Source: Streptomyces sp. LS1784
Lineage (GTDB): Bacteria; Actinomycetota; Actinomycetes; Streptomycetales; Streptomycetaceae
DNA: 37,661 bases
Assembly: GCF_020103755.1 (NCBI RefSeq)
Contig: NZ_JAHSQD010000022.1
Location: 1 to 37,661 of the forward strand
Direction of reading: 5' to 3'
A model generated the notes under the pieces. It was not told the DNA's origin and searched no databases. It worked only from the letters and a program-made list of their open reading frames with translations. This document shows, piece after piece, positions 1-37,661 of the stretch. How positions within the stretch are numbered: the first letter of the stretch is position 1; the number at the start of each line of letters is the position of its first letter. The translations under genes and the position numbers were made by a program.

Positions 1-95
1 GGCCACGCCCGCGCCGCCGGTCCGGCGTCCGTGACGCCGCCCGGGCGCTACACGCCGGCCCGGTCGGACGGGGCGCCGCCGTCCGACCGGCCGAC

Positions 96-301
96 GTCGA
101 GGGCGTGCGCAGGATGGACTCGACGCTCTGCCCGGCGTCCCCGAAGAGCATCGCGCTGTTCTCCCGGAAGATCAGCGGGTTCTGCACCCCCGCGTAGCCG
201 GAGGCCAGCGAGCGCTCGAACACGATCCCCTGCTCCGCCTCCCGGACCCGCAGCACCGGCATGCCCGCGATCGGGCTGGCGGAGTCGTCGGTGGTGGCCG
301 G
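96..301 (-). pseudogene. 3' remnant of NAD(P) transhydrogenase subunit beta (pntB)
   Basis: Translated on the minus strand, this segment gives a run with SPIAGMPVL, then [12 protein letters not shown], then [15 protein letters not shown] recognise this as the C-terminal NADP-binding end of PntB, the membrane subunit of proton-translocating pyridine nucleotide transhydrogenase. Only about 65 to 70 residues are present. The 5' part is absent: at about position 301 homology stops abruptly and an unrelated small gene begins on the other strand. No in-frame stop is seen before the left window edge, although a TAG lies nearby in another frame, so the 3' end is also damaged or frameshifted. It cannot make a functional subunit because the membrane domain is missing. 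The family call rests on remembered PntB C-terminal sequence, not a search. Confidence 0.75.
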
Positions 302-346
302 AGCTGACGTCTGATCACTCAGGCCCTTTATCGAGCAATTGTTCCC

Positions 347-636
347 ATGACTGTCGACGTGCCGTTCTCCCGACCCGCGCACTCCGCGCCGGTGCCCGGT
401 GACGCCGAGCGGGCATCCCGTGAGCTGATGACGCTGCCCGGCTACTCCCGGGACGTACGGCGCTGGCGCCTGGTCGAGATCCGCCAGGGCGGCCGGTGGC
501 GCCTGGGACTGCTCACCGTCTGGCCCGCCCGTCGGGCAGCACGGTCCGGGTGGTCCACGTGCGCTGGGCGGCCGGCACGGACGCGTGGGCAGGTGCGGGA
601 GCCCCGTATCCTGCTATACACACCATGTATACATGA
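347..636 (+). pseudogene. Frameshifted small hypothetical gene
   Basis: An ATG at 347 opens a frame whose first ~60 residues look like real high-GC coding sequence ([20 protein letters not shown], then [11 protein letters not shown]). After about position 523 this frame turns into arginine- and proline-rich shadow sequence. The neighbouring frame from about 529 carries a plausible continuation ([17 protein letters not shown]) that runs into the palindromic operator at 614-645 and stops at 636. This suggests a -1-type frameshift in a short actinobacterial protein of unknown function and loss of its true 3' end. I do not recognise a family. A genuinely shorter protein, or no gene at all, remains possible. 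Confidence 0.35.
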
Positions 637-645
637 TGTGTATAG
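614..645. promoter_or_regulatory. Large palindromic operator overlapping the padR promoter
   Basis: Two 16-base arms meet at 629/630. The left arm is CTATACACACCATGTA; its mirror on the right differs at one pair only (15 of 16 paired). The centre contains ATGTATACAT, close to the ATGT-spacer-ACAT pattern known for PadR operators. The right arm contains TATAGT (641-646), a good -10 hexamer, which would place the transcription start at or next to the ATG at 655, giving a leaderless or nearly leaderless mRNA. Binding here would occlude RNA polymerase, so autorepression by the adjacent PadR protein is the simplest reading. The binding itself is inferred. Confidence 0.8.
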
Positions 646-654
646 TTTCCGATC

Positions 655-1188
655 ATGTCACTCGGACAGATGCTCCTCGGGCTGCTGGAAGCCCAGCCCC
701 GCCACGGATACGACATCAAACGCCTCTACGACGAGCACTTCGGACGCGACCGCGCCCTGCACTACGGGCAGGTGTACGCCACACTTTCCCGGCTGCTGAA
801 ACACGGCCTGGTCGTCGTGGAGGGCGTCGAGGCCGGCGGCGGCCCGGACCGCAAGCGGTACGCGATCACCGACGCGGGCGTCACCGACCTCGCCGACTGG
901 CTCACCCAGCCCGAGGACCCGCAGCCGTACCTGCAGAGCACGCTCTACCACAAGGTCGTGCTCGCCATCCTGACCGGCCGCTCGGCCGCCGACGTCCTGG
1001 ACGCCCAGCGGGCCGAACACCTGCGGACGATGCGCGAACTGACCCGCCGCAAGCTCACCGGCGATCTCGGCGACGAGCTGATCTGCGACCACGCGCTGTT
1101 CCACCTGGAGGCCGACCTGCGCTGGCTGGAACTGACCGCCGCCCGCCTCGACGACCTCACCGCCCGCCTGACGGAGACCCCGCGTTGA
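655..1188 (+). CDS. PadR-family transcriptional regulator
   Basis: A 177-residue protein with the PadR architecture. Residues ~3-75 form a winged helix (MLLGLLEAQPRHGYDIKRLY, then HYGQVYATLSRLLKHGLV, and the wing PDRKRYAITDAG). A C-terminal helical dimerisation region follows from ~97 (LYHKVVLAILTGRSA). PadR proteins are ligand-responsive repressors, often of drug exporters. The ATG lies 9 bases after the palindrome at 614-645 and has no Shine-Dalgarno sequence, consistent with a leaderless transcript. The stop codon overlaps the TTG start of the ABC ATPase by four bases (TTGA), so the two are almost certainly co-translated and the regulator controls its own exporter operon. The ligand cannot be read from the sequence. 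Confidence 0.93.
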   Translation: MSLGQMLLGLLEAQPRHGYDIKRLYDEHFGRDRALHYGQVYATLSRLLKHGLVVVEGVEAGGGPDRKRYAITDAGVTDLADWLTQPEDPQPYLQSTLYHKVVLAILTGRSAADVLDAQRAEHLRTMRELTRRKLTGDLGDELICDHALFHLEADLRWLELTAARLDDLTARLTETPR

Positions 1189-1871
1189 CCACCGCCGAAC
1201 CCCTGCTCCACGCCCGGGACCTGCACAAGTCCTTCGGCCTCACCCCGGCCCTCGACGGCGCCTCCCTCACCGTCGCCGCCGGCGAACTCGTCGCCGTGAT
1301 GGGCCCGTCCGGCTCGGGGAAGTCCACCCTGCTGCACTGCCTCGCCGGCATCACCCGCCCCGACCGCGGCACCATCAGCTACCAGGGCCGCGACCTCACC
1401 ACCTGCTCCGACGCCGAACTGAGCGCGCTGCGGCGAGGCGAGTTCGGCTTCCTGTTCCAGTTCGGCCAGCTCGTGCCCGAACTCACCTGCCTGGAGAACG
1501 TCGCGCTGCCGCTGCGCCTGAACGGCGTGCGCCGCAAGGCCGCCGAGGCCCGGGCCGGCGAATGGCTGGACCGGCTGGAGGTGGCGGACGTCGCCACCAA
1601 GCGCCCCGGCGAGGTCTCCGGCGGCCAGGGCCAGCGCGTGGGAGCCGCCCGCGCCCTGATCACCGGACCCAAGGCGGTGTTCGCGGACGAGCCGACCGGC
1701 GCCCTCGACTCCCTCAACGGCGAACGCGTCATGAAGCTGCTGACCCTCGCCGCGCGGGAGAGCGGCGCGGCCGTCGTCCTCGTCACCCACGAGGTACGGG
1801 TCGCCGCCTACGCCGACCGCGAGGTCGTCGTCCGCGACGGCCGCACCCGCGACCTGGCCCCCGCCCGATGA
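1185..1871 (+). CDS. ABC transporter ATP-binding protein (MacB/LolD type)
   Basis: 228 residues from a TTG start, chosen because it overlaps the padR stop and the protein then begins right before the ABC domain. The frame stays open further upstream, but there it is only a shadow of padR. Motifs: Walker A GPSGSGKST at 40-48, Q-loop Q92, signature VSGGQGQR at 144-151, Walker B ending in FADEP with D168 and E169, D-loop after TGALD, and H-loop H202. All residues needed for ATP hydrolysis are present. The short FTSE-like ATPase followed by an FtsX-type permease is the MacB/LolD arrangement, in which the ATPase drives mechanotransmission or export rather than solute import. It overlaps the permease gene by four bases (ATGA). 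The substrate is unknown; export of a lipid, peptide or drug sensed by the PadR partner is plausible. Confidence 0.95.
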   Translation: MTTAEPLLHARDLHKSFGLTPALDGASLTVAAGELVAVMGPSGSGKSTLLHCLAGITRPDRGTISYQGRDLTTCSDAELSALRRGEFGFLFQFGQLVPELTCLENVALPLRLNGVRRKAAEARAGEWLDRLEVADVATKRPGEVSGGQGQRVGAARALITGPKAVFADEPTGALDSLNGERVMKLLTLAARESGAAVVLVTHEVRVAAYADREVVVRDGRTRDLAPAR

Positions 1872-4258
1872 GCGCCGCCGACCCGAAAGTCCGCTCACCG
1901 TTCCTGGACCAGCTCGGCCTCGGCGCCCGACTGGCCGTCACCAGCGGACGGGACGGCTGGGGCCGACTGCTACTCACCGCCTTCGGCGTCGGCCTGGGGG
2001 TGGCCCTGCTGCTCTTCACCGCCTCCTTCCCCGGCATCGTGCACCACCGTGACCAGCGCCTGTACACGCAGAACGACACCTTCAGGGACGAGGATCTGCC
2101 GGCCCCCGGCGAAAGGACGGTCCTCGTCGCCGTCGCCGCCACCACCTTCCGCGGCACGCCCGTGCGCGGCCGGATCGTGCAGCCCGAGGGCCGGCACGCC
2201 GCGCTCCCCCCAGGAGTGTCCGCCTACCCGGCGCCCGGCGAGATGGTCGTCTCCCCGGCCCTGGCCGACCTGCTCGCCGATCCCGCCAACCAACTGCTGC
2301 GCGACCGCCTTCCCTACCCCGTGGCCGGCACCATCGGTGCGGCCGGGCTGCTCGGGCCCGGCCAGGCCTCCTACGTGCTCGGCGGCGACCACCTCTCGGT
2401 GGACACCGGCGCCATCCGCATCACCGAGTTCGGCCACTTCTCACCGCCCAAACCCATGGACCCCAAGCTGATCCTGCTCAACGCCGTCGGCCTGACGGTG
2501 ATGCTGGCCCCGGTCGGGGTCTTCCTCGCCGCCGCCGCGCGCTTCGGCGGCGAACGGCGCGACCGCCGGCTCGCCGCACTGCGCCTGGGCGGCGCGGACC
2601 GCCGGATGACCGCCCGCCTCGCCGCGGGGGAGTCCCTGGTGGGGGCGATACTGGGCCTGGCCGCGGGCACGGCGCTCTTCCTGCTCGGCCGCCGACTGAT
2701 CGGACACATCCGACTCGCCGGATTCAGCTTCTACCCCGAGGACGTCGCACCACAGCCCGCCATCGCCGCCGCGATCGCCGTGGTCGTGCCGCTCATGGGC
2801 GTCGGCGTCACCCTACTCGCGATGCGCCGGGTGGTCGTCGACCCGCTCGGCGTGGTCCGCCGCTCCGGCCCCGGACAGCGCCGGATCGGCTGGCGGCTGA
2901 TGCTGCCGTTGGCCGGCCTTGCCCTGACGGTGTTCGCCCTCGTACTGCCCGCCCAGGGCGTACCCGGCGCACTGCCACGCACCGCCGTCCTCAACTCGGT
3001 ACAGGACACCCGCGGTTCGCTCATCGTGGCGGTCGGCGTGCTGCTGATGCTGATCGGCGTCTGCACCCTCCTGCCGTGGCTCGTGGAGGCCGTCACCCGG
3101 CGCGCCGCCGGCGGCGGCCTGTCCTGGCAACTGGCCATCCGCCGCCTCCAGTCGGGCCCGGGACCGGCCGCCGCGGCGGTCAGCGGCGTGGTGGTGGCCA
3201 TCGCCGGAGCGATCGCCCTGCAGACGCTCTTCCTCGGCATCGGGGCACGCTACGAGGACCTCCCCCGGCCCTCGCCCGCCGCCGGCCCGTACCAGCAGTC
3301 GGTGTCCTTCCCCGGCGGCGCGCCCCAGGCCGACGCCCTCGCCGACCGCCTGGCGCACACCGCCGGGGTGAAGGCCACCGCTGCGTACACCGAGTTCTCC
3401 CTGGAGAGCCCGACGGCCAAGCCCTGGCAGCTGCCCACGGCGCGGATCGCGCCCTGCACGGTGCTGCGCACCTTCGCGGCCCTGCCCGACTGCAAGGACG
3501 GCGACACGTTCGCCGTCCAGGGCCCGGACCGGCGGCCGGACGCCGACCCGCTCCGGCCCGGAACGCCCGTCCACGCCGCCGGCTTCCGGGGCGCGGGCGA
3601 GCCGGCGTCCTTCCCGCTGCCCGCGGTGACGGCCACCGTCCCGGCCATCCAGGGCGCGGACCCGAGCGGGCGGATCGGCGCCGGCCTGCTGCTCCTCACC
3701 CCCGCCGCCGTCCCGGCCGACGCGCTGCGCGGACAGCCGGCGACCGTCCAGGTGTCGCTCGCCGACGCTCTGGCGGACCCGAAGGAGCACCTGACCACCG
3801 CCGTGATGGCGATCGACCCGCAGGCCCGCACCGAATTCCCGCTTGAGGGCACGCTCGACCCCACCTACCTCGCGGTCAAGCGCCTGCTGACGGCGGGATC
3901 GACGATCACCCTGCTGCTGGTGTCCCTCAGCCTGCTGGTCGGCCAGCTGGAACGCTTCCGGGAACAGCGCCGCGTGCTCGGCGTGCTGAACGCCGTCGGC
4001 ACCCGCCGGCGCGTCCTGGGCCTGTCGGTGCTGTGGCAGACGCTGGTCCCGATGGCCCTGGGCCTGGTGCTGGCGGCCGTCGCGGGCCTGCTGATGGGGG
4101 CGGTGCTGCAGTACTCGGCGGGCGTCTCGGCGGACGTCGACTGGGGCACGATGCTGGCCATGTCGGCGATCGCGGCGGGCGCGGTGCTCCTCACCACCGC
4201 CCTCGGGCTGCCGCAGCTCCTGCGGCTGATGCGCCCCAGCGCCCTGCGGTACGAGTAG
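1868..4258 (+). CDS. FtsX-like ABC transporter permease
   Basis: 796 residues from the ATG that overlaps the ATPase stop. A first membrane segment lies near residues 33-55 (LLLTAFGVGLGVALLLFTAS), followed by an extracytoplasmic stretch to ~198. The first FtsX-type domain starts near 200 and carries RRDRRLAALRLGGA, the coupling-loop motif contacting the ATPase, with membrane segments to ~330. Further helices lie near 345-420. A second extracytoplasmic region of ~230 residues follows, then a second FtsX domain at ~677-790 (EQRRVLGVLNAVGTRRRVLG). This duplicated layout is typical of actinobacterial FtsX permeases that carry both halves on one chain. With the ATPase it should form a homodimer-ATPase exporter at the cell membrane. 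It is the last gene of the operon, followed by a strong hairpin at 4359-4392. Confidence 0.93.
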   Translation: MSAADPKVRSPFLDQLGLGARLAVTSGRDGWGRLLLTAFGVGLGVALLLFTASFPGIVHHRDQRLYTQNDTFRDEDLPAPGERTVLVAVAATTFRGTPVRGRIVQPEGRHAALPPGVSAYPAPGEMVVSPALADLLADPANQLLRDRLPYPVAGTIGAAGLLGPGQASYVLGGDHLSVDTGAIRITEFGHFSPPKPMDPKLILLNAVGLTVMLAPVGVFLAAAARFGGERRDRRLAALRLGGADRRMTARLAAGESLVGAILGLAAGTALFLLGRRLIGHIRLAGFSFYPEDVAPQPAIAAAIAVVVPLMGVGVTLLAMRRVVVDPLGVVRRSGPGQRRIGWRLMLPLAGLALTVFALVLPAQGVPGALPRTAVLNSVQDTRGSLIVAVGVLLMLIGVCTLLPWLVEAVTRRAAGGGLSWQLAIRRLQSGPGPAAAAVSGVVVAIAGAIALQTLFLGIGARYEDLPRPSPAAGPYQQSVSFPGGAPQADALADRLAHTAGVKATAAYTEFSLESPTAKPWQLPTARIAPCTVLRTFAALPDCKDGDTFAVQGPDRRPDADPLRPGTPVHAAGFRGAGEPASFPLPAVTATVPAIQGADPSGRIGAGLLLLTPAAVPADALRGQPATVQVSLADALADPKEHLTTAVMAIDPQARTEFPLEGTLDPTYLAVKRLLTAGSTITLLLVSLSLLVGQLERFREQRRVLGVLNAVGTRRRVLGLSVLWQTLVPMALGLVLAAVAGLLMGAVLQYSAGVSADVDWGTMLAMSAIAAGAVLLTTALGLPQLLRLMRPSALRYE

Positions 4259-4358
4259 CGGCGGCCGCACGCAAGCGCGCCGTCCACCGGAGGACGGGCA
4301 CGATCACCGCCGTGAACGGGACGGTGACCGCGAGGCGTTCCTCCAAAAGCTCCCGGTA

Positions 4359-4392
4359 GCGGCCGGCACCGCCACGGCGCGGTGCCGGCCGC
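4359..4392. terminator. Strong hairpin, probable bidirectional terminator
   Basis: A perfect 14-bp stem: the left arm GCGGCCGGCACCGC at 4359-4372 pairs with 4379-4392 around a six-base loop. It sits about 100 bases after the permease stop and immediately before the 3' end of a convergent minus-strand relic. There is no T-tract, as is usual for streptomycete terminators. Confidence 0.7.
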
Positions 4393-4401
4393 CCGCCGGG
4401 G

Positions 4402-4900
4402 TCACCGGGGCCGATAGGCGTCGATGACGCTCTGGTCGAGGGTGTTGCCGTCGACGTCGGTCAGCTCCGCGCGCAGGAAGACCCCGGTACCCGCCGCAGG
4501 CTTCCGGACCGTCACGGCGCCGGCGCCGACCGGCAGCCGGGTCCACGAGACTCCGTCGTCGGTGGACATCGAGACCGCCAGCGAACGGACGCGGCCGTCC
4601 GCGGCGGCGCCCTGCACGGTGACCGGAACCCGGGCACTGGGTGCCGACCAGCACGCCGTCGCGGTACAGCGAGGTGTAAGCCGTGTCGAACGACGGCGCC
4701 GACGGCACGTGGCCGTCGCCGTCGGCGGCCAGCGGGATGTTCGCCGTGATTCGGTCGCCGTCGCGTTCGACGCCGCGACGATCGGTGAGCGCGGGGCCGA
4801 AGACCGCGTTGTCGAAGGTCTGCGTGATCGTGGCCCCGGCCCGTACGGCGATGTCCCTCGCGACGTAGTAGTTCGGTTGCGCGCCCGCGACACCGGGGAC
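4402..4900 (-). pseudogene. C-terminal remnant of an S8 (subtilisin-like) serine peptidase
   Basis: Minus-strand translation gives a beta-rich C-terminal region like those of large secreted streptomycete S8 peptidases. One frame reads QPNYYVARDIAVRAG, then TITQTFDNAVFGPAL, then FDTAYTSLYRDGVLVG. At about position 4638 the reading must shift by one base to continue as VPVTVQGAAADGRVRSLAV, then STDDGVSWTRLPV, and end ...LTDVDGNTLDQSVIDAY before a stop at 4402-4404. Upstream of ~4890 the frame meets a stop, and no signal peptide, propeptide or catalytic Asp/His/Ser region is present. It is therefore a frameshifted, 5'-deleted relic. Assignment to S8 peptidases is by resemblance of the terminal VDQTVI-AY type ending and is moderately sure. 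Confidence 0.6.
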
Positions 4901-5039
4901 CGTTCAGCTGACCTCCGCCGGCAACCGCGTCGCCGGCACCGGCAGCCGCACACCGCCCGTTGGCCGACAGCGGCCTGACGTTCTCCAGACGCTCCTGAGC
5001 CCGGCTGCGCATCTATGCTGACGGCATTTACGACTTTCT

Positions 5040-5515
5040 ATTGTGGACGATAGGCGGCGCTCCCCCACTGCCGTCCGGATCTCGACCCTGCGCTGCTCCC
5101 CGTCAGCCGGTCTGCCAGCCACATCCAGGGCTTCCAACTGCCCGCGCTGCTCCTCACTGAGCTTCTCCCTGCGTGCCCGGGTGTTGTCGAGCCACATGCC
5201 GAGGGACACCGTGTCCTCCTTGTGCGAGCGCGGCACACGGACGTGCCCTTCGCGCTCGACGAAGGCGGCGAGCGCGGCCAGGCTTTGATGGAACCGATCC
5301 GCCCGCCGCCCTCGGCTCGGCCGCCGCCGCTGCCCGCGCGGCCACCGGCTTGGGGGGCTTCCTCGATCCCGATCGCGAGCAATAGGTTCGCTGCTCCTCG
5401 GCCAGTTCGGGTCGTGTGGTCCGCTGCGCCCGCACCCAGCGGCCGAGCTGCTCGCTCTCGAAGACCGTGTCGGCCGGTAGCTGGGCCCAGTCGACCCGGC
5501 CGTCCGACTCGAGTC
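5040..5515 (-). pseudogene. Frameshifted helicase-associated (HA) domain protein remnant
   Basis: The minus strand carries at least two helicase-associated repeats spread over three frames. The most upstream part reads WAQLPADTVFESEQLGRWV, then RAQRTTRPELAEEQR. A shift near 5400 gives LLLAIGIEEAP. A second shift near 5295 gives FHQSLAALAAFVEREGHV, then VPRSHKEDTVSLGMWLDN, then TRARREKLSEEQRGQLEAL. The motif GHVRVPRSH...LGMWLDNTRARR is the HA repeat found at the C-terminus of streptomycete DEAD/DEAH helicases, where it is thought to bind nucleic acid. No helicase core is present and the frame is broken twice, so this is a dead 3' remnant. Two rearranged neighbours in a row mark 4.4-6.5 kb as a decaying stretch. 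Confidence 0.7.
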
Positions 5516-5788
5516 ACCACTGCCGCGTGACACTACAGGCGCGCTGCCAGGTGATGGGCAATGCGGGCGCCCACCGGGGGGCGGCTCGCCGTGGTCCTTT
5601 GAGGGCGGCTCGGCAGGCCGCTGGGCGTGCCGTCCCGGCGGCACGGGCCGGGTGCGCCAGCATTGCCGGGACAGGTCCGACGGCGGGCCCGCCGCCGTCC
5701 GGTCCGCTGTCATCCGCTCGCGGACCGGAGCGCCCGCAGGTCACGTCCCGTGTGGCGGCCGATCCCTGAAGATCCGGAGTTCCCACTG

Positions 5789-6154
5789 ATGGTGACCGTG
5801 TTTCGCATCGTCGCGCCCCCCACCGGTATCGAGGTCACGGGCGACGGAAGCAGTCCCACCGACGAGGAGATGGCGCAGGAGAAGGGAGCCCGGCAGGCCT
5901 TCCTGGATGCCGTTTCGCCCTATCTCGCTGCTCTGCCGGTGCAGCCGCCCCACCGTTCGGGCAACGTCTCGAAGGTGGAACTGCTCGGCGGGGATGTGTG
6001 GTCCCAGCTGAACCAGTACCTGCTGCTGGTCACCGTCGACATCGGCGACCCGCGGATCGACTTCGACTCCTTCATGCCGCCCGGCACCACCGTCACCCGC
6101 GTGGCCGGCGACCTCGTCCCGCTGTCCCAGTGGCCGGACGGCGACCAGGTCTGA
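5789..6154 (+). CDS. Hypothetical protein, 121 aa
   Basis: I do not recognise this family. It is a soluble-looking protein starting MVTVFRIVAPPTGIEV, with no signal peptide or membrane segment, an acidic stretch (SPTDEEMAQEKGARQ) and a C-terminal half of beta-like character (QYLLLVTVDIGDPRIDFD). The frame is open far upstream, but that part has the composition of non-coding shadow, and the ATG at 5789 (or the GTG just after it) gives a natural N-terminus. The ribosome-binding site is weak (CCGGAG). A decayed gene follows 33 bases downstream on the same strand, suggesting that this was once the first gene of a two-gene unit. Codon use is normal for the window. Confidence 0.6.
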   Translation: MVTVFRIVAPPTGIEVTGDGSSPTDEEMAQEKGARQAFLDAVSPYLAALPVQPPHRSGNVSKVELLGGDVWSQLNQYLLLVTVDIGDPRIDFDSFMPPGTTVTRVAGDLVPLSQWPDGDQV

Positions 6155-6187
6155 CCGGCACGCCGGCCCCCAGGTCGGCGGAGACGC

Positions 6188-6510
6188 ATGGGCGCCGTCG
6201 GCGAGCAGTTCCTTGAGCGCCTGGCCGAGACCGTCCACGCCCTGGACCCGGACAACCGGGACCTGCCGATTGACCGCCCGTGGGGGAGGAACAGGACTTG
6301 CACGGCTCTTGCCCGCCGCAGCCTGGTACCAGGTCGCCGCCCGCAACCCCTTCGGCTTCACCTACACCCCGCTGTTCCTGGCCGCCGTCGAAGCCTCCGA
6401 GGGCTTCACCCTGGACGCCTCCTGAACCTGCCCCACCGCGACCTGGCCGACGACGTCACCGCCCGGCTCGACCACGGCGCCCCCGGCCCCGTCCGGACAT
6501 GCGGAACCAC
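6188..6510 (+). pseudogene. Multiply frameshifted hypothetical gene
   Basis: A coherent protein can be followed only by changing frame three times. It starts at the ATG at 6188 (EQFLERLAETVHALDPDNRD), moves near 6280 to GEEQDL, then near 6298 to LARLLPAAAWYQVAARNPFG, then FTYTPLFLAAVEASEGFTLD. It meets a TGA at 6423, while the adjacent frame continues LNLPHRDLADDVTARLD. The pieces join without gaps at the protein level, as expected for a gene that acquired single-base indels. I do not recognise the family. It directly follows the intact gene at 5789-6154 on the same strand. Confidence 0.55.
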
Positions 6511-7027
6511 AGGCCTGGGCGACCGAGTCTCTTCCGGAGGGCGGGAGTTCGAGTTCGACGTCGTTGAGGGGCCGGGACCGGGGGTGGCCAGGGCGGTCGG
6601 CATCCTGCGGTAACAGCCCCGGAAGCCCGCCGACCTCCTCCGCCACCGCCTGGTCGTCAGAAAAGACCGCACCGGCCGGTGGTCTGTCAAACCGCAGAGC
6701 AGAGGCCGACGGACGGGTCGCCCCCACCGGTCGCCGGACGGCTGGGGGAGCCGGGGGACGAAGCCGGGGCCGAGTGGCGCACCGAGAACAGCACCCCCGG
6801 CCCACAGCATCCGGACGTCCCTCCGGACCGGACCCTCCGGGAAATCCGGGCAACGCGGACGACACCTCTTCCCCGGCGACAGCCACGGAGAAGAAGGCGC
6901 GTGACAGCCGTCAGGCCAGGCCGACGACGGTGACGGTGTGGGGCACCCTGGGCGTGATCGCGCCGGCGGGCCGCCGGCGCGAAGCCCTCGCCCGCGGTCG
7001 GCCCGCCCCGCTGACGTGCCCGGACAC
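6511..7027. other. No gene recognised
   Basis: About 500 bases between the decayed gene and the short-chain dehydrogenase. Long open frames exist on both strands, but all have arginine/proline-rich shadow composition and none shows a recognisable motif, start context or ribosome-binding site. It may hold further unrecognisable gene debris. Confidence 0.5.
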
Positions 7028-7049
7028 GCTGGAGTCGTCGTACTCCAGC
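7028..7049. repeat. Perfect hairpin upstream of the dehydrogenase gene
   Basis: An inverted repeat with 8-base arms (GCTGGAGT and its complement) around the loop CGTCGT, centred ~155 bases before the start of the gene at 7195. A possible TTGACG -35 element lies just downstream at 7072-7077. It could be a terminator of the preceding decayed transcription unit or an operator for the dehydrogenase; the sequence does not decide. Confidence 0.5.
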
Positions 7050-7194
7050 CTTGGATCGTCAGATCGTGACGTTGACGGCTGGAACCAGAGCCCTTACCGC
7101 CCCTGCACTCGTGCACAGGGACGGTGGCATGGCTGGTGCACCCGGCGTGGGTGTCCCGAGAGCCGCTTCGCCAACACGGGAAGGAAGAAGACCC

Positions 7195-7980
7195 ATGACC
7201 TCAGTGGGCAGCAGCCGCTTCGCGGGCAAGGTCGCGGTGGTGACCGGAGGCAGCGGAGGGATCGGCGCGGCGGTCGCCGCGCGGCTGGCCGCGGAAGGGG
7301 CGGCGGTCGTCATCGGCTACCGCGGCAACCGGCAGGCGGCGGACGAGCTGGCCGCCATGCTCGCGGCCGACGGCGGCAGGGCACTCGCCATGCGCGCGGA
7401 CGTTGCCGATCCCGAGCAGACCAAGGCCCTGATCGAGCGGGCCGTGTCCGAGTTCGGCCGGCTCGACGCGCTGGCCTCGTGCGCCGGCATCGAGCACTTC
7501 GACGCCCTGGAGAACATCACCCCGGCCGACTTCGACCGCGTCTTCACCGTGAACACCCGTGGCCAGCTGTTCGCCGTCCAGCACGCCGCCGCCCACATGT
7601 GCAAGGGCGGGCGGATCGTGCTCACCTCATCGGTGAGCGCCTCCCGCGCGGTGTTCGGCCACACCCTGTACGCCTCGTCCAAGGCAGCCGTGGAATCCAT
7701 GGTCCTCAACCTGTCCGCGGAACTCGGTCGGCGAGGCATCACCATCAACGCCATCGCCCCCGGCGGCACCGACACCGACATGGCTGCCGAGCACGCCGCC
7801 AGCTACCAACACCCCCAGCTCAGGGACTCGATGCCACTCTCCCAATGGCTGTCGGTCCACGGCGCGCTCGGGCGCCTGGCCCAACCCGAGGAGATCGCCG
7901 CGGGCTACGCCTTCCTGGCCTCCGACGACGCCGCCTACATGACCGGCCGCACGCTGCCCATGGACGGCGGCTTCTTCTAG
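7195..7980 (+). CDS. Short-chain dehydrogenase/reductase (SDR, FabG-like)
   Basis: 261 residues, starting at an ATG preceded by a strong GGAAGGAAGAAG ribosome-binding sequence; the open frame extends further upstream but without a site. Classical SDR motifs: cofactor loop TGGSGGIG at 17-24, acidic/polar beta-4 region with SCAGIE at 95-100 (the usual NNAG is replaced by SCAG), N120, and catalytic S146, Y159 and K163 (YASSK). PGGTDTDM after beta-6 completes the cofactor site. An arginine-rich beta-2 end (YRGNRQ) suggests NADP(H) preference. It resembles 3-oxoacyl-ACP / tetrahydroxynaphthalene-type reductases; the substrate cannot be predicted. It stands alone and converges with the small membrane gene 33 bases beyond its stop. 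Confidence 0.93.
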   Translation: MTSVGSSRFAGKVAVVTGGSGGIGAAVAARLAAEGAAVVIGYRGNRQAADELAAMLAADGGRALAMRADVADPEQTKALIERAVSEFGRLDALASCAGIEHFDALENITPADFDRVFTVNTRGQLFAVQHAAAHMCKGGRIVLTSSVSASRAVFGHTLYASSKAAVESMVLNLSAELGRRGITINAIAPGGTDTDMAAEHAASYQHPQLRDSMPLSQWLSVHGALGRLAQPEEIAAGYAFLASDDAAYMTGRTLPMDGGFF

Positions 7981-8013
7981 TCGCTTGGCGGGGCCACCGC
8001 GCTTCTGGGCGCG

Positions 8014-8361
8014 TCAGCGCCGCTGGCGTCCGTGCCGGCGGCGCGCGAAGCCTTCCCGCAGACGGTTCACACCGATCAGGATGGGGCGGAGAAACGGAAC
8101 GGCTGCCACCAGCAGGCACTGGGCGGTCGCCGCGATCGGCAGCTGCAGGAGAGACAGCCCGGAGGCACACGCCAAGGGCAGCACCAAGGACGCCACTGAC
8201 GCGGCGCAGATGATCAGCTTCAGCCTGAGTGTGACCCCGCCACCCCCCTTGTTCGCCGCCCACAGCTTGATTCCGATGGCGAAAAAGGCGAGGACCAGTG
8301 CCACCACCTCCACGGTGGTCAGGACAACGGCAACGAGAACGTCGATCACCCACTGCGGCAT
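8014..8361 (-). CDS. Small membrane protein, 115 aa
   Basis: Starts at the ATG (8361-8359) preceded by GAGG with a suitable spacing; the frame continues upstream but only as shadow sequence. The protein begins MPQWVIDVLVAVVLTTVEVV and has three hydrophobic segments, at about 4-30, 46-70 and 73-95. A basic C-terminal tail (RLREGFARRRHGRQRR) should lie in the cytoplasm. I do not recognise a named family. Its upstream region carries the palindrome TGAGTA-N4-TACTCA 35 bases before the start, probably part of its promoter or an operator. It converges with the dehydrogenase gene. No neighbour suggests a job. Confidence 0.75.
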   Translation of the reverse strand: MPQWVIDVLVAVVLTTVEVVALVLAFFAIGIKLWAANKGGGGVTLRLKLIICAASVASLVLPLACASGLSLLQLPIAATAQCLLVAAVPFLRPILIGVNRLREGFARRRHGRQRR

Positions 8362-8395
8362 CTGGTCATCCTCGCGCTGATCCCCGGCTCCGTCT

Positions 8396-8411
8396 TGAGT
8401 ACGGATACTCA
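8396..8411. promoter_or_regulatory. Palindrome TGAGTA-N4-TACTCA, copy 1
   Basis: Perfect 6-base arms around CGGA, located 35 bases upstream of the start of the minus-strand membrane gene. The same arms with the same spacing recur at 15362-15377, so a shared DNA-binding protein is likely. Which regulator binds is unknown. Confidence 0.6.
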
Positions 8412-8509
8412 CGTCCACGACTGCTGTCCGGTGGTGTGCCGGGACCACGCCGATCTGACTGCCCGCCGCCCGGGCCGCTGCCCGGTCGAGGACAGTGCGC
8501 GGGCCTGCT

Positions 8510-8885
8510 CTCCAGCTCAGTGGTTGGCACGTCCGGCCGCTCGCGCAGCTCGGCGACCGCCGCCGCGACTGCCACACGGGTCCGGTCCGGCTCCAGCTGC
8601 GCGCCGCCGGCCTCGGCGCGGGCCTGCGCCAGGTGCTCGGCGACCAGGTCCGTGAGCCCGGCCAGGTGCCTGCGGATCTCGACTACCACCCGCACCGGCA
8701 GCACCGGGCCGCTGTCCCACGCGTGGGACAGCCCCGGCCCGGCCTGGCGGCCGACGACGTCCTCGATGCCTCGGCGGCCGCCGCCAGGCCCAGCAGCCGG
8801 TACGCCGTCGACCAGGACAGGTCCTCACCCCGGAGCGGGCTCCCGCGCCGCTCCAGGGCCTGCTCCTGCACCTGTGACGGCCGGC
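8510..8885 (-). pseudogene. Decayed alpha-helical hypothetical gene
   Basis: Two coding-looking blocks lie in different frames on the minus strand. The upstream block reads EDLSWSTAYRLLGLAAAAEA. After a shift near 8770 the next block reads IEDVVGRQAGPGLSHAWD, then VRVVVEIRRHLAGLTDLVAE, then HLAQARAEAGGAQLEPDR and AVAAAVAELRERPDVPTTEL. The second block has the heptad-like alternation of a helical protein and then degenerates into shadow composition without a natural end. I do not recognise the family; small helical proteins of this sort are common in actinomycete accessory regions. Confidence 0.45.
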
Positions 8886-8938
8886 TCCGCCCTGCCCGAG
8901 CGGCACCGGCGCGTCGGCGTCGCGGCCGGAGGTGACCG

Positions 8939-9091
8939 GTGAGTCCCGCTGATCCGTGGAACCCGAACGAGGCCGCGCGCCTGACCCGGGAGCTGATCGA
9001 CCCGGGCTTCACGAAGCGCGTCCCCGGTCAGCCCGCCCCACACGTCGTAGGGCTCACGGACGGTCATGGCGTACCGGCGGCATTCCAGTAG
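8939..9091 (+). CDS. Possible truncated small ORF with strong RBS
   Basis: A GTG at 8939 lies five bases after GGAGGTGA, the best Shine-Dalgarno match in this stretch, and begins with natural-looking sequence (PADPWNPNEAARLTRELIDP). The frame ends after 50 residues, and its second half is antisense to the WhiB-like relic. I read it as the 5' end of a gene whose remainder was lost at a junction near 9025. It may also be chance. Confidence 0.25.
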   Translation: MSPADPWNPNEAARLTRELIDPGFTKRVPGQPAPHVVGLTDGHGVPAAFQ

Positions 9092-9118
9092 GACCGGGCA
9101 CCGGGCGGGTGTGCCGTT
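8999..9118 (-). pseudogene. WhiB-like (Wbl) protein remnant
   Basis: Minus-strand translation contains ARCPVLLECRRYA followed by REPYDVWGGLTGD. This matches the second half of Wbl proteins: the Cx5C iron-sulphur ligand pair, then the G(V/I)WGG turn. Wbl proteins are actinobacteria-specific [4Fe-4S] transcription factors of about 80-130 residues. Here the first two cluster cysteines are missing (the position three before the CPV cysteine is proline) and so is the whole N-terminus, while the sequence after the turn degenerates. It cannot bind a cluster and is a relic of about 40 codons. Confidence 0.6.
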
Positions 9119-9434
9119 CGGCTGTCCGCCGCCGTGGCGGCCAGGACGAACCCGAGGCGCGGCAGCCCCGTCGAGCGCTCGGCTCCACATTCGTTCCAGG
9201 GGCTTTGCCGTCCCGCCACGGCGTTCCAAGGCGCGTCGAAACGCGCAGCTCAGGGCACGTTCCGCCGTTCCAACGTCCCGCATTGCCGGGCGGTGCTGGC
9301 GGGCGGGACGGATTGCGGGACAGTCTTCGGTCCGGCGGTGACCGGCGCTGAGCCGGGGCCACCCGGCCGCAGGGCGCGGCCATCGCGGCGAATGCCGCGC
9401 CACGTACCACCCGACCCCGGAAGGAAGCCCTGCC
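9119..9434. other. No gene recognised
   Basis: Just over 300 bases between the WhiB-like relic and the protease start. It holds the upstream region of the protease gene and its ribosome-binding site (GGAAGGAAG, 9419-9427). I see no convincing coding segment or clear hairpin. Confidence 0.45.
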
Positions 9435-10190
9435 ATGCGCACCCCGAACCGACGCCCGATCCTTGTCCTGCTGGCGGCCGCCGGCCTGCTGGCCGCCGGG
9501 GCCGCCCCGGCCGCCGCCGTCCACGGCGGGTCGGACACCACGACCAGGTCCCACCCGTTCGTCGTGGCCCTGGAGACCGCCGCGGGCGAGCAGTGGTGCA
9601 CCGGCGCGCTGATCGCGCCGACCAAGGTGCTCACCGCGGGCCACTGCGTGGCCGAGGCGGCCGACCCGGGCTCACTGCGGGTGATCGCCGGCCGGACCGA
9701 CCTGACCGGCTCCGGCGGTCAGGTCCGCCGGGTGAAGGGCTACCGGGTCGACCCGCGCTACACCGCCGGCCTGGAGCACGACTCCGCCGTCCTCACCCTG
9801 GACCGGCCGCTGCCGCAGGCACCGGTGCGGGTGGCGCGCCAGGGGGACGCGGCGCTCTACCGGTACGGCCGCACGGCCACGCTGCTGGGGTTCGGGCGCA
9901 CCGGCTCGGACGGGCCCGGCACCCACCTCAAGCAGGCGGAGCTGACGCTGGCTCCGCCGGCCTCCTGCGACCCGTACACCTCGCCCGGCGACTCCCCGCA
10001 GTTCAAGGTCTGCGGTCTGCCGCGGGCCGGTACGACGGACAGCGTCTGCAAGGGGGACTCGGGCGGGCCGCTGGTGGTCGGTGGTGTGGTGATCGGCGTG
10101 GTCTCCACCGGCAACAAGTACTGCGACACCCAGTACCCGCTCTCGGTGTTCACCCGGGCCACCGACGTCCCCGCCCAGCTGCTGTCCTGA
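9435..10190 (+). CDS. Secreted S1-family (trypsin-fold) serine protease
   Basis: 251 residues with a Sec signal peptide (basic MRTPNRRP, hydrophobic core, AAA before about residue 29). Mature chymotrypsin fold: catalytic H70 in TAGHC, D116 in EHDSAVL, S209 in CKGDSGGPL. Six cysteines sit at the positions of three conserved disulphides (55-71, 178-193, 205-230). Six residues before the catalytic serine, the site equivalent to chymotrypsin 189, there is serine rather than the aspartate of trypsins, which argues against Arg/Lys specificity. No long propeptide is present. A strong ribosome-binding site (GGAAGGAAG) lies eight bases upstream. It converges with a secreted exopeptidase gene across a terminator hairpin; both would act on extracellular peptides. 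Confidence 0.94.
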   Translation: MRTPNRRPILVLLAAAGLLAAGAAPAAAVHGGSDTTTRSHPFVVALETAAGEQWCTGALIAPTKVLTAGHCVAEAADPGSLRVIAGRTDLTGSGGQVRRVKGYRVDPRYTAGLEHDSAVLTLDRPLPQAPVRVARQGDAALYRYGRTATLLGFGRTGSDGPGTHLKQAELTLAPPASCDPYTSPGDSPQFKVCGLPRAGTTDSVCKGDSGGPLVVGGVVIGVVSTGNKYCDTQYPLSVFTRATDVPAQLLS

Positions 10191-10336
10191 CCGGCGCTGG
10201 TGCCGCCCTGGCCGGCCGGCCAGGGCGCTCTGGACCGCCTCCGGTGACCGGAACCGGGTCCTGTGTGGCGGTCGAATCAGGGGTGCCATTGGTCCGGAGC
10301 CGCCCGTTGCGGGGGACGTGGGGGGCCCGGCGGCCA

Positions 10337-10368
10337 CCCTCCCGGGCGCGTGGGCGCGCCCGGGAGGG
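10337..10368. terminator. Bidirectional terminator hairpin
   Basis: A perfect 14-bp stem: CCCTCCCGGGCGCG at 10337-10350 pairs with 10355-10368 around the loop TGGG. It lies between two convergent peptidase genes, 7 bases from the stop of the minus-strand gene and ~145 bases from the stop of the plus-strand gene. Confidence 0.8.
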
Positions 10369-10374
10369 AAGGGC

Positions 10375-11841
10375 CTAACCGCCGCAGGTCAGGTCCGTCG
10401 CGGGCAGTCGGCCCGTGGTCAGGTAGCGGGTGACGCTGGCGTCCGCGCAGGAGGGGCCAGCCACCACCACGCCGTGGCCCTCACCGCCGGCCACCGTGAC
10501 CATCCGTGCACCGTGCAGGGCCCGACGCATGCCCTGGGCCATGGCCAGTGTCGCCTGGGGGTCCCACTGGTTCTGCACGATCAGCGCGTTGACGTCGTTG
10601 TTCACCACGGTGGCCGGCTCTTCGCCCGCCGACTTCCAGAACGCGCACGGCTGGATGTTGGCCCCCAGGTCCCCGGCCAGCGGGTACCGGGCCCGGTCGC
10701 GGACCGCGTCCCGGCGGTACTGCTCGGGGTCGCGCGGCCAGCTGCGGGTGTCGCCGCAGAAGACGGCCCAGACGGCGGCGGCGGTGTTGTCCGTCGGTAC
10801 GACCGACGGCACCGCCGGCGCGGCCGGCCCGCCCGCGGCGGCGGCCTTCAGTGCGACGATCCAGGGGGTGACGGTCTCGACGTGGACGAACGCGGCGTAC
10901 CCGGAACGGATGGCGTCGCCGTCGAGCGTCCCGTCCTCCGTGGGGACGGGCGTGCGGTCGGCGTGGGCGACCAGGTCCCAGTACGTCTTCCGGACCTCCG
11001 CCGGCGTGGCACCCAGCCCGTACGCCGCGTCGTGTTCGGCGGCCCACTCGGTCCACCGGGTGAAGGCGAGTTCGGCCCCAGGCGCCGACCCCCGGAGCGT
11101 CCCCCGCCACGCGAGCGCCGGATCGAGCGCGCTGTCGAGCACGAACCGGTCCGAGCGCTGGGGGAACATCTGCGTGTAGACGGCGCCCAGGTAGGTGCCG
11201 TACGAATGCCCGAAGTAGGAGATCCTCCGCTCGCCCAGCGCTGCCCGGACGACGTCCATGTCCCGCGCCGTGTTGCGGGTGGTGATGTGCGGCAGCACGT
11301 CACCTGCCTTGGCCCAGCACTTGTCGGCCACCGTCCGGGCCCAGACCACGTCCTTCGCGAACGTCCCTGCGGCGTACGGGTGTTGGAAGGTCCGCTCGTC
11401 GGCCGTCAGGTCGCAGCCGATCGGCGAGCTCTGCCCGACCCCGCGCGGGTCGAACCCGATCAGGTCGAACCGGTCCCGGACCTCCGCCGGCAGCAGCGGC
11501 TCCATCTCCACGGGCATGGTCAGCCCCGGGCCGCCCGGGCCACCGGGATTCATCAACAGCACCCCGTGCCGCTGCTTCGCACTGCCCGCTTTCACCCGCG
11601 ATATCGCGATGTCGATCGTCCGGCCCCCGGGATCGCCGTAGTCCAGCGGCACCTTGACCGTCGCGCACTCGAATGCCGCCGGGCGGCCCGCATCGCAACG
11701 CTCCCACCGGAGTTGCTGCTGCCCGTACCGCTGGAGCGGATCGCCCGCCGCGAACGCCGTCACGGGGGTGAGCGCCGTCAGCACGGTCGTCACCGCCCCG
11801 ACCGTCAGCGCGGAAATCGTCCGTCCGTCTCGCAGAACCAT
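10375..11841 (-). CDS. Secreted S33 alpha/beta-hydrolase, tripeptidyl-aminopeptidase type
   Basis: 488 residues from the ATG at 11841, preceded by AGAGGA; the frame is open further upstream, but this start places a Sec signal peptide exactly at the N-terminus (hydrophobic core ISALTVGAVTTVLTALTP, cleavage after AFA near residue 31). Alpha/beta-hydrolase core: oxyanion segment MNPGGPGGPG at 97-106, DPRGVGQS at 131-138, nucleophile S213 in GHSYGTYLG, acid D427 in NQWDPQAT, and histidine H456 in GEGHGV. The C-terminal TAP-like domain with paired cysteines (C464, C486) matches the secreted streptomycete tripeptidyl aminopeptidase / Slp family, which removes N-terminal peptides from extracellular proteins and peptides. 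It lies convergent to a secreted S1 protease, fitting a nutrient-peptide role. Confidence 0.93.
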   Translation of the reverse strand: MVLRDGRTISALTVGAVTTVLTALTPVTAFAAGDPLQRYGQQQLRWERCDAGRPAAFECATVKVPLDYGDPGGRTIDIAISRVKAGSAKQRHGVLLMNPGGPGGPGLTMPVEMEPLLPAEVRDRFDLIGFDPRGVGQSSPIGCDLTADERTFQHPYAAGTFAKDVVWARTVADKCWAKAGDVLPHITTRNTARDMDVVRAALGERRISYFGHSYGTYLGAVYTQMFPQRSDRFVLDSALDPALAWRGTLRGSAPGAELAFTRWTEWAAEHDAAYGLGATPAEVRKTYWDLVAHADRTPVPTEDGTLDGDAIRSGYAAFVHVETVTPWIVALKAAAAGGPAAPAVPSVVPTDNTAAAVWAVFCGDTRSWPRDPEQYRRDAVRDRARYPLAGDLGANIQPCAFWKSAGEEPATVVNNDVNALIVQNQWDPQATLAMAQGMRRALHGARMVTVAGGEGHGVVVAGPSCADASVTRYLTTGRLPATDLTCGG

Positions 11842-12117
11842 GCCCGTCCTCTGTGCAGAACCAGTGCCTCGGAAGTGCCTCCAGTCTCCGTTCCGCCGCA
11901 CCCGCACCACGTACGGCGCGGGGATGGGCTCACGGTCCGACCTGCGGCGTACGCCGTCGCGCTGACGTAGGACCCCGGTCTCATGGCCCGTCATCCACCG
12001 GCTCAGGAGGGCGGCTTGCCGTCCCGCTGCCGGCAGCCCGCGAACGCGGTCACCCGGCGGAGTGGGGAATGTGTGGTTTCCGGGCGGGGCGGCTGTGTCG
12101 GGCAGTACGGTGCCCGC

Positions 12118-12192
12118 ATGACCGTGCTCGTCCGCCGTCGTCACATCGACTTCGGCCGCATCCACTCCACCGGCTGTCCGGTCATCGTCTGA
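12118..12192 (+). CDS. Putative cysteine-type leader peptide (24 aa)
   Basis: A 24-codon open frame encoding MTVLVRRRHIDFGRIHSTGC followed by PVIV. The RRHxDxxRxxSxxC pattern is that of the short actinomycete leader peptides that precede sulphur and cysteine metabolism genes and act as ribosome-stalling attenuators through a terminal cysteine codon. A hairpin at 12212-12240 begins 20 bases after the stop, as expected for an attenuator. A TACGGT -10-like hexamer lies a few bases upstream, so the message may be nearly leaderless. The unusual point is that no gene follows on the plus strand: the next 650 bases carry a gene in the opposite direction. Confidence 0.7.
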   Translation: MTVLVRRRHIDFGRIHSTGCPVIV

Positions 12193-12211
12193 TCGCCCGA
12201 TCCGCGCGGCC

Positions 12212-12240
12212 GCGCCGTTCGGTTCCGTGCCGAACGGCGC
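12212..12240 (+). promoter_or_regulatory. Attenuator-like hairpin after the leader peptide
   Basis: An 11-bp perfect stem (GCGCCGTTCGG at 12212-12222 with 12230-12240) around a seven-base loop, 20 bases after the leader peptide stop. Its position relative to the Cys codon fits a transcription attenuator, although it could also be a plain terminator. Confidence 0.6.
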
Positions 12241-12340
12241 CGCCGTGGCGGCTGTCGTCCGCCGCCGCCGCGCGGGCCTGCCGTCGCTTTGACCAGCGGT
12301 CCCGCGCGCGGCGCTCCGGACACATCCGTCGGGACGCGGC

Positions 12341-12856
12341 TCAGGCGGTGCCGGCGGTCTCGGTCCGGACGTCGTACGGGCGCAGACCCCGGCTCTCGTA
12401 GTTGCGCAGGGCGTTCGGGTGATCGTTGGTGTCGGTGTGCAGCCAGACCCGCCGGACGGACTCGGCGCCGAGCGGCTCGGTGGCCCACGCCTGGCGCAGC
12501 GCGAGCGTCAGCGCGTAGCCGCCGAGGCCACGGCCGACATGCTCCGGGACGAGCCCGAAGGTGGTGATCTCCACGTCGCCGGCCGGGTGCGGCTCCAGGT
12601 TGGCGACGCCGGCGGGCTCGCCGTCGTGCGTCAGCAGCCAGTACTGGCGCCGGGGGTGCTCGGCGAGGTGGGCCGCCCAGTCGGCGGCGGTGCGGGCGGT
12701 GCTGCGCCAGCCGTGCGGCGCCCCGACGCGCGCCTGGACGGCCTGCACCTCGGGGGACGAGCCGTCGGCCGGGACGAGGGTCAGCGCGGCGATCGGCGGG
12801 GACGGGCGCAGTTCGGCCGGGTCGGTCATCTCCAGGTATGTGACGGTCTTCTCCAT
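12341..12856 (-). CDS. GNAT-family N-acetyltransferase
   Basis: 171 residues starting MEKTVTYLEMTDPAELRPS. The central part fits the GNAT fold: beta-4 region with GEPAGVANLEPHP, then beta-4/alpha-3 with VEITTFGLVPEHVGRGLGGY, where the acetyl-CoA pyrophosphate-binding loop is EHVGRGLGG (Q/RxxGxG/A pattern). A late segment WLHTDTNDHPNALRNYESRG completes the beta-6/beta-7 region. It transfers an acetyl group from acetyl-CoA to an amine that cannot be predicted. It stands alone; the gene fragment at 12920 is divergent from it, and the orphan leader peptide lies convergent beyond its 3' end. Confidence 0.88.
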   Translation of the reverse strand: MEKTVTYLEMTDPAELRPSPPIAALTLVPADGSSPEVQAVQARVGAPHGWRSTARTAADWAAHLAEHPRRQYWLLTHDGEPAGVANLEPHPAGDVEITTFGLVPEHVGRGLGGYALTLALRQAWATEPLGAESVRRVWLHTDTNDHPNALRNYESRGLRPYDVRTETAGTA

Positions 12857-12919
12857 GCGGTGAGACTACGGCCTCGGCCCGCCGCGCCGGCCGGTGGGTC
12901 AGAGGCCGAGGCCGCTCAA

Positions 12920-13221
12920 TTGCGGTGGAAGTCGGGCCTGGTCACCGGCGGCTTCTCCGGCGGCACGGAAGCCGACAAGCGCTACCAGTGGGACGTCGCC
13001 GGCTACCCGGAGTACCAGCTGCCCCTCGTGCCGCTGAAACCCGACCGGGCGTCGTGCCTCATGGAGGACGGCCTCCGGGACACCGACGGCGTGATCGGCA
13101 TGGAGATCGTCACCAACGACCCCAACACCGTGCCCTACTGGCGCACCATGATGGCCCTCAACGGCGTCAAGGGCTACGCCCGTCACATCCCGCCCGGCCC
13201 CTCACCACGCCCACGATCTAG
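12920..13221 (+). pseudogene. 5'-truncated, frameshifted hypothetical gene
   Basis: Strongly coding-looking sequence begins abruptly near 12920 without an ATG or GTG and with no ribosome-binding site (WKSGLVTGGFSGGTEADKR, then YQWDVAGYPEYQLPLVPL, KPDRASCLMEDGLRDTDGVI, EIVTNDPNTVPYWRTMMAL). Near 13200, in a run of C residues, the frame must shift to reach the TAG at 13219-13221 (…LTTPTI); otherwise it would read on through the next gene. The missing start and homopolymer shift make it a remnant of the C-terminal ~95 residues of a larger protein. I do not recognise the family. The next intact gene starts only 14 bases later, so the two were probably co-transcribed. Confidence 0.5.
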
Positions 13222-13235
13222 GACCAGACACAGCC

Positions 13236-13697
13236 ATGACCCCCGACCAGCCCGAATTCCCCTTCCCCGAGACCAGCACCCTCTTCGTCTTCACCCCCAC
13301 CCCCAACACCACCTGGAACCTCACCCTCGACACCTTCACCCAGGCACTGCGCCGACGGGAGGGTGAGCAGGCGTTCGTGCACACCACGGCGGACGGCGGG
13401 GCCTACGGCCCGAGCGACGAGAACGACTGGTGGTTCGATTTCACCGCGTCCGGGACGACCTTCGAGGGCATCGGATCCGGCGTCTCAGGCGACGAGGGGG
13501 TGTCCCTGCGCAACGCGACCGCCGGCGCTGCCGCGGAGTTCGCTGCCTGGTTGATCCAGGAACTCGTACCTGCGAACGGCCGGGTCGACGTCAACACGCG
13601 GGCCGGCATGGAGGCCGGACTGTCCGACGAGGTCCTGGCCGAGCCCACCGCCGCCAGGCTCGAAGCCGTCTTCCGTGAGCACCTGAGCGATCTGTGA
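13236..13697 (+). CDS. Hypothetical acidic protein, 153 aa
   Basis: Begins MTPDQPEFPFPETSTLFVFT and is rich in acidic and aromatic residues (DENDWWFDFTASGTTFEGIG), without signal peptide or membrane segment. Alternating hydrophobic stretches early (LFVFTPTPNTTWNLTLDTF) and a helical C-terminus (AEFAAWLIQELVP) suggest a small alpha/beta protein. Such small acidic soluble proteins placed directly after a larger gene are often immunity proteins of contact-dependent toxins; here the preceding gene is only a relic, so this is speculation. I do not recognise a named family. Confidence 0.72.
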   Translation: MTPDQPEFPFPETSTLFVFTPTPNTTWNLTLDTFTQALRRREGEQAFVHTTADGGAYGPSDENDWWFDFTASGTTFEGIGSGVSGDEGVSLRNATAGAAAEFAAWLIQELVPANGRVDVNTRAGMEAGLSDEVLAEPTAARLEAVFREHLSDL

Positions 13698-13828
13698 CCC
13701 CAGCCGCCACGTCCTGGAACCCGGGGCCCCGGTCGCCCGCGAACGGGAGCCGGCGCCGAGCGGGCCCAGTGACCCGGCGTCCCCGGATCCGCCACGAGGT
13801 GTCGGTGCCGGCTGGGACGCTGAGCGGC

Positions 13829-14095
13829 ATGGACGACGAGGCACTGCTGCGGGGCCGGGTCTATGGCGCCGACCACGATGACCCCGGCCCCCAGCCCGGG
13901 CACGAGTACCGCGAGCCGGTCGGAGGCCCGCTCGACGGCCTCCTCCTGGACGTCACCGGCTGGGGCACCGAGCAGCTCGCCGACGGCGCCGCACTCTCCA
14001 CCGAGATCGGCCGATACGGCGCCGGCGGCCGCGCCCACTACGGACCCCGGCCCGCGGACCCGCGCCGCTGGGACTGGCGGGGAGACACCCCCTGA
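13829..14095 (+). CDS. Hypothetical protein, 88 aa
   Basis: Starts MDDEALLRGRVYGADHDD and contains GHEYREPVGGPLDGLLLDVTG and a tail RRWDWRGDTP, a composition I associate with a widespread small streptomycete protein of unknown function. It is acidic and soluble with no cysteine. No good ribosome-binding site is visible, and the frame is open for 45 further codons upstream, but the ATG at 13829 gives the natural N-terminus. A hairpin at 14156-14194 follows 60 bases after the stop. Confidence 0.62.
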   Translation: MDDEALLRGRVYGADHDDPGPQPGHEYREPVGGPLDGLLLDVTGWGTEQLADGAALSTEIGRYGAGGRAHYGPRPADPRRWDWRGDTP

Positions 14096-14155
14096 CACCA
14101 CCCCCCGGACCAACCCCAGCGGCACTGCGGTGCCCGCCCGCACACACTGAGAGGG

Positions 14156-14194
14156 CCGGTCCGCGCCCGAACCCCCGAGCGGGCGGCGGACCGG
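14156..14194. terminator. Terminator hairpin with internal bulge
   Basis: Nested arms: CCGGTCCGC at 14156-14164 pairs with 14186-14194, and GCCCG at 14165-14169 pairs with CGGGC at 14180-14184 around a ten-base loop, with one bulged G. It lies downstream of the 88-residue gene and could also stop convergent transcription of the lipoprotein gene. Confidence 0.65.
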
Positions 14195-14360
14195 TTGTCC
14201 GCCCCAGCACGTATGGCCCCTTGTAGGTCGGCCTGCCCGCGGCACCGCACGGAATTACCAAGACCTTCTCAGGGGATGCGCCCTCCCGCAGAACGCCGTC
14301 CCGCAGGCCGCCGCCGCGCCGGCCCCGGCTCCCGACCCGGCGCGGGCGGGGCCGGGCCTC

Positions 14361-15152
14361 CTACTTGATGGTCTTCACCAGCGGCACCGCCAGCTGCATG
14401 ATGTTCGGCAGCCGGCCCAGGATGTCGTCGCCGCTGAGGAACAGTACCCGGTCGCCGATCCGGGTCACCACGATCTCATCGCTGCTGTACGGGCCGGTGG
14501 GAACCTTCTTCATGTCGAAGGCCTCGTCACCGAGCCCCGGCACGGGCTTCAACGTCACGGTCATCGGGATCGGTTTGCCGTCCACGCTCTTCCCGGTGAA
14601 GGTCTTGCAGCGCTCCGCGTACGCCCGCAGGTCGCCGAGCAGCTGGGCCGCGTCGCCGGGGCGGTAGGCGGCCAGGTAGACCTGGACCATGTGCTCCCCG
14701 TCGTAGACCTCGTTCATCGCGCCCGAAACCTTGTAGCCCTGGGAGAAGATGGTCCCGGCGAGCCGCATCTGGTTGCACGGTTCCTTGATCTGCGGCGGGT
14801 CGGCCCGGTACTCGTTGATGGTGGTGCCGGTGTCGACCTGGTTGCCGTTGCCCTTGATCGTCCACCCGGCGGGCAGCGCCGTGGCGGTCGGCAGGGACGC
14901 GCGCAGGTCCACTCCGGTGAGGAGCGGCGGGCCGGTCGGCGTGCTGCTGGGAGTGCCGAACGCCGGGGCGCCGGACGTCTGGAGCGTCGGCGTGTCCGTC
15001 GGGGCGGCGCCCGGGGAGGTGGCAGGGGCTGCGGTGATGGACGCCGGATTGCCGGAGACGGTCACTGTGTCGGAGGAGCACCCCGTGACAACGGCCGCGG
15101 CCATCGCGGCCGCGCCCACCGCGAGCGGAATCCTGACGGTGGATCGGACCAT
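14361..15152 (-). CDS. Lipoprotein of unknown function
   Basis: 263 residues from the ATG at 15152. N-terminal lipoprotein signal: MVRSTVR, hydrophobic IPLAVGAAAMAAAVV, and lipobox VVTGC with the lipidated cysteine at 25. A low-complexity Pro/Thr/Ser/Ala linker spans ~30-80, typical of streptomycete surface lipoproteins that reach through the wall. The globular part (from ~82) contains LPAGWTIKGNGNQVDTGTT, CNQMRLAGTIFSQGY and RIGDRVLFLSGDD. Two cysteines beyond the lipobox could form a disulphide. The fold resembles sensor- or PknH-like extracellular domains in general character, but I do not recognise a specific family. It is a single gene with no operon partner. Its upstream region, including palindrome copy 2 at 15362-15377, is long (over 200 bases). 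Confidence 0.83.
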   Translation of the reverse strand: MVRSTVRIPLAVGAAAMAAAVVTGCSSDTVTVSGNPASITAAPATSPGAAPTDTPTLQTSGAPAFGTPSSTPTGPPLLTGVDLRASLPTATALPAGWTIKGNGNQVDTGTTINEYRADPPQIKEPCNQMRLAGTIFSQGYKVSGAMNEVYDGEHMVQVYLAAYRPGDAAQLLGDLRAYAERCKTFTGKSVDGKPIPMTVTLKPVPGLGDEAFDMKKVPTGPYSSDEIVVTRIGDRVLFLSGDDILGRLPNIMQLAVPLVKTIK

Positions 15153-15361
15153 GGACACAAGGACCCCCGTGGGTTCGTAGCCGAATGCAGTGTTTCGTGC
15201 ACAAGGGGTGTCACCCCCCGGCAGTGACCATACCGTTGGCCTGACGCGGCGCCCGACCGGGCTGCCGTCCCGGCATCCTGACGGGCCGCCACCTCGCCGC
15301 CCGGCCCCCGTGCAGGCGCGTGCACGGTGACGATCGTGCCCGATCCACTCGGCCGGTGCCA

Positions 15362-15377
15362 TGAGTATTCGTACTCA
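15362..15377. promoter_or_regulatory. Palindrome TGAGTA-N4-TACTCA, copy 2
   Basis: Perfect 6-base arms around TTCG, identical in arms and spacing to the element at 8396-8411. It lies ~210 bases upstream of the minus-strand lipoprotein start and ~185 bases before the decayed secreted-protein gene on the plus strand. Confidence 0.6.
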
Positions 15378-15560
15378 ACCCGTCGCGTGCGGGCAACTTC
15401 CGCCGTCACACCTCGCGCCGCACGGGCCCCGCTCTCCGCTTCCCCGCCGGAGCAGGGTCCGTGCGCTGAGGCGCAAGTACGAGCAGTGGCGCCTCCTTAA
15501 GGTGACGGTGTCGCCCTCGATCCCTCGGTCCCCGTACCTCTCGCTCCCGAAGGAACGACC

Positions 15561-15840
15561 ATTCGCATCACCACCCTGTGCCAGGCCTCCGCGGTAGCCC
15601 TCACCGCGGTGGCGGCGGGCGCCCTCACCACTCCCGCCCACGCTTCGCCCCTCTCGCTGACCGCACCCCAGCGGCCTCGCCCGGGACGAGCGCACCGGCT
15701 ACCCGCACGCCGCGGACTCCGTCCTCGGCACCGTCCGGCGCATCCCCGCCGGCGGCGGCACCGCCGTCCCGTGGACGACCGGCACCGCCCTCCAGGCGAA
15801 CGACAGTTCCGGGAGCCCGGGAGCCCGGGTGCGCCCTTCA
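15561..15840 (+). pseudogene. Decayed secreted-protein gene with an ATT start
   Basis: A clear signal peptide can be read after a good AAGGA ribosome-binding site (15550-15554), but the codon at the right distance is ATT, followed by RITTLCQASAVALTAVAAG and ALTTPAHASPLSL. Near 15670 the sequence shifts frame to continue SGLARDERTGYPHAADSVL, GTVRRIPAGGGTAVPWTTGT and then fades out. The start mutation and frameshift together indicate a dead gene for a small exported protein. ATT can initiate translation rarely, but the frameshift makes a functional product unlikely. The family is not recognised. Confidence 0.5.
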
Positions 15841-15902
15841 CAGCGCTCTCGGACGACACGGGGTGCTCTCCCAGGCAATCGGCCACCGGCGGCCGGCCCT
15901 AG

Positions 15903-16787
<885 letters not shown>

Positions 16788-16862
16788 CCCGGACGGCCGT
16801 CCGCACCCGACCGCGGCCGCCCGCCCCCGACCACCGGCCGTCCGCACCCACGTCGTCCGGCT

Positions 16863-17894
16863 TCACCAGGGCCGGCGGTGCAGCGCCATGTGCACGGTGT
16901 CGACGACCTGGATCAGCGCGGCCCGGGTGGTACCGGTGGGATGGAGCCCGCCGACGAGCAGGAAGCCGTGCATCACCCCCTGGTAGCGCGTCGACACCAC
17001 CGGGACCCCGGCCGCGCGGAGCCTGGCCGCGTAGGCCTCGCCCTCGTCCCGCAGCACGTCGGCCTCGGCGGTGACCACGAGCGCCGGCGGCAGCCCCACG
17101 AGCTGCTCCAGCGAGGCGCGCAGCGGTGCGGCGGTCGTTTCCTTCCGCCGCTGGGGCTCGGGCAGGTAGTCGTCCCAGAAGCGGCGCATGTGCTCGCGGT
17201 GCAGGAAGTAGCCGGTGGCGAAGCGGCGGTAGGAGGGGGTGTCGAAGTCGGCGTCGGTGACCGGGTACAGCAGCACCTGGTGGGCGAGCGGGACGTCGCC
17301 GCGTTCCCGGGCCAGCAAGGTCAGGGCCGCCACCAGGTTGGCCCCCGCGGAGTCGCCGACGACGGCGATCCGATCCCCCGCCAGTCCGATCTCGTGCCCG
17401 TGCTCGTGGATCCAGCGGGCCACGGCGTGGCACTGTTCGACGGCCACCGGGTAGCGGGCCGCGGGCGCCCGGGCGTAGTCCACGTAGACGACGGCGGCGT
17501 CGGTGCCCAGGGCGAACTCCCGGATCAGCCGGGCGTAGCAGTCGGCGTCGCCGAGCGACCAGCCGAGGCCGGGCAGGAACAGCACCACCGGGCTGGGCTC
17601 GGCGGTGCCGACGGGCCTGGTCACCTGGACGTGCACCCGCCCGCCGGGCCCGCAGGGCAGGGCGAGCCACTCCGAGGTGACGCCGCAGGGGTCGTCCGGG
17701 TCCTCGTACTCGTCGCAGACCGTCTCCTCGCCCGATCCGTCGCCCGGAACGCCGTCGTGGGCGAGGAAGTCGCGGGCGAGGAAGGAGAGGTCCGGCAGTC
17801 CCGTCGCGGACCGGCCGGCTCCGGCGTCCAGGAACTCCTGGAGCGCCCGGTCGAGCACCGGACGCCGCTCGGGCAGAGGGGTGGGATCGGACAA
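16863..17894 (-). CDS. HSL-family alpha/beta-hydrolase (acetyl-esterase type)
   Basis: 343 residues from a TTG at 17894, chosen because AGGAG lies seven bases before it; an ATG nearby is out of frame. The catalytic fold matches the hormone-sensitive-lipase group: nucleophile S182 in GDSAGANL, acid D279 in EADVLRDEG, and H309 in VMHGFL. The hallmark HGGGW oxyanion motif is replaced by PGLGW (108-112), which keeps two glycines but loses the histidine. The GDSAGAN plus YVDYARAP combination is otherwise standard. It is unlike typical members in carrying a ~95-residue N-terminal region with DEYEDPDDPCG, presumably a cap. It is preceded on the same strand by an AraC-regulator gene and an AraC relic. 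Confidence 0.88.
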   Translation of the reverse strand: MSDPTPLPERRPVLDRALQEFLDAGAGRSATGLPDLSFLARDFLAHDGVPGDGSGEETVCDEYEDPDDPCGVTSEWLALPCGPGGRVHVQVTRPVGTAEPSPVVLFLPGLGWSLGDADCYARLIREFALGTDAAVVYVDYARAPAARYPVAVEQCHAVARWIHEHGHEIGLAGDRIAVVGDSAGANLVAALTLLARERGDVPLAHQVLLYPVTDADFDTPSYRRFATGYFLHREHMRRFWDDYLPEPQRRKETTAAPLRASLEQLVGLPPALVVTAEADVLRDEGEAYAARLRAAGVPVVSTRYQGVMHGFLLVGGLHPTGTTRAALIQVVDTVHMALHRRPW

Positions 17895-18099
17895 CTCATC
17901 GCTCCTGGCCTGATCGGAAGGGCTCGGCAACGCGACGCCTGCCCGGGCGTGGGCTCGGTCCGCGCCTGGCGGAAGGTCGGCCCTCCGACGCCTCGCGCAC
18001 GCCACCCGACGGTACTGCCGGAGAGCCCGCCCCATTGGCCTGATCGTGCACGGATTTCCCCCAGGATAAGCGACTCGTCATCCGGCACCGGCCCACAGG

Positions 18100-18175
18100 G
18101 CGCGCCGCCGGCGCGGCGGGATCCCGTAGGCGGCCCGAAAGCCCGGCTGGAGTACGCGGGTTGACGAATCCCCGT
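18100..18175 (-). pseudogene. 3' relic of an AraC-family regulator
   Basis: On the minus strand, GFVNP, then SRAF, then RAAYGIPPR can be read in order with one-base frame changes. This corresponds to the signature end of AraC C-terminal domains (WGF...HFSRAFRAAYGxSPREWR), which the intact gene just upstream (18207-19076) also carries. Only about 25 codons remain. It is best explained as what is left of a second, tandem AraC gene. Confidence 0.45.
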
Positions 18176-18206
18176 CGCCGGCTGACGAGCGTGCTTGCCA
18201 GGGCGC

Positions 18207-19076
18207 TCAGGAGGGATGAGAGCCGTCGGCCTGTGCGGCGTAGGCCTGCCACTCCCGGGGCGAGACCCCGTAGGCGTCGCGGAACGCCCGGCTGAAGTGG
18301 GAGTGGCTGACGAAGCCCCACCGGTGCGCGACGGCGGAGACGCTGCTCTGCCGGTGCGACGGACGCTCCAGTTCCCTGCGGCAGGCGTCCAGCCGGCGCT
18401 GCCGCACGAACTGGCCCACGGTCGTCCCGTCCTGCTGGAACAGTTTGTGCAGGTAGCGCACCGAGATGTGCTGCGAGCGGGCGATCGACTCCGGCCCGAT
18501 GTTCGGATCGGCGAGGTTCTCCTCGATGTGGGCCCGGATCCGCGCCAGCAGCTCCGCCGCACCGCTCGGTTGTTCCGGCCCCTCGCGCTCCAGCAGCTCG
18601 CTCACCAGGATCGCGACGATGTCGGAGACGCTGCGCGCGAGGCGGCTGCCCGGCCTGGCCCGGTGCGCCCGGGCCTGGGTGGCGAGGGTCCGCAGGAACT
18701 GGGCGGCGAGCGAGCCGACGCCCTCGTTCCCCCGCGCCACCAGACCGCCGGTGCGCCGGACGTCGGCCTGGCGCACGCCCAGGTAGAAGCAGGGGACGCG
18801 GAACTCGACCATCAGGCACTCGGCGTCCCGCAGCAGGCCCGCCGGGTGACGGGTGGCGCCGATCAGCAGGTCCCCGGGCGCCAGGACGGTGCTGATGCCG
18901 TGGCGTCGGACCAGAGCGGCGCCCTGGACGTGCAGGAGGACGTGGAGGCAGTCCTTTGGGTCGGTTCCGGGCGGCGGGGACAGGACGTCGATGCAGTCGC
19001 CGGCGTCGTCACGGACGGCCTGGCCATACAGGTGGTACTCGGGTTCGGGCATGGGTGAGGGACCCGACGGGATCAC
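18207..19076 (-). CDS. AraC-family transcriptional regulator (AraC_binding_2 type)
   Basis: 289 residues from a GTG at 19076 with GGAG six bases upstream; the ATG at 19052 is an alternative with a poorer site. The N-terminal half (~1-170) is a cupin-like ligand/dimerisation domain of the AraC_binding_2 kind (LHVLLHVQGAALVRRHG, LAPGDLLIGATRHPAG). The C-terminal ~100 residues hold two helix-turn-helix units: IARSQHISVRYLHKLFQQDG, then WGFVSHSHFSRAFRDAYG and SPREWQAY. It lies between an alpha/beta hydrolase gene upstream (97-base gap) and an AraC relic plus esterase downstream, all on the same strand, and probably controls one or both hydrolases. The effector is unknown. Confidence 0.92.
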   Translation of the reverse strand: MIPSGPSPMPEPEYHLYGQAVRDDAGDCIDVLSPPPGTDPKDCLHVLLHVQGAALVRRHGISTVLAPGDLLIGATRHPAGLLRDAECLMVEFRVPCFYLGVRQADVRRTGGLVARGNEGVGSLAAQFLRTLATQARAHRARPGSRLARSVSDIVAILVSELLEREGPEQPSGAAELLARIRAHIEENLADPNIGPESIARSQHISVRYLHKLFQQDGTTVGQFVRQRRLDACRRELERPSHRQSSVSAVAHRWGFVSHSHFSRAFRDAYGVSPREWQAYAAQADGSHPS

Positions 19077-19173
19077 GGGAGGCTCCGACCGGTTCGAGGG
19101 TTCAGTACGGGTGCTGGGGACCGCCGCGCCCCACGGAACGGGGTGCGGCGGAAGGGGAGATCGGGCGAGGAGG

Positions 19174-20004
19174 TCAGGAGAGGAACTTGTCCACGACGGC
19201 GTTGAACGCGCCGGGGTTCTCCAGGAACGGGAAGTGCGAGTTCGCCACGCTCTTCGGGAACACGTGGAGGCGGGCGCCGGGGATCCGCTCGGTGATGAAG
19301 CGCTGGGACGCCGGGTCCACGTGGCTCCCCTCGCAGCCGATCACCAGGGTCGGCACGTCGATGCAGTCGAGGACGTCGCGCCAGTCCTGGGCGCAGTGGT
19401 CGAAGAGCAGCGGGACGCCCGCGTACGCCGGGGTCGAGCGGATCTGCTCGGTCACGAAGGCGAGCAGGTCCGGGTCGGTGTCGCCGCTGAACATCGAGCG
19501 GACGAAGTCCTCGCGGGCCTCGGCGCCGTCCGGGCCGGCCAGCGCGGCGCCCAGTTCCAGGAGCCCGGCGACGTCGAAGAGGGCGCCGGACTCGTGCTGC
19601 TCCGTCTCCGTCATCCAGGGCACCGCCGCCACCGCGGCCGGCTGGTCGACCAGGACGAGCCGACGGATGCGGCCGGTGCCGTGCTGGTCGACGAAGCTCC
19701 ACCACACCGAGGCGCCCATCGACCAGCCCAGCGCGTCGAAGGCGTCCAGGCCCAGGTGGTCGACCAGGCCGAGGACGTCACGGGCCAGGCGCGCGACGCG
19801 GTAGCCGTGGCGCGGCTTGCCGGAACGGCCGTGGCCGCGGAAGTCCACCGTCACGACGCGCCGGCCCGACGCCAGCCCCTCGACCTGGTGGCGGAACATC
19901 TCCTGTGTCTGCCCCCAGCCGTGGAGCATCACCAGCGGGACCCCGTCGCCTCCGCTGTCGCGGTAGGCCAGGCGCACGCCGTCGTTCGTGGTCAGTTCAC
20001 GCAT
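19174..20004 (-). CDS. Alpha/beta hydrolase
   Basis: 276 residues, start at ATG 20004 (MRELTTNDGVRLAYRDSGG). Motifs: HGWGQTQEMF at 28-37, DFRGHGRS at 54-61, nucleophile S95 in GWSMGAS, and a late histidine in VANSHFPFLENP. At the usual acid position after strand 7 the sequence is LVIGCEGSHVDPASQ, so the acid may be the Glu or Asp beside it or be supplied after strand 6. The family includes ring-cleavage hydrolases, lactonases and haloperoxidase-like esterases; the substrate is open. The 194-base upstream gap to the PucR gene contains the 12-base perfect palindrome TGAGGATCCTCA. Lying between PucR and AraC genes on one strand, it is a good candidate target for one of them. Confidence 0.9.
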   Translation of the reverse strand: MRELTTNDGVRLAYRDSGGDGVPLVMLHGWGQTQEMFRHQVEGLASGRRVVTVDFRGHGRSGKPRHGYRVARLARDVLGLVDHLGLDAFDALGWSMGASVWWSFVDQHGTGRIRRLVLVDQPAAVAAVPWMTETEQHESGALFDVAGLLELGAALAGPDGAEAREDFVRSMFSGDTDPDLLAFVTEQIRSTPAYAGVPLLFDHCAQDWRDVLDCIDVPTLVIGCEGSHVDPASQRFITERIPGARLHVFPKSVANSHFPFLENPGAFNAVVDKFLS

Positions 20005-20090
20005 GGTGCTCGTTCTTGTCCGTTCTTCTCGGCTCGTGGATTCGGGATGTGACGTCAGCGGGCCGCCAGGGGCGGAGCGGTAGCTCCTAC

Positions 20091-20102
20091 TGAGGATCCT
20101 CA
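20091..20102. promoter_or_regulatory. 12-base palindrome upstream of the hydrolase gene
   Basis: TGAGGATCCTCA, a perfect palindrome, lies 87 bases before the hydrolase start and ~97 bases after the PucR-gene stop. It is a candidate operator for the neighbouring PucR or AraC protein. Short palindromes also occur by chance. Confidence 0.35.
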
Positions 20103-20198
20103 CGGCGGGGTGAACCCGTTGACCACCGACCGACACAGGGATTGCCTGATGGAACTTCATCGCTCCGTAGCAACCGCCTGATTCGGCGAGGAGGCGGG

Positions 20199-21473
20199 TC
20201 AACCGACCGTGGCGGCACGGTCGCCGGGGACGTCGGTCTCCCGGGGAACTTGGAGCAGGTCCAGGAGCTGGAGACCCATGTGCAGCACCAGGCGGTGCGC
20301 GCCGTCGTCCAGGTCCAGGCCCGTGATCTCCTGGATCCGGCGCAGGCGGTAGTACAGCGAGGTGCGGTGCAGCTCCAGGACCTCCGCGGTCCTGGGCACC
20401 GACCCGGCGTTCTCCAGGAAACAGCGCAGGGTCTCCTCCAGCCGGGAGTTGCCGCCGCCGTCCAGCAGAAGCCGCAGCGGCTTCGGCAGGAGGGATTCGT
20501 TGAGCGCGCTCTCCGGCAGCTGGAGGAACATCGTGAACTCCCCGAGCCGCTCCCAGTCGCCGACGCCCTCCAGCCGGGGCAGCCGACGGGCCGCACGCAC
20601 CGCCACCCGGGCCTGGTCGTGGCAGATCCACGCGTCCGCCAGCGCCGTCCTACGGCCGCCCACTCCCACCGCGACGTCCACGTCCGTGCCCAGGAAGGTC
20701 CGCAGGGAGCGGACGATCGCGCGGCACTGCACGTCCAGTTCCTCGTCCGTCGGTTCCCGGTCGAAGACCTGCACCAGGACCGCCCGGTCCTGGTCGACCG
20801 CCGACAGACCGCGGGCCGTACGGGCGTGCCGGAACGGCTCCAGCGCCCCCCGCAACGCCACCGCGATCTGGCCGGACGGCCCCCGCTGCCCGGAGACGAC
20901 CACACTGGTCACCACCACGTGCGGGCCCGCCGGTAGGAGGCCGTCGTCCACCAGGCGCTGGTGCGCCGCGCAACGCAGTGCGGAGTCCGAGCCGACCAAC
21001 CAACCCAAGAGCTGGCGGGTGCGCTCCTCGTCCACGTCCGAGGCCAGCCGATCGGCGTACATCTCGACCGCCACCGTGCGGGCGACCCGGTCGATGGCCT
21101 CGGTCTCGGCCTCCGTGAGGGGCTCGCCCACCGCCATGACCTTCAGGATGCCCAGCATGTGGCCCCGCTGGCGGATCGGGACGCAGTAGCGCGGCTGCAT
21201 CCCCAGGTCGTCGCGCCCCGGCAGGATCCCCGGGACGGTCCACCGGGCGACCCCCTGGGACAGCACGTAGCGGATGATCTCGTCGTCCGCGATGCCCTGC
21301 AGCAGCGTGCGCACGCGCACCCGGTCCTCGTCGCCGAAGTGCCGGCTGGTGCAGATCATCCGCACCAGCGGGTCGTCGAGGACGACCGAGCGTCCTAGCT
21401 CCTCGGCCAGGCCGTCCACCAACGTCTGCAGCGCCTCGCCTCCAGAACGCGCGCGCTGGATCCACATCGTCAT
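20199..21473 (-). CDS. PucR-family helix-turn-helix regulator
   Basis: 424 residues from an ATG with AAGGAG six bases upstream. The N-terminal ~150 residues look like a GAF-type sensor (PRYCVPIRQRGHMLGILKV, MAVGEPLTEAETEAIDRVAR). The middle is a degenerate cyclase-like (GGDEF-family-derived) segment seen in PucR/CdaR proteins (AVLVQVFDREPTDEE, VDVAVGVGGRR). The C-terminal HTH_30 domain occupies ~345-404 (RCFLENAGSVPRTAEVLELH, RTSLYYRLRRIQEITGLDL). PucR/CdaR regulators commonly activate catabolic operons (purines, sugar acids, others). It precedes the hydrolase gene on the same strand (194-base gap) and is divergent from a small ORF at 21519. Confidence 0.92.
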   Translation of the reverse strand: MTMWIQRARSGGEALQTLVDGLAEELGRSVVLDDPLVRMICTSRHFGDEDRVRVRTLLQGIADDEIIRYVLSQGVARWTVPGILPGRDDLGMQPRYCVPIRQRGHMLGILKVMAVGEPLTEAETEAIDRVARTVAVEMYADRLASDVDEERTRQLLGWLVGSDSALRCAAHQRLVDDGLLPAGPHVVVTSVVVSGQRGPSGQIAVALRGALEPFRHARTARGLSAVDQDRAVLVQVFDREPTDEELDVQCRAIVRSLRTFLGTDVDVAVGVGGRRTALADAWICHDQARVAVRAARRLPRLEGVGDWERLGEFTMFLQLPESALNESLLPKPLRLLLDGGGNSRLEETLRCFLENAGSVPRTAEVLELHRTSLYYRLRRIQEITGLDLDDGAHRLVLHMGLQLLDLLQVPRETDVPGDRAATVG

Positions 21474-21518
21474 GATCCACTCCTTCCTGGCACGCCATTC
21501 ATACAAGGAGCGGAGCAG

Positions 21519-21779
21519 ATGGACAACATTCAACAAAGTGAGGAAACGGCGGCTCCACCCGACTGGTGCCGCCGGTCGCCTCGGGTGGCGCCCGCCCCTC
21601 AGGGGAGGCCGCGCAACGGCTCCGGGGGCGGCCGGAAGATGACGAAAAGGCTTTCAGGCCAAGGGATTTCAGCCGGCATGACGGTCATCCGGCGACGATC
21701 GGGGAGCCCCCGCGGACGTGCGGCTCCCCGACCGCCCGACAGGACGGGCAGGGCGGGAACGAGCCCGAGGACCGCCTGA
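21519..21779 (+). CDS. Small ORF, possibly the 5' end of a lost gene
   Basis: An ATG at 21519 is preceded by AAGGAGCGGAGCAG, a strong ribosome-binding context, and is divergent from the PucR gene. The first ~17 residues (MDNIQQSEETAAPPDWC) look like a genuine N-terminus, but the rest of the 86-residue frame is rich in Arg/Gly/Pro and resembles non-coding sequence. I suspect a truncated gene whose 3' part was deleted. No family is recognised. Confidence 0.35.
   Translation: MDNIQQSEETAAPPDWCRRSPRVAPAPQGRPRNGSGGGRKMTKRLSGQGISAGMTVIRRRSGSPRGRAAPRPPDRTGRAGTSPRTA
21700..21730. terminator. Hairpin between the PucR and LAL genes
   Basis: Nine-base perfect arms (CGGGGAGCC at 21700-21708 with 21722-21730) around a 13-base loop that can itself pair. 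It lies ~145 bases past the stop of the LuxR-type gene, and would also serve the small plus-strand ORF. No T-tract. Confidence 0.5.
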
Positions 21780-21872
21780 GCATCCCGCGAACGGTGCGCA
21801 GAGTGTCCTATCGCGGTGCACCGCCGGAACATCTCCGGGAGAGCCCGTGCCCGCCCGTCGAACGGGTCGTGC

Positions 21873-24620
21873 TCAGTCCGTGCCCAGTTTTTCGCTCAGC
21901 TGGCTGCGAGAGGTGATCCCGAGCTTCGGGAAGATCCGGTACAGGTGCGTGCCGATCGTCCGGGGCGACAGGTGCAGCTGCCGACCTATCTCCTTGTTGG
22001 AGAGCCCTTGCGCCGCCAGCTGGGCGATCTGGACCTCCTGGGGCGTGAGCAGGTCCCGGTCGGGGCGGCCTTGGCCCCTGCTGCCCTCGCCGGCCGAGCG
22101 GAGCTCCTGGGCCGCCCGCTCACGCCAGGGCTCCACGCCCATGGCCGCGAAGGACTCCCGGGCGATCCGCAGCGGAGTGCGGGCCTCCATCACCCGGCGG
22201 CGCCGCCGGAGCCAGGTGCCGTAGGCGAGCATGAGCCGGGCGCGGACGAAGGGTGTACGGGACATGTCCAGGTCGAACGCCGACCGGAAGTGCTCTTCGG
22301 CGTGCTCGTCGTCGGCGAGCAGCGCCCGGGCGAATCCCAGGTTCACCCGGATCATCTGGACCTCGCTCGTCCCGGCGGACGTGACGAGCTGTCGCAGGGC
22401 GGCCTTCGCCATGGCCCGCTGGTCGTCGTCGGTGGCGGCCTCGGCCAACTCGGTGATGGCCATGGTCTGCATGAACGGATGGTAGGAGGGATCGGCCGGG
22501 TCGAAGACCCGCCAGACGCAGGAGAACGCCTCGGCGAAATGGCCCGCGGCGAGGCCGATGAGGCCGCGGGTGATCTGGATGTACGCGAGCTTGGAGGGGT
22601 CGACCACGGTCAGCCCCTGGCCCTCCGCCTCGCCGATCGCGACCAGCGCGGTGTCCACGTCCCCGCGCAGTGCGGCGAACTGTGCCTTCGCCACCCGCGC
22701 ACCGGTCAGCCAACGTGGTTGTGCGGTCTCCTCGGCCAGCCGGGCGGCCTCGGCCGCCGCCGGGAGTCCGGTCTCCCAGTCGACGGTGTGCACGGTGGCG
22801 AGGGCGAGGAGCACCAGTGTCTTGGTCAGCGGGCCCCGACGCCCCTGACGGCGCAGTCCGTTCGCCGCGTGGCGGGCGAATCCGGTGACATGGTCGAACC
22901 CGTTCACCATGATGGCCGCGTTGGCCAGGGTGGCGGCGGTCACGACGTCGTACCCGCCCTCACGTTCGAGGCGCCGCAGCCGGTCGATCACCGTCGCCGA
23001 CGCCTCCAGCGGGGCGGCCCCCGCCAGCGTGCACACCAGGTCCGGGTGGAGTTCCGGGACAGGTAGCCGCTCGGCGGCCGTCACGACGCGCTCCCGCAGC
23101 TCTCGCCCCGGGTCCGCCCACCAGCACCGCCACGCGGCCACGCGCAGCAGCCGCAGCGCGAGTTCGGGATCGCCGGCCTCGGCGGCCTGCTCGGCCGTGG
23201 CGATCAGCAGGTGGATCCGGGACGTGCTCGTGTCGGACTCCGACTCCAGCCATTCGCGCAGCAGGACCACCCGGGCTCGCTCCAACAGGTCGGGGCCCAG
23301 CGATTCGGCCTGCTGCACCAGGGCTGACACACGATCCGCCTGGCCGAGTTCGAAGCGCAGTTCCGCCGCAGCGAGGAGACGGGCCACGCTTCGCGACGGC
23401 ACCTCGCTCAGCGCGGTGGCGCGTTCCAGCGCGGTCAGGGCCACGGCTGCGGCACCGCGCTCCTTCGCGCTGAACGCGGCCTGGTCCAGTTGTCGCGCCA
23501 CCGCTTCGTCGGGACGGCCGCCGGCCGCGGCCCGGTGCCACGCCTGCCGGTCGGGCTGTCCCTGGAGGGTGCGGGCAAGCGCGCCGTGGGCGGCGAGACG
23601 GTCCGCGAGCGAGGCCGAGCCCAGGAGGGCGGAGCGCACCAGCGGGTGGGTGAAGTCGATCCGGAACCCGTCGACGCGCACCAGACCCGCGGCGATGGCG
23701 GGCTCCAGGGAACGTGCGGACACCTCGGTGCCCGTCAGGGCCGAAGCCGCGGCGAGCACCTCGGTCAGCGCGCCGTCGTCGGCGGTGGCCGCGACCAGCA
23801 GCGCAAGGTGCGTGTCGGACGGAAGGTCGGCCGACCGCGAGGAGAAAGCCCGCTCCAGTCGGGCGGTGAGGGGAAGCCCGGGCGACAGCACGGACTCCCG
23901 AGGCGCCCCGTCCGCCCCCAGGGTGACGGGGAGCTCGGTCAGCGCGAGGGGATTGCCGGCCGACATCTGCGCCACCAGGCGGCGCGTCCCCGGGGCGAGA
24001 CCGGGGCTGCGGGCGGTCAGCAGGGCGTCGGCCGCGCTCGGCTCCAGGGGCTTGAGGTGCAGCTCACGGATGTCGGGGGCTCCCCGCCACACCGTACGGT
24101 CCTCGCGGACGGCAACGAGCAGGCCGACGGGTTCGGCGCCGACGCGGCGTGCGATGAACGCGAGGACGTCCAGGGTCGGTGTGTCCAGCCACTGGGCGTC
24201 GTCCACGACCAGCAGAACGGGGGCTTCGGCGGCTGCCTCGCCGAGCAGGCCGAGGGCGGCCAGGGAAAGCATGAAGAGCTGGGGCCCGGAGGCGCCGGGG
24301 GACGGCTCCGCCATGCCGAAGGCCCCCAGCAGCGCCTGCGCCTGGGGAGCGGGGAGGCGCGGGATGCGGTCCGTCACGGTGTGGGTCAGCTGGTGCAGCC
24401 CCGCGAACGGCAGATCGCTCTCGGCCTGGACACCCGAGGCCCTGAGGACGGTGAATCCGCAGGCGCGGGCCCGGGCGGCGGCGTGGTCCAGGAGGGCGGA
24501 CCTGCCGACCCCGGGGGCCCCGTGGATCAGCAGCGCGTCGCCACGCTCGGGCAGGGCGTCGACCAGTGCGTCGACGGCCGCCAGCTCCTCGTCCCGGCCG
24601 AACAGTGTGGTGCCTGACAT
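21873..24620 (-). CDS. LAL-type LuxR-family transcriptional regulator
   Basis: 915 residues from ATG 24620 with AGAGGA upstream. The N-terminal AAA-type ATPase domain shows a P-loop GAPGVGRSALLD (34-45), where the invariant lysine is arginine (R40), and Walker B VLLVVDDAQWLD with D140 and D141. A long TPR-like helical middle (~400-850) follows. The C-terminal LuxR/GerE helix-turn-helix occupies ~857-915 (LLTPQEVQIAQLAAQGLSNK, then SPRTIGTHLYRIFPKLGI). LAL proteins (MalT/PikD class) are large ATP-dependent activators, often of secondary metabolism or sugar uptake. Here no structural cluster is adjacent; the gene is divergent from an AraC pair with a 197-base intergenic region containing operator-like repeats. 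Confidence 0.93.
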   Translation of the reverse strand: MSGTTLFGRDEELAAVDALVDALPERGDALLIHGAPGVGRSALLDHAAARARACGFTVLRASGVQAESDLPFAGLHQLTHTVTDRIPRLPAPQAQALLGAFGMAEPSPGASGPQLFMLSLAALGLLGEAAAEAPVLLVVDDAQWLDTPTLDVLAFIARRVGAEPVGLLVAVREDRTVWRGAPDIRELHLKPLEPSAADALLTARSPGLAPGTRRLVAQMSAGNPLALTELPVTLGADGAPRESVLSPGLPLTARLERAFSSRSADLPSDTHLALLVAATADDGALTEVLAAASALTGTEVSARSLEPAIAAGLVRVDGFRIDFTHPLVRSALLGSASLADRLAAHGALARTLQGQPDRQAWHRAAAGGRPDEAVARQLDQAAFSAKERGAAAVALTALERATALSEVPSRSVARLLAAAELRFELGQADRVSALVQQAESLGPDLLERARVVLLREWLESESDTSTSRIHLLIATAEQAAEAGDPELALRLLRVAAWRCWWADPGRELRERVVTAAERLPVPELHPDLVCTLAGAAPLEASATVIDRLRRLEREGGYDVVTAATLANAAIMVNGFDHVTGFARHAANGLRRQGRRGPLTKTLVLLALATVHTVDWETGLPAAAEAARLAEETAQPRWLTGARVAKAQFAALRGDVDTALVAIGEAEGQGLTVVDPSKLAYIQITRGLIGLAAGHFAEAFSCVWRVFDPADPSYHPFMQTMAITELAEAATDDDQRAMAKAALRQLVTSAGTSEVQMIRVNLGFARALLADDEHAEEHFRSAFDLDMSRTPFVRARLMLAYGTWLRRRRRVMEARTPLRIARESFAAMGVEPWRERAAQELRSAGEGSRGQGRPDRDLLTPQEVQIAQLAAQGLSNKEIGRQLHLSPRTIGTHLYRIFPKLGITSRSQLSEKLGTD

Positions 24621-24710
24621 CCGATGTTCCTCTGTGCCTGCGTCAGTGCTCTGACCTGGACCGTTGCAGTGTAGGTGCACGCATTGCACGGTTGGAATGC
24701 GCTGAGAGTC

Positions 24711-24728
24711 ATGTGTCCGGCGACACAT
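24711..24728. promoter_or_regulatory. Inverted repeat in the LAL/AraC intergenic region
   Basis: Seven-base perfect arms ATGTGTC and GACACAT around CGGC, midway between the two divergent starts (90 bases from each). A weaker repeat GTGCA-N5-TGCAC lies nearby at 24675-24689. It is a plausible binding site for the LAL or the AraC protein controlling both directions. Confidence 0.55.
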
Positions 24729-24817
24729 CACCTACAGTCGCTTCACAGTCATTCAGCCGCCGACGTAAGTCATCCCGTGTTCCATGCTGGATGCCACACC
24801 GACCGGAGGGAGGACCC

Positions 24818-25828
24818 ATGACATCCGTGACCGACCCGGCCGGGTTCCCGGAGGACGGGAACACCGGTCATCGCTGGAGCCGGGCCGTCTCCATCGCCGC
24901 CATGCCCGTGACGGTCGCCTCGTACGAGCCTGCGTCGGACCCGGGCCGGATGACGACCCAGCAGTTGGGGCACCTGCTCTTCATCACGACGGAAGCCGGC
25001 CCTCGCTGCTACACCCGCGACCTGCGGGAGATCGCCCGTGGCACCAGGCAGGCCGAGGGGTTCTTCGTGGTCGCCGTCATGGGGGCCACCGGTGCCGTGG
25101 TGCAACAGGACGGCCGGACGGTCGAGGTCCCCGCGGGAGCGGTTTCCTTCTGGTACACGGAGACCCCCCATGTGGTCGACTACCCGGACGGAGTGGACGT
25201 CAGGGTGTGCCTGCTCCCCCGCCGGGCCTTCGGCGTGCGGGACGAGCAGCTGGAACGGGTGACGGCCACCGTGGCCGACGCCGGCGGCCCGGTGGCCGCC
25301 CTGGTCAAGCAGTCCCTGCTGACCCTGGTCGAGACGGCCAAGGACTGCCCAGGGCTCGTCGCCGGTCGACTGGCGTGCAACTTCGCCGACCTGGTGGCCA
25401 CCCTCGTCACCGAGCAGGCCTCCCGTGACGCGCCGGCCACGGAGGACTCCCGCCACACCCGGATCTGGGAGATCCACGCCTACGTGGACCGGCACCTCAA
25501 GGAGCCGGAGCTCGGACCGCAGACGATCGCGGCCGCGCACGGCATCTCCGTCCGCTCCCTCCACAAGCTCTTCGAAGGGGAGGGGACCACCGTCAGCCGC
25601 CTGATCCAGCGCCGCCGGCTCCAGGCGAGTGCCGAGGACCTCACCCGCAAGGACAGCGGCGACAGCACGGTCTCCGGCGTGGCCCAGCGGTGGGGCTTCA
25701 CCGATCCGGCCCACTTCAGCCGGCTCTTCCGTGCCTCGTACGGCATCTCACCGAGCCAGTGGCGCGACACCCGCGGCGGCACCGAGCCGTCCGACCCGCG
25801 GGACACCCGGGGCCCGGTGTCCCGATGA
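24818..25828 (+). CDS. AraC-family regulator (AraC_binding_2 type), first of a pair
   Basis: 336 residues from an ATG with the strong site GGAGGGAGG five bases before it. N-terminal sensor domain to ~210 (LGHLLFITTEAGPRCYTRDL, VEVPAGAVSFWYTETPHVV). C-terminal double helix-turn-helix at ~216-312 (TIAAAHGISVRSLHKLFEGE, then QRWGFTDPAHFSRLFRASYG). A 24-residue charged tail follows. It is divergent from the LAL gene and overlaps the next AraC gene by four bases (ATGA), so two related regulators appear to be made from one mRNA, an unusual arrangement that raises the possibility of heterodimers. Target unknown. Confidence 0.92.
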   Translation: MTSVTDPAGFPEDGNTGHRWSRAVSIAAMPVTVASYEPASDPGRMTTQQLGHLLFITTEAGPRCYTRDLREIARGTRQAEGFFVVAVMGATGAVVQQDGRTVEVPAGAVSFWYTETPHVVDYPDGVDVRVCLLPRRAFGVRDEQLERVTATVADAGGPVAALVKQSLLTLVETAKDCPGLVAGRLACNFADLVATLVTEQASRDAPATEDSRHTRIWEIHAYVDRHLKEPELGPQTIAAAHGISVRSLHKLFEGEGTTVSRLIQRRRLQASAEDLTRKDSGDSTVSGVAQRWGFTDPAHFSRLFRASYGISPSQWRDTRGGTEPSDPRDTRGPVSR

Positions 25829-26817
25829 CCCATCGACCCGAGGGGAACCCGGTGTCCGCATCTCTCTCCACCGCATCGCTGTCCGCCTCCGACCGGGCGG
25901 AGAGCTGGCAGGACACCGTGTCCCACACCTTCGTGCCGATGACCGTGGACTTCCTGGAGGAGGTGCCGTCGCCCGGGGAGATCGCCGGCCACCGGCTGGG
26001 TTCCGTGCAGATCTCCAGGGTCCAGGCCGGGCCCCAGGTGGTGACCCGCAACAGGCGCCTGATCGCCGACGGCGACTCGCCGACGCTCCTCCTCACCCTC
26101 CAGGAACGGGGCACCGCCCTCAAGGACCAGGACGGCAGGGAGACGCTCATCCGGCCCGGCGGGTTCTCCATCACCGACACCTCCCGGGTCTTCCGGAAGA
26201 AGATCGAGGAGGAGTTCGTCTTCACCTCCTTCCACTTCCCCCGCGCGGAACTGGATGTGCAGGAGAAGGACCTGCGGGCACTCACCGCCACCGCGTTCAG
26301 CGGCGCCGAGGGCAGCGCCGCGCTGCTGACGACCTACCTGTCGAGGATGGCGCACGAGGCGGCGGAGCTGGACGAGGCCGTCGGGCGCCGGGCCGCGGCC
26401 ACGGCACTCGACCTGCTGGCGATGTTCGTCGACGACCGGGCCGGGCGCGCCCGGCCGCAGGGTTCGCGGAGCGCGGCCTCCTTCGAGCGGGTCAAGGAGT
26501 ACATCCTGCGCAACCTCCGCGATCCGGACCTGTCACCGTCCACGATCGCGGAGGCGAACTTCATGTCCGTCCGCTTCCTCCACAAGCTGTTCCACCTGGA
26601 GGGCACCACGGTCGGCGGGTGGGTCCGGACACAGCGGCTGGAGCGCTGCAGCCGGGACCTGCTCCGGCCGATGGCCGGGGAGCTCGGGGTGGCGGGGATC
26701 GCCCGGCGCTGGGGCTTCGCCAACTCCAGCCACTTCACCCGTGCCTTCCGCGCGGCGTACGGCGTGACGCCGCGGGACTGGCAGGTCGGCGCCCACCACA
26801 CGCGCCGGAGCGGCTGA
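25825..26817 (+). CDS. AraC-family regulator (AraC_binding_2 type), second of a pair
   Basis: 330 residues from the overlapping ATG at 25825. An alternative GTG at 25852, with GAGGGGAA upstream, gives 321 residues starting MSASLSTASL and is equally plausible, since many family members begin with such an S/T-rich stretch. Sensor domain to ~205 (SRVQAGPQVVTRNRRLIADG, LIRPGGFSITDTSRVF). HTH domain ~217-320 (TIAEANFMSVRFLHKLFHLE, then RRWGFANSSHFTRAFRAAYG). It shares the RxLHKLF...GTTV signature with the preceding gene and the regulator at 18207, so these three are close paralogues. It is followed by a relic of a fourth, more distant, AraC type. Confidence 0.92.
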   Translation: MTHRPEGNPVSASLSTASLSASDRAESWQDTVSHTFVPMTVDFLEEVPSPGEIAGHRLGSVQISRVQAGPQVVTRNRRLIADGDSPTLLLTLQERGTALKDQDGRETLIRPGGFSITDTSRVFRKKIEEEFVFTSFHFPRAELDVQEKDLRALTATAFSGAEGSAALLTTYLSRMAHEAAELDEAVGRRAAATALDLLAMFVDDRAGRARPQGSRSAASFERVKEYILRNLRDPDLSPSTIAEANFMSVRFLHKLFHLEGTTVGGWVRTQRLERCSRDLLRPMAGELGVAGIARRWGFANSSHFTRAFRAAYGVTPRDWQVGAHHTRRSG

Positions 26818-26842
26818 AACTCGTCCCCCCCTGGAGGGTTCC

Positions 26843-26945
26843 GTGCTACTACTCGATCTCAACACCGTGCCACCTCGTGAACAGCAGCGCGGGGGTGGTC
26901 TCCACGGCGATGACCGACAGGCACGCGAGCGCTTCCGCGTAGGCT
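26843..26945 (+). pseudogene. N-terminal relic of an AraC paralogue
   Basis: After GGAGGG and five bases, a GTG opens LLLDLNTVPPREQ, nearly identical to the start of the intact regulator at 27550 (LLIDLKTVPPRER). A one-base shift continues as AGVVSTAMTDRH, matching that gene's DAFHHALTDTR spacing, before a stop in that frame. About 30 codons remain, with the ribosome-binding site intact. It is best read as a truncated duplicate of the downstream gene. Confidence 0.6.
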
Positions 26946-27186
26946 CCGCGCGGCGGACCCGACGTCGCTTCCGGCTCCCTGGTGTTCCGTGGGTGCACGG
27001 GGATCTGACCGTCCGCGCACTCCTGCACGGCGAGTGTCCTCGCGACGGCTCGACGTGCTTCGGCAGGACAACCTGCCTGTCTCCACACCCTCGCCGCCGG
27101 CGGGCGGGTGCCGACGCGCCGCCACCGGTCGGCGCCCTGCTGACCGGCGACGCGGACGCAGCCGACTCACACGGGTGCCACCACCC

Positions 27187-27387
27187 GTCGTCAAACCGGC
27201 GCCGGGTGTCGCGGAGGTCGCGACGAGCATCCGCGAACTCACCTAGCCCGTAGAGGAGTTCACCGCCACCGGCCGGCAGGCGAGGACCGTGCAGAAGGGA
27301 GAAGAGTTCCTCACAGCCAAGCCCTCGACCTCACCCCGCGCAGCCGTCGCGGGCCTACAGGCGGGTGAGGTCCAGACCGGCTCCTGA
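27187..27387 (+). pseudogene. Possible relic interrupted by one TAG
   Basis: One frame reads VVKPAPGVAEVATSIRELT, an in-frame TAG at 27244-27246, then PVEEFTATGRQARTVQKGEE and FLTAKPSTSPRAAVAGLQAG to a TGA at 27385. The composition (Lys, Glu, Thr rich) differs from the arginine-rich shadow frames around it and suggests a former C-terminal coding region. I do not recognise it. The surrounding 26946-27549 holds no intact gene. Confidence 0.3.
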
Positions 27388-27549
27388 GGCACTTCCCACC
27401 GGGCGGACCGCCATGCGCACAAGGCCGCCCGCCCTGGTTTCCGGACCTCGCGGCGGCCCGTGGCACCCCAACCCGCAACCATCATCCGCCGTCGACAGCA
27501 CTCACCGCTCAGGCAGACTGGCCGTAATCAGTCCTTCTGGGAGTTTGGT

Positions 27550-28539
27550 GTGCTGCTGATCGACCTCAAAACCGTCCCGCCCCGTGAGCGCGTGGACGCC
27601 TTCCACCACGCGCTGACGGACACACGGGTACCCAACCACGTCGCCCACGAGGAGCCGGAGACCGGCATCCACGCGCGCATGCAGGCATGGCGCGTCGGCG
27701 GACTGGACCTCTTCGCCACCCGGAACTCGGGCTTCGAGGTACGGCGCACGAACCACCACGTACACCACCACCGGGACAACCCCATCGTCTCGGTCTCCCT
27801 CCAGACCCGAGGCATCCACCGCGCCGAGGTCGCCGGCCGGCAGCGCCTCCTGGGCCCCGACGACATCTGCGTCTTCCACGAGCTGTCACCCCGCACATAC
27901 GGCTGGTCCGGCGACGGCGCCTCCCAGGTCATCATGTTCGACATGCACCGCCTCGACGTGCCGGTCGACACCGTCGTACGAGCCTCCCTGCAACTGCGCG
28001 CCAGCCCGCTCCACGACCTGGTCCTGGAACACCTGCGGGGCGTACACCGCGACCCCGACCGCCTGGAGACCGACCCCGGCGTCCAGGCCCTCGGATCCGC
28101 CACGACGGAACTCGTCCGCGCACTGCTCCTGTCGGCCGCGCACGCCGAACAGAGCCCCGAGGTCAGAGCCACGATGAACGAGACCCTCCTCACGCGGATC
28201 ATGACCTACGCACGCTCCCACCTCGCCGACGGCGAACTGACGCCGGAGAGGATCGCGGCAGAGCACGCCATCTCGGTGCGCCGCCTCTACACCCTGCTCA
28301 GCGCGGCGGGAATCAGCCTGGAACAGTGGCTGATCGAGGAACGGCTCCGCAAAGCACAGCGCATGCTCGCCTCCCGGCGCTACGACCGCCTGACCATCGC
28401 CGCGGTCTCCGCCCGCTGCGGATTCAGCAGCCCCAGCCACTTCAGCCGCCGCTTCCAAGCGGCCCACGGGATGTCCCCGTCCGAGTGGCGCCGCCTCGGC
28501 GACGCCGTCACCGTGGACGTGCCCCTGACGACCATATGA
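27550..28539 (+). CDS. AraC-family transcriptional regulator
   Basis: 329 residues from a GTG at 27550 with GGGAG six bases upstream. The frame is open for 30 codons further, but the paralogous relic at 26843 starts at the same point, fixing the start. Sensor domain to ~200 (RTNHHVHHHRDNPIVSVSLQ, GPDDICVFHELSPRTYGW). Histidine-rich residues near 75-82 may be functionally relevant but could also be incidental. C-terminal HTH domain ~220-318 (RIAAEHAISVRRLYTLLSAA, then ARCGFSSPSHFSRRFQAAHG). It is more distant from the three other AraC proteins in this window (VRRLYTLL in place of VRxLHKLF). No adjacent target gene is seen. Confidence 0.92.
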   Translation: MLLIDLKTVPPRERVDAFHHALTDTRVPNHVAHEEPETGIHARMQAWRVGGLDLFATRNSGFEVRRTNHHVHHHRDNPIVSVSLQTRGIHRAEVAGRQRLLGPDDICVFHELSPRTYGWSGDGASQVIMFDMHRLDVPVDTVVRASLQLRASPLHDLVLEHLRGVHRDPDRLETDPGVQALGSATTELVRALLLSAAHAEQSPEVRATMNETLLTRIMTYARSHLADGELTPERIAAEHAISVRRLYTLLSAAGISLEQWLIEERLRKAQRMLASRRYDRLTIAAVSARCGFSSPSHFSRRFQAAHGMSPSEWRRLGDAVTVDVPLTTI

Positions 28540-29063
28540 GCCCCAGCCCCAGCCGGCACCCCACGAGCCGGGCCAGGTGTTCTGACCCGTGAGGTTGGGG
28601 ACGCGGCTGGCGGATGGCTTGCCTGCGAGTGCGGTGTGTCCGCGCCCCGGCCACCGGATGAGAACCGGGTTCGAGGCGCGCACCGGCGCCACCCGGCCGC
28701 TCAACGCCGGCCCGGAGGGCTGGTTGCCGCGCTGGTGCCCGCGCCGAGCGGCCCGTGGTGGGGGATCGGGGAGCAGCACGCCCTCAAGGTGGGGCGCTCG
28801 GTGTGTCGGCGTGCGCGGTGAGGTTGTGCGACGAGCGGTGGGAACGGGCCTGGTGGGACGGGTGGGACGGGCGGGACGATGGGCGGCGCGACGCCTGCCG
28901 GCCGGCCGTCACCGACCAGCAGTGTGCCGCCGAGCGGCAGCACCAGGTCCTGGGCCCTGGCGGTGGCGCCTGCCAGCCGCCGGGGCGGGCTGTCGGCACC
29001 GTCAGGGGATGAAGACCCTGGCATGCTTCGGCTGTGGCAGGGTGTCCAAGGACCCGTGGAACG
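28540..29063. other. No gene recognised
   Basis: About 520 bases between the AraC gene and a minus-strand hypothetical gene. Open frames on both strands have shadow-like composition. A short minus-strand piece (RAQDLVLPLGGTLLVGDGRP) near 28900-28965 looks coding and may be debris of an unidentified gene. Around 28853-28884 there is a short degenerate direct repeat of TGGGACGGG units. Confidence 0.45.
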
Positions 29064-29678
29064 TCACCCGTCGAAGTTGGACCAGAAGATCCCGATGCCC
29101 GTGCCGTGCTCGTCCCGGCCGACCAGAATGCTGTTCGACGTGAAGTCGCAGGTGGGGAAGACCAGGGCGTTCGCGCCGCTGGCCGGGTCGACGACGACAT
29201 CGAGCACCGGGGTCCGGGAGCCGGCCTCCTGCTGCGCCTCGAACTCGGCCACCGCATGGGCCTCGGGGTTGTCGGCCTCCGCGAAGCCCGCGATCCGGTG
29301 GAGGGCCCCGCCGATGGCCAGGTTGTCCGGGGTGCCGGAGTAGATCGCCGAGGCGTCCTCGCTCAGCATGTTGACGTCGTCCGACGCCTCGTCCCAGCTC
29401 GCACCCACCAGCGCCTGCGGGGTGGTTCCGCTGGCGACCAGCGCGACCGCGGAGACGGTGGCGCCCCGCTCGTTGTCCCAGTCGTACGCCAGATACACCT
29501 CGTGCAGCCCATCGGCGACGTCGTCGAACGTGTAGAACTCGGCGCCGTCGAGCCCGCACACCGCGATCTCCCCGCGGCTCAACAGCCGCCCTGCCAGTGT
29601 GAACTTGCCCTGGTACCCGGACTCCGCCTCCGGATCGTTCGCTTTCAGAACCGCTTCGATCGCTTCGATCATCTTCAT
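29064..29678 (-). CDS. Hypothetical protein, 204 aa
   Basis: Starts MKMIEAIEAVLKANDPEAES; soluble, strongly acidic, no signal peptide. Sequence features: EFYTFDDVADGLHEVYLAYD followed by WDNERGATVSAVALVASG, a central ASWDEASDDVNMLSEDASA, and a C-terminal segment DVVVDPASGANALVFPTCDF. No catalytic pattern is evident and I do not recognise a named family. The ribosome-binding site is weak. The start is supported by loss of coding character upstream. It stands alone next to an IS21-type relic. Confidence 0.72.
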   Translation of the reverse strand: MKMIEAIEAVLKANDPEAESGYQGKFTLAGRLLSRGEIAVCGLDGAEFYTFDDVADGLHEVYLAYDWDNERGATVSAVALVASGTTPQALVGASWDEASDDVNMLSEDASAIYSGTPDNLAIGGALHRIAGFAEADNPEAHAVAEFEAQQEAGSRTPVLDVVVDPASGANALVFPTCDFTSNSILVGRDEHGTGIGIFWSNFDG

Positions 29679-29809
29679 GCCGGCGAGTGTGCCACCCCCC
29701 TGTGACAGCCCCGACCCGCCATCTCCCCCGGTGCCCTCACCTCACGCCCAGTTGCAGGAGTTCCCCGTGCCGCGCCCAGGCCCCTTGGCCGTCCCCGGCG
29801 GGGTCGGGG

Positions 29810-29964
29810 AGTCGGAGAGGGGGCCAGGTCTTCGGGACGAGGTACTCGCCACTGCGATCCTCGACCGGCTCCTCCACCACTGCGAAGTCGTCTCCGTCAA
29901 TGGCCCCGGCTACCGGCTGAAGAACCGCTTCGCCGCCGTCAACCGGGACTCCGGCACAACCTGA
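29810..29964 (+). mobile_element. IS21-family istB 3' remnant
   Basis: Two frames joined by a shift near 29838 give GGQVFG, then DEVLATAILDRLLHHCEVVS followed by VNGPGYRLKNR. This is the characteristic C-terminus of IstB, the ATP-binding transposition helper of IS21-type elements (WG..FGD...A.AILDRLLHH...I.G.SYRLK.R). The P-loop part, the IstA transposase gene and recognisable IS ends are missing, so the element is inactive. It marks a past insertion point beside the DUF1877-like relic. Confidence 0.7.
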
Positions 29965-29976
29965 CTGGTGATCAGC

Positions 29977-30240
29977 TCAAGCCGATTCGAACTTGACCAT
30001 CGCGTCGCCCGCAGTTGCGGCTGCAGCGAAGAACCTGTTCAGCTCGCCAGGTCGGTAGCCAGATCAGCTGCCCATGCCTGGCTCCAAGGCGTTGTGAAGC
30101 CCGGGGATTCGACCACTCCTGCCAGCGCGGCATCCAAGTCCTTGACCAGGTCGTCGACCGCGACCTGCTGCAGGAAGGCTGACGCGTCCTGCACCTCTTC
30201 GGGACGAAGCACCCACAGCTTCGTCTCGAAGACGACCTCT
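29977..30240 (-). pseudogene. DUF1877 (YfbM)-like C-terminal remnant
   Basis: Minus-strand reading: VVFETKLWVLRPEEVQDASA, FLQQVAVDDLVKDLDAAL, TPWSQAWAADLATDLAS, a shift at ~30046, then ELNRFFAAAATAGDAMVKFE and a stop at 29977. The LWVLRPEEV ... FFxxAAxxGDAM(V) pattern is that of the DUF1877/YfbM family. The N-terminal half is missing beyond ~30240 and there is one frameshift near the end. The function of the family is unknown. Confidence 0.55.
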
Positions 30241-30341
30241 TACGGCCCTTCACCTTCTTACCCGCGTCGAAGGCCCCTGGTGGCAGCGGGGACGGTATCG
30301 GCGGTGCGGACGGACGGCGAGTCGATCAGGCCTGATGGGTC

Positions 30342-30422
30342 GGGGTCCGGCGCAGGGGGTTGGTTGGGTGTGCAGGGATGCGTGGCGGGGCAGGGGGGTG
30401 TTGCGTGGAGATCACGGCCGGT
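30342..30422 (+). repeat. ~80 bp direct repeat, copy A
   Basis: Contains CAGGGGGTTGGTTGGGTGTG and ends GTGTTGCGTGGAGATC. It matches copy B at 33056-33135 at roughly 80% with small indels (B lacks a GGTT and single G residues). Both are in the same orientation, 2.7 kb apart, one on each side of the lone nuoD. The function is unknown. Confidence 0.7.
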
Positions 30423-30650
30423 ACGGGACTGGTGGGCAGGGCGTAGTCACGTCCGGTCGGTGATCAGGGCCGCCGGTCACCGCCGGCGCCGACGCCCGGG
30501 GCCAGGGGGGCACCTGGCTGCCGCCCATCTCTCCACGGTAGAGCGGGCGGCCCACAGCGGCAGGTCAGCCCGGCCACGCCCCCCGCGGAGTCCACAGCCG
30601 TGCGGCATGGCGGCTGGCGCCGTGGCACCAGTCACGCGAGCATCGACGCC

Positions 30651-30923
30651 ATGACGGAACCCGAGCCTGCACCAGTGAGCCATGACGCCCACTACCTTGG
30701 CGCGACAGCCCGCCTCTACGGCTGGCAGGTCATGCACGAGCAGGACGGGGCGATGCGGTTCTCACTGCTCGACTGGACGCTGCGAGTGGAATTCTCCCCG
30801 GACGGCCGATTCTCGTCCGCCAGAGCGAACGGTCCCGGCAGCGCGGACACCCAGCTGGACTTGCGGACCGTGCTCGACACGCTGGAGGAGTACGGCAGCC
30901 CTGCACTGCCCAAGGAGTCCTGA
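30651..30923 (+). CDS. Hypothetical protein, 90 aa
   Basis: Starts [20 protein letters not shown]; contains [20 protein letters not shown] and [21 protein letters not shown] small soluble protein with beta-hairpin-like alternation and no cysteine. The start has no clear ribosome-binding site, but coding character begins here. I do not recognise a family. It is followed by ~430 bases without a gene before nuoD. Confidence 0.55.
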
Positions 30924-31350
30924 ATCACCGGCCCTCGGCCGACGCCAGCCCCCGCCCCGACTGCGCCGATCCTGCGGCCGATCAAGCGGCAGCCAGTCAT
31001 GGACGTGCTCGCCCTTCGCGCGTCCGGCGGCAAGCCGCTGCGCTCCGCCTGTGCGGGCCGTCCCGCGGGACCTTCGGCGCGGTGCGTGCCGATCACGACA
31101 ACGGTCTGCCCGGCCCAGAACCCCCTGGCTGTTCCGCGGTAGGCCCTGGCTGGTGCGCTGCCGGTCCGGCCGGGTGTTCATGGCAGATGTGCGCGATCCT
31201 GGATTTGAGCAGCACATGCCGCCAGGTCGTGCCCGTGCGGCCGGCGCGAGGGCCGGTCGGCTGAGACGGGCTGCCCTGTCGTGCCCGATGGCGCGCCGCG
31301 ACACGGGCACACGGACGCGACCGGTGACCCGAGCGGAGGCCATACGGCTG
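30924..31350. other. Upstream region of nuoD, no gene recognised
   Basis: Open frames on both strands, none with a convincing start or family. The frame of nuoD continues open upstream with arginine-rich composition, which I regard as non-coding. GGAGG at 31335-31339 precedes the chosen nuoD start by 11 bases, a somewhat long spacing. Confidence 0.45.
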
Positions 31351-32691
31351 ATGAGCGGCATCGAGGGCAAGTCGGCAGGAGCACGGGACACGACCGAGGG
31401 CCGCGTCTACACCGTCACCGGCGGCGACTGGGACGAGGTCGCCGGCGCCGCGCAGCGACAAGAACGGGCGGACGACGAGCGGATCATCGTCAACATGGGT
31501 CCGCAACACCCGTCCACGCACGGCGTGCTGCGCCTGATCCTGGAGATCGACGGCGAGACGGTGAAACAGGCCCGCTGCGGCATCGGCTACCTGCACACCG
31601 GCATCGAGAAGAACATGGAGTTCCGCAACTGGGTCCAGGGCACGACCTTCGTGACCCGCATGGACTACCTGACCCCGCTGTTCAACGAGACCGCCTACTG
31701 CCTGGCGGTGGAGAAGCTGCTCGGGATCACCGAGCAGGTCCCGGAGCGGGCGAGCGTGATCCGGGTGCTGATGATGGAGCTCAACCGGATCTCCTCGCAC
31801 CTGGTGGCGCTGGCCGCCGGTGGGATGGAGATCGGCTCCACCACGCTGATGGTCTACGGTTTCCGGGACCGCGAGGTCATCCTCGACATCTTCGAGCTGG
31901 TGACGGGCCTGCGCATGAACCACGGCTACGTCCGGCCGGGCGGCCTGGCGCAGGACCTGCCCCCGGGTGCACCGGACCAGATCCGCGAGGGCGTGAAGCT
32001 GCTGCGCTCGCGGATGCCGGAGTACGACAAGCTGGCCACCAAGAACCCCGCGTTCAAGGCCCGTCTGGTCGACGTCGGCCACCTGGACCTGGCCGGCTGC
32101 ATGGCACTCGGCGCCACCGGGCCGATCCTGCGGGCCACCGGGCTGCCGCACGACCTGCGCAAGACCGACCCCTACTGCGGTTACGAGGAGTACGAGTTCG
32201 AGGTCGCGGTGGCCGACACCGCGGACTCCTACGGCCGGTTCCTGATCCGGCTGGAGGAGATGCGCCAATCGCTGCGGATCGTCGAGCAGTGCCTGGACCG
32301 GCTGGCCCCCGGCCCGGTCATGGTGGCCGACAAGAAGATCGCCTGGCCCGCCCAACTGGCCGTCGGACCGGACGGGTTGGGAAACTCGCTGGACCACATC
32401 CGAAAGATCATGGGCGAGTCCATGGAGGCGCTGATCCATCACTTCAAGCTGGTGACGGAGGGCTTCCGCGTTCCTGTGGGGCAAGCCTATGCGGCGGTCG
32501 AGTCCGCCAGGGGCGAGCTGGGCGTGCATGTCGTCTCCGACGGCGGCACGCGGCCGTACCGGGTGCACTTTCGCGACCCGAGCTTCACCAACCTGCAGAC
32601 GATGGCCGCGATGTGCGAGGGCGGGCAGGTCGCGGACGTCATCGTCGCGGTGGCAAGCATCGACCCGGTGATGGGGGGCGTGGACCGCTGA
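31351..32691 (+). CDS. nuoD: NADH-quinone oxidoreductase subunit D (lone paralogue)
   Basis: 446 residues, full length. The 49-kDa/NuoD hallmarks are intact: [96 protein letters not shown], and the C-terminal [10 protein letters not shown]. NuoD lines the quinone-binding cavity of complex I together with NuoB. Histidine of the PSTHG loop and the residues expected at the quinone site are present. In bacteria nuoD sits inside the nuoA-N operon; here no other nuo gene is seen within the window. It is therefore probably a second copy. It diverges from typical streptomycete NuoD at many neutral positions but not at motifs. Whether it joins complex I or an alternative complex is open. Confidence 0.95.
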
Positions 32692-32801
32692 GAGCGGTCG
32701 CACCGCGGACGTGCCGTTGGGCGGCAGGAAGCAGGCGCGGGACGTGGGGCCGCCAGCCACAGCGTCTTTCACGGGGTACGGCGCCGCCGCGCCGCCCGCC
32801 G

Positions 32802-33000
32802 CTACTGCTCTGGTACGTCGAGGCGTGCCTGAGTGATGCGCTGCGCATGGAGACCTTCGTGCAGGATGCCGAGCGGGAGGGCGACGGCGAGGTCGCGGAG
32901 CTGTTCCGTAAGGCGCAGGCCGACAGCCGCAAGGGCGCCGAGATGAGCAAGTGGCTGCTCGCCGCCGGCCTGACCGCCACGGGCGACGGTGAGCGCGCCG
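32802..33000 (+). pseudogene. Remnant of a small helical protein
   Basis: Coding-looking sequence appears without a start codon: LLLWYVEACLSDALRMETFV, then QDAEREGDGEVAELFRKAQA, then DSRKGAEMSKWLLAAGL. This is a helical, ferritin-like-patterned protein of a kind common in streptomycetes (two antiparallel helices with AEREGD and KGAE). The 5' end is missing, and the frame runs on past ~33000 with no stop before it merges with the DUF402 gene, so the end is lost too. An internal ATG at 32847 could in principle start a ~50-residue product. Confidence 0.45.
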
Positions 33001-33055
33001 GCACAGGCGCTGCCGAAGACATAGTCGCGGGCACCGGGACGGGGGATGATGGGCC

Positions 33056-33135
33056 GGGGTGGCGGTACAGGGGGTTGGGTGTGCCGGGATGTGTGGTGGG
33101 GCAGGGGGTGTTGCGTGGAGATCGCTCCCGGCCGG
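33056..33135 (+). repeat. ~80 bp direct repeat, copy B
   Basis: The partner of 30342-30422; includes CAGGGGGTTGGGTGTG and GTGTTGCGTGGAGATC. Same orientation, on the far side of nuoD. Confidence 0.7.
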
Positions 33136-33297
33136 TCCGCTTGCCGGGCCCACGACGAACGGTGCTCTCAAGTGCAGCATCGGAACCGACGGCCGATCCC
33201 GGCCGGAACTGGATCACCTCCCCGCTTTCGGATGCAGGGGCTTGCCACCGCCGGGCAGGGCCGAGGCGTGGTCCATGGTGCGCGGCCCCGGTATGCG

Positions 33298-33332
33298 GGC
33301 ATCCACGCTCGTTGGGGTCGAGCGTGGATGCC
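33298..33332. terminator. Strong hairpin, probable terminator
   Basis: A perfect 14-bp stem (GGCATCCACGCTCG at 33298-33311 with 33319-33332) around a seven-base loop. No T-tract. It lies in a gene-free stretch after copy B and could end transcription from nuoD or from the helical relic. The 320 bases that follow, up to 33653, show no convincing gene. Confidence 0.65.
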
Positions 33333-33653
33333 GGCGAGGCGTCCGGTTGTTCAGCTATGCCAGTTCTGTGGGCCAGGTATGGGCGGGGCTGCTCCGTCCG
33401 GGTGGTGGCCGGGTTCGCCGGCCCACCGGGGCGGGCAGAGCCGTCGTATGACGACCCCCACCAGGCACCGCCGTCGCCGTCGCCACCCGGCGGACGCCGC
33501 CCTCCCGGCCGTAGCCCAGATGCCACCGGCCGCTGCCCGACAGCGCGGTGCGGGCGGGTGCTGCCGGACCTGGTTCAGCGAGCGCATCCGTCCGGGCGGC
33601 CTGGTCGTCCGTACGACGTGGCACGAGCCCGCCTGCACGACCGGGGGCCGGCC

Positions 33654-34337
33654 GTGACCGCCTTTGCCGCGCAGGCCTCACCCGCCCGGTTCACACCCGG
33701 CAGCACGGCGGTGCGCCGCGACGTCCACGCGGGTCGGGTCTGGACCGCGATGCCGCAGCGGGTCATCGACGACACCGGCGACACCCTCCAGCTCGCCTAC
33801 TGGCCCGGCATCACCTCGCTCGCCCCGACCACCTGGATCGACTCCCTGCGCACCGGCGACACCGCGCTGCGCGAGAGCGGTCTGCAGGACCTGGCCGCCG
33901 GCACCTGGACCGTCGCCCCCTACCGCTGGACCGGCACCGCGTTGCGCAGCACCTTCCTGGCCGGGGAGTACTTCTCGGTGCACCGGTTCCAGGACGCCGA
34001 CACGGGGGAGCCACTGTGCTGGTACGTGAATTTCGAGCTGCCCCACACTCGTCGACCGGCCGGGATCGACACCCTCGACCTGTTCGTCGACCTGGTGGTG
34101 GAGCCCGATCTTTCGGACTGGTCGTGGAAGGACGAGGACGAGTACGCGCAAGGCCGGCGCCTGGGCCTGGTCGGCGACGACCTCCACACCTCGGTCGAGC
34201 AGGCCCGCCAGCGCGCGCTCGGCCTCCTCCAGGAACGGGTCGGCCCGTTCGCCGACCCGTGGACCGCCTGGTCACCCGATCCGGCCTGGCCACTGCCGGT
34301 CCTGCCCGACGGTGCGGACGGCACGGCGCCGCACTGA
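33654..34337 (+). CDS. DUF402 / FomD-like protein
   Basis: 227 residues from a GTG at 33654; the frame is open far upstream, but coding character starts here. The DUF402 core is clear: an early strand region with VRRDVHAGRVWTAMPQRVI, LAGEYFSVHRFQDADTGEP, then WYVNFELPHTRRPAGIDTLD and LFVDLVVEPDLSDWSWKDED. Acidic residues D142, D146, E150, D160, E161, D162 lie where the family binds metal. DUF402 includes FomD, which hydrolyses cytidylyl phosphonate intermediates in fosfomycin synthesis, and nucleoside di-/triphosphatases such as Ntdp. The likely reaction is therefore metal-dependent nucleotide phosphate hydrolysis. No phosphonate pathway is nearby. The gene stands alone; the VOC gene ends 61 bases beyond, convergent. 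Confidence 0.85.
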   Translation: MTAFAAQASPARFTPGSTAVRRDVHAGRVWTAMPQRVIDDTGDTLQLAYWPGITSLAPTTWIDSLRTGDTALRESGLQDLAAGTWTVAPYRWTGTALRSTFLAGEYFSVHRFQDADTGEPLCWYVNFELPHTRRPAGIDTLDLFVDLVVEPDLSDWSWKDEDEYAQGRRLGLVGDDLHTSVEQARQRALGLLQERVGPFADPWTAWSPDPAWPLPVLPDGADGTAPH

Positions 34338-34398
34338 CCGTCCGCCGGCCACCTCGAACGGTCCCTCGGGGCTGCTGTGTGGGTGGTTGTGTGTGGTG

Positions 34399-34797
34399 TC
34401 AGCGTGTGAACTTCTCGATGGCGGCCGGGGTGACGGGGGTGAAGAAGTTGACGAGGTTGCCGTCGGGGTCGCGGAGCAGCAGGGAGCGGTTGCCCCAGGG
34501 CATGGTGGTGGGCTCGGTGACGAAGTCGGTGACGAAGCCGGTCAGGTTGCGGTGGAGGCGGTCGACGTCGTCGACGAGGAATTCGGTGATCACGGTGTGG
34601 TTGTCCGCAGGGCGGGCGGAGCCCGGGGCGAACAGTGGGACGGTGCGGGTGCCGGCGATTGCGAGGGTGGCGTGCGCGGTCTTGAGTTCGGCGAAGTCCT
34701 CGGTGGCCCATGTCGCCTGCACTCCTGTGGCGCGCTGGTAGAAGTCGACGAGGCGTGCGACGTCGCTGGTGATGATGCGGATCGAGACGAAGTCCAT
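34399..34797 (-). CDS. VOC-superfamily (glyoxalase/bleomycin-resistance-like) protein
   Basis: 132 residues after AAGGAGACCCCC. Two beta-alpha-beta-beta-beta modules: the first from MDFVSIRIITSDVARLVDFY, the second with HTVITEFLVDDVDRLHRNLT and NRSLLLRDPDGNLVNFFTPV (the RDPDGNLV(N/E)F motif is diagnostic). VOC proteins bind small ligands or metals and act as glyoxalases, dioxygenases or drug-sequestering resistance proteins; the substrate is unknown. It is divergent from a WYL-type regulator, with a perfect inverted repeat between them, and is therefore very likely under that regulator's control. Confidence 0.92.
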   Translation of the reverse strand: MDFVSIRIITSDVARLVDFYQRATGVQATWATEDFAELKTAHATLAIAGTRTVPLFAPGSARPADNHTVITEFLVDDVDRLHRNLTGFVTDFVTEPTTMPWGNRSLLLRDPDGNLVNFFTPVTPAAIEKFTR

Positions 34798-34846
34798 GGG
34801 GGTCTCCTTGGCTGTACCGGGGGTGTGCACGTCGAAGAGTAGGAGA

Positions 34847-34873
34847 AATAGTGGACAGGATCGGTCCACTATT
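34847..34873. promoter_or_regulatory. Perfect inverted repeat between VOC and WYL genes
   Basis: Ten-base perfect arms (AATAGTGGAC and its complement) around a seven-base spacer, 17 bases from the regulator start and 49 bases from the VOC start. Position and symmetry make it the probable operator for the WYL-family protein, acting on both divergent promoters. Confidence 0.8.
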
Positions 34874-34890
34874 CGCGTTAGGTTGTGCCC

Positions 34891-35880
34891 ATGTCTCGAC
34901 CCACTGGCCGCGTGCTGAAACTCCTGGAGCTGCTGCAATCGGGCGGCACCCGGACTGTGGCCGAGCTCGCCGACCGGCTCGGCGTCGAAGGACGCACCGT
35001 GCGGCGGTATGTGGACCAGCTGATCGACCTGGACGTGCCCGTGGAGTCGGTGCGCGGCCGCTACGGCGGGTACCGGCTCGCCTCCGGGTACCGCCTGCCT
35101 CCGCTCATGCTCAGCGACGAGGAGGCGCTGGCCGTGCTGCTCGGCCTGCTCGCCGGCCGCCGGGCAGGGCTGACCACGACGGAGCACACGGCAAACGAGA
35201 CGGCATCGGCGAAGATCCGCCGGGTGCTGCCCCAGCACATCGCCCGCCGGCTCGACACACTCCTGGAGGCGCTCGCCTTCACCGATCAGCCCGGCGGGTT
35301 CGAGCCCCCGGACACCGGGGTCCTGCTCACCGTCGCCGATGCGGTGCAACACCGTCGGCCGGTCTCCATCAGATACACCGACCGCAGCGGACGGCGTAGC
35401 GAACGCACGCTGCACGCGTACGGGATCGTCACCCATGCGGGCCGGTGGTACGTCACGGGCAAGGACGCCGGGATCGGCGAGGACCGCACCTTCCGGCTCG
35501 ACCGCATCGCAGACGCGAGGACCCTGTCCGGCTCTTTCGAAGCGCCCACGGGTCCCGGCCCGGCACAGCGCGTGCTGTCAGGGTTCGCCACGGCCGAGTA
35601 CCGGCATGAGGTGAGTTTGCGGATCCACGGGACAGTCGAACAGATCCGCGCCCACCTTCCCGCCAGCGTCGCGGCCCTGGAGGAGCATGAGCCCGCGGCA
35701 GGCGAGGACCGGACGGCCGAGCGCTGGCTGCGCGTCGGGCTACGGGTGGAGCGGCTCGACTGGTTGCCTCCGGTGCTCGCCTCACTCGACCGGCCGTTCG
35801 TCATCGAGCGCCCCGATGAACTGCGCGACCTCGTCGCCGCGCTCGCCGATCGCCTCGCGTCCTGCGCCCGCCGAACCTGA
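34891..35880 (+). CDS. YafY-family (HTH-WYL) transcriptional regulator
   Basis: 329 residues from ATG 34891 (a GTG six bases earlier is possible). N-terminal DeoR-like helix-turn-helix: LLELLQSGGTRTVAELADRL followed by GVEGRTVRRYVDQLIDLDV, and the wing GRYGGYRL. The WYL domain at ~140-220 shows RRPVSIRYTDRSGRRSERTL, then HAYGIVTHAGRWYVTGKD, where the canonical W-Y-L reads W-Y-V, and FRLDRIADARTL. A C-terminal extension with RVGLRVERLDWLPPVLASLD completes the YafY architecture. WYL proteins sense small ligands or nucleic acids. It is divergent from the VOC gene with a perfect inverted repeat between them, a common actinobacterial module. Confidence 0.93.
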   Translation: MSRPTGRVLKLLELLQSGGTRTVAELADRLGVEGRTVRRYVDQLIDLDVPVESVRGRYGGYRLASGYRLPPLMLSDEEALAVLLGLLAGRRAGLTTTEHTANETASAKIRRVLPQHIARRLDTLLEALAFTDQPGGFEPPDTGVLLTVADAVQHRRPVSIRYTDRSGRRSERTLHAYGIVTHAGRWYVTGKDAGIGEDRTFRLDRIADARTLSGSFEAPTGPGPAQRVLSGFATAEYRHEVSLRIHGTVEQIRAHLPASVAALEEHEPAAGEDRTAERWLRVGLRVERLDWLPPVLASLDRPFVIERPDELRDLVAALADRLASCARRT

Positions 35881-35943
35881 TGTCACTTCTCGACGCACAA
35901 CGTCACTGCAGCAAGGATTTCGGGAACTGATGATGGGTCAGCG

Positions 35944-36190
35944 CTATTCCTGTCGCTCGCAGCCGATGCGGCGGAAGCGGAGCGGGCAGGCGTGGCCGCC
36001 TGCGCAGACGTTGGAGGGTTCCTGGCAGACGCCGTAGGTGGTGGCGATCTCGCCGATCGCGCGGCGGACGTGCTCGGACTCCAGCAGGCCCTGGGCCTTG
36101 CGCCGGACGCGGTTGCCGTGCCGGTCGAACTGCACGGCGGTGACCCGGTTCACGGCCTCGCGCTTGCGCTTCTGACCGACTCATGGCGAC
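35944..36190 (-). pseudogene. Remnant of a Cys-rich actinobacterial integrase
   Basis: Minus-strand reading: KRKREAVNRVTAVQFDRHGN, RVRRKAQGLLESEHVRRAI, GEIATTYGVCQEPSNVCAGG, HACPLRFRRIGC, then a stop. The GVCxEPSNVxxGGxACPxRFxCxGC pattern belongs to the C-terminal region of large tyrosine-type site-specific integrases of actinobacterial elements, where cysteines probably bind zinc. Only about 80 codons are left, and the catalytic R-H-R-Y region is absent. Confidence 0.6.
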
Positions 36191-36273
36191 GTCGGGTATC
36201 GGAACTGTCCGAATGCCCGGGTGGCAGCGGAAACTGGAGTGCGTTGAGGTGGCGATCCCGGCAGGATGCGAGC

Positions 36274-36843
36274 ATGGTTACCCCCTTGGACGTCCCGTGC
36301 TTGGCTGCCGGCGACAGCTTTGTGCTCCGCGCCTGGGAGCTTGGAGATCTGCCTCTCGTCCGGGAAGCGACCGGCGACGACTACATCCCGTTGATCACGA
36401 CCGTTCCCTCGACGTACTCGCAGGCGGCGGGTGAAGCCTTCATCCGGCGGCAGTGGGAGCGGGCATCGACTGGTAGCGGGTATCCGTTCGTCATCGTCCG
36501 GATCGAGGACGGGCGTGCGCTGGGGATGGTTGGTCTCTGGCTGAGGGACCGGGGTGAGGGACGAGCGTCACTGGGCTATTGGCTTGCCGGGTCGGCCCGT
36601 GGCCAGGGGATCGCGGCCGAAGCTCTCCGGGCGGTTGTCCGCTGGGCCTTCGGTGACCTGCAGATTCCCCGTCTTCAGTTGTATGTCGAGCCGTGGAACG
36701 CCGCGTCACAGCGGACGGCTGAGCGTGTCGGCTTTCAGCGCGAGGGCCTGCTCCGCAGCTGGCAGCAGGTGGGCGGGGAGCGTCGGGACATGATCATGTA
36801 TTCGATGCTGGGTGCTGATCTGTCCTCGCCGGCCGCAGGCTGA
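36274..36843 (+). CDS. GNAT-family N-acetyltransferase (RimJ/RimL-like)
   Basis: 189 residues from ATG 36274 with an AGGA site. The layout is that of the acetyltransf_3 subgroup: N-terminal LRAWELGDLPLVREATGDDY, middle RASLGYWLAGSARGQGIAAE with the acetyl-CoA loop ARGQGIA, then LRAVVRWAFGDLQIPRLQLY, then EPWNAASQRTAERVGFQREG and LLRSWQQVGGERRDM. This subgroup acetylates ribosomal protein N-termini, aminoglycosides or other amines. It stands alone between two integrase relics, and its 3' end overlaps an antisense integrase remnant. Confidence 0.9.
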   Translation: MVTPLDVPCLAAGDSFVLRAWELGDLPLVREATGDDYIPLITTVPSTYSQAAGEAFIRRQWERASTGSGYPFVIVRIEDGRALGMVGLWLRDRGEGRASLGYWLAGSARGQGIAAEALRAVVRWAFGDLQIPRLQLYVEPWNAASQRTAERVGFQREGLLRSWQQVGGERRDMIMYSMLGADLSSPAAG

Positions 36844-36985
36844 CTTCGGCGGCGTGGGTGGACCAGTCGCCCACGCAGAGACGTTGCCAGGCGACGGCGA
36901 CGTCGGTGTGGATGCCCAGGGTGCGGGAGAGGACCGCGGCGGGGATCTCGGTGGAGAGTTGGAAGAGCGCGGTGCTCCGCGCCTG
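36844..36985 (-). pseudogene. Integrase C-terminal remnant, fused to a membrane fragment
   Basis: The minus strand shows TALFQLSTEIPAAVLSRTLG followed by IHTDVAVAWQRLCVGDWSTH and AAEVS. I recognise this as the end of an actinobacterial tyrosine-type integrase (ALxxLaxElPAxVLxxxLGIHxxxAVxWxxxxxGDWxxYAAxV). At about 36985 this reading meets a fragment in another frame (MLLGVVLLMLLEPVALITAP) from a membrane protein, so two unrelated pieces are joined. Neither is intact. The stretch to ~37270 upstream has only debris. Confidence 0.55.
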
Positions 36986-37270
36986 ACGCGGGCGACCATC
37001 GGCCGGGCGTTCAGCGGGGCGGTGATGAGGGCGACCGGTTCCAGCAGCATGAGCAGGACGACGCCGAGCAGCATCCTGCAGACCGCCCGGGGAACCCGGC
37101 CGGCCCGGACGGGGCGTCAGGTCCCGCACGCCGGCCTCCAGGGCTTCCTCCTGGTGCCCGTGCAGCGAGATGGGGAGGCGATGGCCCCGGCCACGACGCC
37201 GCGGTCGTCGTCGTCACCGGGGGGGACGAAACTCCGGTTCGCCGGGAACGGCGGCCGGATGTGCTGCCCG

Positions 37271-37287
37271 GGCGAGGCTACCTCGCC
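37271..37287. terminator. Short hairpin enclosing the stop codon
   Basis: Seven-base perfect arms (GGCGAGG with CCTCGCC) around CTA, the complement of the TAG stop of the minus-strand gene ending at 37278. It may be a terminator fused to the gene end. Arms are short, so confidence is limited. Confidence 0.4.
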
Positions 37288-37661
37288 ACGCCGAACTCCC
37301 GGGCTGCGGCCCGCAGTACGGCGATCAGCGCCAGCAGCATCAGCGTCCCGTGGGCGGGCATCGACAGGTACGGCGCCACCCCGGGCGCGATGAACTTGAG
37401 GTAGCTGCCGAGGGACGAGAGCTGGACCAGCACCGGCAGGTACCAGAGCCGCCGGGGCCGCCGGAAGGCCACGAGCACGCTGAGGACGTCAGCGACGTAG
37501 AAGTAGCGCTCGTGCATGGACGGCAGCAGGAACGGCACCGCGATCGCGAAGAGGGCGGCCAGCAGCAGGATCCCGGTTCCGGAGAGCCCCGGCCGCCCGT
37601 CGCCCGCCGCCGGGCTCCCCGGCTCTGCCCCGCGCCACGGCGCCTGCGCCCCGCCGGTGCG
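37278..37661 (-). CDS. Polytopic membrane protein, glycosyltransferase-like C-terminus (partial)
   Basis: The frame runs off the right window edge, so only the C-terminal ~128 codons are visible. Hydrophobic GILLLAALFAIAVPFLLPSM leads into HERYFYVADVLSVLVAFRRP and then further membrane helices (LPVLVQLSSLGSYLKF, LSMPAHGTLMLLALIAVLRA). The LPSMHERYFY(L/V)ADV motif is typical of the C-terminal part of membrane mannosyl-/glycosyltransferases (GT39/GT87-like, DUF2029 type) in actinomycetes, where it follows the catalytic part. These enzymes use polyprenyl-phosphate sugars outside the membrane. The first visible residues before the helix are low-complexity (A/G/P/R), a likely loop. Whether the 5' part is complete is unknown. 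Confidence 0.7.
   Translation of the reverse strand, partial: RTGGAQAPWRGAEPGSPAAGDGRPGLSGTGILLLAALFAIAVPFLLPSMHERYFYVADVLSVLVAFRRPRRLWYLPVLVQLSSLGSYLKFIAPGVAPYLSMPAHGTLMLLALIAVLRAAAREFGVAR

Follow-up and report, generated by a model that had tools for sequence, protein, structure and literature searches.

A cysteine-type leader peptide that probably outlived its gene in Streptomyces and the beta-carbonic anhydrase that follows it in relatives

RESULTS

Leader, hairpin and neighbouring genes

The window, that is, the whole stretch of 37,661 nt analysed from Streptomyces sp. LS1784, contains on its plus strand an ATG-to-TGA frame for a leader peptide that fits the residue pattern RRHxDxxRxxSxxC. 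The frame and the features around it are as follows (CA, beta-carbonic anhydrase).

10375–11841, minus strand: gene of a TAP-like alpha/beta hydrolase (peptidase; PF08386/PF00561), the left neighbour, pointing away from the leader
12046–12068, plus strand: 23-bp junction element matching GCGGTCRCCCGGSGGAGTGRRGA, found by pattern search
12106–12111, plus strand: −10-like hexamer TACGGT, 6 nt before the leader ATG, assigned from its spacing
12118–12192, plus strand: leader peptide frame, 24 aa, MTVLVRRRHIDFGRIHSTGCPVIV, identified from the sequence and its conservation in relatives
12175–12177, plus strand: sole Cys codon of the leader, TGT, read from the sequence
12212–12240, plus strand: perfect 11-bp inverted repeat with a 7-nt loop, 19 nt 3ʹ of the leader stop, identified from sequence and folding
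12241–12340, plus strand: probable remnant of a CA 5ʹ untranslated region, by homology to the relative G018, ending at about the GNAT stop codon (12341)
12341–12856, minus strand: GNAT acetyltransferase gene (PF00583), the convergent right neighbour, not the ancestral target

The full residue pattern occurred once in the six frames of the window, with a mean expectation of 0.0 over 300 first-order Markov resamplings. The stem of the inverted repeat is formed by GCGCCGTTCGG/CCGAACGGCGC, and the fold of 12193–12250 had a minimum free energy (MFE) of −38.9 kcal/mol (z −3.25), equalled in 1 of 200 shuffles. No T-run follows this hairpin, and a consensus terminator scan of 11800–12900 returned 0 terminators. 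A strict sigma-70 scan placed no promoter at the leader region, an Rfam scan of the window gave nothing at gathering score, and a tRNA/tmRNA scan of the window gave none. No same-strand sulphur-related gene lies 3ʹ of the leader in the window, the next gene being the GNAT gene on the minus strand. The 24-residue frame with its pattern, the 11-bp hairpin soon after it and the lack of a plus-strand target, all named in the original prediction, were thus confirmed.

To the right of the GNAT gene, a fragment matching Tox-REase-2 (12924–13220, plus strand; PF15646, 48.5 bits) lacks its N-terminal part and is followed by a 153-aa frame without a Pfam match (13236–13694, plus strand). Judged by sequence, the pair resembles the detached tip of a polymorphic toxin followed by a possible immunity gene.

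The leader precedes a carbonic anhydrase gene in relatives

When 61 genomes were searched at the DNA level, the region had clear relatives in two, G018 (82%) and G007 (79%), each with a CA gene behind the leader. When the leader was searched genus-wide (70 genomes, E ≤ 1e-4), matches were obtained in 9 genomes including the window genome itself. The leaders of G018, G077, G007 and G090 were 97–99% identical, those of G021, G025 and G086 matched partially, and a short match in G033 was located on another contig than the CA gene of that genome. A frame so short in a GC-rich region might be taken for a chance ORF. That reading can practically be dismissed, as the peptide was identical to that of the window at 24/24 residues in G018 and at 22/24 in G077, G007 and G090, and conservation with a consistent gene context, together with a pattern unseen in 300 resamplings, refutes it.

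A protein search detected a CA of 87–100% identity in 8 of the 70 genus genomes (G018, G077, G090, G007, G025, G086, G033 and G021), and in all eight an RRRH[VI]D-type leader stands 106–294 nt before the CA start. As a control, paralogous CAs of about 60% identity were inspected where loci had already been made, and none of these 22 loci had the leader. The window genome has no CA of 87–100% identity; its sole CA is a 60% identical paralogue on another contig (C649), without a leader. In the family set (394 genomes), 26 genomes carried a CA at E ≤ 1e-70, in 11 of them with at least 87% identity, and 9 of these 11 (the eight above and G143) had their own leader before it. The idea that the leader accompanies every related CA was rejected, since 15 CAs of 69–76% identity from other genera had none by regular expression. 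The original prediction had called for other genomes to be searched for the same leader with a downstream gene, and in relatives the same leader heads a CA gene. The arrangement of peptidase, leader and GNAT genes was seen in no other of the 70 genomes searched.

Probable loss of the target on the window lineage

In a tree of the rpoB region from 16 genomes, the window genome grouped with G077 (support 0.99) and this pair with G018 (1.00), and both G077 and G018 carry the CA. The next branches, G023 and G084, lack the CA; their placement is weakly supported (0.34), and multiple losses or gains have to be assumed around this clade. With a CA-bearing species as its sister, the window genome most likely lost the target on its own lineage; this is the simplest reading of the sequence comparison, and gains and losses elsewhere are less settled. 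Deletion of the target, one of the three outcomes offered by the original prediction, is well supported, because such leaders head the CA in 8/8 CA-bearing genus genomes, no such CA was found in the window genome, and its sister carries one. The window element is a real cysteine-type leader, of a kind already known, that outlived its gene, and we regard the locus as the left-over control region of a lost COS/CS2-hydrolase-like CA gene with a probability of roughly 0.8. The contig of the window (C430) runs unbroken through the orphan site; with a draft assembly in 1294 contigs, an unassembled CA gene could still lie elsewhere.

Three blocks of homology meet in the region. The peptidase side ends at about 12001 (G084) or 12068 (G077), the CA-control side extends over 12024–12351 (G018) or 12046–12334 (G077), and the GNAT side starts at 12359–12376 (G024, G023 and G084). 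In G077, the peptidase gene and the leader-CA pair are on different contigs, each preceded by a match to the 23-bp pattern; these two copies are alike at 19/23 positions, and the window copy (12046–12068) at 21/23 to each. The pattern was drawn from these same loci, and the reversed pattern gave 0 matches in 4 genomes. Plausibly, recombination at this 23-bp sequence, common to the CA and peptidase promoters, joined the CA control region to the peptidase gene; the CA gene would then have been lost and replaced by the convergent GNAT gene. Alternatively, the 23-bp sequence may be a shared operator.

A simple deletion within a conserved gene order was unsupported: about 2.3 kb separate the peptidase gene of G084 from a gene that neighbours the CA in G018, but an inversion would be required as well to account for the orientations. 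A search of the window genome with the G018 flank found no empty CA site, the genes that flank the CA in G018 being on separate contigs. The stretch of CA-control homology, about 300 bp long and set between two blocks unrelated to it, would also fit the acquisition or duplication of the control segment by itself, the CA never having stood at this site. We consider this improbable given that the window genome is sister to the CA-bearing G077 and G018 and that it holds no other copy of the leader except that on contig C636, a near-identical duplicate of this region.

Contig C636, elsewhere in the window genome the only one that also matches the 23-bp pattern without mismatches, carries a near-identical copy of 9398–12760 with a single base different from C430 (at 9819). 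Its similarity to 9207–9397 is interrupted by many differences, and beyond this the sequence is unrelated. Given this near-identity, the orphan occurs a second time in the assembly, either by recent duplication or because two strains were assembled together.

Expected mode of control in the relatives

Ten leaders were compared, those of the window, the eight genus relatives and G143. All 10 have a TANNNT hexamer ending 6 nt before the ATG, and in all 10 the last Cys codon is TGT. The fixed spacing of the hexamer suggests that transcription probably begins at the ATG or close to it, and a leaderless transcript is predicted.

The hairpin was much less uniform. Its z score was −3.74 in the window, −2.97 in G077, −2.07 in G090, −1.49 in G018 and −1.16 in G007, and in this comparison it was absent from G021, G025, G033, G086 and G143. 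With z ≤ −2 in only 2 of the 9 relatives (G077 and G090), the hairpin was rejected as a general part of the system. MFE folds of the leader plus 150 nt from five orthologues gave no common alternative (antiterminator) pairing, and the sequence of G143 shows a gap of 43 nt between leader and CA. Since the hairpin is not general and this gap is so short, control could be translational or by Rho-type termination rather than by a trp-type attenuator; the window shares the hairpin of such an attenuator but lacks its T-run. The description of the element as a complete attenuation cassette in the original prediction was accordingly too strong: the T-run and an antiterminator were not found, and the hairpin is non-significant in most relatives.

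In the relatives, the leader probably acts as a cysteine gauge for the downstream gene. When Cys-tRNA is scarce, ribosomes would slow at the Cys codon and the sulphur-scavenging gene would be expressed.

Decay or selection of the orphan

What is left in the window would be a predicted leaderless promoter, a cysteine-type leader, a hairpin and about 100 nt of 5ʹ untranslated region: a gauge without anything to control, which, if transcribed, might yield a short RNA ending at or near the hairpin. On the window branch, 0/75 leader sites changed, while changes were found at 7/74 sites of the 5ʹ flank and 10/146 of the 3ʹ flank (0/75 vs. 17/220, Fisher p 0.008). If the leader had been unconstrained for half of this branch, the probability of zero changes would be 0.05. 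The unchanged leader fits a recent loss and continued selection equally.

One possibility considered was that the element now serves as a plain terminator working in both directions, for the leader transcript and for the convergent GNAT transcript. The hairpin of the window is the strongest of the ten compared and is 100 nt past the GNAT stop codon, and the 60 nt after it fold no better than shuffles (z −0.56). Moreover, the window-branch base at 12221 turns a C·C mismatch of G018 and G077 into a pair, which strengthens the stem from −18.7 to −24.9 kcal/mol. Such a single base change is weak evidence, however, the plus strand lacks a T-run, and the unchanged peptide would be left unexplained, which makes this role, also named in the original prediction, possible but rather unlikely.

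A new role, either through read-through under cysteine shortage that yields RNA antisense to GNAT or through trans action of the peptide or of a short RNA, would suit the intact promoter-like hexamer and leader, the excess of flank over leader changes and the convergent gene that begins 100 nt downstream. It is very improbable in our view, as the arrangement is confined to the window genome among the 70 searched and a recent loss gives the same counts. An independent role for the peptide, also proposed at the outset, found no positive support.

The carbonic anhydrase and its link to sulphur

The CA of the relatives meets the Pfam model PF00484 (42.8 bits, gathering score 25.7). It scored 232 bits to Rv1284 (1ylk), 120 to a COS hydrolase (3vqj) and 86 to a CS2 hydrolase (3ten), and is thus closest to the beta-CA Rv1284, not to COS hydrolase, the likeness being one of sequence only. 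COS and CS2 hydrolases are described as clade D of beta-CAs, genes of which actinomycetes carry (PMC8209446, PMC13098186), and we infer a clade D placement for the CA of the relatives.

Two further genomes, G123 and G193, have the CA at the end of a run of monooxygenase frames that is preceded by another cysteine-type leader, ending in RQHIDLQRVAGALC (L206 and L207). In the operon of G123, the only one scanned, the NtaA/DmoA and MsnO8 models were passed by two frames, and a further two, though related, scored below cut-off. As observed at L206 and L207, a cysteine-type leader can thus head a series of FMN-dependent monooxygenase frames that ends with a CA.

The position of the CA behind its own cysteine-type leader or at the end of a leader-headed FMN-monooxygenase operon, together with its likeness to COS/CS2 hydrolases, makes it a candidate carbonyl-sulphide (COS) scavenging enzyme. 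More tentatively, the leader of the relatives may be a switch that senses cysteine and controls an enzyme freeing sulphide from COS or CS2 for cysteine synthesis; the window genome would then be a natural loss mutant in which the switch persists without the enzyme. We put this forward as a possibility rather than as the expected outcome. Actinomycetes are reported to degrade COS (cited in PMC8209446), and a fungus is reported to assimilate COS sulphur with such an enzyme (PMC10880591).

The titles and abstract beginnings of open-licence PMC papers contained no report of a leader peptide before a carbonic anhydrase, and searches of these papers found no account of the CA target or of the orphan state of the leader. 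Few leader peptides demonstrably outlive their gene; in this case one can name the ancestral target, the lineage that lost it and a plausible junction. By the same comparison, CAs of the Rv1284/COS-hydrolase kind are tied to cysteine-type leaders and FMN-monooxygenase operons. If the proposal is true, the CA would be a regulated trace-gas sulphur-scavenging gene of actinomycetes. Should these CAs prove to be induced when cysteine is short, the reason for COS uptake by soil actinomycetes could be put to a direct test.

Known leader families and the wider class

Cysteine leaders are known from mycobacteria, as polycysteine leaderless short ORFs (Canestrari et al. 2020, cited in PMC9031893, PMC9094748 and PMC13236596) and as a cysteine-cluster small ORF with ribosome occupancy upstream of cysA2 (PMC4633059). 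With these Ms4527A-type and mycobacterial leaders, the window leader shares the LVRRRH[VI]D core, a Cys near the C-terminus, a predicted leaderless start and, in its relatives, a downstream sulphur gene. It differs in having one Cys instead of a run of Cys codons, in the CA target in relatives and no target in the window, and in the lack of coupling to a downstream start codon. The window peptide scored 26.4 bits (E 3.6e-6) against NF042936 (Ms4527A family Cys-rich leader peptide), below the cut-off of 45. Against NF042934 (putative leader peptide, cis_reg_atten), which has the same core, it scored 12.6 bits (E 0.083; 11.2 in the genome search), below the cut-off of 27, which was passed by the leaders of G025 (31.3 bits) and of the G123 operon (35.6 bits).

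A scan of 84,980 species with LVRRRH[VI]D[FY]G gave 63 stretches, mostly Streptomyces peptides ending in SAACC. Three were leader-CA pairs (L121, L136 and L152), which are not independent, being probably the same records as G077, G007 and G018, and two were not leader-like (L154 and L168). An SfnB/DszC-like gene was found behind the leader in 43/63 stretches, model scores being taken for one of these genes and falling below the cut-offs. Across L114–L176, mostly from Streptomyces, a leader containing LVRRRHVDFGHVVSAACC stands about 100–900 nt before the SfnB/DszC-like gene, and in some of these stretches a short frame starting with MTTALP lies between the two.

In the window genome itself, 5 places passed NF042934. 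Among its best seven leader places, five had a Pfam-placed same-strand gene, namely a nitrite/sulphite reductase-like gene, an SfnB-like acyl-CoA dehydrogenase, a cysteine dioxygenase, a 2OG-Fe(II) oxygenase and an SsuE-type FMN reductase. The sixth was followed, as judged by eye, by a cysteine-synthase-like frame, and the seventh (L210) was assigned no target. The cysteine or sulphur-gene type originally given to the leader is supported by family resemblance and by the sulphur genes that follow other members of the class. At one of these places (L213, contig C777), the cysteine-type leader precedes the cysteine dioxygenase gene, whose product consumes cysteine, an odd target for control by cysteine shortage.
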